Shown piece by piece: positions 1 through 45,528 of a stretch of 45,528 nt of DNA. The stretch comes from a virus. The number at the start of each line of letters is the position of its first letter. Position 1 is the stretch's first letter. The notes under the pieces are model-generated. The model was given only the letters and a program-made list of their open reading frames with translations. It was not told the origin of the DNA and made no database searches. The DNA is taken from the IMG/VR virus record IMGVR_UViG_3300009706_001403, positions 1 through 45,528 of that record; one strand, given 5' to 3'. Made by a program: the position numbers and the translations under genes.

Positions 1-1
1 A

Positions 2-835
2 GCGGCCGCCGAGAAATCAACTAAAGCAAGGCGTAGTTTAGGAATTGGTTATATTGGGTTAGCACATTATATAGCAAAGAATAAAGTTAAATATGATGAT
101 CCAGAAGCGTGGCAATTAGTAAATAAACTTACAGAATCATTTCAATATTATTTGTTAAAGTCTTCTAATGCTTTAGCCGTAGAAAAAGGCGCTTGTGAAT
201 ATTATGACAGAACTAAGTACGCCCAAGGGATTTTACCCATTGATACTTATAAACGCGATGTGGATGAAATTGTGGGTAGCGAATTATCTTGCGATTGGGA
301 GAAGTTACGTGAGGATATTAAGCAACATGGATTACGCCATTCGACGCTTTCGGCCCAAATGCCGTCAGAAAGTTCATCCGTCGTCAGCAACGAGACAAAC
401 GGGATCGAACCGCCAAGAGACTACATCTCAACAAAAAAATCCAAAAAAGGCCCGCTCAAACAAGTCGTCCCTGAATATTATCGTTTAAAGAATTTTTATA
501 CATTGCTATGGGATATGCCAAGCAACGATGGCTATATCAAGATAGTTGCAGTGATGCAAAAATATTTTGATCAAGCAATTAGTGGCAATTGGAGTTATAA
601 TCCATTGCATTATGAAGACAATCAAGTACCATTAAGTGTAATGGCTACAGATTTGTTACAAACTTACAAGTATGGCTGGAAAACATCTTATTATCAAAAC
701 ACTTATGATTTTAAAACAGATGATAGTGTTGAAGATGAAGAACCTGATGATATGCACATTGCTAGTGATCAACGTGGCTCGTATAAGAAAGTTATCGAAG
801 TTATCGACGAAGATTGCGATGCTTGTGTAATTTAA
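2..835 (+). CDS. nrdA: Ribonucleoside-diphosphate reductase class Ia alpha subunit, C-terminal part (5' end outside window)
   Basis: The frame is open from the first complete codon at position 2, so this is the last 277 codons of a longer gene and the ATG-like codons inside it are not starts. It aligns with the C-terminal third of E. coli NrdA: RRSLGIG, YAQGILPIDTYK, HGLRHSTLSAQMPSESSS, NGIEPPR and LLWDMP are all present. The SYYQNT motif carries the tandem tyrosines of the radical-transfer path, and the tail CDACVI supplies the CxxC pair that re-reduces the active site. NrdA reduces ribonucleoside diphosphates for phage DNA synthesis with NrdB, encoded 12 bp downstream. About 330-475 is visibly richer in G and C than the rest of the gene and contains a 25-nt word repeated at 38738-38762. 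Confidence 0.95.
   Translation, partial: AAAEKSTKARRSLGIGYIGLAHYIAKNKVKYDDPEAWQLVNKLTESFQYYLLKSSNALAVEKGACEYYDRTKYAQGILPIDTYKRDVDEIVGSELSCDWEKLREDIKQHGLRHSTLSAQMPSESSSVVSNETNGIEPPRDYISTKKSKKGPLKQVVPEYYRLKNFYTLLWDMPSNDGYIKIVAVMQKYFDQAISGNWSYNPLHYEDNQVPLSVMATDLLQTYKYGWKTSYYQNTYDFKTDDSVEDEEPDDMHIASDQRGSYKKVIEVIDEDCDACVI
451..475 (+). repeat. 25-nt direct repeat, copy in nrdA
   Basis: Positions 451-475 are identical to 38738-38762. In nrdA the word encodes part of GPLKQVVPEY. The match stops abruptly on both sides. Confidence 0.9.
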
Positions 836-847
836 GTAAGAGGAAAA

Positions 848-1948
848 ATGAAAACAGTTTTTAATAAAAAGAAGACCAACTTCGCCGAAGAACCTATGTT
901 TTTTGGGAGCGATCTTGCGATCCAACGGTTTGATGTATATAAGTATCCCATTTATGATAAGTTGACACAGACTCAACTGGGGTATTTTTGGAGACCAGAA
1001 GAAGTAAGTCTTCAAAAAGATAGAAATGATTTCCAAACTTTACGTGAGGAACATAAGTTTATCTTTACTAGCAATTTGAAATATCAAACATTGCTAGATA
1101 GTGTTCAAGGGCGCGGCCCAGCATTAGCATTTTTACCTCATGTTTCTCTACCAGAATTAGAAGCATGTATTATAACATGGGATTTCTTTGAAACAATCCA
1201 TAGTCGCAGTTATACATATATTATGAAGAATATATATTCTAATCCAGAAAAATTATTTGATAGTATATTGGATGACACGGCCATTATGAAAAGAGCATCT
1301 TCGGTTACAGAAAATTATGATAATTTTATTAATTATGCAGATGATTATAGAATAGGTAAGGGCACTCGTAAAGAACTTAAAAAGAGATTTTACTTAGCAT
1401 TACTTAATGTAAATATATTAGAAGGCATCCGTTTTTATGTTTCGTTTGCTTGCTCTTTTGCGTTTGGCGAACTTAAACTTATGGAAGGCTCTGCAAAAAT
1501 TCTGTCCTTAATTGCAAGGGATGAATCACAGCATTTGGCTATTACACAAAATATTATTAATACATGGCGCAAGAATCCCAAAGAGGATATCGAAATGACA
1601 CGTATTATGAAAGAATGTGAAGATGAAGTATATGCAATGTATGACAGAGCAGTTACTGAAGAAAAGGAATGGGCAAATTATCTATTTAAAAATGGTAGTA
1701 TGATTGGATTGAATGATATATTATTACACCAGTATATTGAATATATTACTAATCGTAGAATGCGAGCAATTGGTTTAGAAGCACGATATGATTATAGTAT
1801 GCAACATAATCCCTTACCATGGACACAGCATTGGTTAAGTAGTAAAGGATTACAAAACGCACCACAGGAAACAGAAATTGAAAGTTATCTTATTGGCGGA
1901 ATTAAGCAGGACATTGAGAAAGATACATTTAAGGATTTTAAACTGTAA
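848..1948 (+). CDS. nrdB: Ribonucleoside-diphosphate reductase class Ia beta subunit
   Basis: This 366-residue R2 protein matches E. coli NrdB almost position for position. Iron ligands are visible at Asp84 (LLDSVQGR), Glu115 and His118 (ETIHSRSY), Glu in LEGIRF and Glu/His in ARDESQH. The radical tyrosine is Tyr122. It should therefore be an active diiron-tyrosyl-radical subunit. The C-terminus (DFKL) resembles the tail that docks onto NrdA. The start has a good Shine-Dalgarno sequence (AGAGGA, 12 bp after nrdA). The stop codon overlaps the start of the ferredoxin gene (TAATG), so nrdA, nrdB and the ferredoxin form one operon. Class Ia RNR is common in T4-like phages. Confidence 0.97.
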   Translation: MKTVFNKKKTNFAEEPMFFGSDLAIQRFDVYKYPIYDKLTQTQLGYFWRPEEVSLQKDRNDFQTLREEHKFIFTSNLKYQTLLDSVQGRGPALAFLPHVSLPELEACIITWDFFETIHSRSYTYIMKNIYSNPEKLFDSILDDTAIMKRASSVTENYDNFINYADDYRIGKGTRKELKKRFYLALLNVNILEGIRFYVSFACSFAFGELKLMEGSAKILSLIARDESQHLAITQNIINTWRKNPKEDIEMTRIMKECEDEVYAMYDRAVTEEKEWANYLFKNGSMIGLNDILLHQYIEYITNRRMRAIGLEARYDYSMQHNPLPWTQHWLSSKGLQNAPQETEIESYLIGGIKQDIEKDTFKDFKL

Positions 1949-2256
1949 TGGTAAAAATATATGTTAAACTTGTTGATGGCAGTGAAAAAGAAATTGAGGC
2001 CGAAGTCGGCGATACAGTTAAAGATGCCATTGAATATGAATTGAGTCCGGACGATTGGGCTATGTGCGGCGGTTGTTTATGTTGTGCAACTTGTCATGTT
2101 TATGTAGAAAATGGAGACTATCCAGATATGGAAAAGTCTGAAGAGGCGGTACTAAAGGATTTAGGCGTCAACCAATTGGATAATTCTCGTTTAAGTTGTC
2201 AGATGGAAATTACAGATAGTAATGATGGCAACCATTTTACGGTTGCACCAAATTGA
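1948..2256 (+). CDS. [2Fe-2S] ferredoxin, YfaE-like, coupled to nrdB
   Basis: This 102-residue protein has the plant/adrenodoxin-type cluster motif CGGCLCCATCHVYV, giving the C-x5-C-x2-C pattern, and a distal ligand in RLSCQM. Two extra cysteines lie inside the loop. It starts on the TAATG overlap with nrdB. In enterobacteria, yfaE encodes a 2Fe-2S ferredoxin downstream of nrdAB that maintains the NrdB diferric-tyrosyl cofactor. By position and family this is the likely role here. It could also serve other redox enzymes in the window such as KorB or the radical SAM proteins. The fold and cluster type are secure; the partner is inferred. Confidence 0.9.
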   Translation: MVKIYVKLVDGSEKEIEAEVGDTVKDAIEYELSPDDWAMCGGCLCCATCHVYVENGDYPDMEKSEEAVLKDLGVNQLDNSRLSCQMEITDSNDGNHFTVAPN

Positions 2257-2271
2257 TTTTTATTGTATAAT
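2243..2271 (+). promoter_or_regulatory. Sigma70-like promoter before tRNA-Thr
   Basis: TTGCAC at 2243-2248 and TATAAT at 2266-2271 are separated by 17 bp. The predicted transcript begins about 20 nt before tRNA-Thr and could carry the tRNA genes, the two small ORFs and the glutamine synthetase gene. The -35 box lies inside the end of the ferredoxin gene. Confidence 0.55.
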
Positions 2272-2297
2272 AAGTAATATTATAGAAAACTGAATAT

Positions 2298-2373
2298 GCC
2301 CCTGTAGCTCAGTTGGTAGAGCAATGGTTTTGTAAACCATAGGTCGTTGGTTCGACTCCGACCGGGGGCTCCA
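2298..2373 (+). tRNA. tRNA-Thr (anticodon TGT)
   Basis: The cloverleaf is complete. The acceptor GCCCCTG pairs with CGGGGGC, the anticodon stem ATGGT/ACCAT encloses loop TTTGTAA, and the T arm GTTGG-TTCGACT-CCGAC is canonical. CCA is encoded. It reads ACA, a codon favoured in this AT-rich genome. Confidence 0.95.
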
Positions 2374-2393
2374 GTTTTAGGAGAAAGAAAAAT

Positions 2394-2570
2394 ATGTCTA
2401 CACATGATGACATTCAAAATTTAATAGAAACATATAAAGCAGAGTCTGCAAAATTTGAAGACAAAGGCGTTAAAGCATCTGCAGGTCGTGCAAGGAAAGC
2501 ACTTAGTGAACTCGGTAAGTTAACAAAAGTACGCCGAGCGGAAATACAAGAAAAGAAAAACAATATGTAA
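2394..2570 (+). CDS. Small basic protein resembling histone H1-like Hc1
   Basis: A 58-residue ORF begins at an ATG after a clear GGAGAAAG ribosome site, 20 bp past tRNA-Thr. The segment KFEDKGVKASAGRARKALSE followed by lysine/arginine-rich helix resembles the conserved N-terminal region of bacterial and chlamydial histone H1-like proteins (KG-K-A-RARKAL pattern). Those proteins bind DNA and compact nucleoids. If the resemblance holds, this is a small DNA-binding protein that might condense phage or host DNA. The sequence is short, so the assignment rests on one motif and the overall charge pattern. Confidence 0.6.
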   Translation: MSTHDDIQNLIETYKAESAKFEDKGVKASAGRARKALSELGKLTKVRRAEIQEKKNNM

Positions 2571-2584
2571 AGGAGGACTAAACT

Positions 2585-2692
2585 ATGTTAGAAACATTGT
2601 TTTGGGTCGCCGTAGGTCTTGTCGTTGGCTGGAATTTACTTCCACAACCAGCATGGGCAAAGGCACTATGGGACAAATGCACCGGTAAGTAA
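2585..2692 (+). CDS. Small single-pass membrane protein
   Basis: This 35-residue ORF has a very strong Shine-Dalgarno sequence (AAAGGAGG), 14 bp after the Hc1-like gene, which supports translation. The N-terminal half is one hydrophobic helix (LFWVAVGLVVGWNLL). It is followed by PQPAWAKALWDK. A similar arrangement, a glycine-tryptophan helix then PQP-W, occurs in the minus-strand gene at 21002-21304, so the two may be related. I do not recognise a function. It sits between tRNA-Thr and tRNA-Ala. Confidence 0.65.
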   Translation: MLETLFWVAVGLVVGWNLLPQPAWAKALWDKCTGK

Positions 2693-2697
2693 CCGAC

Positions 2698-2771
2698 GGG
2701 GGATTGGTGAAATGGGATCACGTGGCCTTTGCAAGGCTAAATTAAGAGTTCGACTCTCTTATTCTCCACCA
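2698..2771 (+). tRNA. tRNA-Ala (anticodon TGC)
   Basis: The acceptor GGGGGAT pairs with ATTCTCC and includes the G3-U70 wobble that is the alanine identity element. The anticodon stem TGGCC/GGCTA encloses TTTGCAA, the T arm is AAGAG-TTCGACT-CTCTT, and CCA is encoded. Confidence 0.94.
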
Positions 2772-2781
2772 ATTCTGCTGT

Positions 2782-2856
2782 GGGCCCTTAATTCAGCGGT
2801 AGAATGCCATCTTTACATGGTGGAAGTCGTTGGTTCGATTCCAACAGGGCCCACCA
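2782..2856 (+). tRNA. tRNA-Val (anticodon TAC)
   Basis: The acceptor GGGCCCT pairs perfectly with AGGGCCC. The anticodon stem CCATC/GGTGG encloses TTTACAT, and the T arm is GTTGG-TTCGATT-CCAAC. CCA is encoded. It lies 10 bp after tRNA-Ala and 22 bp before the glutamine synthetase start, so processing of the tRNA would free the enzyme mRNA. Confidence 0.94.
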
Positions 2857-2878
2857 CCATTTGCCTGGAGCAAACGAA

Positions 2879-3862
2879 GTGAAAATAAAAATTGAATATG
2901 TATGGCTAGACGGGTACAAGCCAGAACCATCGCTACGAAGTAAAATTAAAGTTGAAGATGCATGGACTGAGGATCAAGGCCCAAGTACGTGGTCATTTGA
3001 TGGTAGTTCAACTCAACAAGCATCAGGTAGTAAGTCTGATTGTTTATTAATGCCTGTGCAATTATATAATAATCCATTTTTACCTAATGCGTATATTGCA
3101 TTATGCGAAGTCTTAAACCCTGATGGTAGTCCACACGTAAGTAATACTCGGTGCCATTTAAATAATGATGATGATTGGTGGTTTGGATTTGAACAAGAAT
3201 ATGTGTTAGAAGTAAATAATCGTCCTATAGGGTTTCCTGATATTGGCTATCCAAAACCACAAGGAGATTTTTATTGTGGATCAGGCCCAAATAATGTAGC
3301 AGGTAGAGAAATTGCTGATGCACATTTAGAATTATGCTTAGAAGCAGGATTAAATATTACAGGAACTAATGCCGAAGTAATGATAGGCCAATGGGAATAT
3401 CAATGCTTCGGTGCAGGCGCAAAAAGAGCCTCAGATGATTTATGGGTTAGTAGATACATTATGCAACGCTTAACTGAACGTTATAATGTTAATTTTAATT
3501 TACATCCTAAACCTGTAGCAGGTGATTGGAATGGCAGTGGAATGCATACTAATTTTTCTAACAATGATACAAGGAATATTGGCGGCAAAGAAATGCTTAT
3601 TGAAATGTGTAAGAAATTGGAACAAAAGCATACCGCACATATTAATGCATATGGATCAAACAATGATATGCGTTTAACTGGTTTGCATGAAACACAGCAT
3701 ATTGACTCTTTTAGTTATGGTGTTAGCGATCGCGGAGCAAGCATACGTATTCCAATTGCAACAGCAGAGAATGAATGGAAGGGGTATTTAGAAGATCGCA
3801 GGCCTGCTTCGAATGCTGATCCGTATCAAGTTGTTAAAATCTTGATTGATACATTAAGTTAG
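2879..3862 (+). CDS. glnA: Glutamine synthetase, type II (eukaryotic-like)
   Basis: Glutamine synthetase makes glutamine from glutamate, ammonia and ATP. The protein shows GSII landmarks: WSFDGSST, DWWFGFEQEYVL, PQGDFYCG, TNAEVMIGQWEYQ, NGSGMHTNFS, RLTGLHET and SIRIP, ending EDRRPASNADPY. At 327 residues it is slightly shorter than typical GSII but keeps the catalytic regions. I place the start at GTG 2879, preceded by CTGGAG, because the longer frame from 2804 would read through tRNA-Val. The 3' end overlaps the opposing L33-like gene by 4 bp with no terminator visible. It probably raises glutamine supply for nucleotide synthesis, together with the PurM encoded at 13770. Confidence 0.95.
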   Translation: MKIKIEYVWLDGYKPEPSLRSKIKVEDAWTEDQGPSTWSFDGSSTQQASGSKSDCLLMPVQLYNNPFLPNAYIALCEVLNPDGSPHVSNTRCHLNNDDDWWFGFEQEYVLEVNNRPIGFPDIGYPKPQGDFYCGSGPNNVAGREIADAHLELCLEAGLNITGTNAEVMIGQWEYQCFGAGAKRASDDLWVSRYIMQRLTERYNVNFNLHPKPVAGDWNGSGMHTNFSNNDTRNIGGKEMLIEMCKKLEQKHTAHINAYGSNNDMRLTGLHETQHIDSFSYGVSDRGASIRIPIATAENEWKGYLEDRRPASNADPYQVVKILIDTLS

Positions 3863-4050
3863 TTATGTGACGGTATCCGAGTTTCTTCAAACCAGACGTG
3901 TTTACGTTTACTAGGATCATATCTTCGCATACGTAACTTTTTGCTATCCCGTACCATACTTCTAGTTTTCTCTATAGTAAAACTATATTTGTAACTTTTT
4001 CTTTCGCCTTCCGGCACCATTAGTACTAATTTACTTGCTTTCTTCGCCAT
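3859..4050 (-). CDS. rpmG: Ribosomal protein bL33-like
   Basis: This 63-residue basic protein reads MAKKASKLVLMVPEG, then KLRMRRYDPSKRKHVWFEETRI. The closing block matches the bL33 pattern (KLE-RKYDP-RKHV-FKE-KI), and the N-terminus fits the bL33 beta-strand region. bL33 is a small protein of the 50S subunit near the E site. The zinc-binding cysteines of some bL33 forms are absent, as in the C-minus type. It lies last in a minus-strand operon, overlapping the upstream gene by 20 bp. It may be incorporated into host ribosomes during infection. I am fairly confident of the homology; incorporation is inference. Confidence 0.75.
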   Translation of the reverse strand: MAKKASKLVLMVPEGERKSYKYSFTIEKTRSMVRDSKKLRMRRYDPSKRKHVWFEETRIPSHN

Positions 4051-4438
4051 AATGTTTATCCATAAAATCTTTTGCTAATTCAAATGATGCACTTCCTGCT
4101 GGGGAAACCCGTAGGATATTATTTAAAAGATCCTGTACAGAATCTTTAAAAAGGTTTGCTTGATATTCTATTTGATTTGCTTTGCTTTCTGCTTCGGCTG
4201 ATATATACTTAGCAGTATGTTGACCCATTGATGTAGTTATAGTATAATAAGCGGAATCTGACGTACAGTTTATTGGCAAGCACATATCATCAACCGGACT
4301 AGTTACATTTACATATGTTAACATTTGATCTTTAGTTATAAAGTTATTATTTTCAAACCAATCTTCATCTGGCAGATCTGCGAGATCAGAAAGTACATTC
4401 ACTGCTGACTCATATATAAGGTTCTCTTTTTTAGACAT
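4031..4438 (-). CDS. Hypothetical protein
   Basis: I do not recognise this 135-residue protein. The start at 4438 is chosen because GGGAG lies just upstream; an in-frame ATG at 4462 lacks a site. It is acidic near the N-terminus, with a helical C-terminal half (ISAEAESKANQIEYQANLFK). No membrane segment or catalytic motif is visible. It overlaps both neighbours by a few to 20 bp, so it is translationally coupled between the MscS-like gene and the L33-like gene. Confidence 0.7.
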   Translation of the reverse strand: MSKKENLIYESAVNVLSDLADLPDEDWFENNNFITKDQMLTYVNVTSPVDDMCLPINCTSDSAYYTITTSMGQHTAKYISAEAESKANQIEYQANLFKDSVQDLLNNILRVSPAGSASFELAKDFMDKHYGEESK

Positions 4439-4790
4439 TTTTCTCTCCCTTTCGTTGTCCATTTACTCTTACGTTGTCCTGTACAATGCGTTCAAGTTTT
4501 AAGTATGGTATACGTTCGTTTGGTACGTATCGCCATATCATGCCATCGGAACCAATTTTACTAAAGACAGTAGTCATATATCCAATAGATACAATTACAG
4601 CCTCTTCACCATCAAGTATTACAGTATCGCCGGGATTAAAGTGTGGCCTCAATTTAAATTTAATACCTTTTGCAAAAGATGTAATCCAGTCTTTTAATAA
4701 TGCGGCAAAAATTAAACTGGCCACTAAAGTAAGCCATGGCATTAGTAATACGCCTAATTCCAATGCCGCTAATCCTGTAAGATCGTTCAT
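4431..4790 (-). CDS. Miniature MscS-like membrane protein
   Basis: Residues 1-35 are hydrophobic (one or two membrane helices). They are followed by a basic linker and the segment FNPGDTVILDGEEAVIVSIGYMTT, then a VPNERI motif. This matches the beta domain of small-conductance mechanosensitive channels (F-x-GD-V, G-V-IG-T, VPN). At 119 residues it retains only the last membrane helix and beta domain and lacks the usual C-terminal alpha/beta domain. It may form a small pore, modulate host MscS, or act as a lysis accessory. The next upstream gene is also a membrane protein. Confidence 0.7.
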   Translation of the reverse strand: MNDLTGLAALELGVLLMPWLTLVASLIFAALLKDWITSFAKGIKFKLRPHFNPGDTVILDGEEAVIVSIGYMTTVFSKIGSDGMIWRYVPNERIPYLKLERIVQDNVRVNGQRKGEKNV

Positions 4791-4797
4791 ACTACTC

Positions 4798-5112
4798 TTA
4801 TTCTTCCTCTGACTGCTGTTTCATATCTTCTAACTGTTTCTCTATATGAGTTAGTCTCATGTTCTGTTCAGCATCATCTGGTAACGCACCTAGTTCACCA
4901 CGTGGCCATTTAATTCTAAACTCGTTATTTGCTTTAACGTGTACATCTTGTATAGCCATATTATGTTCTATAAACGTTATACGTCCCGTTAAATTAAAGT
5001 ACCCTGTTATTGCTACACCAACCAATATTAACAATGCTATTAAATTCCTTAAAGGGATTGTAATTTCGGATCTATCGTTAACGTTAAACCTGTTGTTGTC
5101 TTTGACACCCAT
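4798..5112 (-). CDS. Membrane-anchored coiled-coil protein
   Basis: This 104-residue protein has one membrane helix (LRNLIALLILVGVAITGYF) followed by a charged region and a C-terminal helical tail (LTHIEKQLEDMKQQSEEE). The start at 5112 is supported by TGGAG upstream; the GTG at 5127 has none. The topology (short cytoplasmic N-terminus, one helix, long external tail) would suit a holin-like, spanin-like or virion-associated protein, but no family is clear. It starts the minus-strand operon that ends with the L33-like gene. Confidence 0.7.
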   Translation of the reverse strand: MGVKDNNRFNVNDRSEITIPLRNLIALLILVGVAITGYFNLTGRITFIEHNMAIQDVHVKANNEFRIKWPRGELGALPDDAEQNMRLTHIEKQLEDMKQQSEEE

Positions 5113-5162
5113 ACAATTTATCTCCACATATAATATTACAAATATTGTGCAACTTTATATTG

Positions 5163-5885
5163 TTATTTATTAGTATTCCATCCGGATAATTCACCTGTCC
5201 ATTTTTTTCTTTTTTGTATAGGATTTTCGAAAAACTGATCAAGGTCTGTTGGCATTACGTATCCATCTTTATATAATGTATCTTTGTTAAGGCTTTGTGA
5301 AAGTAAATCTGTGTATTCAGGATTATTTTCCCCGGTCCATGGTGCACCTATAGTAATAGTATATTTTTCGTTATTGGTGTTATTTAACATTCCGTGCGGC
5401 CACGACCCATCAATAATAAAAGGTATTCCTTCTTTATTTTTTGGTGGATATACTTTATCGGTTGTTGTAACATAATATAATGTATCTACATTTCCTTGCA
5501 ATACAATTCGTAATTTATGTTGTATCGTCCCCATTTTCTTTTTATTACAATCAATGTGTTCTTCGTTACGATCATTCGGCGGCGTTTTTAAAACCATTAT
5601 TCTACCATGTGGTTGCATCCAATTAAAAATATACTTTTCGCAATAGTCAATTAAATCAATTGGAGCATTTTTAGTCCAAACAAATTCATTGCCATCTTTT
5701 TTAACAATAGTATCTTTTCCACTAGTTCCTCCGCCCTGTGAATGAAGGGTAAGCATAGTAGTTTTTCTATATGGATCGTAGAACCACGCATCGCTGGGGA
5801 TTTTTTTAATATCTGCAATTATTTTTTTAGTATCACATTTAGGTAATTGTAAATAAGTGAACAGTATATTTTTGTGTACGGACAT
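5163..5885 (-). CDS. Probable 2OG-Fe(II) oxygenase (Asp/Asn hydroxylase-like)
   Basis: The 240-residue protein has the spacing of a double-stranded beta-helix dioxygenase: H110-x-D112 (EEHIDC), then LRIVLQG, PFIIDG, and His164 in SWPHGMLNN, followed by YTITIG. This resembles aspartyl/asparaginyl beta-hydroxylase-like phage proteins, which use 2-oxoglutarate and Fe(II). The residue that would bind the 2OG carboxylate is uncertain (Lys174, or Arg126). The protein substrate is unknown. The gene follows the radical SAM gene on the same strand. Its ATG is exactly 5 nt from an ATAAATA motif with no ribosome-binding site, implying a leaderless late mRNA. Confidence 0.65.
   Translation of the reverse strand: MSVHKNILFTYLQLPKCDTKKIIADIKKIPSDAWFYDPYRKTTMLTLHSQGGGTSGKDTIVKKDGNEFVWTKNAPIDLIDYCEKYIFNWMQPHGRIMVLKTPPNDRNEEHIDCNKKKMGTIQHKLRIVLQGNVDTLYYVTTTDKVYPPKNKEGIPFIIDGSWPHGMLNNTNNEKYTITIGAPWTGENNPEYTDLLSQSLNKDTLYKDGYVMPTDLDQFFENPIQKRKKWTGELSGWNTNK
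5164..5170 (-). promoter_or_regulatory. T4-type late promoter motif ATAAATA
   Basis: ATAAATA on the minus strand overlaps the stop of the 2OG oxygenase-like gene. The next start (5112) is about 50 nt downstream and has a Shine-Dalgarno sequence, so this would produce a leadered mRNA for the membrane-protein/L33-like operon. Confidence 0.5.
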
Positions 5886-5890
5886 ACAAA

Positions 5891-5897
5891 TATTTAT
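5891..5897 (-). promoter_or_regulatory. T4-type late promoter ATAAATA, leaderless geometry
   Basis: Minus-strand ATAAATA, then 5 nt, then the ATG at 5885. In T4 the late octamer spans about -13 to -6, so +1 would be the A of the ATG. Confidence 0.65.
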
Positions 5898-6838
5898 TGT
5901 ACTGCTCGTTTTGCCACCATTAGATTTAATGGATTAAGACATAAGTTTTGGTTACATATAACTGGATTGGTTGGAAAGGTAAATACTGTATCGGATACTT
6001 TTCCTATTATTTGACTTTGTGGGCATACACTAGTTCTAATATTTCCAGACATGTCGATCACAATTAAATTTGTACCTATTTCACAACGCATACCTTTAAA
6101 ATTATTCATTTTATTAGATAGGAGTTCATTTGCACCATAGTATACGATAGTACCATCCTCATATGTTAATTCTTGATCTTTAATTATTTCACCAGGACCT
6201 TTACTAAACATAATATTTAAATCTTTTTTGGTATATTTGTAAAAATGTTCACCTGTTTGATTGACTTTGTCAAATAACGGCTTTATAATTATAACAACGT
6301 CATGCTTATAAGTTGAAATAAGTTCTTCAGCATAAGAAACTATATCATCCATATAATCAATGACTGCCGCAAATTGACAAAAAACTTTACAGTTTTCTTT
6401 TATGGCCATTCCAACAATTTCTTTATAATGGGTGAAATTGGAATGTTGTGGATGATAAGTAAAGTTAACTATAGATAGAAAGGGTAGTATTTCCCCCCAA
6501 TATCGTTTTGTTCGACTTCCATTTGTGATTATAGATGTTCTGGCATTGTTAGCCCAACATAGTTGGAGAATTTCAGGAAAGTACTTACATAATGTAACTT
6601 CCCCGCCAAGAAAATCTAGTCTTATTGTGTTATTTGATTGTTTAATATGGTTAAAAAGGTTAATTAAGAAATTAGTTGCTGATTCATAACTAGGCCAGTT
6701 AAATGATGAGTTATGTAAATAAGGTGGACAATATTCGCAAGTCCAATTACAACTATTTCCAAAAGACCATTGTATGAATAGCTCATTGAGAGGTTCTGTA
6801 GGGTTTTTACGGGGTGTAATAGATACCAATTGATTCAT
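5894..6838 (-). CDS. Radical SAM protein
   Basis: The 314-residue protein has the radical SAM cluster motif C30-x3-C34-x2-C37 (SCNWTCEYC). It also has LDFLGGEVTL, matching the GGE SAM-binding motif, and a TNGS strand. Additional C-terminal cysteines (MRCEIG, SVCPQ, ICNQNLC) could hold an auxiliary SPASM/twitch-type cluster. The substrate is unknown; SPASM proteins usually modify peptides. It neighbours a probable 2OG oxygenase on the same strand, suggesting two late oxidative modification enzymes. The ATG is 5 nt from a GTAAATA late-type motif and lacks a Shine-Dalgarno sequence. Confidence 0.88.
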   Translation of the reverse strand: MNQLVSITPRKNPTEPLNELFIQWSFGNSCNWTCEYCPPYLHNSSFNWPSYESATNFLINLFNHIKQSNNTIRLDFLGGEVTLCKYFPEILQLCWANNARTSIITNGSRTKRYWGEILPFLSIVNFTYHPQHSNFTHYKEIVGMAIKENCKVFCQFAAVIDYMDDIVSYAEELISTYKHDVVIIIKPLFDKVNQTGEHFYKYTKKDLNIMFSKGPGEIIKDQELTYEDGTIVYYGANELLSNKMNNFKGMRCEIGTNLIVIDMSGNIRTSVCPQSQIIGKVSDTVFTFPTNPVICNQNLCLNPLNLMVAKRAVQ

Positions 6839-6841
6839 ACA

Positions 6842-6868
6842 ACTATTTACGCGATCGAAGTAAATAGT
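6842..6868. promoter_or_regulatory. Palindromic divergent late-type promoter pair
   Basis: ACTATTTAC, a 9-nt spacer, then GTAAATAGT form a perfect 9-bp inverted repeat. Each arm contains GTAAATA reading outward. The left arm sits 5 nt from the radical SAM ATG (6838, minus). The right arm is 36 nt from the PrkA ATG (6903, plus), which has its own GGGAG. The element could drive both operons, be an operator, or do both. Confidence 0.6.
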
Positions 6869-6902
6869 AGTAGCAAAATAGACACTAATGGGAGCGTCAT
6901 AT

Positions 6903-8849
6903 ATGACAATTTTTAAACAGTTCTTAGAAGACCAACTTAGTGGTCAAACTGAGTTTATAACCTTTGAAGAATATTTAGACTTATGTAAAAAGGATCCATT
7001 AACATATGCTAGTCCAGCGGAACGAATGATAAATGCAATCGGCGAACCAGAGTTTGTCGATACAAGTAAAGATTCGAGATTGTCTCGGATCTTTTTAAAT
7101 AAAACATTAAAAATTTACCCAGCATTCAAAGATTTTTATGGTATGGAAGATACTATCGAACGCATTGTTGGATATTTTAAACATTCAGCACAAGGATTAG
7201 AAGAACGTAAGCAAATTATATATTTGCTTGGGCCAGTAGGCGGCGGCAAATCAAGTCTTGCTGAAACCCTTAAGGAATTAATGCAAAAATATCCTATCTA
7301 TACTTTAGTTGCAGAGGGAGAGCATAAAGATAATATATCTCCAGTTTTTGAATCACCTCTAGGATTATTTGATCCTGATAAGTATGCAAAAACATTAGAA
7401 AAAGACTACGGAATTGATAAAAGATATATAAATGGTTTAATGAGCCCATGGGCTATTAAACGACTAAAAGAATTTGGTGGGGATGTTAGCAAGTTTAAAA
7501 TTGCTAAAATTATACCAAGCAGGTTAGAGCAGATCGCTATTGTTAAAACAGAACCAGGCGATGAGAATAATCAAGATATTAGTGCATTGGTTGGCAAAAC
7601 TGATATTCGTATGCTAGAGCATTTTAGTCAAAACGATACAGACAGTTATAGTTATAGTGGTGCATTGTGTAGAGGCAACCAAGGACTTATGGAATTTGTT
7701 GAAATGTTTAAAGCACCAATTAAAGTGCTACATCCACTACTAACTGCTACACAAGAGGGTAACTATATTGGTACAGAAGGTATTAGTGCAATTCCATTTA
7801 ACGGCATTGTGTTAGCACATAGTAACGAGGCCGAATGGCAAACATTTAAAAACAATAAAAACAACGAAGCCTTTATTGATAGAATTTGTGTAGTTAAAGT
7901 TCCTTATTGCTTGCGAGCAGACGAGGAAGTTAAAATTTATGATAAGATGCTTGATTCATCTGGTTTAGATGTTTCAAAATGTGCGCCAGAGACATTAAAT
8001 ATGTTAGCACGGTTTGGTATACTAACACGATTGCGTGAACATGAAAACAGTTCACTATATAGTAAGATGAGAATATACAATGGTGAGAACATTAAAGATA
8101 CTGATCCAAAAGCAAAGAGTATGCAGGAGTATAGAGATGTGGCCGGAGTCGATGAGGGCATGGCTGGAATCTCAACACGTTTTGCTTTTAAAACTTTATC
8201 TAAAACATTTAACTTTGATACAGATGAAGTTGCGGCAGACCCGATCCATTTACTGTATGTCCTTGAGGATAGCATTAAGCGTGAACAGTTTGCGAAAGAA
8301 AAAGAAGATTTGTGTATTGAATTTATTAAAGACTATTTAAGTCCTAAGTATGCTGAGTTTATTGGAAACGAAATCCAAAAAGCATATTTAGAAAGTTATA
8401 GTGACTATGGACAAAATTTGTTTGATCGTTATATTGAATATGCAGATGCCTGGATTCAAGAAATAGACTTTAAAGATCCAGATACAGGTAATTTGTTTGA
8501 TCGTGATGTGCTTAATGAGGAATTAGAAAAGATTGAAAAACCTGCAGGTATAGCAAATCCCAAAGACTTTCGTAATGAAGTTGTCAATTTTGTGATTCGT
8601 GCTAAAGCAAAAGGCAAAGGTAAGAATCCAAAATGGTCAAGTTATGAAAAACTACGTGAAGTAATCGAGAAGAAAATGTTTGCTTCAACTGAAGAACTGT
8701 TACCAATTATTAGTTTTTCGACTAAGGGTAACAAGGACGATCAGAAGAAGCATAATGACTTTGTAGAGAGGATGGAGAGCAAGGGATATACTGGTAGGCA
8801 GGTCAGGAGATTGGTCGAGTGGTACATGAGAGTTCAGAAGAGCAGTTAA
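6903..8849 (+). CDS. prkA: PrkA/YeaG-family AAA-like serine protein kinase
   Basis: The 648-residue protein is collinear with E. coli YeaG (about 644 residues). It has the N-terminal region with SPAERM-NAIGEPE, a Walker A LGPVGGGKSSL near residue 110, the FFGMED-like F-GMEDTIE, EFVEMFKAP, LLTATQEGNY and ALIDRI-like FIDRICVVKVPY, and a C-terminal PrkA domain. YeaG is a kinase that, with YeaH, supports survival under nitrogen starvation in E. coli; Bacillus PrkA affects sporulation. I start at 6903 because GGGAG is 6-7 nt upstream; the in-frame ATG at 6888 has no site. The stop overlaps the YeaH start (TAATG), and SpoVR follows. Confidence 0.95.
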   Translation: MTIFKQFLEDQLSGQTEFITFEEYLDLCKKDPLTYASPAERMINAIGEPEFVDTSKDSRLSRIFLNKTLKIYPAFKDFYGMEDTIERIVGYFKHSAQGLEERKQIIYLLGPVGGGKSSLAETLKELMQKYPIYTLVAEGEHKDNISPVFESPLGLFDPDKYAKTLEKDYGIDKRYINGLMSPWAIKRLKEFGGDVSKFKIAKIIPSRLEQIAIVKTEPGDENNQDISALVGKTDIRMLEHFSQNDTDSYSYSGALCRGNQGLMEFVEMFKAPIKVLHPLLTATQEGNYIGTEGISAIPFNGIVLAHSNEAEWQTFKNNKNNEAFIDRICVVKVPYCLRADEEVKIYDKMLDSSGLDVSKCAPETLNMLARFGILTRLREHENSSLYSKMRIYNGENIKDTDPKAKSMQEYRDVAGVDEGMAGISTRFAFKTLSKTFNFDTDEVAADPIHLLYVLEDSIKREQFAKEKEDLCIEFIKDYLSPKYAEFIGNEIQKAYLESYSDYGQNLFDRYIEYADAWIQEIDFKDPDTGNLFDRDVLNEELEKIEKPAGIANPKDFRNEVVNFVIRAKAKGKGKNPKWSSYEKLREVIEKKMFASTEELLPIISFSTKGNKDDQKKHNDFVERMESKGYTGRQVRRLVEWYMRVQKSS

Positions 8850-10228
8850 TGACCAAGTACATAATTGATCGTCGCCTCAATCCAAAAGGTAAAAGTATAT
8901 CTAACCGACAACGGTTTATACGAAGGGCCAAAAAACATCTTACGGAGAGAGTACGCAAAAATGTAGTCGATCGTTCTATTACAGATAAGAACGAAGAAAA
9001 GATTAGTATTCCAACGGATGGAATACGTGAGCCTACATTCGGAACAGACCATAAAACAGGCAAACACGATTTTGTATTGCCAGGTAATAAAGAGTTTTTA
9101 CCGGGAGATACAATTCCAAAACCTAAAGCCGGCCAGGGCGCCGGCGGCGGCGGCGAGGCCAGCGATGACGGAGAAGGGGAAGATGAGTTTGCTTTTAGTT
9201 TAACCCGAGATGAATATTTAGATGTAGTTTTTGAAGATCTTGAATTGCCTGATCTTGAAGAAAAGAATAGAGAAGATGTAACAGTATGGGAATCACAACG
9301 TGCTGGATATACACCAGTAGGTAGCCCAAGCCAACTTAATATTGAACAAAGTATGATAAGAAGTATTGGCCGCAGGATTGCATTAAAAACACCAAAAACA
9401 AAAGAGATAGAACGGCTCGAGCACGAAATAGAACAACTTGAGGAAGCAATAAAACATTATAAAGATGATATTAAGTCTATAACTAAAAATAAGGCTTTGA
9501 TCAAACAATTACAAAAAGAAATAGACGGATTACGTAGAAGACGTAGAGCAATCCCTTTTGTAGATCCAATAGATTTGCGTTTTAATAATTTTATTAAAAA
9601 ACCTAAACCAACTACTACAGCCGTAATGATATGCATTATGGATGTTAGTGCAAGTATGGGAGAAAGAGAAAAGGAATTGTCAAAGAGATTTTTCTTATTA
9701 TTATATTTGTTTTTAGAAAGAAAATATGAGAAAGTTGATGTAGTGTTTATAAGACATCATACAACAGCGATAGAATGTTCTGAAGAGGAGTTTTTTCAAA
9801 GCAAAGAAACGGGCGGCACAATTGTAAGTAGTGGCATTGAGTTAGCAGGAAAAATCCTTAAAGAACGTTATCCAGCATCAGATTGGAATGCTTATATTGC
9901 ACAAGCAAGTGATGGGGATAATTTTACAAGTGATCTGCCCGTTTTAGAAGATATCTTAGTTAAACAAATTTTACCAATAGTTAAGTTTTATACTTATGTT
10001 GAGATTGCTGGCTTATATGAACAACAACGAGGTTTCTGGAATACAAGCACCGGCCGTAGCGGTATGTGGCAATTATATGAAGGACTGCATAACACTTGGG
10101 GCAACCTTGTTAGTAAACGTGTTGCAGAAGCAGGAGAAATTATTCCAGTGTTTAGAGAATTCTTTTCGAAAGTTAATTCAGGTCCAATATCAGCATTAAC
10201 AAAAGACCCCGAAAAGGAAATATTATAA
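8849..10228 (+). CDS. yeaH: YeaH/YhbH family protein (DUF444, vWA-like)
   Basis: The 459-residue protein starts MTKYIIDRRLNPKGKS, equivalent to the E. coli YeaH N-terminus. It has a glycine-rich linker around residues 93-105 and the block EDEFAFSLTRDEYLDVVFEDL. A charged coiled coil (about 190-240) is followed by a von Willebrand-like domain with the MIDAS sequence MDVSASMGE, then YIRHH-like FIRHHT, ETGGTIVSSG and QASDGDN. YeaH works with the PrkA/YeaG kinase, probably as a partner or adaptor. The start at 8849 overlaps the prkA stop by one base, and the stop overlaps the SpoVR start. An upstream in-frame ATG at 8819 lies inside prkA and is not needed. Confidence 0.96.
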   Translation: MTKYIIDRRLNPKGKSISNRQRFIRRAKKHLTERVRKNVVDRSITDKNEEKISIPTDGIREPTFGTDHKTGKHDFVLPGNKEFLPGDTIPKPKAGQGAGGGGEASDDGEGEDEFAFSLTRDEYLDVVFEDLELPDLEEKNREDVTVWESQRAGYTPVGSPSQLNIEQSMIRSIGRRIALKTPKTKEIERLEHEIEQLEEAIKHYKDDIKSITKNKALIKQLQKEIDGLRRRRRAIPFVDPIDLRFNNFIKKPKPTTTAVMICIMDVSASMGEREKELSKRFFLLLYLFLERKYEKVDVVFIRHHTTAIECSEEEFFQSKETGGTIVSSGIELAGKILKERYPASDWNAYIAQASDGDNFTSDLPVLEDILVKQILPIVKFYTYVEIAGLYEQQRGFWNTSTGRSGMWQLYEGLHNTWGNLVSKRVAEAGEIIPVFREFFSKVNSGPISALTKDPEKEIL

Positions 10229-11736
10229 TGGTTCGTCCTCTTTATACAGGTTCAGAATGGAATTTTGAAATGCTTGAAGATGTATATAATGCATGTGAAA
10301 CCATTGCATTTGAAGATCTTAAATTAAACATATACCAAAATCAATTAGAGGTTATCTCTTCAGAACAAATGCTTGATGCATATTCTAGTTCAGGTCTACC
10401 AATTTATTATAAGCATTGGAGTTTTGGCAAACATTTTTCTTCTGAAGAACAAAATTATAGAAAAGGTTATACTGGGTTAGCATATGAGATTGTTATTAAT
10501 AGTAATCCTTGCATTAATTACTTAATGGAAGAAAATACTATAACAACTCAAACAACAGTTATTGCACACGCCGCGTTTGGACATAATCACTTTTTCAAGA
10601 ATAATTATTTGTTTAGACAATGGACCGATGCTTCACATATTATGGACTATCTTATTTTTGCTAAAAATTATCTATATGATTGTGAACAACGGTATGGAGC
10701 AGACATTGTTGAGAAATTATTAGATAGTTGTCATGCTTTAAGTAGACATGGCATTAGTAGATATAAACGTCCAGTAAAATTAAATTTCTTCGAAGAAACA
10801 CAACGCAAAGAAGAGCGCGATGAATATTTAAAAAGCATTTATAATGATTTATGGCGTACACTTCCAAAAACTAAAAAGCAAGAAAAAAAGAAACACGATG
10901 TTGCGTTCTCCGATCCAGAGGAAAATATATTATATTTTATTGAAAAGAACTCTCCCATTTTAGAATTATGGCAGAGAGAAGTAGTACGTATTGTAAGAAA
11001 AATATCACAATACTTTTATCCACAGTATCAAACTAAAGTAATGAATGAAGGCTGGGCAGTGTTCTCACACTTCTTTATTATGAATCGTTTATACGATAAA
11101 GGTTTACTTACTGACGGCGCAATGTTAGAATTTATACATACACATAGTGGTGTGTTATATCAACCATCATTTGATAATCAAAGATATAATGGATTCAATC
11201 CTTATTACTTGGGATTTGAAATGTTTAGAGATATTAAACGTATTTGTGACAACCCAACAGCAGAAGATAAAGAATGGTTTCCAGATTTTGCTGGTAGTAA
11301 TTGGCTTGAAACTTGTTTATATGCAGTCGAAAATTATAGAGATGAATCATTTATTAGGCAGTTTTTGAGTCCTACACTGATCCGAAAAATGAAACTGTTT
11401 GTTCTTAATAACAATTCAGATAAAGATCATTATCGAGTTGAGCATATACATAACCGACAAGGTTATAAAAATGTTCGGACGTCGCTTGCAAGCCAATACG
11501 AAATTGGTAATATGTTGCCAGATATCCAAGTGTATGATGCAAACTTTAAAGGTGATAGAATGTTAATGTTACATCACAATGTACAAAGTGGTAAATTACT
11601 TAGTAAAGAAACTGATGATGTTTTAAAACATGTTAAAAGATTGTGGGGATATCAAGTTAAATTAGAAAGCCGCCAAAATGGTTTGTTAATAAAAGCATTT
11701 AGTACGGATGCAGAGCCTCAATTAAAGATTGAGTAA
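10228..11736 (+). CDS. spoVR: SpoVR family protein (YcgB-like)
   Basis: The 502-residue protein is close in length to E. coli YcgB (510). It has the family blocks YSSSGLPIYYKHWSFGKHF, YEIVINSNPCINYLMEEN, HAAFGHNHFFKNN and NEGWAVFSHFFIM-RLYDKG. It ends in the IEHVHN-like VEHIHNRQGY region. SpoVR is needed for spore cortex formation in Bacillus; in Gram-negatives its gene often accompanies prkA and yeaH and belongs to stress and stationary-phase programmes. The biochemical activity is not established. It starts on the yeaH stop (TAATG), and the dehydrogenase gene follows after 12 bp with GGGAGAAGG, so all four genes are one operon. Confidence 0.96.
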   Translation: MVRPLYTGSEWNFEMLEDVYNACETIAFEDLKLNIYQNQLEVISSEQMLDAYSSSGLPIYYKHWSFGKHFSSEEQNYRKGYTGLAYEIVINSNPCINYLMEENTITTQTTVIAHAAFGHNHFFKNNYLFRQWTDASHIMDYLIFAKNYLYDCEQRYGADIVEKLLDSCHALSRHGISRYKRPVKLNFFEETQRKEERDEYLKSIYNDLWRTLPKTKKQEKKKHDVAFSDPEENILYFIEKNSPILELWQREVVRIVRKISQYFYPQYQTKVMNEGWAVFSHFFIMNRLYDKGLLTDGAMLEFIHTHSGVLYQPSFDNQRYNGFNPYYLGFEMFRDIKRICDNPTAEDKEWFPDFAGSNWLETCLYAVENYRDESFIRQFLSPTLIRKMKLFVLNNNSDKDHYRVEHIHNRQGYKNVRTSLASQYEIGNMLPDIQVYDANFKGDRMLMLHHNVQSGKLLSKETDDVLKHVKRLWGYQVKLESRQNGLLIKAFSTDAEPQLKIE

Positions 11737-11748
11737 GGGAGAAGGCAA

Positions 11749-12774
11749 ATGGCCATGATAATTAAAGACATTGCCACCGATGGATATGAACGTATAGTAC
11801 GAGTAATTAATGAAAGTGCTAAACTAGATTGTATCATTGCTGTACACAATATAAGACTTGGTCCAAGCCTTGGGGGTGCCCGATTCTGGGCATTTGATAA
11901 TATCGAACAACAACTAACAGATGCTAAACGTTTGGCCGAAGGTATGACATATAAAAATAGCATCTGTGGAATTAATTTCGGCGGCGGCAAAGCAGTTATT
12001 AATTCTAATTATTGTAATGGTGAAAAAACTCCGGAATTATATAAAGCCTTCGGCGAAGCAGTTCATGAATTAGGTGGTATCTATGTTACAGCCGGCGATG
12101 TTGGAACATTACATACAGATCTATTAAATATAAAAGAAACAACAGAATTCGTAGGTGGTATTGAAATTGAAAGCAGTATTCCTACAGCCATTGGGGTTTT
12201 CAACGCTATGAAAGCAACTTCGGCATATATGCATGACGACGATATGAATTTCGACGGTATGCATTTTTGTATTAGTGGTGTGGGAAAAGTAGGAGGTACA
12301 TTAGCCAGATTATTGTTTAACGATGGCGCAAGAATAACGGTTGCTGATGTTAATGCAACAGCCATTGAGAATCTTACTGATATACTTTTCGATACAATAG
12401 ATATCAACTTGGCCCATACTGTTAAGTGTGACTATTTTAGTCCATGTGCTCTAGGAAATGTGTTAAATGCAGAAACACGTAGTAATTTAAACTGTTCTGC
12501 AATTGTAGGTGCGGCCAATAATCAATTAGATAACGAAGAAACAGATCAATGGTTATTTAATAATAAGATTGTTTATGCACCTGATTATCTTGTAAATAGC
12601 GGCGGCGTAATTTCTATAGCCGCTGAAATTGAAAATACAGAGGATAACATTGATAAAGCATTAGATGAAATTGCTAATAAAACATTTGAAGTTATCCAAA
12701 GTAGTAATGAGAGGGGCGTTTCGACGGATAAAATTAGTAAAGAATTAGCGTGGGAACGCATAAACAAAGGTTGA
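11749..12774 (+). CDS. Leucine dehydrogenase-type Glu/Leu/Phe/Val dehydrogenase
   Basis: These enzymes oxidatively deaminate amino acids with NAD, releasing ammonia and a 2-oxoacid. The 341-residue protein has the leucine-dehydrogenase N-terminal signature LGPSLGGARFW, catalytic Lys69 and Lys81 (MTYKN and GGGKAVI) and Asp117 (TAGDVGT). The Rossmann fold follows as GVGKVGG, ending with Asp in ITVAD, and NSGGVIS comes near the C-terminus. The residues resemble leucine rather than glutamate dehydrogenase, but substrate choice cannot be settled by eye. It is the last gene of the prkA-yeaH-spoVR operon. Freed ammonia could feed the glutamine synthetase encoded at 2879. A sigma70-like -35 box overlaps its stop codon. 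Confidence 0.93.
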   Translation: MAMIIKDIATDGYERIVRVINESAKLDCIIAVHNIRLGPSLGGARFWAFDNIEQQLTDAKRLAEGMTYKNSICGINFGGGKAVINSNYCNGEKTPELYKAFGEAVHELGGIYVTAGDVGTLHTDLLNIKETTEFVGGIEIESSIPTAIGVFNAMKATSAYMHDDDMNFDGMHFCISGVGKVGGTLARLLFNDGARITVADVNATAIENLTDILFDTIDINLAHTVKCDYFSPCALGNVLNAETRSNLNCSAIVGAANNQLDNEETDQWLFNNKIVYAPDYLVNSGGVISIAAEIENTEDNIDKALDEIANKTFEVIQSSNERGVSTDKISKELAWERINKG

Positions 12775-12799
12775 CAGATAGTTAAGATAATGTTATACT
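12771..12799 (+). promoter_or_regulatory. Sigma70-like promoter
   Basis: TTGACA (12771-12776), 17 bp, then TATACT (12794-12799). It overlaps the dehydrogenase stop codon and drives the small membrane-protein gene at 12881. Confidence 0.75.
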
Positions 12800-12809
12800 T
12801 TTGTTAATT

Positions 12810-12855
12810 TATGTAATAATTACATAGATAGTTAACTTATGAATATGTAAGTTAA
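12810..12855 (+). promoter_or_regulatory. Two tandem inverted repeats in a 5' UTR
   Basis: TATGTAAT-A-ATTACATA (12810-12826) is followed by TTAACTTA, 8 nt, TAAGTTAA (12832-12855). Both have 8-bp perfect arms and lie between the promoter at 12771 and the ATG at 12881. They could be operators for a dimeric repressor or mRNA hairpins. Confidence 0.5.
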
Positions 12856-12880
12856 GAATATAATAAAACAGGAGAAAGTT

Positions 12881-13114
12881 ATGGATTGGCTTGATAGTAT
12901 TAGAGGTTGGGCCCGCGCCATCACAGATTTAGGAGTTGTAGCGATTGCATTAGTTGTTGTGCTACAAGTTCTATTCGGCGGCGCAGGGGTACCATTCTTT
13001 TCGGGTATGGACGTAGTCGGTAATATTACCGGCTTAGTTAGTTCCCTAGGCTCCCAGGGACTTGTTGGCTTAGTTGCCGTTGCAGTTCTATACTGGGCCT
13101 TCACTAAAGATTAA
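12881..13114 (+). CDS. Small two-helix membrane protein
   Basis: The 77-residue protein has two hydrophobic helices (about residues 17-35 and 58-73) separated by a glycine/serine-rich loop. The N-terminus is charged (DSIRGWARAITD) and the C-terminus is short. Its ribosome site is AGGAGAAAG. The gene is a single-gene unit with a strong sigma70 promoter, a structured leader and a terminator at 13157. The size and topology fit a class II holin-like or another pore or membrane-modifying protein, but there is no family motif. A strong host-type promoter suggests early, high expression, which argues against a lysis role. Confidence 0.75.
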   Translation: MDWLDSIRGWARAITDLGVVAIALVVVLQVLFGGAGVPFFSGMDVVGNITGLVSSLGSQGLVGLVAVAVLYWAFTKD

Positions 13115-13156
13115 GTGGAGAAGTAATCGGTGTATCCTAGGTGTACATAATAGAAG

Positions 13157-13185
13157 ATGGATGTGCTGAGCACATCCATTTTTTA
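13157..13185 (+). terminator. Rho-independent terminator
   Basis: A perfect 10-bp stem, ATGGATGTGC with GCACATCCAT around loop TGA, is followed by a T run. It ends the transcript of the 12881 gene. Confidence 0.92.
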
Positions 13186-13190
13186 TTCCA

Positions 13191-13219
13191 TTGACAAATA
13201 GATAAAAATGTAGTAATAT
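13191..13219 (+). promoter_or_regulatory. Sigma70-like promoter, start-adjacent
   Basis: TTGACA (13191-13196), 17 bp, then TAATAT (13214-13219). The exonuclease ATG is at 13226, 6 nt after the -10 box, so the predicted +1 falls on or beside the ATG and the mRNA would be leaderless. Confidence 0.75.
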
Positions 13220-13225
13220 ATTAAT

Positions 13226-13786
13226 ATGGTAGTAAATTATAACGCTCGGCACGTAATGATTGATATTGAGTGCCTCGGAACCGGAGATATGCCAGTTGTC
13301 TTGTCTATTGGAATTATTAAATTTAACCCATGGCACGACTATCGTGGTATGCCTATTGAATCATTAAATACAAAATATTTAAGGCCATCACTTGAAAGTT
13401 GTCAAGAGATTGGTTGCGATATTGATGACGATACTTTAGACTGGTGGGCAAAGCAGGACTCGGTTGTATTAGATGAAGCATTTAATAATGAAGGACGAAT
13501 TTCTGTACGTAAATCATTGCGAGAATTATATAGGTATTGTATTGGATGTACCCATTATTGGGGGCACGGTGCTCAATTTGATTATGGGATACTAGAACAT
13601 ATTGCCGTTAAATTGGAACGAGGAGTTCCGTGGCGATTTTATCAAGTACGTGATTCACGTACAGTGTTTGATATGGCTAACCCTGATCGGCCTACGGAGT
13701 TACAACATCATGCTTTATATGATTGCTTGAGTCAAATTATTGGTGTACAGAATGTATACAGGAAATTAAATGTCAGAGACGTATAA
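13226..13786 (+). CDS. dexA: DEDDh 3'-5' exonuclease, DexA-like
   Basis: The 186-residue protein has the ExoI motif MIDIECLGTG with Asp13 and Glu15, an internal WWAKQD segment as in T4 DexA relatives, and YWGHGAQFDYGIL as ExoII. HALYDCL supplies the ExoIII histidine and aspartate. These are the metal-binding residues of RNase T/DexA-type exonucleases. T4 DexA degrades DNA 3' to 5'. The start codon lies about 6 nt from a sigma70 -10 box and no Shine-Dalgarno sequence is present. The 3' end overlaps purM by 17 bp. Confidence 0.88.
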   Translation: MVVNYNARHVMIDIECLGTGDMPVVLSIGIIKFNPWHDYRGMPIESLNTKYLRPSLESCQEIGCDIDDDTLDWWAKQDSVVLDEAFNNEGRISVRKSLRELYRYCIGCTHYWGHGAQFDYGILEHIAVKLERGVPWRFYQVRDSRTVFDMANPDRPTELQHHALYDCLSQIIGVQNVYRKLNVRDV

Positions 13787-14687
13787 AGATGCCGGCGTTG
13801 ATATAGAAAAAGCAAACGAACTAGTAAAACATTTAGGCATAGAAGGATTCGGCGCTCTTATTAATCTAGGAAATATTTGTCTTGTATTAAGTACAGACGG
13901 CGTCGGCACAAAGTTACTCATAGCAGAGGAATTAAAGAAGTATGACACAATTGGGATTGACCTTGTGGCTATGTGTGTTAATGACATTCTTTGTCATGGC
14001 GCATTACCTCTTGCATTTCTAGATTATTATGCGACGGGTAAATTAAATTTAGAAAAAAGTAAAGAAATATTGTCTGGTATTCAAAGAGGTTGTGAAATAG
14101 CCGGATGTAAATTAGTTGGCGGCGAAACAGCAGAGATGCCAGGATTGTATGAAGGTGAACATTTTGATCTTGCTGGATTTTGTGTAGGTGCTGTTGTAAG
14201 AAAAAATTCTGATTACTTGTATATTATTCCACGAGATGATATTAAGTCAGGGGATGTTCTTATAGGAATACCAAGTTCGGGCCCGCATAGTAATGGGTTT
14301 AGTCTTATACGTAAATTATATAAGGATAATAATTTAGAATATGATAAGATGTGTTTGAAGCCAACTAGAATATATGTTGATGATTTTTCACATAATTGGC
14401 AATTCATTAAAGCGGCCGCACATATAACAGGGGGAGGAATACATGGAAACCTTCCAAGAGTTTTGCCGAGTTATTGTGATTATAAATTATATGACAAATT
14501 TGATATTCCTGTTCGTTTATCATCATGGTGGAAAGAATTGTATCATATGTCCAAGTTAAATAGATATGAATTTGAAAGTATTTTTAACTGCGGTTGGGGA
14601 ATGATACTTGTAGTTGATAAAATGAGTGTTGATCAATTAGTGGATTTAGAAGACGCCGAAGTTATAGGCGAAATTACAGAGAGATAG
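13770..14687 (+). CDS. purM: Phosphoribosylaminoimidazole (AIR) synthetase
   Basis: PurM converts FGAM to AIR with ATP in purine synthesis. The 305-residue protein shows the family blocks STDGVGTKLLIA, GIDLVAMCVNDILCHGA, FLDYYATGKL, LVGGETAEMPG, DVLIGIPSSGPHSNGFSLIRK, AHITGGG and FNCGWGM. It is about 40 residues shorter than typical bacterial PurM, mostly in the C-terminal half, but retains the catalytic regions. T4-like cyanophages also carry purM. It overlaps the exonuclease gene, and its TAG stop abuts tRNA-Arg directly, so the tRNA is probably cut from the mRNA. Purine synthesis would draw on the glutamine made by the phage glutamine synthetase. Confidence 0.95.
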   Translation: MSETYKDAGVDIEKANELVKHLGIEGFGALINLGNICLVLSTDGVGTKLLIAEELKKYDTIGIDLVAMCVNDILCHGALPLAFLDYYATGKLNLEKSKEILSGIQRGCEIAGCKLVGGETAEMPGLYEGEHFDLAGFCVGAVVRKNSDYLYIIPRDDIKSGDVLIGIPSSGPHSNGFSLIRKLYKDNNLEYDKMCLKPTRIYVDDFSHNWQFIKAAAHITGGGIHGNLPRVLPSYCDYKLYDKFDIPVRLSSWWKELYHMSKLNRYEFESIFNCGWGMILVVDKMSVDQLVDLEDAEVIGEITER

Positions 14688-14762
14688 GCCCTTATGGTGA
14701 AATGGATATCATCCGAGTCTTCTAAACTTGTGTTCCAGGTTCGAATCCTGGTAAGGGCACCA
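14688..14762 (+). tRNA. tRNA-Arg (anticodon TCT)
   Basis: The acceptor GCCCTTA pairs with TAAGGGC. The anticodon stem CGAGT/ACTTG encloses CTTCTAA, and the T arm is CCAGG-TTCGAAT-CCTGG. CCA is encoded. It starts on the base after the purM stop and reads AGA, a frequent codon here. Confidence 0.95.
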
Positions 14763-14773
14763 TTGGAAAATAA

Positions 14774-15322
14774 ATGATAGAGAGTTTTATATACGTAGGA
14801 CGAGAATCCTTAGAGATGATGTTTTTGACCTTAATGGTCACAACTGCAATTACAGTTGATAAAAGAATATATGCCTCGGCTATATTTGGAATGCTATGTG
14901 GTTTGGCGGGAGGCTTTGCGTTAGGAGAGTTGTTAGAAAATTACGAGGTATTAATGTATGCTATGTTAAGTGCATTAATGATTTACTTGTTCCTTACTAG
15001 TGCAAATTTGCCAGCACATATTAAAGGACATGTTGATGCTATTGCTAATCGTAATACAGCAGGTATGGTAGGGTATTTTGTAATATGGTTTATATACTTT
15101 AGAGAAAGTATGGAAGTGTTTGCATTTATGTTTCAAGCAGTTAATAATAATGTAGAAGGCTGGACAGGCGCCGCATTAGTAGTAATTGTTGTTGCTAGTC
15201 TTTATAAATGGTTAACAAATTATAAGGATACTAAAACATTATTTACAGCAACACGTTATGCCTTTTTAGTATTTGCTATATGGTTTGGATATGAAGCATT
15301 AGAACATGCACATATATTATAA
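14774..15322 (+). CDS. Compact FTR1/EfeU-like iron permease
   Basis: The 182-residue hydrophobic protein has about six membrane helices. Two helices carry RExxE motifs: RESLE at residues 10-14 and RESME at 110-114. FTR1/EfeU permeases have paired REGLE-type motifs in helices 1 and 4 that bind and conduct iron. The repeat spacing fits a duplicated three-helix unit. Typical members are about 270 residues or more, so this is a reduced form. No partner oxidase (EfeO/EfeB) is visible nearby. If functional it would import ferric iron, or another metal, into the cytoplasm to supply the many Fe-S and diiron proteins encoded in this window. The family call rests mainly on the RExxE pair. Confidence 0.7.
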   Translation: MIESFIYVGRESLEMMFLTLMVTTAITVDKRIYASAIFGMLCGLAGGFALGELLENYEVLMYAMLSALMIYLFLTSANLPAHIKGHVDAIANRNTAGMVGYFVIWFIYFRESMEVFAFMFQAVNNNVEGWTGAALVVIVVASLYKWLTNYKDTKTLFTATRYAFLVFAIWFGYEALEHAHIL

Positions 15323-15342
15323 ACAATGACAGAGGAAGATGA

Positions 15343-15420
15343 ATGTATAATTTATACCCAGGCTATGGTGTACCGTGGTTCTGGTTACATTGGGAAATAG
15401 TTAAAGGCCCATATAGTTAA
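15343..15420 (+). CDS. Small aromatic-rich peptide ORF (25 residues)
   Basis: The ORF follows AGAGGA by 8 nt and encodes a peptide rich in Tyr, Trp and Pro (YPGYGVPWFWLHW). It ends immediately before the structured RNA at 15421. The ribosome site supports translation. It could be a small membrane-surface peptide or a leader peptide whose translation influences folding of the downstream RNA. No family is recognised. Confidence 0.45.
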   Translation: MYNLYPGYGVPWFWLHWEIVKGPYS

Positions 15421-15513
15421 AGGGTCTAGGCTCGGGCGGTGGGCTGGACATTACGCCAAGGGGACCACTTATTGAAGCCTATCCAGGTGCATAAGTCCGC
15501 CCCCGCCTTTTTT
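15421..15513 (+). ncRNA. GC-rich structured RNA ending in an intrinsic terminator; possible attenuator
   Basis: This is a GC-rich island in AT-rich DNA. The 3' strand GTCC-GCCC-CCGCC (15495-15507) pairs with GGCGG-t-GGGC-t-GGAC (15435-15449), giving 13 pairs with two bulged T, and six T follow. A competing helix TAGGCT/AGCCTA (15427-15432 with 15476-15481) would enclose GGCG/CGCC (15435-15438 with 15454-15457). It crosses the terminator stem, so it must form a pseudoknot or an alternative fold. ACTTAT/ATAAGT (15467-15472 with 15491-15496) is a third option. It matches no riboswitch consensus I know. tRNA-Ser begins 4 nt later. Confidence 0.55.
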
Positions 15514-15516
15514 ATT

Positions 15517-15609
15517 GGAAGCGTGGCAGAGTGGACGAATGCGGTTGACTGCTAATCAATTTAACGTCTTAACGGCGTTACGAAGGTTCGAATCCTTCCG
15601 CTTCCGCCA
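15517..15609 (+). tRNA. tRNA-Ser (anticodon GCT)
   Basis: The acceptor GGAAGCG pairs with CGCTTCC. The anticodon loop is CTGCTAA, a long variable arm (GTCTTAACGGC region) identifies a class II tRNA, and the T arm is GAAGG-TTCGAAT-CCTTC. CCA is encoded and its last A is the first base of an ATAAATA motif. Confidence 0.95.
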
Positions 15610-15637
15610 TAAATACATAAGATGTCTTGGATAAATA
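15609..15637 (+). promoter_or_regulatory. Two tandem late-type ATAAATA motifs before algH
   Basis: ATAAATA occurs at 15609-15615 and 15631-15637. The second lies 4 nt before the AlgH ATG at 15642, which has no Shine-Dalgarno sequence. The first is followed after 6 nt by an ATG opening only a 7-codon frame. Confidence 0.6.
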
Positions 15638-15641
15638 ATAT

Positions 15642-16205
15642 ATGAATAATTTGTCGCATAAATTTTTGATTGCGGGCCCGAGGTTAATGGACCCTCGCTT
15701 CCATAAAAGTATTGTTTACATTTATAAACATGATGAGAATGGCGCCCTCGGTTTTATTGTGAATAAGCCAATGCCTAATTCTCTTTGGTATGAATTGTGC
15801 AATAATGCAGAAGTTAAAAACCCTGTTGAAAAAGATGTTAAAGTTTGTTTCGGCGGCCCAATTGATACGCAAACTGGTTTTGTATTACATACTGCGGAGT
15901 ATGAAACTGAGTTTACAGAAAAAATAACAGGCGCCGTATCAATTACACAAGGATTACATATTATTGCTGATATTGCTCAAGGACTTGGCCCAAGAGAATA
16001 TATAATTATTTTAGGATATTCAAGTTGGACAGTCGGCCAAGTTGAAATGGAAATTGAGGCAGTATGGCCGAGACAAGATGGCGAAGGTTGGCTAGTAATT
16101 GATTTTACCGACGAATTAGCATTTGGGGTGGATCATAACGTTAAATGGAATAAAGCAATTGAATTATATGCTTCGAATACTGTAAGTAAATTATTAGAAT
16201 TTTAA
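15642..16205 (+). CDS. algH: AlgH/YqgE family protein (DUF179)
   Basis: The 187-residue protein matches the YqgE/AlgH pattern throughout: [63 protein letters not shown] and the closing [17 protein letters not shown]. Members are cytoplasmic proteins near 187 residues with an unclear molecular role; AlgH was first linked to alginate regulation in Pseudomonas. The ATG is 4 nt from a late-type promoter motif. One base separates its stop from the EF-G start, so the two are coupled. A link to translation or envelope stress during infection is possible but not shown. Confidence 0.93.
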
Positions 16206-16206
16206 A

Positions 16207-18312
16207 ATGAAAGACTTAAACAAATATAGAAATATAGGAATTTTTGCTCATGTAGACGCAGGTAAAACCACGACTACTGAACGTATTCTTAAACTTACAG
16301 GAAAGATCCACAAAATTGGTGAAGTCCATGACGGCGCCGCAACCACAGACTTTATGGAGCAAGAGCAAGAGCGAGGCATTACTATTCAAAGTGCCGCGAC
16401 TACTTGCTACTGGAATGATTATCAGTTAAACATTATAGATACTCCCGGTCACGTAGACTTCACTATTGAAGTCTACCGTTCCCTTAAAGTACTTGACGGT
16501 GGTATTGGTGTATTTTGTGCAAGTGGCGGCGTAGAGCCACAGTCAGAAACTAATTGGCGTTATGCTAACGATAGTGAAGTAGCACGTATTATATACGTTA
16601 ATAAAATGGATAGAGTTGGTGCTAATTTTAATCGTGTTATAGCACAAATAAAAACACGGCTTGGAGCGAAGCCGTTAGTTATGACATATCCAATCGGAGT
16701 CGAAGATACCTTTGTAGGTGTAATTGATATACTTACACAGAAGGCTTGGATATGGTCCGATCCGACTGACCCAACTTCTTATACTATAACTGACATCCCA
16801 GATGATAACGTACCCAATGAAAAAACAAGTGACAAGTACACATACAAAGAAATGGCAAAACAATATTATGATATATTAGTTGAGACAGTTGTTGAACAAG
16901 ATGACGAAGTTATGATGCAATGGATGGACGATCCAGATTCGATTAGTATTGAAGATTTAAAAATGTGTATACGCAAAGGTACTAATACATGTGAATTCTT
17001 TCCAACATATTGTGGCAGTTCATTTAAAAATAAAGGTGTACAAAACATATTAAATGCTGTGGTAGATTATTTGCCTAATCCAACTGAAGTTAATCCACAA
17101 CCAGAAGTAGATGAGAAAGGTGAAGCAACTGGTGAAGTTGCTATAGTGGATCCAGAAAGTCCATTAAGAGCACTTGCATTTAAAATAATGGAAGACAAAT
17201 ATGGCGCTTTAACTTTTATTAGAATATATTCTGGCCAAATAAAAAAAGGTGATTCGATATTAAATTCTTTCACACAAAAGAAAGAACGCATTGGGCGTAT
17301 TGTTGAAATGCATGCCGACTCTCGAGAAGAAATAAACAATGCCCAAGCAGGAGACATTGTAGCATTACTTGGAATGAAAAATGTACAAACAGGACATACT
17401 CTTTGTGATGTAAACAAGCCAGCAACTTTAGAACCAATGGTATTCCCAGATCCAGTTATCAGTATAGCAATTGAACCAAAGACACAAAGCGACATGGAAA
17501 GATTAGGAACTGCTATTGGTAAGATGGTACAAGAGGATCCGTCCTTTCATGTAGAAACAGATATAGAATCTGGACAAACAATACTTAAAGGTATGGGTGA
17601 ATTGCATTTAGATATTAAATGCGATATATTGAAACGCACACATGGTATAGAAGTTAGCGTTGGTAAACCACAAGTTGCATATAGAGAAACGATTACAAGA
17701 ACAATAGAAGACAGGTACATACATAAAAAGCAAACAGGTGGTGCAGGCCAATTTGCTGATATAGAATATATAATTGAGCCATTAGAACAAGGTGAAGGGT
17801 TTGTATTCGAAAGTAAAGTTATTGGAGGGAATGTTCCGCGAGAGTTTTTTCCAGCAATAGAAAAAGGATTTAAACAATCAGGACAATGTGGTGTATTAGC
17901 AGGCTATCCAATGCTTGATTATAAAGTAACATTAATAGATGGTTCTAGTCACCAGGTTGACAGTAGTGCAGTAGCATTCCAGCTCGCCGCCATGGCCGGA
18001 TACAGACAATCTATTCCTAAAGCCAGGCCGCAATTACTTGAACCAATAATGTTAGTTAATGTGTTTTGCCCAATAGATAAGGTAGGAGATGTTATTGGTG
18101 ATCTCAATAGTCGTAGAGGAATGATTAAAAATCAAGATATGCAAGGTACTATGGTTCGCATTGAGGCCGATTTACCATTAGGAGAGATGTTTGGATATAT
18201 TGGTGACTTGCGTGGGATGACATCCGGCCGTGGCCAATATAGTATGGAATTCTCACATTATGCGCCTGCTCCGAAGCATATTGCAGAAGTTATTATTAAG
18301 ACACAGGCATGA
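16207..18312 (+). CDS. fusA: Translation elongation factor G, full length
   Basis: EF-G drives ribosomal translocation and, with RRF, recycling. The 701-residue protein is complete. G1 AHVDAGKT is at residues 14-21, G2 RGITI at 56-60, G3 DTPGH at 78-82, G4 NKMD at 132-135, and G5-like GSSFKNKG is also present. Domains II to V follow, including [51 protein letters not shown] with the conserved domain IV histidine, RRGMI and [21 protein letters not shown]. No decay is visible. It is coupled to algH and followed by tRNA-Asn. It might replace a host EF-G that has been shut down or modified. EF-G on a T4-like phage is unusual in my knowledge. Confidence 0.98.
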
Positions 18313-18323
18313 TCTCTAGTCGA

Positions 18324-18398
18324 TCCGGAGTAGCTCAGCGGTAGAGTCGGAGACTGTTAATCTCTTTGTCGCAAGTTCGAATCTTGCCTCCGGAGCCA
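18324..18398 (+). tRNA. tRNA-Asn (anticodon GTT)
   Basis: The acceptor TCCGGAG pairs perfectly with CTCCGGA. The anticodon stem GGAGA/TCTCT encloses CTGTTAA, and the T arm is GCAAG-TTCGAAT-CTTGC. CCA is encoded. It lies between the EF-G and MlaC-like genes. Confidence 0.96.
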
Positions 18399-18415
18399 AT
18401 TTTAAGGAAATAGCA

Positions 18416-19051
18416 ATGTTAAAGTATAAAAGATTTTATATATTAGTGTTTATAAGTTCTGTTTTGCTATTTTTAGTTCCCGTTGCATTTGCTGAATCGT
18501 TGTCTCCGAGATATAACGATCCAAAGCAATTAATTGAAGATGTTATGTATGATGTAATATATACAATACGTACAGATCGCGAGCGTTATGAAAATAATGA
18601 TGAAGAAGTATATAAGTTAGTTAAGCGGAAAATAATGCCACATGTTGATGTTCGTAAAATGTCTAAGATTGTACTTGCACGACATTGGCGTCAAATGACT
18701 ATTGAGCAACAAACTGAATTTATGTACTTATTCGAAACTATAACAACAAGATCATATGCTGTGTATATATTAGAATATAAAGATAGTTATTCATTGCATT
18801 TTAAGCGAACTATATATCATAATAATGGGGAACGTGCAGTAGTTCATATGATATTAAAATTAGAACAAAATAGAGAAGTAGATACTAGATTTGCTTTATA
18901 TCAATCTCCAACTGCAATAGACAAATGGAAAATATATAATTTATCTATCGAAGGGATTAATTTTGGAATTGTATATAGAAGTACATATAGTAGTGTTATT
19001 AGACAGAGTGGAATTGAGGGATTGTTAGATAAAATGAGACAAAAATTATGA
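18416..19051 (+). CDS. mlaC: MlaC/Ttg2D-like periplasmic phospholipid-binding protein
   Basis: MlaC carries phospholipids between the outer-membrane MlaA complex and the inner-membrane MlaFEDB transporter. The 211-residue protein has a signal peptide with predicted cleavage after VAFA (residue 26). The family pattern follows: VYKLVKRKIMPHVDVRKMSKIVLARHWRQMT-EQQ-EF, then YAVYILEY and VHMILKLEQN. It ends with KWKIYNLSIEGINFGIVYRSTYSSVIRQSGIEGLLDKM. The last block closely follows the MlaC C-terminus. Its length is normal for the family. No other mla genes are visible, so it must act with host components or alone. The stop overlaps the next start (ATGA). Confidence 0.88.
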   Translation: MLKYKRFYILVFISSVLLFLVPVAFAESLSPRYNDPKQLIEDVMYDVIYTIRTDRERYENNDEEVYKLVKRKIMPHVDVRKMSKIVLARHWRQMTIEQQTEFMYLFETITTRSYAVYILEYKDSYSLHFKRTIYHNNGERAVVHMILKLEQNREVDTRFALYQSPTAIDKWKIYNLSIEGINFGIVYRSTYSSVIRQSGIEGLLDKMRQKL

Positions 19052-19392
19052 TAAATAGTAATATGAAATGTACAATAACAGTTACTGAAAGCGCACAAAA
19101 GAAAGTAGGAGAACTACTAGAAGGTGCACCAGATATGTCAGCAGTACGTGTATTTGTTGCAGGTTCAGGATGTTCTGGAATGACACATGGCATGACATTT
19201 GCTGATGAAAAAGAAGCAAGAGATATCGAGTTTGCACCTAAATTTTATATAGATCCTATAGCAATTCACTTTATGGATGGTGCTACAATAGATTATGAGA
19301 ACGATGGCTTTAAAGATTCGTTTGTATTCCATGATGTATTTAAACAGCAAGGCGGATCTGGATCATGCGGTGGGTGTGGCGCCGCAGTATAA
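19048..19392 (+). CDS. A-type Fe-S cluster carrier (IscA/ErpA-like), variant cysteines
   Basis: The 114-residue protein has the HesB/IscA fold pattern: ITVTESAQKKVGELL, VFVAGSGCSGM with Cys42, and FMDGATIDYENDGF. The C-terminal pair is Cys107/Cys110 in SGSCGGCG. Classical members use a Cys-x-Cys pair, so the C-x-x-C here is a variant. These proteins receive Fe-S clusters and deliver them to apoproteins. It overlaps the mlaC-like gene by 4 bp. The ATG at 19063 is an alternative start. A second, canonical carrier is encoded at 21607. Confidence 0.88.
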   Translation: MINSNMKCTITVTESAQKKVGELLEGAPDMSAVRVFVAGSGCSGMTHGMTFADEKEARDIEFAPKFYIDPIAIHFMDGATIDYENDGFKDSFVFHDVFKQQGGSGSCGGCGAAV

Positions 19393-19398
19393 TAAATA
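19392..19398 (+). promoter_or_regulatory. T4-type late promoter ATAAATA, leaderless geometry
   Basis: ATAAATA ends exactly 5 nt before the ATG at 19404; its first base is the last base of the preceding stop codon. No Shine-Dalgarno sequence lies between. Confidence 0.65.
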
Positions 19399-19403
19399 TC
19401 TGT

Positions 19404-20372
19404 ATGAATAGTAAACATGATACAGACCCAGCCACTTGGTACACCCCAGATTTAAATATGCTGAGTTATACAACCGGACTATATTGCGAGTTTGGTACAA
19501 TAAAAGAACAATTAGATAGATGGAATAAAACCCATATTGATTATAATCGTTCTTTTAAAAAGATTGCGTTTATTGGTGATAGTTATTGTGCAGATTTGAC
19601 TTCTGATAATAAAGATAAAGAAAATAGGTATTCTAGTTGGCCGGAGTTGGTTGCAAAACAGGTTAATGCAGAAATTTTACAAATTGGTTTTGGCGGGTTA
19701 GGTTTTGTTTCTTCGTTTTATAATGCATATGTAAGGCATCACCGGAATTTGGATCCATCAGAAATTGGCCAAACGGAATTATGTCCGGGCAGACTATCAG
19801 TTTTAGAACGAGCAGATATTATTATTGTTTGTATTAGTGCGCCCGATAGGTTACCAAATCGGCACGGATTTGCTTTTGGTCCTGCACAGGCTGTTAGGCC
19901 TGATAGGTCCATTATACCTAAGAAATATTTAAAAGCCTGTCAATTATACTATGAAAATATGTACTTTAGTAATTTTCATTATATTGCACAAAAAGGTGCA
20001 ATAAGAGAATTGGATGATATTGTATTTGAAGGTACAAAAAAACCAAATCAAATTATTGTATGGTTACCATGTTTTGAGGACTGTATGTGCGATTACGAAC
20101 CTAAATCGGGAGTTATTGGTGATGCACCATTATTTGATTTATTTCAACGAGATGCAACAAAATTAAATAAAGACATTTCACGTATGATAGATGAAGGCAT
20201 TGTATTTAGACAAGACCCTAGTGTAAGTAATCATATGATGAAAGAAACACAAGAACAACTTGCTAATCATATACTTAATTATATTGACAATAAAAAGGAA
20301 TTTGATTTATTGACACAGCACGGTGCTTCGAGATATACATTATCTATTACGGATATATTACATGATAACTAG
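19404..20372 (+). CDS. SGNH/GDSL-like hydrolase domain protein
   Basis: The 322-residue protein has a central block KKIAFIGDSYCADL matching the GDS(L/Y) nucleophile block of SGNH hydrolases (Ser60). GFGGLGFVSSF fits the glycine block, IIIVCISAPDR lies in a strand, and a late SNHMMKETQEQLANHI fits the final histidine block. The asparagine block is not certain. Such esterases occur as virion or tail enzymes that trim surface polysaccharides. The start at 19404 is placed by the late motif exactly 5 nt upstream; the longer frame from 19365 would run back through the Fe-S carrier gene. Confidence 0.65.
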   Translation: MNSKHDTDPATWYTPDLNMLSYTTGLYCEFGTIKEQLDRWNKTHIDYNRSFKKIAFIGDSYCADLTSDNKDKENRYSSWPELVAKQVNAEILQIGFGGLGFVSSFYNAYVRHHRNLDPSEIGQTELCPGRLSVLERADIIIVCISAPDRLPNRHGFAFGPAQAVRPDRSIIPKKYLKACQLYYENMYFSNFHYIAQKGAIRELDDIVFEGTKKPNQIIVWLPCFEDCMCDYEPKSGVIGDAPLFDLFQRDATKLNKDISRMIDEGIVFRQDPSVSNHMMKETQEQLANHILNYIDNKKEFDLLTQHGASRYTLSITDILHDN

Positions 20373-20487
20373 AATTAGAATTTTTTGGAATTCGCTTATA
20401 ATGAGATATCGTTATTGGAAAACAGATCGGAAACATAAACGCGAGTTAAAGAAATTACGTAAGAAAGATCCTTTTATATATGACTGA
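20362..20487 (+). CDS. Small basic protein (41 residues)
   Basis: This ORF overlaps the end of the SGNH-like gene by 11 bp and the start of the next gene by 8 bp, a packing typical of phage operons. It encodes an arginine/lysine-rich helix (RYRYWKTDRKHKRELKKLRKK). The high positive charge suggests nucleic acid or membrane binding. There is no clear ribosome site other than coupling, so support is moderate. Confidence 0.5.
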   Translation: MITRIRIFWNSLIMRYRYWKTDRKHKRELKKLRKKDPFIYD

Positions 20488-20977
20488 TGTTCGACGACAA
20501 TATGTAACGTGTAATCGTAGAGGTTATAAATTTTTAAATCCTGTAATTTGGGAAGTAATCGAAGAAAGGAAGTCATTAGGATATTCGCACGGTTTTGGAA
20601 CAGACTTTTGTGATCCTCCAGTTTATTATGTAGATCCAAAACAACGGCATCAAGAGCCTCTTAGTAATTTACCTAAAGGTTCAACAATTGAAGAAGAGCC
20701 CGAACCAGTTATTGTTGAAACAATTGAAGTTGTTAAGTATGAAACAGATCCAGAGATATTAAAAGAATTAGAAATATATCGTAATTATAAATTAAAAGAA
20801 AAATGGCAGTTAGAATATGATTGGCATTATGGACATGAATTAGAATGGAACTATAAAAGTAAAAAGGCCGCAGAAGAATATATGGAATATGTAAAAGATT
20901 TCTTTGGCCCAAAGTTAGTTGAAACTATTAAGAATATTAAGATAACAAAATATGTCATAGGAAAAGGGGGAGATTAA
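20480..20977 (+). CDS. Hypothetical protein, probably virion-associated
   Basis: I do not recognise this 165-residue protein. It is rich in aromatic residues and has an acidic proline-glutamate stretch (EEEPEPVIVETIEVV), then a charged helical C-terminal half (LKEKWQLEYDWHYGHELEWNYKSKKAAEEY). It lies in the late unit that begins with the SGNH-like gene at 19404. Its stop codon lies inside the palindromic terminator at 20962-20989. Confidence 0.7.
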   Translation: MTDVRRQYVTCNRRGYKFLNPVIWEVIEERKSLGYSHGFGTDFCDPPVYYVDPKQRHQEPLSNLPKGSTIEEEPEPVIVETIEVVKYETDPEILKELEIYRNYKLKEKWQLEYDWHYGHELEWNYKSKKAAEEYMEYVKDFFGPKLVETIKNIKITKYVIGKGGD

Positions 20978-20989
20978 TCTCCCCCTTTT
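20962..20989. terminator. Bidirectional terminator, perfect 28-bp palindrome
   Basis: An A4-G5 arm and its exact complement C5-T4, joined through AGATTAATCT, form a perfect palindrome between convergent genes. It works on both strands by symmetry. The stop of the plus-strand gene is in the loop. Confidence 0.9.
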
Positions 20990-21001
20990 ACAAGTTAACA
21001 A

Positions 21002-21304
21002 TTACCAGCGATTTTTACCAGTTGCAGGGTCCATTCTTTTTAATCCGCTATCAGCATCTATTTCACGGCCGTGAACATCGCGAATAGTTTTTCTTCCTGG
21101 ATTGATTATACCAGCAACATTTACCTTTTTGCGTTTAAAAAGACTGTTTAGCCATTTTGGTTGTGGCATTAACCACCAACCAACTGCAAGTCCGAGCACC
21201 ATTCCTACCCATTGTCCTGTGAACAATGCTGTAAGAAAAGCAAGTATAGTTGCTAGTGTTGCATTTGCGGCAACCCAAGCAATAACTAATGCGATAATTT
21301 CCAT
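21002..21304 (-). CDS. Small membrane protein
   Basis: This 100-residue protein has two adjacent hydrophobic helices (IIALVIAWVAANATLATILAFLTALF and GMVLGLAVGWWLM). They are followed by PQPKWLNSLFKRKK and a basic tail with KTIRDVHGREIDADSG. The VGWWLMPQPKW segment resembles the 35-residue membrane protein at 2585. The ribosome site is GGAG upstream of the ATG. It is the only minus-strand gene in this section and shares the palindromic terminator with the gene opposite. Function unknown. Confidence 0.75.
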   Translation of the reverse strand: MEIIALVIAWVAANATLATILAFLTALFTGQWVGMVLGLAVGWWLMPQPKWLNSLFKRKKVNVAGIINPGRKTIRDVHGREIDADSGLKRMDPATGKNRW

Positions 21305-21405
21305 GTCTGAATCTCCTATTACAATAGTTTATATAATATTTAAGGCAATGTATGCTTAGAATTAAGTTATTATTTAATATGGTTGCAATATAGACTTTTC
21401 TGTGT

Positions 21406-21413
21406 TATAAATA
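21406..21413 (+). promoter_or_regulatory. Consensus T4 late promoter TATAAATA, leaderless geometry
   Basis: The full octamer TATAAATA ends 5 nt before the ATG at 21419, without a Shine-Dalgarno sequence. It heads the zinc-ribbon/Fe-S carrier/ferredoxin cluster. Confidence 0.75.
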
Positions 21414-21418
21414 GTACT

Positions 21419-21610
21419 ATGCAACAAATAATGTGTGTACAGTGCAAAACAATGTTTCCAGTCGAACAATGCATATATTACTTCGATGAGAAGTTTTATA
21501 TTAAAGGAAGCACAAGGCAATTGCCATTTTGTGGTCCGAAGTGTAGCACGGAACATTATAATGAAGGCGGATGGGTTAATAAAGCAACGTTAAAAGGAGT
21601 AAAAGGATGA
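21419..21610 (+). CDS. Small Cys-rich zinc-ribbon-like protein
   Basis: The 63-residue protein contains CVQC near the N-terminus and FCGPKC further on, giving two CxxC/CxxxC pairs that could hold zinc or an Fe-S cluster. EQC and CST add cysteines. The start at 21419 is set by the late promoter; the frame is open to 21383 but that would precede the promoter. It overlaps the A-type carrier gene by 4 bp (ATGA). A role beside Fe-S proteins is suggested only by position. Confidence 0.65.
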   Translation: MQQIMCVQCKTMFPVEQCIYYFDEKFYIKGSTRQLPFCGPKCSTEHYNEGGWVNKATLKGVKG

Positions 21611-21945
21611 GTTTATTTACAGTAACAGAATCAGCAGAGTCGCAAATGATAAAGATTTGTAATAAACAAGAGGCAGATGTAGTTCGCTTTAGTATTAAGG
21701 GCGGCGGCTGTGCAGGTTTTGAATATAACTGGGAAATTAGTAATTCGGATTCTATTGAAAAGTTAGATGAGGTTATTGAATTAGCAGAGAATAAAAAGTT
21801 TGTTGTAGATAACATTAGTATAATGTATATAGCAGGTGCCGAGTTTGATTTTGTTGAAGAACTCATGGGTTCAGCATTTAAAGTTAACAACCCCAACGCT
21901 TCAAGCAGTTGTGGATGTGGGGAGAGCGTAGGATTTAGTTTATGA
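21607..21945 (+). CDS. A-type Fe-S cluster carrier (HesB/IscA/ErpA), canonical
   Basis: This 112-residue protein has the full ligand set Cys35 ([11 protein letters not shown]), Cys102 and Cys104 (SSCGCGES), and the conserved [24 protein letters not shown] block. It would carry Fe-S clusters to target enzymes. The gene is coupled by overlap both to the zinc-ribbon gene and to the 7Fe ferredoxin gene, implying maturation of that ferredoxin. HesB-like genes are known from marine T4-like phages; two copies in one window is notable. Confidence 0.95.
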
Positions 21946-22292
21946 CCTACATCGTAAATGATGCCTGTATTAAATGTTTATATCAAGATTGTATTATAGT
22001 TTGTCCTGTTGATTGTTTTTATGTAGGCGAAAATATGGTAGTCATCCACCCAGATGAATGTATTGACTGTGGTGTATGTGAACCAGAATGTCCTGTCAAG
22101 GCAATTGTACCAGATACAAGATTAAAACCAGATGAAACGCATTGGATCGATTTTAATCATAAATGGTCAGAAGCATGGCCTAATATTGTGCATAAAGGAA
22201 AAGTCCCAGATGATGCAAGTGATTGGGATAATGTACCAGATAAAATGAAGTATTTTTCAGAGGAGCCTGGCCCGGATCCAGGCGATGATTAA
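21942..22292 (+). CDS. fdxA: 7Fe ferredoxin ([3Fe-4S][4Fe-4S], FdxA type)
   Basis: The 116-residue protein starts [10 protein letters not shown] and contains [20 protein letters not shown] and CGVCEPECP. The cysteines at 9, 17 and 50 fit the 3Fe cluster. Those at 21, 40, 43 and 46 fit the 4Fe cluster, as in Azotobacter FdI-type proteins. The FdxA C-terminal extension (W-NI...DW-V) is also present. It carries low-potential electrons. Possible partners in the window are the KorB subunit encoded at 38957 and the radical SAM enzymes. It overlaps the A-type carrier gene by 4 bp. The C-terminus ends in a short acidic tail. Confidence 0.95.
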
Positions 22293-22535
22293 ATGGGTAA
22301 ACAGAAATCAAGTAAAGGATATATATCAAAAGGCGATCGCCGCAATGTTGCTAAATCGATTTGTAAAGCAATAAGAAGAGATCGTACTTATTCGGACAAA
22401 GAAGAACAGGCTTGGACGTCATGGACGAATGGCTCGCCAACTCCTAAAATTATCCAAAAATCCTTAGGAATTGGTCCAAAAACGCAATATAAGCAATGGC
22501 TAATGCACGTATCCGTCCGCCCAAAAAAGGCATAA
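22293..22535 (+). CDS. Small basic hypothetical protein
   Basis: The 80-residue basic protein starts directly after the ferredoxin stop. It contains KGDRRNVAKSICKAIRRDR and a W-rich middle (AWTSWTNG). The lysine/arginine content suggests nucleic acid binding. No family is recognised. A sigma70-like promoter for the next unit begins 11 bp after its stop. Confidence 0.65.
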   Translation: MGKQKSSKGYISKGDRRNVAKSICKAIRRDRTYSDKEEQAWTSWTNGSPTPKIIQKSLGIGPKTQYKQWLMHVSVRPKKA

Positions 22536-22545
22536 TTTTTTAAGG

Positions 22546-22574
22546 TTGACAGAAGCAAGATATCATACTATAAT
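22546..22574 (+). promoter_or_regulatory. Sigma70-like promoter (copy 1 of a repeated promoter)
   Basis: TTGACA (22546-22551), 17 bp, then TATAAT (22569-22574). The spacer contains CAAGATATCAT, shared with the promoter at 22980-23007. Confidence 0.85.
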
Positions 22575-22624
22575 ATATATATTATGTATAAAATAAAGAT
22601 TTATAAACACGGAAGAGATCTACT

Positions 22625-22924
22625 ATGAGAAGTTCGATCTGCCCTGATGGAAAACGTAGGATTTTAACGAAGATCGAAGTTCCTATGGATATTGAAGATA
22701 TTACTCGGTATGCGTTTGAGTCAGTTGTGCGCCAGCATAATTTACCAAAGGATGAGTATATTGTACGATTAAAAAATATGAATAAACGTGAATTGCTTAG
22801 GGCGGCAAAAGAATGTATTAAATCCAATGGGAGAAATGATACTACACTTAGTATTGATCTACATAGCCCGAACAAATCTGAGATTTATGCCCATGTCCGT
22901 GCAATGTTCCCCGAAGTTGACTAG
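22625..22924 (+). CDS. Hypothetical early protein
   Basis: The 99-residue protein is the only gene under the strong sigma70-like promoter at 22546. It has a GGAAGAG ribosome site. The sequence shows mixed alpha/beta character (IEVPMDIEDITRYAFESVV, MNKRELLRAAKECIKSNG) and no membrane helix or catalytic motif. A host-type promoter and single-gene unit suggest early expression, perhaps a host-takeover factor. Function unknown. Confidence 0.7.
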   Translation: MRSSICPDGKRRILTKIEVPMDIEDITRYAFESVVRQHNLPKDEYIVRLKNMNKRELLRAAKECIKSNGRNDTTLSIDLHSPNKSEIYAHVRAMFPEVD

Positions 22925-22952
22925 AAAACCACTGTAAAATTAAGGGTTTATA

Positions 22953-22970
22953 TGTTGTATTTTTACAACA
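22953..22970 (+). terminator. Hairpin between two early units (weak terminator candidate)
   Basis: TGTTGTA and TACAACA form a 7-bp stem with a TTTT loop. No T run follows, so termination is uncertain. Confidence 0.35.
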
Positions 22971-22979
22971 GAATTAAGG

Positions 22980-23007
22980 TTGACAAACCAAGATATCATG
23001 CTATAAT
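22980..23007 (+). promoter_or_regulatory. Sigma70-like promoter (copy 2 of a repeated promoter)
   Basis: TTGACA (22980-22985), 16 bp, then TATAAT (23002-23007). The spacer holds CAAGATATCAT as in the promoter 434 bp upstream, and both are preceded by TTAAGG or TAAGG. Confidence 0.85.
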
Positions 23008-23037
23008 GTATACATAATGAGAAATAAGGAATACTAG

Positions 23038-23805
23038 ATGTTTATGCAGACCTTGCCTGTGCATAATGTGTCCGTCCGTGCCGCCCGATTCTGCCGGCCC
23101 CGCCACGAACCCAAGCCAGAATTTGACACTAAAACAGTGTTGGAATTGGCTGTCGCTGTGTATAAAGATCAGGGCTTTATTAAGTCCGGCGCCGGTGGGA
23201 CGGAGCGGTATGATGATAAGGGAGATTTGCTTCCTGAAGATAAATGGGTTATAACCGAAGACAACAAGACCCGGATACACAAACATCTTACAGGTGCCGC
23301 TACGTTAACCGTTACCAAAGATGACAAAGAATTTGCTGAAGAAATTCATGCACATTTTATGGGTTTGACATTTAAAAAACTTGCTGGTAAAACTAACGAT
23401 TTTGAAAACACTGCATTGAAACATCTCGAAAACGATCTGCTTGATCGTTTGGGTGTTGCGATTGTTGCGTCACTTCCAAAAAGTGTCGATCGTGCAAAGT
23501 TGCAGGACGAGCTCAAAGAGAAAACCGAAGACAGCGTATACGTTGGTAAGTTAGGCAAACGTTGCCAGTTTACTGTTGAAGTAAATGATATTCGCTTTGT
23601 TGAAAAATTTGGTATTCATCTTGTTACAACTATTGAAAGTGATAAGAATGTTCTTAAGTTTTTCTATGCAAACAGCCCTGCCTCAAATGGTATTGAGGTA
23701 GGAAAAACCATCAACATCGCCGCGTTCGTTAAAGGACAGGATGTTAGTAAATACAGCGGCGTAAAAGAAACGATGGTAAATCGTGTTAAAGTCAATGATG
23801 TCTGA
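23038..23805 (+). CDS. Putative nucleic-acid-binding protein with OB-like C-terminus
   Basis: The 255-residue protein is led by a strong sigma70-like promoter and AAGGA. The C-terminal stretch VLKFFYANSPASNGIEVGKTINIAAFVKGQDVSKYSGVKETMVNRVKV follows a pattern (K-x-F-x-G...GVKxT-xxRVKV) seen in OB-like domains of phage and plasmid DNA-metabolism proteins. The middle is alpha-helical and charged. A role in replication, such as single-strand binding, fits its position before the zinc-ribbon and ligase genes, but I cannot name a family. The first 70 bp are clearly more GC-rich than the surroundings. Confidence 0.55.
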   Translation: MFMQTLPVHNVSVRAARFCRPRHEPKPEFDTKTVLELAVAVYKDQGFIKSGAGGTERYDDKGDLLPEDKWVITEDNKTRIHKHLTGAATLTVTKDDKEFAEEIHAHFMGLTFKKLAGKTNDFENTALKHLENDLLDRLGVAIVASLPKSVDRAKLQDELKEKTEDSVYVGKLGKRCQFTVEVNDIRFVEKFGIHLVTTIESDKNVLKFFYANSPASNGIEVGKTINIAAFVKGQDVSKYSGVKETMVNRVKVNDV

Positions 23806-24430
23806 AAACACTTGGAGAAAGCATACGCTTTCTAAAGAAACAATTCTAAACAGATTAGGCGAATTAGGATTTGAGAAAACGGATCCTTTTGCTCGTACTG
23901 AAGTCTGGACAGAGTTTTTTCAACGTAATGATTTTTATGCTGTAAAGTATATTAAAGATCGGTCGCCGAGCGGTATGTTGCATATACTTTCAGGAGGTAA
24001 ATGGAGGTGGCAGATAAGAGTCGGTCAAAAGATTGATGGCGATTTTGATTATATTATAGCACTATGGGATGCCAAAGAGGGTGTCACGTATGATGCGTCA
24101 TTTTCAAATCCTATTAAACGAGACACTGGAACGCCAGTTTTTATGTTGAGAACTGTTAAAGCAAAAGACAATTATTTAGATCTTATTGAAAAGAATATTA
24201 TAGAATTTGAAAAATATGCTTTGAATGATGAGAACCATTGTCCAAAGTGTGGCGATATGTTAATACCTCGTAAAGCAAAGAAGTTACGGGTTGAAGCACC
24301 ATTTGCATTAGCAAGGGCAACAAGAGGGGAAGGCAGTCTTCCTAAGCAACGCACATATTTGGCTTGTAATGCCTGGCCAACTTGTGATTATCTTCAGTCA
24401 TATGTAAAGGAAACAAATGAAACCGTATGA
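23798..24430 (+). CDS. Zinc-ribbon protein with topoisomerase-type C4 motif
   Basis: The C-terminal part has HCPKCGDMLIPRK, then YLACNAWPTCDYLQ. This four-cysteine finger resembles those at the end of bacterial topoisomerase I (CPxCG..L..R.....F.gCs.yP.C.). The N-terminal 130 residues (about 210 in total) form an unrecognised domain with W-rich strands. It probably binds single-stranded DNA near the ligase, with which it overlaps by 14 bp. ATG 23798 is used; ATG 23795 or GTG 23783 are equally possible starts. Confidence 0.6.
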   Translation: MSENTWRKHTLSKETILNRLGELGFEKTDPFARTEVWTEFFQRNDFYAVKYIKDRSPSGMLHILSGGKWRWQIRVGQKIDGDFDYIIALWDAKEGVTYDASFSNPIKRDTGTPVFMLRTVKAKDNYLDLIEKNIIEFEKYALNDENHCPKCGDMLIPRKAKKLRVEAPFALARATRGEGSLPKQRTYLACNAWPTCDYLQSYVKETNETV

Positions 24431-25706
24431 AATAATACAGGCACTTGAAGCCGATAATTCAAGACTTGCTAAAGAAGCAATAATAGCAACTGAGGCAACT
24501 AACCCAGACTTCTGGAACATTGGTTTCTTTAAAGGTTGCCAACTTGCGTTAGATTCATTAGTTACATTTGGTGTTAAGAATGTACCAGTTACTAAAACAG
24601 ATGGCCCAGGACTTAGCGAAAGTGATTTTTTCTCACTAGCAGAATCTTTGCAAGCACGTAACCTTACTGGACACGCCGCTCGTGATGCTGTACAGGAATG
24701 TGCTGATAAAGCAACTATGAAAGAATGGAATGACTGGTACCGTAGAATTTTAATTAAAGATTTGCGTTGTGGTACAAGTGAGAAAACTATCAATAATGTA
24801 GTTAAAAAAATTAATAAGGATTTCATGGTTCCTGTATTTGGTTGCATGTTAGCACACGATGGCGCCAAGCACGAAAAAAAGATTAAAGGCGATTGCTTAG
24901 TTGAATACAAGTATGATGGCGTTAGAGTTATTGCTATTGTACAAAATGGTTCCGCTACGTTGTATAGCAGAAATGGAAAAATACTTACAAACTTTCCACA
25001 CATTGAAGAAGCATTAAGTAAACCTTACTTTAATGATTATGTCTTTGATGGTGAGGTTATGAGCGAAGACTTTCAAGCACTAATGAAACAAGTGCATAGG
25101 AAGAGTGGTGCTAAAACTGATGATGCCTATTTGGCATTGTTTGATGTATTGTCGATTAAAGAGTTTAATAAGGGTAAAAGCATTTGTAATACTATCGAGA
25201 GGAAACAGATGTTAAAGGATATGTCATTTGAGGCTCCTATTCGTGTTGTTGATTATCACGAAATCGATTTTGATACAGATGAAGGCCAAGCACAGTTCCA
25301 AGAGTTGAATAAGACTGCTTTGGAAAAAGGTTATGAAGGTTTAATGATTAAACCCGTTAATGCTTTATATGAATGTAAGCGAAGCCATGCTTGGTTAAAA
25401 ATTAAACCCTTTATTGAAGTATCTTTAGAGATTGTTGATACTGAAGAAGGCACTGGTAAAAACGTAGGCAAATTAGGTGCTCTTATTTGTGAAGGCACGG
25501 ACGATGGTGTGTTCATCCAAGTTAATGTTGGCAGTGGATTGACAGATGATCAGCGAGAAACATTCTGGGCAGTTAAGGATGCATTGATAGGCGAATTAGC
25601 AGAAGTTAGGGCCGATGCTATTACGCAAAACCAAGACGGAACATACAGTCTTAGGTTCCCAAGATTCAAAACCTTTAGAGGGTTTGAAGTAGGCGAAAAG
25701 ATATAA
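24417..25706 (+). CDS. ATP-dependent DNA ligase
   Basis: The 429-residue protein has the nucleotidyltransferase motif I EYKYDGVR with the adenylated Lys165. Further motifs are YSRNGK (III region), FDGEV (IIIa), EGLMIKPV (IV) and AWLKIKP (V). An N-terminal helical domain (residues 1-140) with DLRCGTSEKTINNV matches T4 gp30-type ligases, and an OB domain follows. It seals nicks during replication and repair, using ATP. It overlaps the zinc-ribbon gene. No terminator is visible at its end, and a new sigma70-like promoter follows at once. Confidence 0.96.
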   Translation: MKPYEIIQALEADNSRLAKEAIIATEATNPDFWNIGFFKGCQLALDSLVTFGVKNVPVTKTDGPGLSESDFFSLAESLQARNLTGHAARDAVQECADKATMKEWNDWYRRILIKDLRCGTSEKTINNVVKKINKDFMVPVFGCMLAHDGAKHEKKIKGDCLVEYKYDGVRVIAIVQNGSATLYSRNGKILTNFPHIEEALSKPYFNDYVFDGEVMSEDFQALMKQVHRKSGAKTDDAYLALFDVLSIKEFNKGKSICNTIERKQMLKDMSFEAPIRVVDYHEIDFDTDEGQAQFQELNKTALEKGYEGLMIKPVNALYECKRSHAWLKIKPFIEVSLEIVDTEEGTGKNVGKLGALICEGTDDGVFIQVNVGSGLTDDQRETFWAVKDALIGELAEVRADAITQNQDGTYSLRFPRFKTFRGFEVGEKI

Positions 25707-25713
25707 AAAACTC

Positions 25714-25742
25714 TTGCAATTATTGTAAATCTCAGTTATAAT
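25714..25742 (+). promoter_or_regulatory. Sigma70-like promoter
   Basis: TTGCAA (25714-25719), 17 bp, then TATAAT (25737-25742), located between the ligase gene and the run of small genes starting at 25785. Confidence 0.8.
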
Positions 25743-25784
25743 AACTATTGTAATTGGGATTTTTCTTTAAAGATAAGTAATGTT

Positions 25785-26036
25785 ATGAGTTTTAATCCGT
25801 TTTTGAATATGTGGGATTTAACAGAAGATGATTTGTTAGAAAAAATCAATTCTTTGGCAGGCAAAATTAGTGGCGCAAGACGTGCTGGTATGAGCGGCCA
25901 AATTATATTTCAAATGGAGCAATTGTATCATCAATTAAATGATGAATATCATTTACGATTACAAAAACAACAACCTAATCCAAAGGATGAAGTAATTAAT
26001 ATTGGTACAATTGAAGGAGAGGAACAAGATGAATAA
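25785..26036 (+). CDS. Hypothetical small acidic helical protein
   Basis: This 83-residue protein is largely helical (TEDDLLEKINSLAGKISGA, IIFQMEQLYHQLNDEYHLRLQKQQ) and has an acidic tail. It is the first gene after the 25714 promoter. It may form a coiled coil. No family is recognised. Confidence 0.7.
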   Translation: MSFNPFLNMWDLTEDDLLEKINSLAGKISGARRAGMSGQIIFQMEQLYHQLNDEYHLRLQKQQPNPKDEVINIGTIEGEEQDE

Positions 26037-26060
26037 TTGTATTTGTAGGAGTCAACTGTT

Positions 26061-26303
26061 ATGCACCATCCAAGTAAACACCTTATTTTAAAAGAAGGTA
26101 AACTAGAAAAAATAGTTAGTAAAACACTTTTAAAAGCATTTAATGATGTTGATGAAATGACATCATTTATAACTTTTGCATTGTTAACATTGTCGAATCA
26201 AGGAGTGATTAAACTACGACTTGATGTCTGGTTAGATGATGTAATCAACGAGTATTTGATTACACAATATGAGGAAGAAAACGGCGACGATGCTAGCGAA
26301 TGA
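26061..26303 (+). CDS. Hypothetical small protein
   Basis: The 80-residue protein follows AGGAG and is mostly helical (LEKIVSKTLLKAFNDVDEM). It ends in an acidic tail, EEENGDDASE. It overlaps the next gene by 14 bp, which supports translation as an operon. No function can be assigned. Confidence 0.65.
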   Translation: MHHPSKHLILKEGKLEKIVSKTLLKAFNDVDEMTSFITFALLTLSNQGVIKLRLDVWLDDVINEYLITQYEEENGDDASE

Positions 26304-26940
26304 TAATTTTGTAACATACAATACGGAATTTTTAGCAACTCGATATGTTAACGGCATGGTTGAACCTGTTGAATTTCATATTGAGGTTCATTTTCAATTT
26401 GGCCCCCAGGATGATAAACGAGATGAACCAAGTTTAGCATATAATAAATTAGGATTTTTTATAGAACATGTGTTGCATAAAAGTATGTTTATATCATATG
26501 AAGATGAATTTTGGTTTAGTGATCCAATAAAAGAACATATACGAACTAATCCAGTAATGTTTCCTGAGGCCCCATACGATGATATAATTACGCGAGTATT
26601 GTTTTATAAATTACAAGCAATAACATTTCCAGGTTTAATGATATTAGATGTATCGTCCTGGTCAAGTAGTACTAAGTTAAATTTTCATTATACTGGCGAA
26701 GAACAATGTACACTACCTGGAGTAAAAGAATGGATAGGTGATTTATCGTTCCATGATCAACCATGGTGGCACAGAGATGATTGTGATACTATAGATTTTA
26801 CACCCAAAGATAAAAAAGAACTTGACAACCCACCCGAAAATAGTGTAAACTTTGATATTATAACTGAAATCATGGATGGTGATAATACATTGGGTGAGGT
26901 AGTTGAATTAGCAAAATTTCGACCACAAATTGTAGAATGA
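26290..26940 (+). CDS. Hypothetical protein
   Basis: The 216-residue protein has tryptophan-rich segments (FWFSDPIKEHI, DQPWWHRDDC) and beta-rich stretches (FHIEVHFQFG). No motif is recognised. The start at 26290 follows GAGGAAG; ATG 26269 is a possible alternative. Its last codons overlap the DnaE-like fragment gene (ATGA). Position between the ligase and polymerase-like genes suggests a replication or early role. Confidence 0.65.
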   Translation: MLANDNFVTYNTEFLATRYVNGMVEPVEFHIEVHFQFGPQDDKRDEPSLAYNKLGFFIEHVLHKSMFISYEDEFWFSDPIKEHIRTNPVMFPEAPYDDIITRVLFYKLQAITFPGLMILDVSSWSSSTKLNFHYTGEEQCTLPGVKEWIGDLSFHDQPWWHRDDCDTIDFTPKDKKELDNPPENSVNFDIITEIMDGDNTLGEVVELAKFRPQIVE

Positions 26941-27482
26941 TAAAGAATTCATTAGGACAAATAGTATTAAATTCCAACGATTGTATGGAATTGGTGTATA
27001 ATGATTATAATCTGGATAATATTATAGTTAATGTAGACTACGACATCGATCTATTTAATAAATATACGCATATAATGAATAACAATTGGCCGGTGTTAAA
27101 AGCCAATGAGGCAGTAGAATTAGATATTATTGAATTTGATAAGTTAAATCAAACCAAATGGTTTATGCCAGATGAATATAAAGATTTAGATATTGTAAAT
27201 TACTTAATGGAAAAAGCAAAAACGCAAACACATACGATACATCAGTTACGAACTAAAGCAGAGTTAACAGTTTATAAAGAACGATGCCTCTTAGATTTGT
27301 TACGATTCCTGGTATATTTTGTAGAGACTATGAGGAAGCATAATATCGTTTGGGGTGTTGGCAGAGGATCGAGCGTAGCAAGTTATGTATTGTATTTGAT
27401 TGGTATTCATAAAGTAGATAGTATAAAATATGAACTTAATTTTAATGAGTTCTTAGTAGGAGATAAAAATGGTAGAACGTAA
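26937..27482 (+). CDS. Stand-alone fragment related to DNA polymerase III alpha (DnaE)
   Basis: Residues 139-173 read WGVGRGSSVASYVLYLIGI followed by KVDSIKYELNFNEFL. This matches the DnaE segment GRGSAAGS-VAY-LGIT-VDP-YDLLFERFL, the start of the PolIII-alpha palm. Upstream LLRFLVYFVETMRKHNI also follows DnaE spacing. The protein ends at 181 residues, before the catalytic Asp-x-Asp, so it cannot polymerise alone. It may be a domain used as a decoy or binding module for the host replisome, or a half of a split polymerase. It is coupled by overlap to genes on both sides, which argues against random decay. Confidence 0.75.
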   Translation: MIKNSLGQIVLNSNDCMELVYNDYNLDNIIVNVDYDIDLFNKYTHIMNNNWPVLKANEAVELDIIEFDKLNQTKWFMPDEYKDLDIVNYLMEKAKTQTHTIHQLRTKAELTVYKERCLLDLLRFLVYFVETMRKHNIVWGVGRGSSVASYVLYLIGIHKVDSIKYELNFNEFLVGDKNGRT

Positions 27483-27927
27483 AACAGCACAAGGCAGGGT
27501 TCTTGATATGGAAGCGTTGATGGCCGAACAACCAGAAACAATTGCCGCTGGCAATGCAGGAACGAATGCTAGAGGTGATAAGTTAGGACCAGGTGGCAAA
27601 ATTATTGAAACAGTGCAAGAAGCCGCGTCCGCATATTATGAAAATAATCCAAAGGCCGTCAAAACACAAAGCATTAAAGATGATCTTCCATCAGTACAAG
27701 CGGATAATATGCAACCAACAGAGGCAGGCTTAGATGTTCCGCAGATGCAAAAACAAGAATTTGACGAGTGGGTAGATCCTGAGGATACAGTTGAAACACC
27801 AACTGGAAAAGTAACTACAGAAGAAGATCGTGTAATAGCATCGGGGGATGCAAAGAAGCAAAAGAAAGAAAAAAGCAAAGAAACTCTAAATAAAGCAAAA
27901 AAGAGTATCGATGATCTTTATACATAG
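27469..27927 (+). CDS. Hypothetical acidic, probably disordered protein
   Basis: The 152-residue protein is rich in Lys, Glu, Asp and Gln with few hydrophobic residues, so it is likely disordered. It has a glycine-rich N-terminal part (AAGNAGTNARGDKLGPGGK) and a lysine-rich C-terminus ending KKSIDDLYT. The ribosome site is AGGAG. Such proteins in T4-like phages are often scaffold or virion-associated, but here it lies among early genes. Function unknown. Confidence 0.65.
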   Translation: MVERKTAQGRVLDMEALMAEQPETIAAGNAGTNARGDKLGPGGKIIETVQEAASAYYENNPKAVKTQSIKDDLPSVQADNMQPTEAGLDVPQMQKQEFDEWVDPEDTVETPTGKVTTEEDRVIASGDAKKQKKEKSKETLNKAKKSIDDLYT

Positions 27928-27936
27928 GATAAAATA

Positions 27937-28401
27937 ATGAAACAATTTTTAATATCTTTCTTTCTGATATTTTTAACAACACCAGCATATGGATTTAAGC
28001 AACAACATCAGGATCCGTGGCCACACGGCCCATGTATGTCTCAATATGATGGTGTAAGCCGTGCCGCTTGTTCATATAAAGATAGTACTATAGAAGCATG
28101 GGATAGAATGTGCATGGAACGATTAAATGATAGAGTTGCTAACGGTAAACTTACTGGTAGAACATATGATTTAAAAATGCTTATAGAAGTGGGCAATAAA
28201 TTTTGTAGATGCATTGTACGAAGACTTCAGTTAGAATATACTGAAGAAGATTTTTTAGAAAAAGTATATAAGCACATTACTAAAACTGGAATTAATCCTA
28301 ATGGCCCTGCCGATTGGGAGGCGGCCAATGCAGTATTAGAACCTACTAACATTTGTGCTCGACAACTTAAAATACAACCGGTAGTAAAAAATGAAAATTA
28401 G
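27937..28401 (+). CDS. Secreted Cys-containing protein
   Basis: The 154-residue protein starts with a signal peptide (MKQFLISFFLIFLTTPAYGF). The mature part has six cysteines (GPCMS, RAACSY, DRMCME, KFCRCIV, NICAR), which fits disulfide bonding in the periplasm. It may act on the envelope, for example in superinfection exclusion or lysis timing. No family is recognised. The end overlaps the GroES-like gene by 11 bp. Confidence 0.7.
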   Translation: MKQFLISFFLIFLTTPAYGFKQQHQDPWPHGPCMSQYDGVSRAACSYKDSTIEAWDRMCMERLNDRVANGKLTGRTYDLKMLIEVGNKFCRCIVRRLQLEYTEEDFLEKVYKHITKTGINPNGPADWEAANAVLEPTNICARQLKIQPVVKNEN

Positions 28402-28750
28402 AGCAATACAAGATAAGATACTTGCAATAAATCTTGAACACGGGGAACGCAAAACTGCTAGTGGAATTATTATTAGAGACGATAATATGAAAACCCACGG
28501 TATACGTCCCCGTTGGTGTCAAATATATAGTATGGGTAACAACTGTATATTTAAAGATGAGATTAAAGAGGGTGAATGGATTTTAGTACATCACGGAAGA
28601 TGGTCTGAAGGTATAAAATATCAAGATATGAAAATCTGGCAGATCGATCCTGAAGGTATTCTTATGCATAGTGAAACAAAACCATCACCTGAAAATTTGG
28701 GTATGTTTAGTAATCCTAGCCTGGGCCCTAACATTGAACTAATGAATTAA
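28391..28750 (+). CDS. GroES/T4 gp31-like co-chaperonin
   Basis: The 119-residue protein begins IRAIQDKILAINLE, like the GroES start IRPLHDRVIVK. A mobile-loop-like segment RKTASGIIIRDDN corresponds to KSAGGIVL, and CQIYSMGNN, IKEGEWILVHHG and ILMHSE follow the remaining strands. T4 gp31 replaces GroES so that GroEL can fold the major capsid protein; this is the likely role. The C-terminal 20 residues extend beyond GroES. DnaJ and ClpA are also encoded in the window. Confidence 0.8.
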   Translation: MKIRAIQDKILAINLEHGERKTASGIIIRDDNMKTHGIRPRWCQIYSMGNNCIFKDEIKEGEWILVHHGRWSEGIKYQDMKIWQIDPEGILMHSETKPSPENLGMFSNPSLGPNIELMN

Positions 28751-28996
28751 ATGCAAATTAAATTTGACGTTAAGGGTTTATCAACCCGCTCGCCATATAA
28801 AATACCAGTACGAGAGGGTGGTGCTCTGAATGCGAATTATACGCAATCGGAGGCCTTAGCCATCATTTGTAATAAATTAGGTCAGGTTGGTTTAGTTTAT
28901 GAAAAAGATTTTTACTGGGTTGACACATTCTTAAATGATGTTATAATAAAGTTTAATAGTAATGAAGATGCTGTAAGGGCAAGGTTAATGTTATGA
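28751..28996 (+). CDS. Hypothetical small protein
   Basis: The 81-residue protein starts at the ATG directly after the GroES-like stop and overlaps the next gene by 4 bp. It has mixed alpha/beta features (EALAIICNKLGQVGLVYEKDFYWVDTFLNDVIIKF) and no known motif. Confidence 0.65.
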   Translation: MQIKFDVKGLSTRSPYKIPVREGGALNANYTQSEALAIICNKLGQVGLVYEKDFYWVDTFLNDVIIKFNSNEDAVRARLML

Positions 28997-29163
28997 AGTT
29001 ACCAGAAATTAGTAAACCGGCCGGCCTTAGTACAACAGGCTTAACAGGTATTGTGTTAATGATATTACATATTACAGGATATTTAACAGGTTGGGCCTGG
29101 CCGATATTATATGTATTTTTAATTATTACCGGCGTCGGCCAAGAAAATAAAAAGCAAAAATAA
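28993..29163 (+). CDS. Small two-helix membrane protein (56 residues)
   Basis: The ORF starts in an ATGA overlap with the upstream gene and ends in a TAATG overlap with the clamp-loader gene, so translation is coupled on both sides. Two short hydrophobic helices (GLTGIVLMILHITGYL and WAWPILYVFLIITGV) are followed by a lysine-rich tail. It could place the downstream replication gene products near the membrane or act independently. No family is recognised. Confidence 0.7.
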   Translation: MKLPEISKPAGLSTTGLTGIVLMILHITGYLTGWAWPILYVFLIITGVGQENKKQK

Positions 29164-30089
29164 TGAAAGAATTGTGGGTAGAAAAATATAGGCCTGAGAA
29201 ATTAACAGAGTATGTGTTTCGAGATGAAGCACAAAAAGGACAAGTACATTCTTGGGTTAAAAGTGGTGCTATTCCACATTTGTTGTTTAGTGGCGCCCCC
29301 GGCGTAGGTAAAACAACTCTTGCGAAAGTGTTGCTAAATGAAATTGGTGCCGATTGGGGCGATGTGTTAGAGATTAATGCAAGCCGCGAACGTGGCATAG
29401 ATATAATTAGAGAAAAGATTACAAACTTTTGTAGCACATTACCATTTGGTGAATTCAAGTATATTATACTTGATGAAGCGGATTACACTACAGAGGGCGC
29501 ACAGGCGGCGCTACGTGGTGTTATGGAGCAGTATGCTAGTTCTGTTCGCTTTATATTAACGTGTAACTATCCGCATAGGGTTATTCCAGCAATACATTCT
29601 CGTTGTCAAGGTTTCCATATTGAACGGTTAGATGAAACCGATTATATGGTTAGGATTGGCCAAATACTTCAAGATGAAGATATTGAATTTGATATTCCAA
29701 CGTTGGAATTATATGTTAAAGTGTCTTATCCAGATTTACGCAAGTGTATTAATATGTGTCAAATGAATGCACAAACTGGTAAATTACTTTCTCCACATCG
29801 AAGTGAGAATGCCGGCCCAGATTATAAAGTTAAAATGGTAGAATTATTTCAAGCAGGACATATTAAAGAAGCACGTAAATTAATATGTAGCAAAGCAAGT
29901 CCAGCGGAATATGAAGATATTTTTAAATTTTTATATCGCAATTTAGAGTATTGGGGAGAAACAACAGATAAACAAAATGAAGCCATTTTAATTATTAGAG
30001 ATGGGTTAGTTAAGCATACAACGTGTGCCGATCCAGAAATTAATTTAGCGGCTTGTTTAGTACAATTAGAAGTATCACGTAATACTTGA
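29163..30089 (+). CDS. Sliding-clamp loader large subunit, T4 gp44/RFC-like
   Basis: This AAA+ ATPase loads the sliding clamp. The 308-residue protein starts LWVEKYRPEKLTEYVF, the classic RFC/gp44 N-terminus. Walker A GAPGVGKT is at residues 44-51 and Walker B ILDEADYTT near residue 100. FILTCNYPHRVIPAIHSRCQ holds sensor 1 and the SRC arginine finger, and DLRKCINMCQ is sensor 2. The small-subunit gene (gp62-like) is not recognised nearby. The start overlaps the preceding small membrane-protein gene. Confidence 0.96.
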   Translation: MKELWVEKYRPEKLTEYVFRDEAQKGQVHSWVKSGAIPHLLFSGAPGVGKTTLAKVLLNEIGADWGDVLEINASRERGIDIIREKITNFCSTLPFGEFKYIILDEADYTTEGAQAALRGVMEQYASSVRFILTCNYPHRVIPAIHSRCQGFHIERLDETDYMVRIGQILQDEDIEFDIPTLELYVKVSYPDLRKCINMCQMNAQTGKLLSPHRSENAGPDYKVKMVELFQAGHIKEARKLICSKASPAEYEDIFKFLYRNLEYWGETTDKQNEAILIIRDGLVKHTTCADPEINLAACLVQLEVSRNT

Positions 30090-30090
30090 C

Positions 30091-30098
30091 TATAAATA
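30091..30098 (+). promoter_or_regulatory. Consensus T4 late promoter TATAAATA
   Basis: TATAAATA lies directly after the clamp-loader stop. The next ATG (30116) has GAGGTG 4-5 nt upstream, so this gives a short leadered mRNA. Confidence 0.7.
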
Positions 30099-30115
30099 CG
30101 TGTGCGAGGTGAAAT

Positions 30116-30484
30116 ATGACATTAAGTTTTAAAAAAATGACAAAAGCCCAGTTAGAAGAATATGGACGTTCGTTAGGTATTGAGCTTGACAAAAGATTAA
30201 AAAAGTCTGCTCTTATATTACAGATACAAGAGTTTCTTGATGCACCACAAACTGTTGAGTCTATTACAACTAGACCAGATAGGGTACACACTGTAGAAGA
30301 AGCGTCAGGCGATGTGCAAAAAGTTATTGACTCATTGCCAGAATATACTGGAGAGAACAATGGACAGATAAGCAGTCTTGTAATGAAAGCACTTGGTAAA
30401 CTTTCAGGTAGCGGCAAAGTTAAATTTGGGCCAGTTGGCAAAGAATATCATATAATAATTAATAATAAGACATATAAGTTATAA
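30116..30484 (+). CDS. SAP/HeH-motif protein
   Basis: The first 45 residues (MTKAQLEEYGRSLGIELDKR, then LKKSALILQIQEFL) match the helix-extended-loop-helix/SAP-type DNA- or RNA-binding motif common near phage replication and head proteins. The second half (KVKFGPVGKEYHIIINNKTYKL) is a small beta unit. It is 122 residues, preceded by a consensus late promoter and a ribosome site. A late nucleic-acid-binding protein, perhaps packaged or involved in packaging, is plausible. Confidence 0.6.
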   Translation: MTLSFKKMTKAQLEEYGRSLGIELDKRLKKSALILQIQEFLDAPQTVESITTRPDRVHTVEEASGDVQKVIDSLPEYTGENNGQISSLVMKALGKLSGSGKVKFGPVGKEYHIIINNKTYKL

Positions 30485-30492
30485 AATGAATT

Positions 30493-31137
30493 ATGGCAAC
30501 CTTGGAAGAGTATTCTCTTCGAAGTTACAGCAAGAGGAACAAAATGCAATCTGGAAAGGTAATTTTAACGGATGCCGACGGTGTCTTATTGGACTGGGAA
30601 TATGCATTCCACAGTTGGATGAAAGAAAAAGGTTATAAGCCTATTAGAGGTTTTAAAAGATTATATCATATTGATATAAGATTTGATTTATCAAAAAAAG
30701 AAGGTCGTAAATTAGTTAATCAATTTAATGAAAGTGCCGCTATTGGGCACTTATCTTCTTTGCGGGATTCAATTAAGTATGTAAGGAAATTACATGAAGA
30801 GCACGGATATGTTTTTCACGTAATTACTTCTTTAACTAAAGAACGGTTTGCTGTTCGGGCAAGGCGAAAAAATCTTTATAATTTATTTGGTAATACTGCA
30901 ATAGAGAGATTAGTATCACTTGAGAGCGGCAGTGATAAGGACGAAGCATTAGCAGAATATAAAGATAGTGGCTGTTGGTGGATCGAAGATAAGCCAGCAA
31001 ATGCCGATTTAGGTTTAGAACTTGGTCTTAAAAGTATTTTAGTTGAACATACTCATAATAACACATATGATGGTAATGCTATTGTTGTTAAAAAATGGAA
31101 GGAAATTTATAACTTAGTCACTGCCACTAACGTTTAG
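30493..31137 (+). CDS. HAD-superfamily 5'-nucleotidase-like hydrolase
   Basis: The 214-residue protein has HAD motif I LTDADGVLLDW (Asp27, Asp29), motif II in VITSLT and motif IV in WWIEDKPANADLGLELG. These follow the pattern of deoxyribonucleotidases of the NT5C type found in phages. It would remove phosphate from (deoxy)nucleoside monophosphates or a related substrate. ATG 30493 is used; ATG 30544 is an alternative. Its end overlaps the convergent phoH gene by 11 bp. Confidence 0.75.
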   Translation: MATLEEYSLRSYSKRNKMQSGKVILTDADGVLLDWEYAFHSWMKEKGYKPIRGFKRLYHIDIRFDLSKKEGRKLVNQFNESAAIGHLSSLRDSIKYVRKLHEEHGYVFHVITSLTKERFAVRARRKNLYNLFGNTAIERLVSLESGSDKDEALAEYKDSGCWWIEDKPANADLGLELGLKSILVEHTHNNTYDGNAIVVKKWKEIYNLVTATNV

Positions 31138-31894
31138 TTACTGGATTTATATCGCCATATACATTTAAAACCTCAACTACAGCAGGATGTCGTTCGATGT
31201 CCTTACTATGAAATTCAAGTACAACTATACCATTTGATTCTGTGGTTTTAAGTTTTGATATAAAATCATCTAGTCCGTTCTTTTCATAACCTCTATCGTG
31301 TTGCATAAGGTCACCAGTTACAATCATACGTGAACGGTCGCCGATTCTAGTTAAAAGCATTTTCATTTGTGAAGGTGTTGCATTTTGCATTTCGTCAGCG
31401 ACGATCCAACAGTCTTTAAAAGTTCTACCGCGCATATATGCAAGTGGGGCGATCTCTATTTTTTCACTTTCAAGTAGATATTTTGTATGCTTTGGACTAA
31501 AATGTTCATAAAAGATATCAAACACTGGTCGCATCCAGGGCATCATTTTTTCTATTAGATCACCTGGTAAGAATCCGTGTTCTTCATCTACACTAACAGC
31601 AGGGCGAGTAATAACTATCTTGTCAACTTCTTTATTTTTAAATGCTTCAATTGCTTTATGTACAGCAATCATAGTTTTACCTGTACCAGCAGGTCCTACT
31701 GCGAAAATAATGTGTTGACTTTGGTCATTTAATGTGTTAATATATTTAGATTGAGTTATGTTTCGAGGTTTTAGAGTAGGTGGATGTCTATAATCCCTAC
31801 TTGGATTACCATTTATTGGTTCATTATAACAAGACTCAATTGCAGTCTGGTCAAATTTTTGATCACGTTGTGAACGTTTTCGTTTTCTGCCCAT
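31127..31894 (-). CDS. phoH: PhoH-like ATPase
   Basis: The 255-residue protein has Walker A GPAGTGKTMIA at residues 67-74 and ITRPAVSVDEEHGFLPGDLIEKM, the PhoH signature. IAPLAYMRGRTF and Walker B DCWIVADEMQNATPSQMKMLLTRIG follow, then VTGDLMQ. PhoH is widespread in marine T4-like phages; its substrate is unsettled, with RNA metabolism as one proposal. The N-terminal 25 residues are very basic. Its start is 8 nt from a CTAAATA motif. Confidence 0.95.
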   Translation of the reverse strand: MGRKRKRSQRDQKFDQTAIESCYNEPINGNPSRDYRHPPTLKPRNITQSKYINTLNDQSQHIIFAVGPAGTGKTMIAVHKAIEAFKNKEVDKIVITRPAVSVDEEHGFLPGDLIEKMMPWMRPVFDIFYEHFSPKHTKYLLESEKIEIAPLAYMRGRTFKDCWIVADEMQNATPSQMKMLLTRIGDRSRMIVTGDLMQHDRGYEKNGLDDFISKLKTTESNGIVVLEFHSKDIERHPAVVEVLNVYGDINPVTKR

Positions 31895-31902
31895 CTTAAT
31901 AA

Positions 31903-31909
31903 TATTTAG
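31903..31909 (-). promoter_or_regulatory. Variant late-type motif CTAAATA before phoH
   Basis: The minus-strand CTAAATA is 8 nt from the phoH ATG and no clear Shine-Dalgarno sequence follows it. It is one mismatch from ATAAATA, so confidence is modest. Confidence 0.4.
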
Positions 31910-31973
31910 TGAACCACAGTAATAGTAATATGATAATATTGCTTTTATAGACTCATCAAAGAATTATTTAATG

Positions 31974-31980
31974 ATAAATA
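31974..31980 (+). promoter_or_regulatory. T4-type late promoter ATAAATA, leaderless geometry
   Basis: ATAAATA ends exactly 5 nt before the ATG at 31986; no Shine-Dalgarno sequence is present. Confidence 0.65.
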
Positions 31981-31985
31981 CTTAT

Positions 31986-32573
31986 ATGGCAAAAGACAAT
32001 ACATTTATTAGAGATGCAGTTGAAAACATTAACCGGATTAACGGAAATGAAACCCTGCTGGATCTTCTGTTGGAATTTGAGAAAATTCTAGACGAAACTG
32101 GCATTTATGCTTATAAGAATTGGTCACTTGGCGAAGTTGTTGAAGGCCCTCTTTTAGAAAGACATTGGTTTAATGTTACACTTATGTATCCACATGGCAA
32201 TATGCCAGATCCTGAGGCAATGCGTAGATTAAATAAGCAAGGTTGCAAAGTAGAATATGTTAAAGACCAAATTGAGTTTCCTCGCAAAGTTAAAAGTCTT
32301 GAAGACATTGAAGACTTAAGATCAAAAACACCAAAAACAGACACCAAAGATGTTTGGTTAGTAAAGATTGAAATGCCTCGACGCTTCATTGAAAACTTTG
32401 ATGATAGAAGTTTAGAGATCTCAGGCAAAGACATTGATATGTCATCTCTTAATCAAGCATATGATGAGGGGTTAGGTGATGGGAGTGCCGCGCAACAGCA
32501 AGGCCAAGATATACAAATGGACGCAACAGCGGCTATGGGAGCACCAATAGATGCAGAACCTCCGGCCGCTTAA
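31986..32573 (+). CDS. Hypothetical late (virion-type) protein
   Basis: The 195-residue protein starts MAKDNTFIRDAVENINRING. The start is fixed by the late motif exactly 5 nt upstream; an earlier in-frame ATG at 31971 lies before the promoter. It has a mixed alpha/beta N-terminal domain (residues 1-150) and a Gln/Ala-rich tail. It overlaps the next gene by 23 bp. Late control and its neighbours suggest a structural or assembly role. No family is recognised. Confidence 0.7.
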   Translation: MAKDNTFIRDAVENINRINGNETLLDLLLEFEKILDETGIYAYKNWSLGEVVEGPLLERHWFNVTLMYPHGNMPDPEAMRRLNKQGCKVEYVKDQIEFPRKVKSLEDIEDLRSKTPKTDTKDVWLVKIEMPRRFIENFDDRSLEISGKDIDMSSLNQAYDEGLGDGSAAQQQGQDIQMDATAAMGAPIDAEPPAA

Positions 32574-33330
32574 CGAAGGCCTCAGAGAGAATGATCTTAG
32601 AGAGACCATTCTTAAAGAAATTTCAATTGATTTATTTCAACCACGTGCCGGTGATGAGGATCATCTTATCGTAGTAGGATTTGAAATGATTGATGAAGGG
32701 CCTGCGAACGATCTAGAGGAATTTATTCGTACAGGAGCATTAGATATAATTGATACCGATGTTAGTCCTGGTCCGACAACTAATGGTACTTACATGGTTT
32801 TTTGTGAATTTAAACGTGATAAATCTTTTCCATTGCAGTTTTTAAAATTACTTACAGATATAAAAAATGTTGTATCAACTAATGAATGGAGTTTTAAAGG
32901 TTTTCCAAGAAAAGAAATTGTAGAGTTAACTCCAGAAAATTTATTGAAAGAAGTTATATTAGATAGTACAAAGTATCATGAAGCAAAAGAAATACATGAT
33001 AAAGAGGCGGCCGCAGAAAGTTTTGTTGTAGATGAACTTGCTCGTGATCATTTTATTTCAGAAGGGCGTTTTCATATTATTACAAACGATAAGCATACGT
33101 TACCACGTACCGTAAGTTATGAAATATACACTGTTGGTAATATAGATGTTCTTTTAGAATCGGATATTATAAAAAATAAACCAATTCGTTTTGATAATCC
33201 ACGCATTTTAAGGTTGCAAAAGATGTTTGGACCATGTTATAATGTAAACAATATAGGCAAATATATTGTTATACAGAATAGCCATGGCCAAGCAATGGCT
33301 TTGAAAACCGAAAATGAAAACGCACAGTAA
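32551..33330 (+). CDS. Hypothetical late protein
   Basis: The 259-residue protein continues the late unit starting at 31986. It is acidic and likely two-domain: residues 1-125 (LRENDLRETILKEISIDLFQ, TYMVFCEFKRD) and a C-terminal part from about 160 (FHIITNDKHTLPRTVSYEIYTVGNIDVLLESDII). No catalytic motif is visible. It overlaps both neighbours, so translation is coupled. Probably a virion or neck/tail component, by position only. Confidence 0.65.
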   Translation: MQNLRPLNEGLRENDLRETILKEISIDLFQPRAGDEDHLIVVGFEMIDEGPANDLEEFIRTGALDIIDTDVSPGPTTNGTYMVFCEFKRDKSFPLQFLKLLTDIKNVVSTNEWSFKGFPRKEIVELTPENLLKEVILDSTKYHEAKEIHDKEAAAESFVVDELARDHFISEGRFHIITNDKHTLPRTVSYEIYTVGNIDVLLESDIIKNKPIRFDNPRILRLQKMFGPCYNVNNIGKYIVIQNSHGQAMALKTENENAQ

Positions 33331-33649
33331 ATCGTTATCCTCCACAGAATACAATAAACTTGAAAATACTTTTGCTTTTGGGCCGCACGTAGCAAGGGCG
33401 AGACAAAGAGTGCATTTAGATCATTCAAAAACGTATTCATTAATTAATGGATGGCCTCCCGAAAGATTATCACACGTTGTAACATTGGGTCGCCCTAGTG
33501 TTCCGCATACATTTGTCAACTGGTGCGATGGTCATTGCAAAGGAAAATGGTCTTGGTGGTTTGATGACGATCATGCTTATATAGGATTTGAAAAAAGGGT
33601 TGAGGCATTTATTTTTAAATTAGTAATGCCGTTAGGAGGAAGTAGGTAA
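33314..33649 (+). CDS. Hypothetical protein
   Basis: The 111-residue protein is rich in His and Trp (FGPHVARARQRVHLDHSK, NWCDGHCKGKWSWWFDDDH). The CDGHC segment with nearby histidines could bind a metal. It overlaps the gene before by 17 bp and the i-spanin gene by one base, and so belongs to the late/lysis unit. No family is recognised. Confidence 0.65.
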   Translation: MKTHSKSLSSTEYNKLENTFAFGPHVARARQRVHLDHSKTYSLINGWPPERLSHVVTLGRPSVPHTFVNWCDGHCKGKWSWWFDDDHAYIGFEKRVEAFIFKLVMPLGGSR

Positions 33650-34143
33650 TGTTTTTAGGTAAATTACAACTATATTTAATTATGGGTTTACTATTAGCAG
33701 GACTTGTTGGCGTAGCCTATTTTTATTATACAGATACTCAAAACAAATTAAGAACAGCCGCAGAACAAAATGCGGCCTATTTGGCTAAGACAGCATCACA
33801 AGAAGTAACAATTAAACAATTAAATGCTGATGTTTCTCGAAGTAATAATATTTTGGCACAACTTCAGAATGAATTTGCTGACTTCCATAGAGATTATAAT
33901 GCTCTTGAAAAGAAGTTTAATAAAGTAAGTAAAAACTTTGGTACTAGAGATATTGGTAAATTAGCAGAACGTAAACCTAATCTTATAGCCAAGGTAATTA
34001 ATAATGCAACTAAAAATGCATTACGTTGTTTCGAAGTGTTAGCCGGTGCACCGTTAACTGAAGCAGAACTTAATGCAAATAAAAGGAGCGAATATAATGC
34101 CGAGTGTCCTAGCATCCACCCTAATTATAGCCCTAACAACTAG
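33649..34143 (+). CDS. Probable inner-membrane spanin (i-spanin, Rz-like)
   Basis: The 164-residue protein has an N-terminal signal-anchor helix (YLIMGLLLAGLVGVAYFYY) and then about 80 residues of predicted coiled coil (KLRTAAEQNAAYLAKTASQEVTIKQL onward). A C-terminal globular part with two cysteines follows. This is the i-spanin plan. The ribosome site is GGAGG. The gene for an outer-membrane lipoprotein starts inside its last 47 bp, the normal Rz/Rz1 organisation. Spanins fuse the inner and outer membranes at lysis. Confidence 0.75.
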   Translation: MFLGKLQLYLIMGLLLAGLVGVAYFYYTDTQNKLRTAAEQNAAYLAKTASQEVTIKQLNADVSRSNNILAQLQNEFADFHRDYNALEKKFNKVSKNFGTRDIGKLAERKPNLIAKVINNATKNALRCFEVLAGAPLTEAELNANKRSEYNAECPSIHPNYSPNN

Positions 34144-34567
34144 TATTCTTGTAGGTTGTGCAGGGAGAGAACGTATTACTATTCTTAGTGAGCCAGTACA
34201 GCCAGTGCCACTTAATACTCCTCAAGTGAGAGAATTAGATTTAAGTAAAATTGAATGGTTTGTAGTTACCCCAGAGAATATTGAAGAAGTATTTGCAGAA
34301 CTTCAAGACCAACGAAAAGATATAGTATTATTTGCTTTAACTGATGATGGTTATAAAGCAATGAGTCTTAACTTTGCACAAATACGTGAATTGCTTGCAC
34401 AACAACAAGCAATTATTAAAGCATATAAAGAATATTACAATCGTACTCAAACAGCAATTGATAGTCAACGAGATGATTACAATAAGAAATTAGAGGATAC
34501 TTTAAAGTCAAAGAAAACAGATAATAGTTTTAGTTTAAATTTTCTAAATATGTTTAAGAAAGAGTAG
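34097..34567 (+). CDS. Probable outer-membrane spanin lipoprotein (o-spanin, Rz1-like)
   Basis: The start at 34097 has AGGAG upstream. The first 21 residues form a lipoprotein signal peptide with lipobox ILVGC, so Cys21 is the lipidated N-terminus. The mature protein has a proline-containing linker and a long helix (AQIRELLAQQQAIIKAYKEYYN), followed by a lysine-rich tail. It is 156 residues, larger than Rz1 of lambda. An in-frame ATG at 34073 would spoil the signal peptide charge pattern and is less likely. It overlaps the i-spanin gene. Confidence 0.78.
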   Translation: MPSVLASTLIIALTTSILVGCAGRERITILSEPVQPVPLNTPQVRELDLSKIEWFVVTPENIEEVFAELQDQRKDIVLFALTDDGYKAMSLNFAQIRELLAQQQAIIKAYKEYYNRTQTAIDSQRDDYNKKLEDTLKSKKTDNSFSLNFLNMFKKE

Positions 34568-34575
34568 TTATTACA

Positions 34576-35427
34576 ATGGTAGACTATTATGATGCTTTGG
34601 GTATAAAAGAAAATGCGTCCAATGCTGAGATTAAAAAATCTTTTCGCAAATTAGCACAAAAACATCATCCTGATAGGGGCGGCAACGAAGAAAAGTTTAA
34701 AGAAATAAACGAAGCGTATGACACTTTAAAGGATTCACAAAAGAAAGAAGAATATGATAATATGCGTAATTGGCAATCAGGGGGTGGAAATTTTACATCA
34801 GGGTTCCCATTCCAGGATTTAGGTAATGTACCTGGCGGCCTTGGAGCAGTTTTTCAGCATGTGTTTAACGAAGGCTTCGGCCCGGGCCGAGGACAATCTA
34901 ATCGTTCTATCTCAATTCAATTAGATATTACATTAGATGAAATTTATAACGGGGCAGAAAAGCAATTAGATTTACAATTGCCAAATGGTCAAATTCGTTC
35001 TGTAAATGTTAGTATACCAATTGGAATCGAGCATGGCACTAGAATTCGCTATGCTGGACTTGGAGAAACCGGGCATCCAGCAATCCCGACTGGTGATTTA
35101 GTACTTATTATTAATGTATTGGGTAAAAAGGATTGGGAACGCGAACGTGATGATTTAATTACCATTATAACTATAGATTGCTTTGATGCTATTACAGGTT
35201 GTGAGGTACAAATATCTCATCTCGATGGAAAAACTTTAAGTGTAAAAGTACCTGCTGGAACGCAACCAGGACAACGAATTCGATTACAAGGAAAAGGTAT
35301 ATTAAATCCAAATACAAGGAATGTAGGTAATTTATTTCTAATTGCAAATGTTATAATTCCTCGAGTAAATGTTGAACAAATGCTATTAATTAAAGAAATT
35401 AAAGGTCTTGGATCAAAATCCAGATAA
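34576..35427 (+). CDS. dnaJ: DnaJ-family co-chaperone (type B, no zinc finger)
   Basis: The 283-residue protein has an N-terminal J domain (YYDALGIKENASNAEIKKSF, HPD at residues 31-33, KFKEINEAYDTLKD), then a glycine/phenylalanine-rich linker. Two beta-barrel C-terminal domains follow (IQLDITLDEIYNGAEKQLDL, VKVPAGTQPGQRIRLQGKG). The CxxCxGxG zinc fingers are absent, as in CbpA-type proteins. It would stimulate host DnaK. It precedes the deformylase and ClpA genes in a protein-quality-control cluster. Confidence 0.94.
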   Translation: MVDYYDALGIKENASNAEIKKSFRKLAQKHHPDRGGNEEKFKEINEAYDTLKDSQKKEEYDNMRNWQSGGGNFTSGFPFQDLGNVPGGLGAVFQHVFNEGFGPGRGQSNRSISIQLDITLDEIYNGAEKQLDLQLPNGQIRSVNVSIPIGIEHGTRIRYAGLGETGHPAIPTGDLVLIINVLGKKDWERERDDLITIITIDCFDAITGCEVQISHLDGKTLSVKVPAGTQPGQRIRLQGKGILNPNTRNVGNLFLIANVIIPRVNVEQMLLIKEIKGLGSKSR

Positions 35428-35430
35428 ATA
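35424..35430 (+). promoter_or_regulatory. T4-type late motif ATAAATA before def
   Basis: ATAAATA overlaps the last codon of dnaJ and its stop, 8 nt from the deformylase ATG at 35439. The predicted leader is about 3 nt, with no Shine-Dalgarno sequence. Confidence 0.55.
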
Positions 35431-35438
35431 TTATTAGT

Positions 35439-35936
35439 ATGGAACTAGTTATACATCCAAATAAAGTATTACGTCAAAAATGTATTGAGGTTAATTTTGA
35501 CGAAATTGCTAAATTAGAACTTGAAGATATAGGTAGACAAATGCTAGAAATTATGTATAATAATAATGGTGTAGGATTATCACATCCCCAAGTTGCTGGC
35601 AATAGTAGAATATTTGTTATGAGAGATAAGAATATTAATCGAATTATTATAAATCCAGTAATTGAGAAAAAAAGTATTGTGGTAGAAGCAGACCAAGAAG
35701 GATGTTTAAGTTTTCCTGATTTGTGGATGCCTGTAAAAAGAGCAAAAACAATATTAGCAAAATGGAATTCAATCGATGGTAAAATACAACGAGAATTTTT
35801 CGGAGACTTTGAGGCACGGTGTTTTCAACACGAGTTAGATCATTTAGATGGTATTACTTTTAATCAACGTGTATCTAAATTAATATTAAATATGGCTATG
35901 AAAAAACAGAGGAAAAAGAATAAGCATGGCAGATAG
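35439..35936 (+). CDS. def: Peptide deformylase
   Basis: The 165-residue protein has all three motifs: NGVGLSHPQ (motif 1; usually GxGLAAxQ), EGCLS with metal ligand Cys90-region, and QHELDHLDG containing the HExxH zinc/iron site. Peptide deformylase removes formyl groups from nascent proteins, and phage versions are common in marine T4-like phages. It overlaps clpA by 11 bp. It is one of several translation-related genes in the window, with EF-G, the L33-like protein and tRNAs. Confidence 0.96.
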   Translation: MELVIHPNKVLRQKCIEVNFDEIAKLELEDIGRQMLEIMYNNNGVGLSHPQVAGNSRIFVMRDKNINRIIINPVIEKKSIVVEADQEGCLSFPDLWMPVKRAKTILAKWNSIDGKIQREFFGDFEARCFQHELDHLDGITFNQRVSKLILNMAMKKQRKKNKHGR

Positions 35937-38115
35937 AATTGAAACAGTAATAAGCAGGGCAGTTGATATCGCTCATGAGAATAGTCACGAATATGTGACG
36001 CTTGAGCATATTTTATATAGTTTATTGCAAGAAGATGATGTTAATGCTGTATTAGAAAAATGTGGTGGTAAGACGCCATCTTTAAGAGAAGAATTAGGTA
36101 ATCATATTAAATTTGATAAAGATGAGATTAAAATTGAGTTAAATTCGCCGCCTCGCAAAACACAAAGTTTGGAAAGAGTGTTCCATAGAGCATTAACTCA
36201 AGTAATTTTTAGTGGACGTAAAAATTTAGAACCAAAAGATATATTAGTAAGTTTAATGAGCGAATCTGAAAGTTATGCCTGTCATTTCTTAATAAAGAAT
36301 AATGTTGATAAAGACAGACTTGTTGAAGCATTAACTAAAGAAAAAATAAATGAGTCTGTGGAAGAGATTGAACAATGGTGTACTAATCTTAATTTAGAAG
36401 CCGAAGATAGTAAAATTGACCCACTTATAGGACGTGAGGACGTAGTTCTAGCATTGCAAGAAACAATGGCTAGACGTAAAAAGAATAATGTAATTTTAGT
36501 AGGTGAAGCAGGGGTTGGTAAAACAGCAATTGCTGAAGGCCTTGCTAAAAAGATTGTTGATGGCGAGGTTCCTAAATTACTTGCAGACAAAGAAGTGTGG
36601 AGTATAGACATTGGAGCAATGGTTGCAGGCTCAAAGTATCGAGGCGACTTTGAGGAACGCATTAAACTTGTCTTGCAAGAATTAGTAGCAAAAGGAAATG
36701 CTATTATGTTTATTGACGAGATACATCAAATTCTTGGAGCAGGAAGTGCAGGCCAAAGTAATATTGATGCCGCCCAACTATTAAAACCAATTTTAAGTAA
36801 GGGCGATATACAAGTTATTGGTGCAACAACATATGAGGAATACCGCAAGCACGTAGAAAAAGATAGAGCGTTAATGAGACGCTTCCATAAACTTGATGTT
36901 CCAGAGCCAAGCATTGAAGATACTAAACGAATTATGCGCGGTCTCAAACCATATTATGAAGCATTTCACAATATTAAATTTGATAGTAAAGCATTGGATT
37001 ATGTTGTAGAAGTTACAGACAAATATATTCAAGGACGTTTTTTGCCAGACAAAGCAATTGATGTTATGGATATGGCCGGCGCCAAGGTGCGTTTGTTTAA
37101 TTCAGACAAAGAAGAACCAACAGCAATTACTGTTAAAGACTTAGAAAAAATTATTAGTAAATTGGCTAACTTGCCAATTGAAGTTATTGACAAAGATGAA
37201 ACCGATACGTATGAGCATTTAGAAACAAACTTACAAAAAGGTGTGTTTGGCCAAGACAAAGCATTAACAGTTCTAACTGATGCAATACTTGTTAACAAAG
37301 CAGGCCTGCGCGAACCTAACAAACCAATTGGTAGTTTCTTGTTTGTTGGACCAACTGGTTGCGGTAAAACTGAGACAGCAAAACAATTAGCAGAAAGCCT
37401 TGGCATTAATATATTACGATATGATATGTCAGAGTATATGGAAAAGCATTCTGTTAGTAAGTTAATTGGTGCACCTCCAGGATATGTAGGATTCTCTGAA
37501 GGTAGTGTTGGATCCGGACAACTTATTAATGATGTAGAGAAAAATCCAAATTCTGTTTTACTATTAGATGAGGTAGAGAAAGCCGCCCCAGAAGTATTAC
37601 AATTGTTATTACAAGTTATGGATGACGGCAAGTTAACAAGCAGTGATGGCAAGACAGTTAATTTTTATAGTACAATTATTATTATGACATCCAATTTAGG
37701 TGCATCTGAGATGGAGAAAAATGCAATTGGATTTGGATCGCAAGTTAGAGTTGGTGAGGATGATAAAGCAATTGAATCATTCTTTGCCCCAGAGTTTAGA
37801 AACAGACTCGATGCTACAGTAAAGTTTGAAAGATTAACTGAACAAGTTATACTGTTAATTGTAGATAAGGTTATTAATGAAACAAACACTTTGCTTAAAG
37901 ATCGAAACATTAAAATTACACTGCTAAAAGAAGTTAAACTTTGGTTAAGAGATAAAGGATATAATGAAACAATGGGTGCAAGACCTTTAAAGAGATTATT
38001 TGAAGAACGTATTAAGAAGCCATTGAGTAGAGAAATACTTTTCGGCCAACTAAAAGAGGGCGGCAAAGTTCGTGTATCTTTAGTTGACGGAGAGTTAAAT
38101 TTCGAGTATAATTAG
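35926..38115 (+). CDS. clpA: ClpA-like AAA+ unfoldase
   Basis: The 729-residue protein has a ClpA-type N domain (residues 1-140, EYVTLEHILYSLL). AAA module 1 has Walker A GEAGVGKTAI near residue 192 and FIDEIHQILG. Module 2 has Walker A GPTGCGKTET near 474, LLLDEVEKA, and FAPEFRNRLD. An IGF tripeptide near residue 600 (EKNAIGFGS) occupies the position of the ClpP-binding IGL loop in E. coli ClpA. No M-domain insertion is seen, so it is ClpA rather than ClpB. It probably redirects host ClpP to chosen substrates. It starts within def. Confidence 0.95.
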   Translation: MADRIETVISRAVDIAHENSHEYVTLEHILYSLLQEDDVNAVLEKCGGKTPSLREELGNHIKFDKDEIKIELNSPPRKTQSLERVFHRALTQVIFSGRKNLEPKDILVSLMSESESYACHFLIKNNVDKDRLVEALTKEKINESVEEIEQWCTNLNLEAEDSKIDPLIGREDVVLALQETMARRKKNNVILVGEAGVGKTAIAEGLAKKIVDGEVPKLLADKEVWSIDIGAMVAGSKYRGDFEERIKLVLQELVAKGNAIMFIDEIHQILGAGSAGQSNIDAAQLLKPILSKGDIQVIGATTYEEYRKHVEKDRALMRRFHKLDVPEPSIEDTKRIMRGLKPYYEAFHNIKFDSKALDYVVEVTDKYIQGRFLPDKAIDVMDMAGAKVRLFNSDKEEPTAITVKDLEKIISKLANLPIEVIDKDETDTYEHLETNLQKGVFGQDKALTVLTDAILVNKAGLREPNKPIGSFLFVGPTGCGKTETAKQLAESLGINILRYDMSEYMEKHSVSKLIGAPPGYVGFSEGSVGSGQLINDVEKNPNSVLLLDEVEKAAPEVLQLLLQVMDDGKLTSSDGKTVNFYSTIIIMTSNLGASEMEKNAIGFGSQVRVGEDDKAIESFFAPEFRNRLDATVKFERLTEQVILLIVDKVINETNTLLKDRNIKITLLKEVKLWLRDKGYNETMGARPLKRLFEERIKKPLSREILFGQLKEGGKVRVSLVDGELNFEYN

Positions 38116-38988
38116 ATGTTTAGTGAATATTATCCAAACACAACAGGTAAAATATTACCAGTTCAAAAATTATATTATGCAAATACTGGAAGTAGGCCCG
38201 GATACCCATTTAAGATAGTATTTAAACGTTGTAAGACGAAGTATTGGCGAACTTATAATGCTTATTATATCGGCAAAGCGGCGATACAAAATCGTGGAGA
38301 AAAGCCAACACCTGTTCCTGAATTAATTGATATGGAAATACAAATGAGTGCTTGGCTTAGAGCGAAGTACAATAAATATCCATTTCATAGTGAATATAAA
38401 GAACGTTATGCCGAGACACGCACAATTTTTTTAGAGAAGTATGAAGATTGGAAATACTTAGTAGAGAATTTTGGTGAGTATATTATTTCTGCAGAACGTC
38501 CTATTAATAATACACACTGGGCATTATTAAGATCGGGAGAAAAATTAATATTTCGTAAAAGTTTATTTTGGAGGAAGTATCGTTATAAAATAGGGTTTAA
38601 GTCAACACCAGAATTATATCAAACTGGCCTTGAATGGATTAGAATGTTTTTTGAAAACAAAACAGATGATGAATATAGATTTAATCATAATATGTCAAGA
38701 GCGATCTTTGGACTAGACCGCGACCCACAGGCCCAAACCCGCTCAAACAAGTCGTCCCTGAAAGGCCAAAGACGGCACTTTAGTCATGGTCGTTCACCGC
38801 GTTATTATTACTATGGACATAATATTTTTATAAATGAGAAAGAAGACATTGTTATGCTTAAACTAGGAATGAATCATAGTATTCATAGTATTGAGCAATG
38901 TATGACATATAATGAAGTAGAGAATTTTGAGATGGAATTGAGTAAGGAGCCGCAAAATGAACGCCAATTCAACATCACTAACGGCTAA
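38116..38988 (+). CDS. Hypothetical protein with internal GC-rich patch
   Basis: The 290-residue basic, aromatic-rich protein starts right after the clpA stop. I do not recognise it. Its last quarter contains a GC-rich stretch (about 38715-38800) that encodes DRDPQAQTRSNKSSLKGQRR and includes a 25-nt word identical to one in nrdA (451-475), read in a different frame. This could be an inserted patch within an otherwise AT-rich gene. It overlaps korB by 32 bp. Confidence 0.65.
   Translation: MFSEYYPNTTGKILPVQKLYYANTGSRPGYPFKIVFKRCKTKYWRTYNAYYIGKAAIQNRGEKPTPVPELIDMEIQMSAWLRAKYNKYPFHSEYKERYAETRTIFLEKYEDWKYLVENFGEYIISAERPINNTHWALLRSGEKLIFRKSLFWRKYRYKIGFKSTPELYQTGLEWIRMFFENKTDDEYRFNHNMSRAIFGLDRDPQAQTRSNKSSLKGQRRHFSHGRSPRYYYYGHNIFINEKEDIVMLKLGMNHSIHSIEQCMTYNEVENFEMELSKEPQNERQFNITNG
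38738..38762 (+). repeat. 25-nt direct repeat, copy in the gene before korB
   Basis: This is identical to nrdA 451-475 but in another reading frame (encoding RSNKSSL), so the identity is not due to shared protein function. Confidence 0.9.
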
Positions 38989-39976
38989 GGACTTCGCTTC
39001 CGATCAAGAAGTTCGTTGGTGCCCCGGCTGTGGCGATTACGCCATTCTGCAGGGGGTGCGAAAGGCACTTGCAAATATTGGCACGCCACCTGAAAATGTT
39101 GTGTTTGTATCTGGTATTGGCTGTTCGTCGCGGTTTCCGTATTACATGGCAACCTATGGTTTTCATACTATTCATGGTCGGGCCCCCGCATTTGCTACAG
39201 GGGTGAAACTTGCTAATCCAGCCTTAGATATCTGGGTAGTCACTGGTGATGGCGACGGGCTGTCAATTGGCGGCAACCAGTTACTGCACGTTCTACGGCG
39301 CAACGTCAACATGCAGATCATGCTGTTCAACAATGAAATCTATGGCCTGACGAAGGGGCAGTATTCGCCAACGTCACAGCCAGGCCTGCGCTCGCCGTCA
39401 TCGCCAATGGGTTCTCTTGATCGGCCGGTGTCGCCATGTTTATTTGCCTTGGGTGCGAACGCAACATTCGTAGCCCGGGCAGTGGATACTCAGCAGAAAC
39501 ATATGCCGGGTGTACTGCAAAAGGCCCACGCTCATCAAGGTGCGGCCTTCGTGGAGATTTACACCAATTGCATTGTCTATAACGATGCTGTTTTCTCGTC
39601 TTTTGCAGAAAAAGCAACTGCTGCCGAGGGTACGCTTGTATTGGAGAACGGCTTGCCAATGATATTTGGAAAGGACAACGATAAGGGTATTCGTATGAAG
39701 TCAGGCGCATTGAAATTAGAGGTTGTCCAACTAGGGCTCAACGGTATCAGCGAAAGCGACATCTTAGTCCATGATGAAACGGATCGTGTCATGGCCGGAA
39801 TGTTGGCAGATATGTGTAATCCAGACTTTCCAGTTGCTGTGGGAGTGCTGTATTGTGAACCGGCCTTGACCTATGACGATGCAGTGTATGAGCAAATCAA
39901 CGCCGCGGCCGTCGCTAATGATCAAGCCGACATAAACAGTCTGTTGCGTAGCGGCTCGACATGGAATGTTGTTTAA
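38957..39976 (+). CDS. korB: 2-oxoacid:ferredoxin oxidoreductase beta subunit (KorB-like), recently acquired
   Basis: The family interconverts 2-oxoglutarate plus CoA and succinyl-CoA plus CO2, using ferredoxin. The 339-residue protein is full length. The 4Fe-4S ligands Cys22, Cys25 (WCPGCGDY), Cys56 (GIGCSSR) and Cys205 (TNCIVYND) are all present. The thiamine diphosphate motif GDGDGLSIGGNQ...FNNEIYGLTKGQ is intact. The gene is markedly more GC-rich than its neighbours and uses different codons, indicating recent transfer. It has a good AAGGAG site and overlaps the previous gene by 32 bp. No alpha subunit is visible on either side, so it must pair with a host KorA or one encoded elsewhere. 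Confidence 0.93.
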   Translation: MNANSTSLTAKDFASDQEVRWCPGCGDYAILQGVRKALANIGTPPENVVFVSGIGCSSRFPYYMATYGFHTIHGRAPAFATGVKLANPALDIWVVTGDGDGLSIGGNQLLHVLRRNVNMQIMLFNNEIYGLTKGQYSPTSQPGLRSPSSPMGSLDRPVSPCLFALGANATFVARAVDTQQKHMPGVLQKAHAHQGAAFVEIYTNCIVYNDAVFSSFAEKATAAEGTLVLENGLPMIFGKDNDKGIRMKSGALKLEVVQLGLNGISESDILVHDETDRVMAGMLADMCNPDFPVAVGVLYCEPALTYDDAVYEQINAAAVANDQADINSLLRSGSTWNVV

Positions 39977-39991
39977 ATGAGGAATTAAAAA

Positions 39992-40435
39992 TTGAAAATT
40001 AGTCAAAGAGGCATCGATTTAATTAAACGATTTGAAGGTTGCGAACTTGAGGCATATCGAGACTTGGTTGGTAAATGGACAATTGGATATGGCCATACTA
40101 AAGGGGTTAATGAAGGTATGCGTATTACCGACGATCAAGCAGAACATATGCTTACTGAGGAATTAAAAGAATTTGAGAGTTACATTAATAATTACGTTTT
40201 TGTTGACCTCCAGCAAAATCAATTTGATGCATTAACAAGTTGGGTATATAATTTAGGACCAACTAATTTACGCTCTAGCACTATGCTTAAAGTATTGAAT
40301 GCAGGTAAATATACTGAAGTACCGTACCAAATGAAAAGATGGAACAGGGCCGGCGGCCTAGTATCTAAGGGTCTAACACGACGCCGTGAGGCCGAAGCAC
40401 GGTTGTTTGAGGACATTGATGAGCAGTCAGATTAG
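39992..40435 (+). CDS. Phage lysozyme (GH24 endolysin)
   Basis: The 147-residue protein has the T4-lysozyme-type catalytic triad Glu15 (RFEGCELEAY), Asp24 and Thr30 (KWTIGYGHT). QFDALTSWVYNLG and RRREAEARLF follow. It cleaves peptidoglycan at lysis. There is no signal peptide, so release needs a holin. The start is TTG with AGGAA upstream. The spanin pair lies about 5.5 kb upstream. Confidence 0.95.
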   Translation: MKISQRGIDLIKRFEGCELEAYRDLVGKWTIGYGHTKGVNEGMRITDDQAEHMLTEELKEFESYINNYVFVDLQQNQFDALTSWVYNLGPTNLRSSTMLKVLNAGKYTEVPYQMKRWNRAGGLVSKGLTRRREAEARLFEDIDEQSD

Positions 40436-40691
40436 CGATTTATTTAAACGCATTAAAGAATTAGAAGATAAAATTCAATCCCAAAATGATCAATGGGATA
40501 GCGATTATCAAAATATAGTAGATCAGAACAAAGATGCCGATGTTAAGCACGATAGTTTAAGAACGAATATTTCTTCTCAAGCCACAAAAATTGATAAACT
40601 CAATGAGAAAATAGAAAAATTAGAAAAAGAACTTGGTATTGAAGAAAAGAAACCCGACGTTCAACAATATATGGGTTATTATGGCCTTTAA
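40419..40691 (+). CDS. Coiled-coil protein
   Basis: The 90-residue protein starts inside the end of the lysozyme gene with GAGG upstream. It is a long charged helix (ISDLFKRIKELEDKIQSQ, IDKLNEKIEKLEKELG) ending with a short YMGYYGL tail. No membrane segment is present, so it is not a holin. It may be a small virion or lysis-regulating protein. Confidence 0.7.
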   Translation: MSSQISDLFKRIKELEDKIQSQNDQWDSDYQNIVDQNKDADVKHDSLRTNISSQATKIDKLNEKIEKLEKELGIEEKKPDVQQYMGYYGL

Positions 40692-40864
40692 ACCTCATTT
40701 TATAATATAATAGTTAAATATCTTTGTAATGGTATTGAATACACTATAGCAAACATGTCAGTGATTCGAAACCGTAGCGTTTCTAAAATAGAGAAGAGGT
40801 AGAAATTTATGCTATTACAAGACAGTTAAAAGCCTCCTACAAGAATACGTAGGGGGCTTTTTTT
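40692..40864 (+). ncRNA. Non-coding stretch with hairpin, 6-codon ORF and strong terminator
   Basis: A GAAAC/GTTTC hairpin with a CGTAGC loop lies near 40778-40795. AGAAGAGGT precedes an ATG at 40809 that opens a 6-codon ORF (MLLQDS), whose stop abuts the terminator stem. No protein of normal size fits. It could be a small regulatory RNA or an attenuator leader. Confidence 0.4.
40828..40864 (+). terminator. Rho-independent terminator
   Basis: A stem of about 12 bp (AAAGCCTCCTAC with GTAGGGGGCTTT, one G-T pair) and an 8-nt loop are followed by seven T. It separates the lysozyme unit from the radical SAM gene. Confidence 0.9.
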
Positions 40865-40868
40865 ATGA

Positions 40869-40875
40869 ATAAATA
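40869..40875 (+). promoter_or_regulatory. T4-type late promoter ATAAATA, leaderless geometry
   Basis: The motif lies between the terminator and the ATG at 40881, ending exactly 5 nt before it, with no room for a ribosome-binding site. Confidence 0.7.
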
Positions 40876-40880
40876 GTAGT

Positions 40881-42200
40881 ATGGATGATAAGCCAATTGA
40901 TAATAATCAAATGTGTCCTGCAATTTTTACTGGATTAGTATTTGATACAGATAAGAGTGTTAAGCCTTGTTGTGCATATGGCGACCATCATGGATTCTCG
41001 CCAAGAAATCCTAGACTAGAATCTAGTGATATAATTAATAATAATGATTTTGGCGTAATGTCTGATACTTATCAGTTAAAAGATATCTTAGAATCAAAAG
41101 AAAGAAAAACATTACAGCAACAGGCTCGCAATAATGAACCATCACCAGGATGTGAGGTATGTGACCGTAGATATCGCTCAAGACCCGGCCGTAGTCAAAA
41201 AACTACTTGGCTAACGCCGCCAGATCAAGATGGCTTGAAAGGTTTTCATGATGGATGGGAAACTAATATTACTGTAATAGAAATAAATCATAGTAATACA
41301 TGTAATTTAAGTTGTGCCCCCTGCAATTCTTTTTTTAGTAGTTCGTGGTTAAAATATGAAGAAATGATCGCCGATCCGCTTCCATGGGCTGATAGACATT
41401 CAAAGAGGCCGCCTACAAAACCGTTTGATATAGTATCGCATCTTAAAGAAATTGATTTAACAAAATTAAAGACGTTAGTTCTAAAAGGTGGCGAGCCAAT
41501 GATGAATCCTGATTTATTGCCTCTTTTACAATATTTTTCTGATATTAATATACTTTCTAATTTAACAATTTCAATAACTTCAAATGGTACTATTTTAAAT
41601 AAAGAAATGGAAAGTGTTAAGCAATTATTAGATAAATGTAAAAATGTTCTGATAACTTTATCTGTTGATGGCGTAGGCTTCGTTGGAACATATATAAGAT
41701 ATTCACCCCAACAGTTTGCTAAAATAGAAAATATTGAAGCATTTATACAAAGTTTTACAGAACATAAAAATACTAGATTTATTTTGTTTCCAACTATTCA
41801 AGTATATAATGTTTTTTCATTAGATAAACTTGTTGATTGGTGGGATATTATGGTTCAAAAATATAAACACACTTGCTCCAAACCCCTTAGTAATTCCGAT
41901 GGACTATATATTGGTTCTGTACCACGAGGTTATGTAGAATTAAATCATTTTGTATTAGGACCAAATTATCTTTCGGTTGCGGCATTACAACCAGCAACCA
42001 TTAAAAACATTGTACAGTATTATAAGAATAAAAATGATGAACGTTATGATAAACTTATTGCTTCATTAGAAAAAATTAGATATTTGGGAGATAAAATACA
42101 TAATGAAATGGTAAAATATACACTTGAGATGGATAGAATTAAAAACCAAAATGTGTTTTCGTGCATTCCACAGTTAGTCGATGAAATGATTATAAGATAG
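40881..42200 (+). CDS. Radical SAM protein with N-terminal cysteine-rich region
   Basis: The 439-residue protein has the radical SAM motif C141-x3-C145-x2-C148 (NTCNLSCAPC), then LVLKGGEPMMNP, ITSNGT and ITLSVDG. Before the core are Cys12, Cys30, Cys31 (KPCCAYG), Cys91 and Cys94 (GCEVC). This resembles an auxiliary SPASM/twitch-type cluster placed N-terminally. These proteins often modify peptides or tRNA; the substrate here is unknown. It is the second radical SAM protein in the window and is also under an apparent leaderless late promoter. It lies directly before tail genes, so modification of a virion protein is one possibility. Confidence 0.88.
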   Translation: MDDKPIDNNQMCPAIFTGLVFDTDKSVKPCCAYGDHHGFSPRNPRLESSDIINNNDFGVMSDTYQLKDILESKERKTLQQQARNNEPSPGCEVCDRRYRSRPGRSQKTTWLTPPDQDGLKGFHDGWETNITVIEINHSNTCNLSCAPCNSFFSSSWLKYEEMIADPLPWADRHSKRPPTKPFDIVSHLKEIDLTKLKTLVLKGGEPMMNPDLLPLLQYFSDINILSNLTISITSNGTILNKEMESVKQLLDKCKNVLITLSVDGVGFVGTYIRYSPQQFAKIENIEAFIQSFTEHKNTRFILFPTIQVYNVFSLDKLVDWWDIMVQKYKHTCSKPLSNSDGLYIGSVPRGYVELNHFVLGPNYLSVAALQPATIKNIVQYYKNKNDERYDKLIASLEKIRYLGDKIHNEMVKYTLEMDRIKNQNVFSCIPQLVDEMIIR

Positions 42201-42207
42201 ATAAATA
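42201..42207 (+). promoter_or_regulatory. T4-type late promoter ATAAATA
   Basis: It starts on the base after the radical SAM stop and is 8 nt from the ATG at 42216; the predicted leader is about 3 nt. Confidence 0.6.
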
Positions 42208-42215
42208 CAATTGTT

Positions 42216-42593
42216 ATGGCACAATCAGTACAAGTTATAGGATCCACCGGAACTAATTTTAACCTAACCAGTGACAAAGTTAGGGGAGATTCGTTCTATG
42301 GTTTTACAGATGGATTGCATACAATGGCATTTTATCTAGCAGGATTTATTGGTAAAATTTATGTTGAAGGAACATTAGCAAATGCACCAACAGAAAGTGA
42401 CTGGTTTGCCATTAATTTAGACGGTGCTACGGTTCCTTTAGTATATTCAGTCGCAACTACCACAACAACAGCACGTAGTTTTGAAGGTAATTTTATATAT
42501 CTTCGTATTCGTATTGATAGAACCCATATCACCCCTGCAAATAATGATAGTATGCAGAACGGCCAACTTATACAAGTGCTTCTTAATCATTAA
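42216..42593 (+). CDS. Probable virion protein (tail/fibre associated)
   Basis: The 125-residue protein is beta-rich with many Thr, Gly and Ala (IGSTGTNFNLTSDKVRGDSFYG, AFYLAGFIGKIYVEGTL, NFIYLRIRIDR). It lies between a late promoter and the fibre gene. Such small beta domains in marine T4-like phages are often virion proteins. There is no signal peptide. Function is inferred only from composition and position. Confidence 0.6.
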   Translation: MAQSVQVIGSTGTNFNLTSDKVRGDSFYGFTDGLHTMAFYLAGFIGKIYVEGTLANAPTESDWFAINLDGATVPLVYSVATTTTTARSFEGNFIYLRIRIDRTHITPANNDSMQNGQLIQVLLNH

Positions 42594-42608
42594 GCAAACC
42601 TAAATTAG

Positions 42609-42615
42609 ATAAATA
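42609..42615 (+). promoter_or_regulatory. T4-type late promoter ATAAATA, leadered
   Basis: The motif lies 43 nt before the fibre ATG at 42659. The leader includes an AGAATT/AATTCT inverted repeat (42623-42644) and a TGGGGAA ribosome site. Confidence 0.65.
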
Positions 42616-42658
42616 CCTATATAGAATTCTTTAAAGATAATTCTGGGGAAATATAGAT

Positions 42659-45528
42659 ATGTCAATTGGATCATCAAGTAGTACGGTAGGATCAACTGGT
42701 ATTCCTTTCTCGCAGACGGGTACATTATCAGCCAATCAAGTATTGGTGTTTGATACCGTAACACAAGCGTTTATTAATAGTGTTTTACCCGACGGCGGAA
42801 ATACTGGTGAGATCAATACAGGCTCGAATACAGGTTCGGGTACTGGAGTGTTCAGGGATAAATTGCTTGGAGACTTACGATTTAAAACAGTTATAGGCGG
42901 AACAGGTATTAATATTTCGTCCACAACAGACGAAATTACTGTTTCGTCAACAGGATCAGGAACCGGCGATATTACAGGCGGAATTACTACTGGTTCTGGA
43001 GCAAGTGTTTTTAGAGATAAAAATGTTGCGGATCTAAGGTTTAGAAGTTTAATAGCAGGATCTAATGTTACAATTACCCAGAATGTTGATGACATTACAA
43101 TTGCTGCCGGCACAGATGCTACAACACTTAATGGTTTAACAGATACAGCATTTGTTAAAGTAGCAAACAATTTAAGCGATGTTACAGCCGCAGATGCTAG
43201 AACAAACTTAGCAATTTCCTCAACTGCCGAAGCAGATGCAAAATATTTACATTTAGACACATCTAAAGTCCCAACTGCTGATGCCACCACAAGTTTAGGC
43301 ACAGGAGTAAAAAGATTTAATAAAATTTATGCGGTATCTTTTAAAGGTAATGCAGATACAGCAACATCAGCAACTAACTTAGTTGGCTTTACACCGGGTG
43401 ATTATGTTACCTTAGCAGGCAGTACAATGACAGGTGCTTTAACATTGTCGGGTGCGCCAACAAGTGCATTACACGCCGCTACTAAAGGTTATGTTGATGC
43501 AGGAATATCAGATGCTATTGATACAGCGCCGGGCCTATTGGATACGCTAAATGAATTGGCGGCCGCATTAGGTGATGATGCTAATTTTTCAACTACAGTT
43601 ACAAACTTAATTGCAACTAAATTAGCATTAGCAGGCGGTACATTAACTGGTACACTAGTATTAGCAGGTGCACCAACAGCAGATTTACACGCCGCAACAA
43701 AACTTTATGTTGATGGCCAGGATGCATTACAATTAACAGCGGCAAGCAATTTAAGCGATGTAGCAAATGCCGCCACAGTAAGAACTAACTTAGGATTAGG
43801 TACAGCGGCAACAACAGCGGCAACAGCCTATTTGGCTGCGGGCACCTTAACTACAGGCGTTGCTGAAGGATCAAATCTCTACTACACAGATGCACGTTGG
43901 GATACACGGTTACTTGCTAAAACAACTGCCGACTTGGCAGAAGGCGCTAATTTATATTACACAAATGCTAGAGCAGACGCTCGCATTACAGCCGCAGACA
44001 CAGATGCATTGTCAGAAGGTAGTACTAATTTATACTTCACAAATGCTAGAGCAGATGCTCGCGTAGATGCAGGGTTTGCCGCAAAGTCAACAACTAACTT
44101 AGCAGAGGGTACAAATTTATATTACACAAACGCAAGAGCAGACGCACGCATTGGAGCGGCCAGTGTTGGTGATATAAGCAATGTTGATTTAACAGGTATT
44201 GCAAATGGACAGTTCCTTAAATGGGATAGTAGCAATAGTAAATTTATTGCGTCCAATGTTCTAGAAGAAAACTTAGCCGATAATGACACTGATGATTTAT
44301 CAGAAGGTTCAAGCAACCTTTACTTTACAGCCGCAAGAGCAAAAGCAGCCGCAGTTGCCGATGCAATTAACAACGGCACAGTAGATATTGCTCCTTCACA
44401 GAATGCAGTATTTGATTCATTAGCATTAAAGGAAGGTACAATAACAGCAGGAACATCTGTACAATATTATAGAGGTGATAAATCCTTTCAAACACTTGAT
44501 ACAAATGTTGTAGCAGAAAACACAAATTTATATTATACAGATGCACGGTTTGATACAAGGTTAGCGGCAAAAACAACTGCTAATTTAGCAGAGGGTGCTA
44601 ATTTATATTACACAAATGCTAGAGCAGATACTAGAGCAGATGTAAGAATAGCGGCGGCTGATACAGGCGACTTATCAGAAGGTTCAAACTTATACTTTAC
44701 AAACGCAAGAGTTGATACAAGATTGGCGGCCAAGAGTGTTGGCGTACTAAGTGATGTTGATTTAACAGGCATTGCAAATGGCCAGTTCCTTAAATGGAAC
44801 GGCGTTAAATTTATTGCTCAAACTATTACACAAGAAGACTTGTCTAATAATGATACTGATGATATAGCAGAAGGTTCAACTAACCTCTATTATACAGATG
44901 CAAGAGCAAACGCAAGGGTCGCGGCCGCAACTGGCGCTAACTTAGATCTAAGTTCAAAAACAACTGCTAATTTAACAGAAGTTACAAACTTATATTATAC
45001 ACAAGCAAGATTTGATTCAGCACTAACAGCAAAATCAACAACAAATTTAAGTGAAGGAACAAATCTTTACTATACAGATGCTAGAGCAGATGCTCGCATT
45101 ACAGCCGCCGACACAGGCGACTTATCAGAAGGTTCAAATTTATATTACACAAACGCAAGAGCAGACGCACGCATTGGAGCGGCAAGTGTTGGTGATATAA
45201 GCAATGTTGATTTAACAGGCATTGCAGATGGAAAGTTTCTTAAATGGAATGCCGCAACTACTAAGTTTATTGTAGCAAGTGTTGTAGAAGAAAATCTATC
45301 AAATAACACAACTAGTGATTTAGCAGAAGGAACTAATTTATATTATACACAAGCAAGAGCAGATGCAAGAGTTGATGCAGGGTTTGCCGCAAAGTCAACA
45401 ACAAATTTAAGCGAAGGTACTAACCTTTATTATACAGATGCAAGAGCAGATGCAAGAGCAGATACACGCATTGGAGCATCAAGTGCTGGCGCACTAACTG
45501 ATGTTAATTTAGTAGGCATTACTACAGG
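42659..45528 (+). CDS. Large repetitive tail-fibre protein (3' end outside window)
   Basis: The frame from ATG 42659 stays open for 956 codons to the window end. The N-terminal part (SIGSSSSTVGSTGIPF, GTGVFRDKLLGDLRF, TLNGLTDTAF) leads to a long array built on the theme EGSNLYYTNARADARI-AA with intervening NLSDV or VDLTGIANGQFLKW blocks. Such repeats form trimeric beta-helical shafts of phage fibres that end in receptor-binding tips. The composition is Ala/Thr/Asn/Gly-rich with almost no cysteine. It has a ribosome site and a late promoter. Minus-strand ORFs in the region are shadows of the repeats. Confidence 0.88.
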   Translation, partial: MSIGSSSSTVGSTGIPFSQTGTLSANQVLVFDTVTQAFINSVLPDGGNTGEINTGSNTGSGTGVFRDKLLGDLRFKTVIGGTGINISSTTDEITVSSTGSGTGDITGGITTGSGASVFRDKNVADLRFRSLIAGSNVTITQNVDDITIAAGTDATTLNGLTDTAFVKVANNLSDVTAADARTNLAISSTAEADAKYLHLDTSKVPTADATTSLGTGVKRFNKIYAVSFKGNADTATSATNLVGFTPGDYVTLAGSTMTGALTLSGAPTSALHAATKGYVDAGISDAIDTAPGLLDTLNELAAALGDDANFSTTVTNLIATKLALAGGTLTGTLVLAGAPTADLHAATKLYVDGQDALQLTAASNLSDVANAATVRTNLGLGTAATTAATAYLAAGTLTTGVAEGSNLYYTDARWDTRLLAKTTADLAEGANLYYTNARADARITAADTDALSEGSTNLYFTNARADARVDAGFAAKSTTNLAEGTNLYYTNARADARIGAASVGDISNVDLTGIANGQFLKWDSSNSKFIASNVLEENLADNDTDDLSEGSSNLYFTAARAKAAAVADAINNGTVDIAPSQNAVFDSLALKEGTITAGTSVQYYRGDKSFQTLDTNVVAENTNLYYTDARFDTRLAAKTTANLAEGANLYYTNARADTRADVRIAAADTGDLSEGSNLYFTNARVDTRLAAKSVGVLSDVDLTGIANGQFLKWNGVKFIAQTITQEDLSNNDTDDIAEGSTNLYYTDARANARVAAATGANLDLSSKTTANLTEVTNLYYTQARFDSALTAKSTTNLSEGTNLYYTDARADARITAADTGDLSEGSNLYYTNARADARIGAASVGDISNVDLTGIADGKFLKWNAATTKFIVASVVEENLSNNTTSDLAEGTNLYYTQARADARVDAGFAAKSTTNLSEGTNLYYTDARADARADTRIGASSAGALTDVNLVGITT
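43860..45480 (+). repeat. In-frame tandem and interspersed repeats in the fibre gene
   Basis: About a dozen copies of a unit encoding EG-NLYYT-AR-D-R occur. Longer near-identical blocks lie at about 44111-44224 and 45138-45247, with a third related block near 44730-44798. They differ mostly at silent positions, so intragenic recombination is likely. Confidence 0.88.

Follow-up and report, generated by a model that had tools for sequence, protein, structure and literature searches.

What would a phage gain from a set of bacterial stress genes? The question is raised by the window, by which we mean the whole of the 45,528-nucleotide stretch analysed here, a 45.5-kb linear fragment given as a virus record (IMGVR_UViG_3300009706_001403). 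At 6903–12774 it encodes PrkA, YeaH (DUF444), SpoVR and a leucine-dehydrogenase-type enzyme (LeuDH), all in unbroken frames. The window is viral, encoding a clamp loader, RNR, PhoH, a ligase, and virion and tail-fibre proteins; it further encodes EF-G, a Clp ATPase, DnaJ and PDF, among others (PhoH and PDF were assigned by eye from their translations). The surroundings of the module are metabolic and translation genes, and TerL and gp23 are absent from the scanned ORFs of this fragment. The features discussed below are as follows.

6843–6867, no strand: perfect inverted repeat CTATTTAC-N9-GTAAATAG, in the gap 5′ of PrkA
6903–8849, + strand: PrkA/YeaG, AAA+ ATPase with PrkA C-terminal domain (Pfam AAA_PrkA and PrkA)
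8849–10228, + strand: YeaH/YhbH, DUF444 vWA-type protein (Pfam DUF444)
10228–11736, + strand: SpoVR/YcgB (Pfam SpoVR and SpoVR_C)
11749–12774, + strand: predicted leucine/valine-type amino-acid dehydrogenase, ELFV family, 341 aa (Pfam)
16207–18312, + strand: EF-G, a context gene outside the module, downstream of SpoVR in relatives too

Organization of the locus and predicted properties of its proteins

PrkA, YeaH and SpoVR are adjacent on one strand, and all three Pfam families are present. TAATG overlaps join PrkA to YeaH (at 8849) and YeaH to SpoVR (at 10228), in agreement with the initial annotation, which had described an intact, overlapping three-gene stress module. The open frame of PrkA begins at 6888 and its probable start codon lies at 6903, as initially annotated, a position we consider most likely because the product of the related viral locus L002 also begins with MTI and GGGAG is found just 5′. 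The amino-acid dehydrogenase that had been placed after the module starts 12 bp beyond the end of SpoVR and has its own strong ribosome site (GGGAGAAGG).

The same annotation had proposed one apparent promoter, which the sequence did not bear out. A sigma-70 scan of the region returned 29 sites against 29.6 expected, the level of chance, and listed none in the 64-bp gap 5′ of PrkA. A T4-type late promoter was not found 5′ of the operon, and TATAAATA occurs in the window only at 21406 and 30091. The 64-bp gap, which separates PrkA from a divergent radical-SAM gene, holds the inverted repeat, present as a single copy in the window with none expected in shuffles. The repeat is absent from the upstream region of L002, where we looked for it, and is possibly a candidate operator. 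It is solely the gene overlaps that suggest co-transcription of the module; the dehydrogenase gene, judged by its position, may be transcribed with it.

The PrkA protein scores far over the Pfam cut-offs (PF08298, 575 bits; PF06798, 241 bits) and has a Walker A motif, GPVGGGKS. Its residues K121, R241 and K435, invariant in a 39-sequence alignment, correspond to K116, R232 and K426 of E. coli YeaG (numbering mapped via a Klebsiella YeaG), which are needed in vivo (PMC4664914). PMC4664914 cites an earlier study for kinase activity of E. coli YeaG in vitro. B. anthracis PrkA oligomerises with ATP, and its kinase and protease activities were undetectable (PMC13001217). A kinase activity of PrkA, which the initial annotation had suggested testing for, is thus doubtful, and the name "serine kinase" is weakly founded. 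The best VIA matches of the AlphaFold2 (AF2) model were NorQ and NorQ–NorD(vWA) (Z 12.8, rmsd 4.6, 238 aligned), tied within 1 Z with many other AAA+ proteins; CbbQ was also near. Plain Foldseek ranked Clp, Mg-chelatase and Lon first, and the Pfam family is AAA_PrkA, not MoxR. The model suggests that PrkA is an AAA+ ring protein, nearest to NorQ in the fold comparison but tied with other AAA+ proteins. NorQ is a MoxR ATPase with a vWA protein as its working partner.

YeaH appears to be just such a vWA protein with an intact MIDAS, judging by its sequence. It scores 518 bits against PF04285 (DUF444), far over the cut-off, and its MIDAS residues D263, S265, S267, T322 and D353 (numbered by the first sequence of the alignment) are invariant in 32 sequences. 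The motif (DxSxS...T...D) is kept in Thermus phages too. A complete MIDAS is the mark of vWA adaptors that partner AAA+ motors. Deletions of yeaG and of yeaH in E. coli have an identical phenotype (PMC4664914).

SpoVR is likewise far over the Pfam cut-offs (PF04293, 537 bits; SpoVR_C, 75 bits). In 46 sequences H114, G118, H119, E274, G275, A277 and H281 are invariant, E274 lying in an NEG.A motif, and H114, H119 and E274 persist in the Thermus phage copies, which are about 23% identical. The protein has no HExxH: the window reads HAAFGH, and Glu follows the first His in none of the 46 sequences. All 50 VIA matches listed for the AF2 model are of gluzincin type (M1, M2/ACE, M32, M30, DUF885 and others), and a DUF885 protein is among the best two. 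The first match has a Z of 13.0 (rmsd 3.9, 200 aligned), which is close to the chance level that helical models can reach, and the second a Z of 11.6 (rmsd 3.9, 195 aligned). Foldseek with the same model gave no significant E-value, and a comparison with PDB sequences, profile search included, gave no match. Without the catalytic Glu of HExxH, and with nothing significant from Foldseek, SpoVR is at most a non-canonical member of the gluzincins. The model is consistent, at most, with a metal-binding effector or pseudo-peptidase of gluzincin-like fold, in which putative ligands may bind a metal.

LeuDH matches PF02812 and PF00208 at about 69 bits each. It keeps the motifs GGGK, MTYKN, GDVGT and GxGKVG at residues 66, 78, 116 and 177; in ELFV dehydrogenases, the catalytic Lys lies in GGGK and MTYK, the Asp in GDVGT, and GxGxxG forms the NAD site. 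Its best PDB relatives are leucine dehydrogenases (3vpx and 1leh, E about 1e-62), followed by Trp dehydrogenase (1e-56). These motifs and nearest solved relatives, which agree with the earlier assignment, predict a leucine/valine-type amino-acid dehydrogenase.

Occurrence in other phages and evolutionary history

Relatives of the module were collected from viral contigs with a PrkA scan (137 relatives) and an independent SpoVR scan (126), the best 80 of each being kept. The complete set in PrkA-YeaH-SpoVR order was found in 142 of the 159 viral loci; several of the exceptions are short or run into a contig end. After removal of near-copies, the three families occur in 62–64 of 66 loci, PrkA and SpoVR partly by construction, as the loci were found through one or the other, but YeaH and the adjacency not; the next commonest neighbouring family occurs in 11. 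The conserved unit is therefore exactly these three genes, in varied surroundings, and no single gene family often recurs beside it in the 66 loci. Within the close phage clade the gene most often found nearby is EF-G, downstream of SpoVR in L002 and L005–L015.

To what kind of virus do these loci belong? Among 50 module-bearing records searched whole, TerL was over the cut-off in 18 and gp23 in 16, both together in large records such as those of 322,647, 342,181, 362,810 and 578,292 bp. The "huge phage" record LR745206 (635 kb) has the same three genes in the same order. Dozens of phages, mostly large and with T4-like records among them, carry the module. Together with the viral contig and viral nearest relatives of the window, this agrees with the phage origin first proposed. 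Enterobacter phage LAU1 was considered as a phage precedent and set aside: its record is lambda-like, and the position of yeaG-yeaH at the extreme end of it suggests flanking chromosomal DNA.

The fourth gene behaves differently. Among the viral loci examined, LeuDH lies behind the module in one other contig only (G001, locus L002/L082), where it is 58% identical. ELFV dehydrogenases occur in two other module-bearing lineages, far from the module and 31–34% identical to that of the window; by their sequences they look like separate gains. Most module-bearing phages have no LeuDH in the DNA searched. The initial annotation had named conserved synteny of all four genes on viral contigs as a check of its reading; such synteny holds for the three but extends to the whole set in that single contig. 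We accordingly do not count LeuDH in the general module, which it adjoins in one relative only, and take it to be a lineage-specific metabolic add-on. On the bacterial side, LeuDH was beside the module in 0 of 80 loci (flanks of about 6 kb). The best bacterial relatives from 398 sampled genomes reach no more than 43% identity across the aligned part, which makes it probable that this gene, too, entered phages some while ago. As the window and G001 are the only two contigs with LeuDH beside the module, and no sampled bacterial locus has it there, the four-gene set is most likely a phage-made, lineage-specific extension and not a captured bacterial operon.

The three module genes have a shared viral history. 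Viral and bacterial labels change twice in the PrkA tree and three times each in the SpoVR and YeaH trees, against shuffled means of 32–39, and the nearest relatives of the window are L002, L003, L083 and L085 in all three. These are quick trees, and for bacteria they include only the 80 closest sequences to the query, almost entirely from Pseudomonadota. Such few label changes, with the same neighbours each time, indicate that the three genes have long travelled together within viruses. Between the window and L002, dS is near saturation and dN far lower in each of the four genes (dN/dS values: PrkA, 0.11/1.6; YeaH, 0.20/1.5; SpoVR, 0.18/1.7; LeuDH, 0.34/1.5).

These data also bear on a rival explanation, in which the region would be a piece of host DNA or a chimera from assembly. 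The protein families are of bacterial type, and KorB, elsewhere in the window, has a foreign composition (GC3 0.51). The four genes themselves have a GC3 of 0.21–0.26, matching the phage background, and their closest relatives are viral (85% versus 69–70% for the best bacteria). The three trees agree on the viral relatives of the window and so exclude a host chimera of recent origin. In addition, the independent 48-kb contig G001 is collinear, has all four genes at L002, and matches more than a dozen further window genes, most in the same order. We rule out a host insert or chimera for this region on composition, trees and this contig, and regard its residual probability as negligible; the initial annotation had named it as a possible confounder.

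Candidate functions of the module

Intact, phage-borne and co-inherited, the genes encode proteins with conserved sites and predicted folds. A NorQ-near AAA+ fold, a vWA protein with an intact MIDAS and a gluzincin-like SpoVR lead us to read the module as an ATP-driven PrkA-YeaH-SpoVR remodelling machine that the phage would run to shift the state of its host, with LeuDH as an add-on. We favour this reading tentatively, at slightly less than an even chance. PrkA would be the oligomeric AAA+ motor, YeaH a vWA adaptor engaging the substrate through its MIDAS metal site, and SpoVR a metal-binding effector of gluzincin-like fold. The three may act as one complex, in the manner of the MoxR-type AAA+/vWA pairs NorQ-NorD and CbbQ-CbbO. 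Expressed from one overlapping operon during a probably long lytic cycle, the module would remodel or inactivate host proteins and leave the cell stress-tolerant and growing slowly, yet still feeding virion production. LeuDH would interconvert branched-chain amino acids and oxo-acids, releasing or capturing ammonium. The complex is a proposal, and the effect on the host is drawn by analogy from bacterial genetics.

The main rival follows from the gene context of Thermus phage Lalka8. The Thermus phages phiYS40, phiLo and Lalka8 are cultured carriers of DUF444, SpoVR and PrkA, and the copies scanned are over the Pfam cut-offs. They represent a separate lineage, with proteins only about 23–37% identical to those of the window over the matched parts and, unlike the window, the order vWA-SpoVR-PrkA. 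In Lalka8 the genes run portal, minor head, vWA, SpoVR, PrkA, TerL, a packaging-gene neighbourhood, and in phiYS40 the module is near the terminase. On this view the module would be a machine for virion assembly or virion-protein processing, with capsid or tail proteins as the substrates that it folds or processes. A MoxR/vWA-metallopeptidase pair of group 2.2 jumbo phages has been proposed for virion assembly (PMC7824862). This pair resembles the module in its AAA+ motor and vWA partner, as do NorQ-NorD and CbbQ-CbbO, and also includes a metallopeptidase domain, like the peptidase-like third part of the module. The module differs from these MoxR systems in its sequence families (AAA_PrkA and DUF444) and in having SpoVR as a stand-alone protein that lacks HExxH. 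In T4-like records with all three genes, the distance from the module to TerL and gp23 usually runs to tens or hundreds of kb, and the module is close to them only in G011 and, less clearly, a few others; in the window it lies among metabolic and translation genes, and the bacterial relatives are unconnected with virions. We consider a role in virion assembly unlikely, if worth weighing. Host remodelling is favoured because the bacterial homologues act in stress survival and because the module is mostly far from structural genes in T4-like records.

Which host state would be targeted is a further question. The initial annotation had suggested that the four genes install a starvation-like or nitrogen-scavenging state, and ammonium from LeuDH could then be captured by a phage glutamine synthetase (GS). 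In E. coli, yeaGH acts in sustained nitrogen starvation (PMC4664914). In the window, a GS-family gene (2804–3862) shares the contig with LeuDH, and the four-gene order is kept in L002. Against this stand the adjacency of LeuDH in two contigs only, its absence from the DNA searched of most module-bearing phages, and the lack of a GS in the G001 fragment (tblastn comparison). Moreover, yeaGH is a general stress operon that responds also to low pH, osmotic stress and stationary phase (PMC4664914). A nitrogen state is therefore a possible extrapolation from E. coli, and one we judge improbable.

E. coli also needs YeaG to keep two toxin-antitoxin modules, mqsRA and dinJ-yafQ, repressed (PMC4664914), so a phage copy could restrain toxins that would otherwise abort infection, and the module would silence growth-arrest defences of the host. 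Its wide retention in phages fits such a role. The E. coli effect is perhaps indirect, however, and was seen in starvation, not infection, and no gene family often recurs beside the module. We regard this explanation as more improbable still.

Relation to known systems and significance

The bacterial stress and sporulation genes yeaG-yeaH (E. coli) and prkA-yhbH-spoVR share their three families with the phage module. In sampled Pseudomonadota the gene order is as in the phage, with all three inside the fetched flanks in 65 of 80 loci, and the motor and MIDAS residues of the bacterial module are kept in the phage copies. The latter form deep clades of their own; the tight TAATG overlaps and the LeuDH that follows set the window apart from the bacterial arrangement.

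Phage copies have been annotated before: the phiYS40 record lists SpoVR and a "serine kinase", and the isolated 344-kb Ralstonia jumbo phage RsoM2USA has SpoVR as ORF28 and PrkA as ORF30 (PMC8504454). The one ORF number and 1.36-kb gap between these would fit YeaH. The authors list the two proteins under separate functions, not as a module, and no LeuDH is reported beside them (PMC8504454). In viromes from oxygen-minimum zones, spoVR was reported as the most abundant viral "sporulation" gene and was read as host-state manipulation (PMC8940887), from single-gene counts without the PrkA and YeaH partners or a mechanism. Jumbo-phage surveys and reviews mention neither PrkA nor SpoVR (PMC13282480, PMC13037316), neither PrkA nor SpoV genes (PMC9123017), or make no mention of PrkA (PMC7162821, PMC7824862). 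In the open-access literature, with subscription papers mostly outside our scope, we found no recognition of PrkA-YeaH-SpoVR as a phage module and no paper on a phage leucine dehydrogenase. The earlier view that no such phage system had been described must be narrowed, given the three genes in cultured Thermus phages and PrkA and SpoVR in RsoM2USA; the four-gene set is indeed rare. The protein families and annotated phage copies are known, and what appears new, within that literature, is the treatment of the three genes as a phage module.

It is possible, though we hold it with some doubt, that the module is a distinct AAA+/vWA machine, with SpoVR as a non-canonical gluzincin-fold metal binder, that serves as a standard infection tool in at least two unrelated phage lineages, independently of sporulation or nitrogen stress. 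Retention of all three genes as a unit in many phages suggests that they act jointly and are useful within one infection. Viral spoVR in environmental surveys should not readily be taken as a sporulation gene. The fold leads (a NorQ-like motor, a MIDAS adaptor and a gluzincin-like SpoVR) may turn stress genes of unknown function into a testable machine, and phage fitness would offer a new assay for an old question, the biochemical job of the PrkA-YeaH-SpoVR set that is so widespread in bacteria.

Features flanking the PrkA-YeaH-SpoVR-LeuDH operon

One feature lies on each side of the operon:

6843-6867, perfect inverted repeat CTATTTAC-N9-GTAAATAG, between PrkA and the divergent radical-SAM gene
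12771-13180, promoter, short ORF and hairpin with a T run (hairpin on the + strand)

The upstream repeat is a possible operator. Directly 3' of LeuDH, the leucine-dehydrogenase-type gene, stands a near-consensus promoter (TTGACA-17-TATACT), followed by the short ORF and then by the hairpin. This stretch seems to form a small independent transcription unit, bounding the operon.

The yeaG-yeaH pair of Enterobacter phage LAU1 (MN688132.1 1-3308, locus L250) was considered as a phage precedent and rejected: the two genes open a lambda-like record, right at its beginning, and probably belong to the chromosomal flank of a prophage instead of to the phage itself.

Host-like genes in the window

2804-3862, member of the glutamine-synthetase family (Pfam Gln-synt N and C)
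13770-14687, 14774-15322, 19048-19392 and 21607-22292, PurM (assigned by Pfam) and an FTR1-like iron permease, two IscA/ErpA-type proteins and a ferredoxin (assigned by eye)
16207-18312, full-length EF-G
38957-39976, KorB-like 2-oxoacid:ferredoxin oxidoreductase beta subunit

Because the first codons of the glutamine-synthetase-family ORF overlap a tRNA-Val, its true start is probably near 2880. EF-G, located 3' of SpoVR, is kept in the close phage clade (L002, the module locus of the collinear relative G001, and L005-L015).

The KorB-like gene has a GC of 0.50 and a GC3 of 0.51, against a background of ~0.35 and ~0.24. No partner alpha subunit was noticed within the window, and G001 has no KorB-like gene between Clp and lysozyme. 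Either the gene was inserted recently or the assembly is wrong at this point.

T4-type late-promoter motif

21406-21413, TATAAATA, T4 late-promoter motif
30091-30098, TATAAATA, T4 late-promoter motif

The motif is strongly under-represented in the window, with 2 copies versus 9.8 expected. Both copies fall in gaps 5' of + strand genes, placed as if they were real late promoters.
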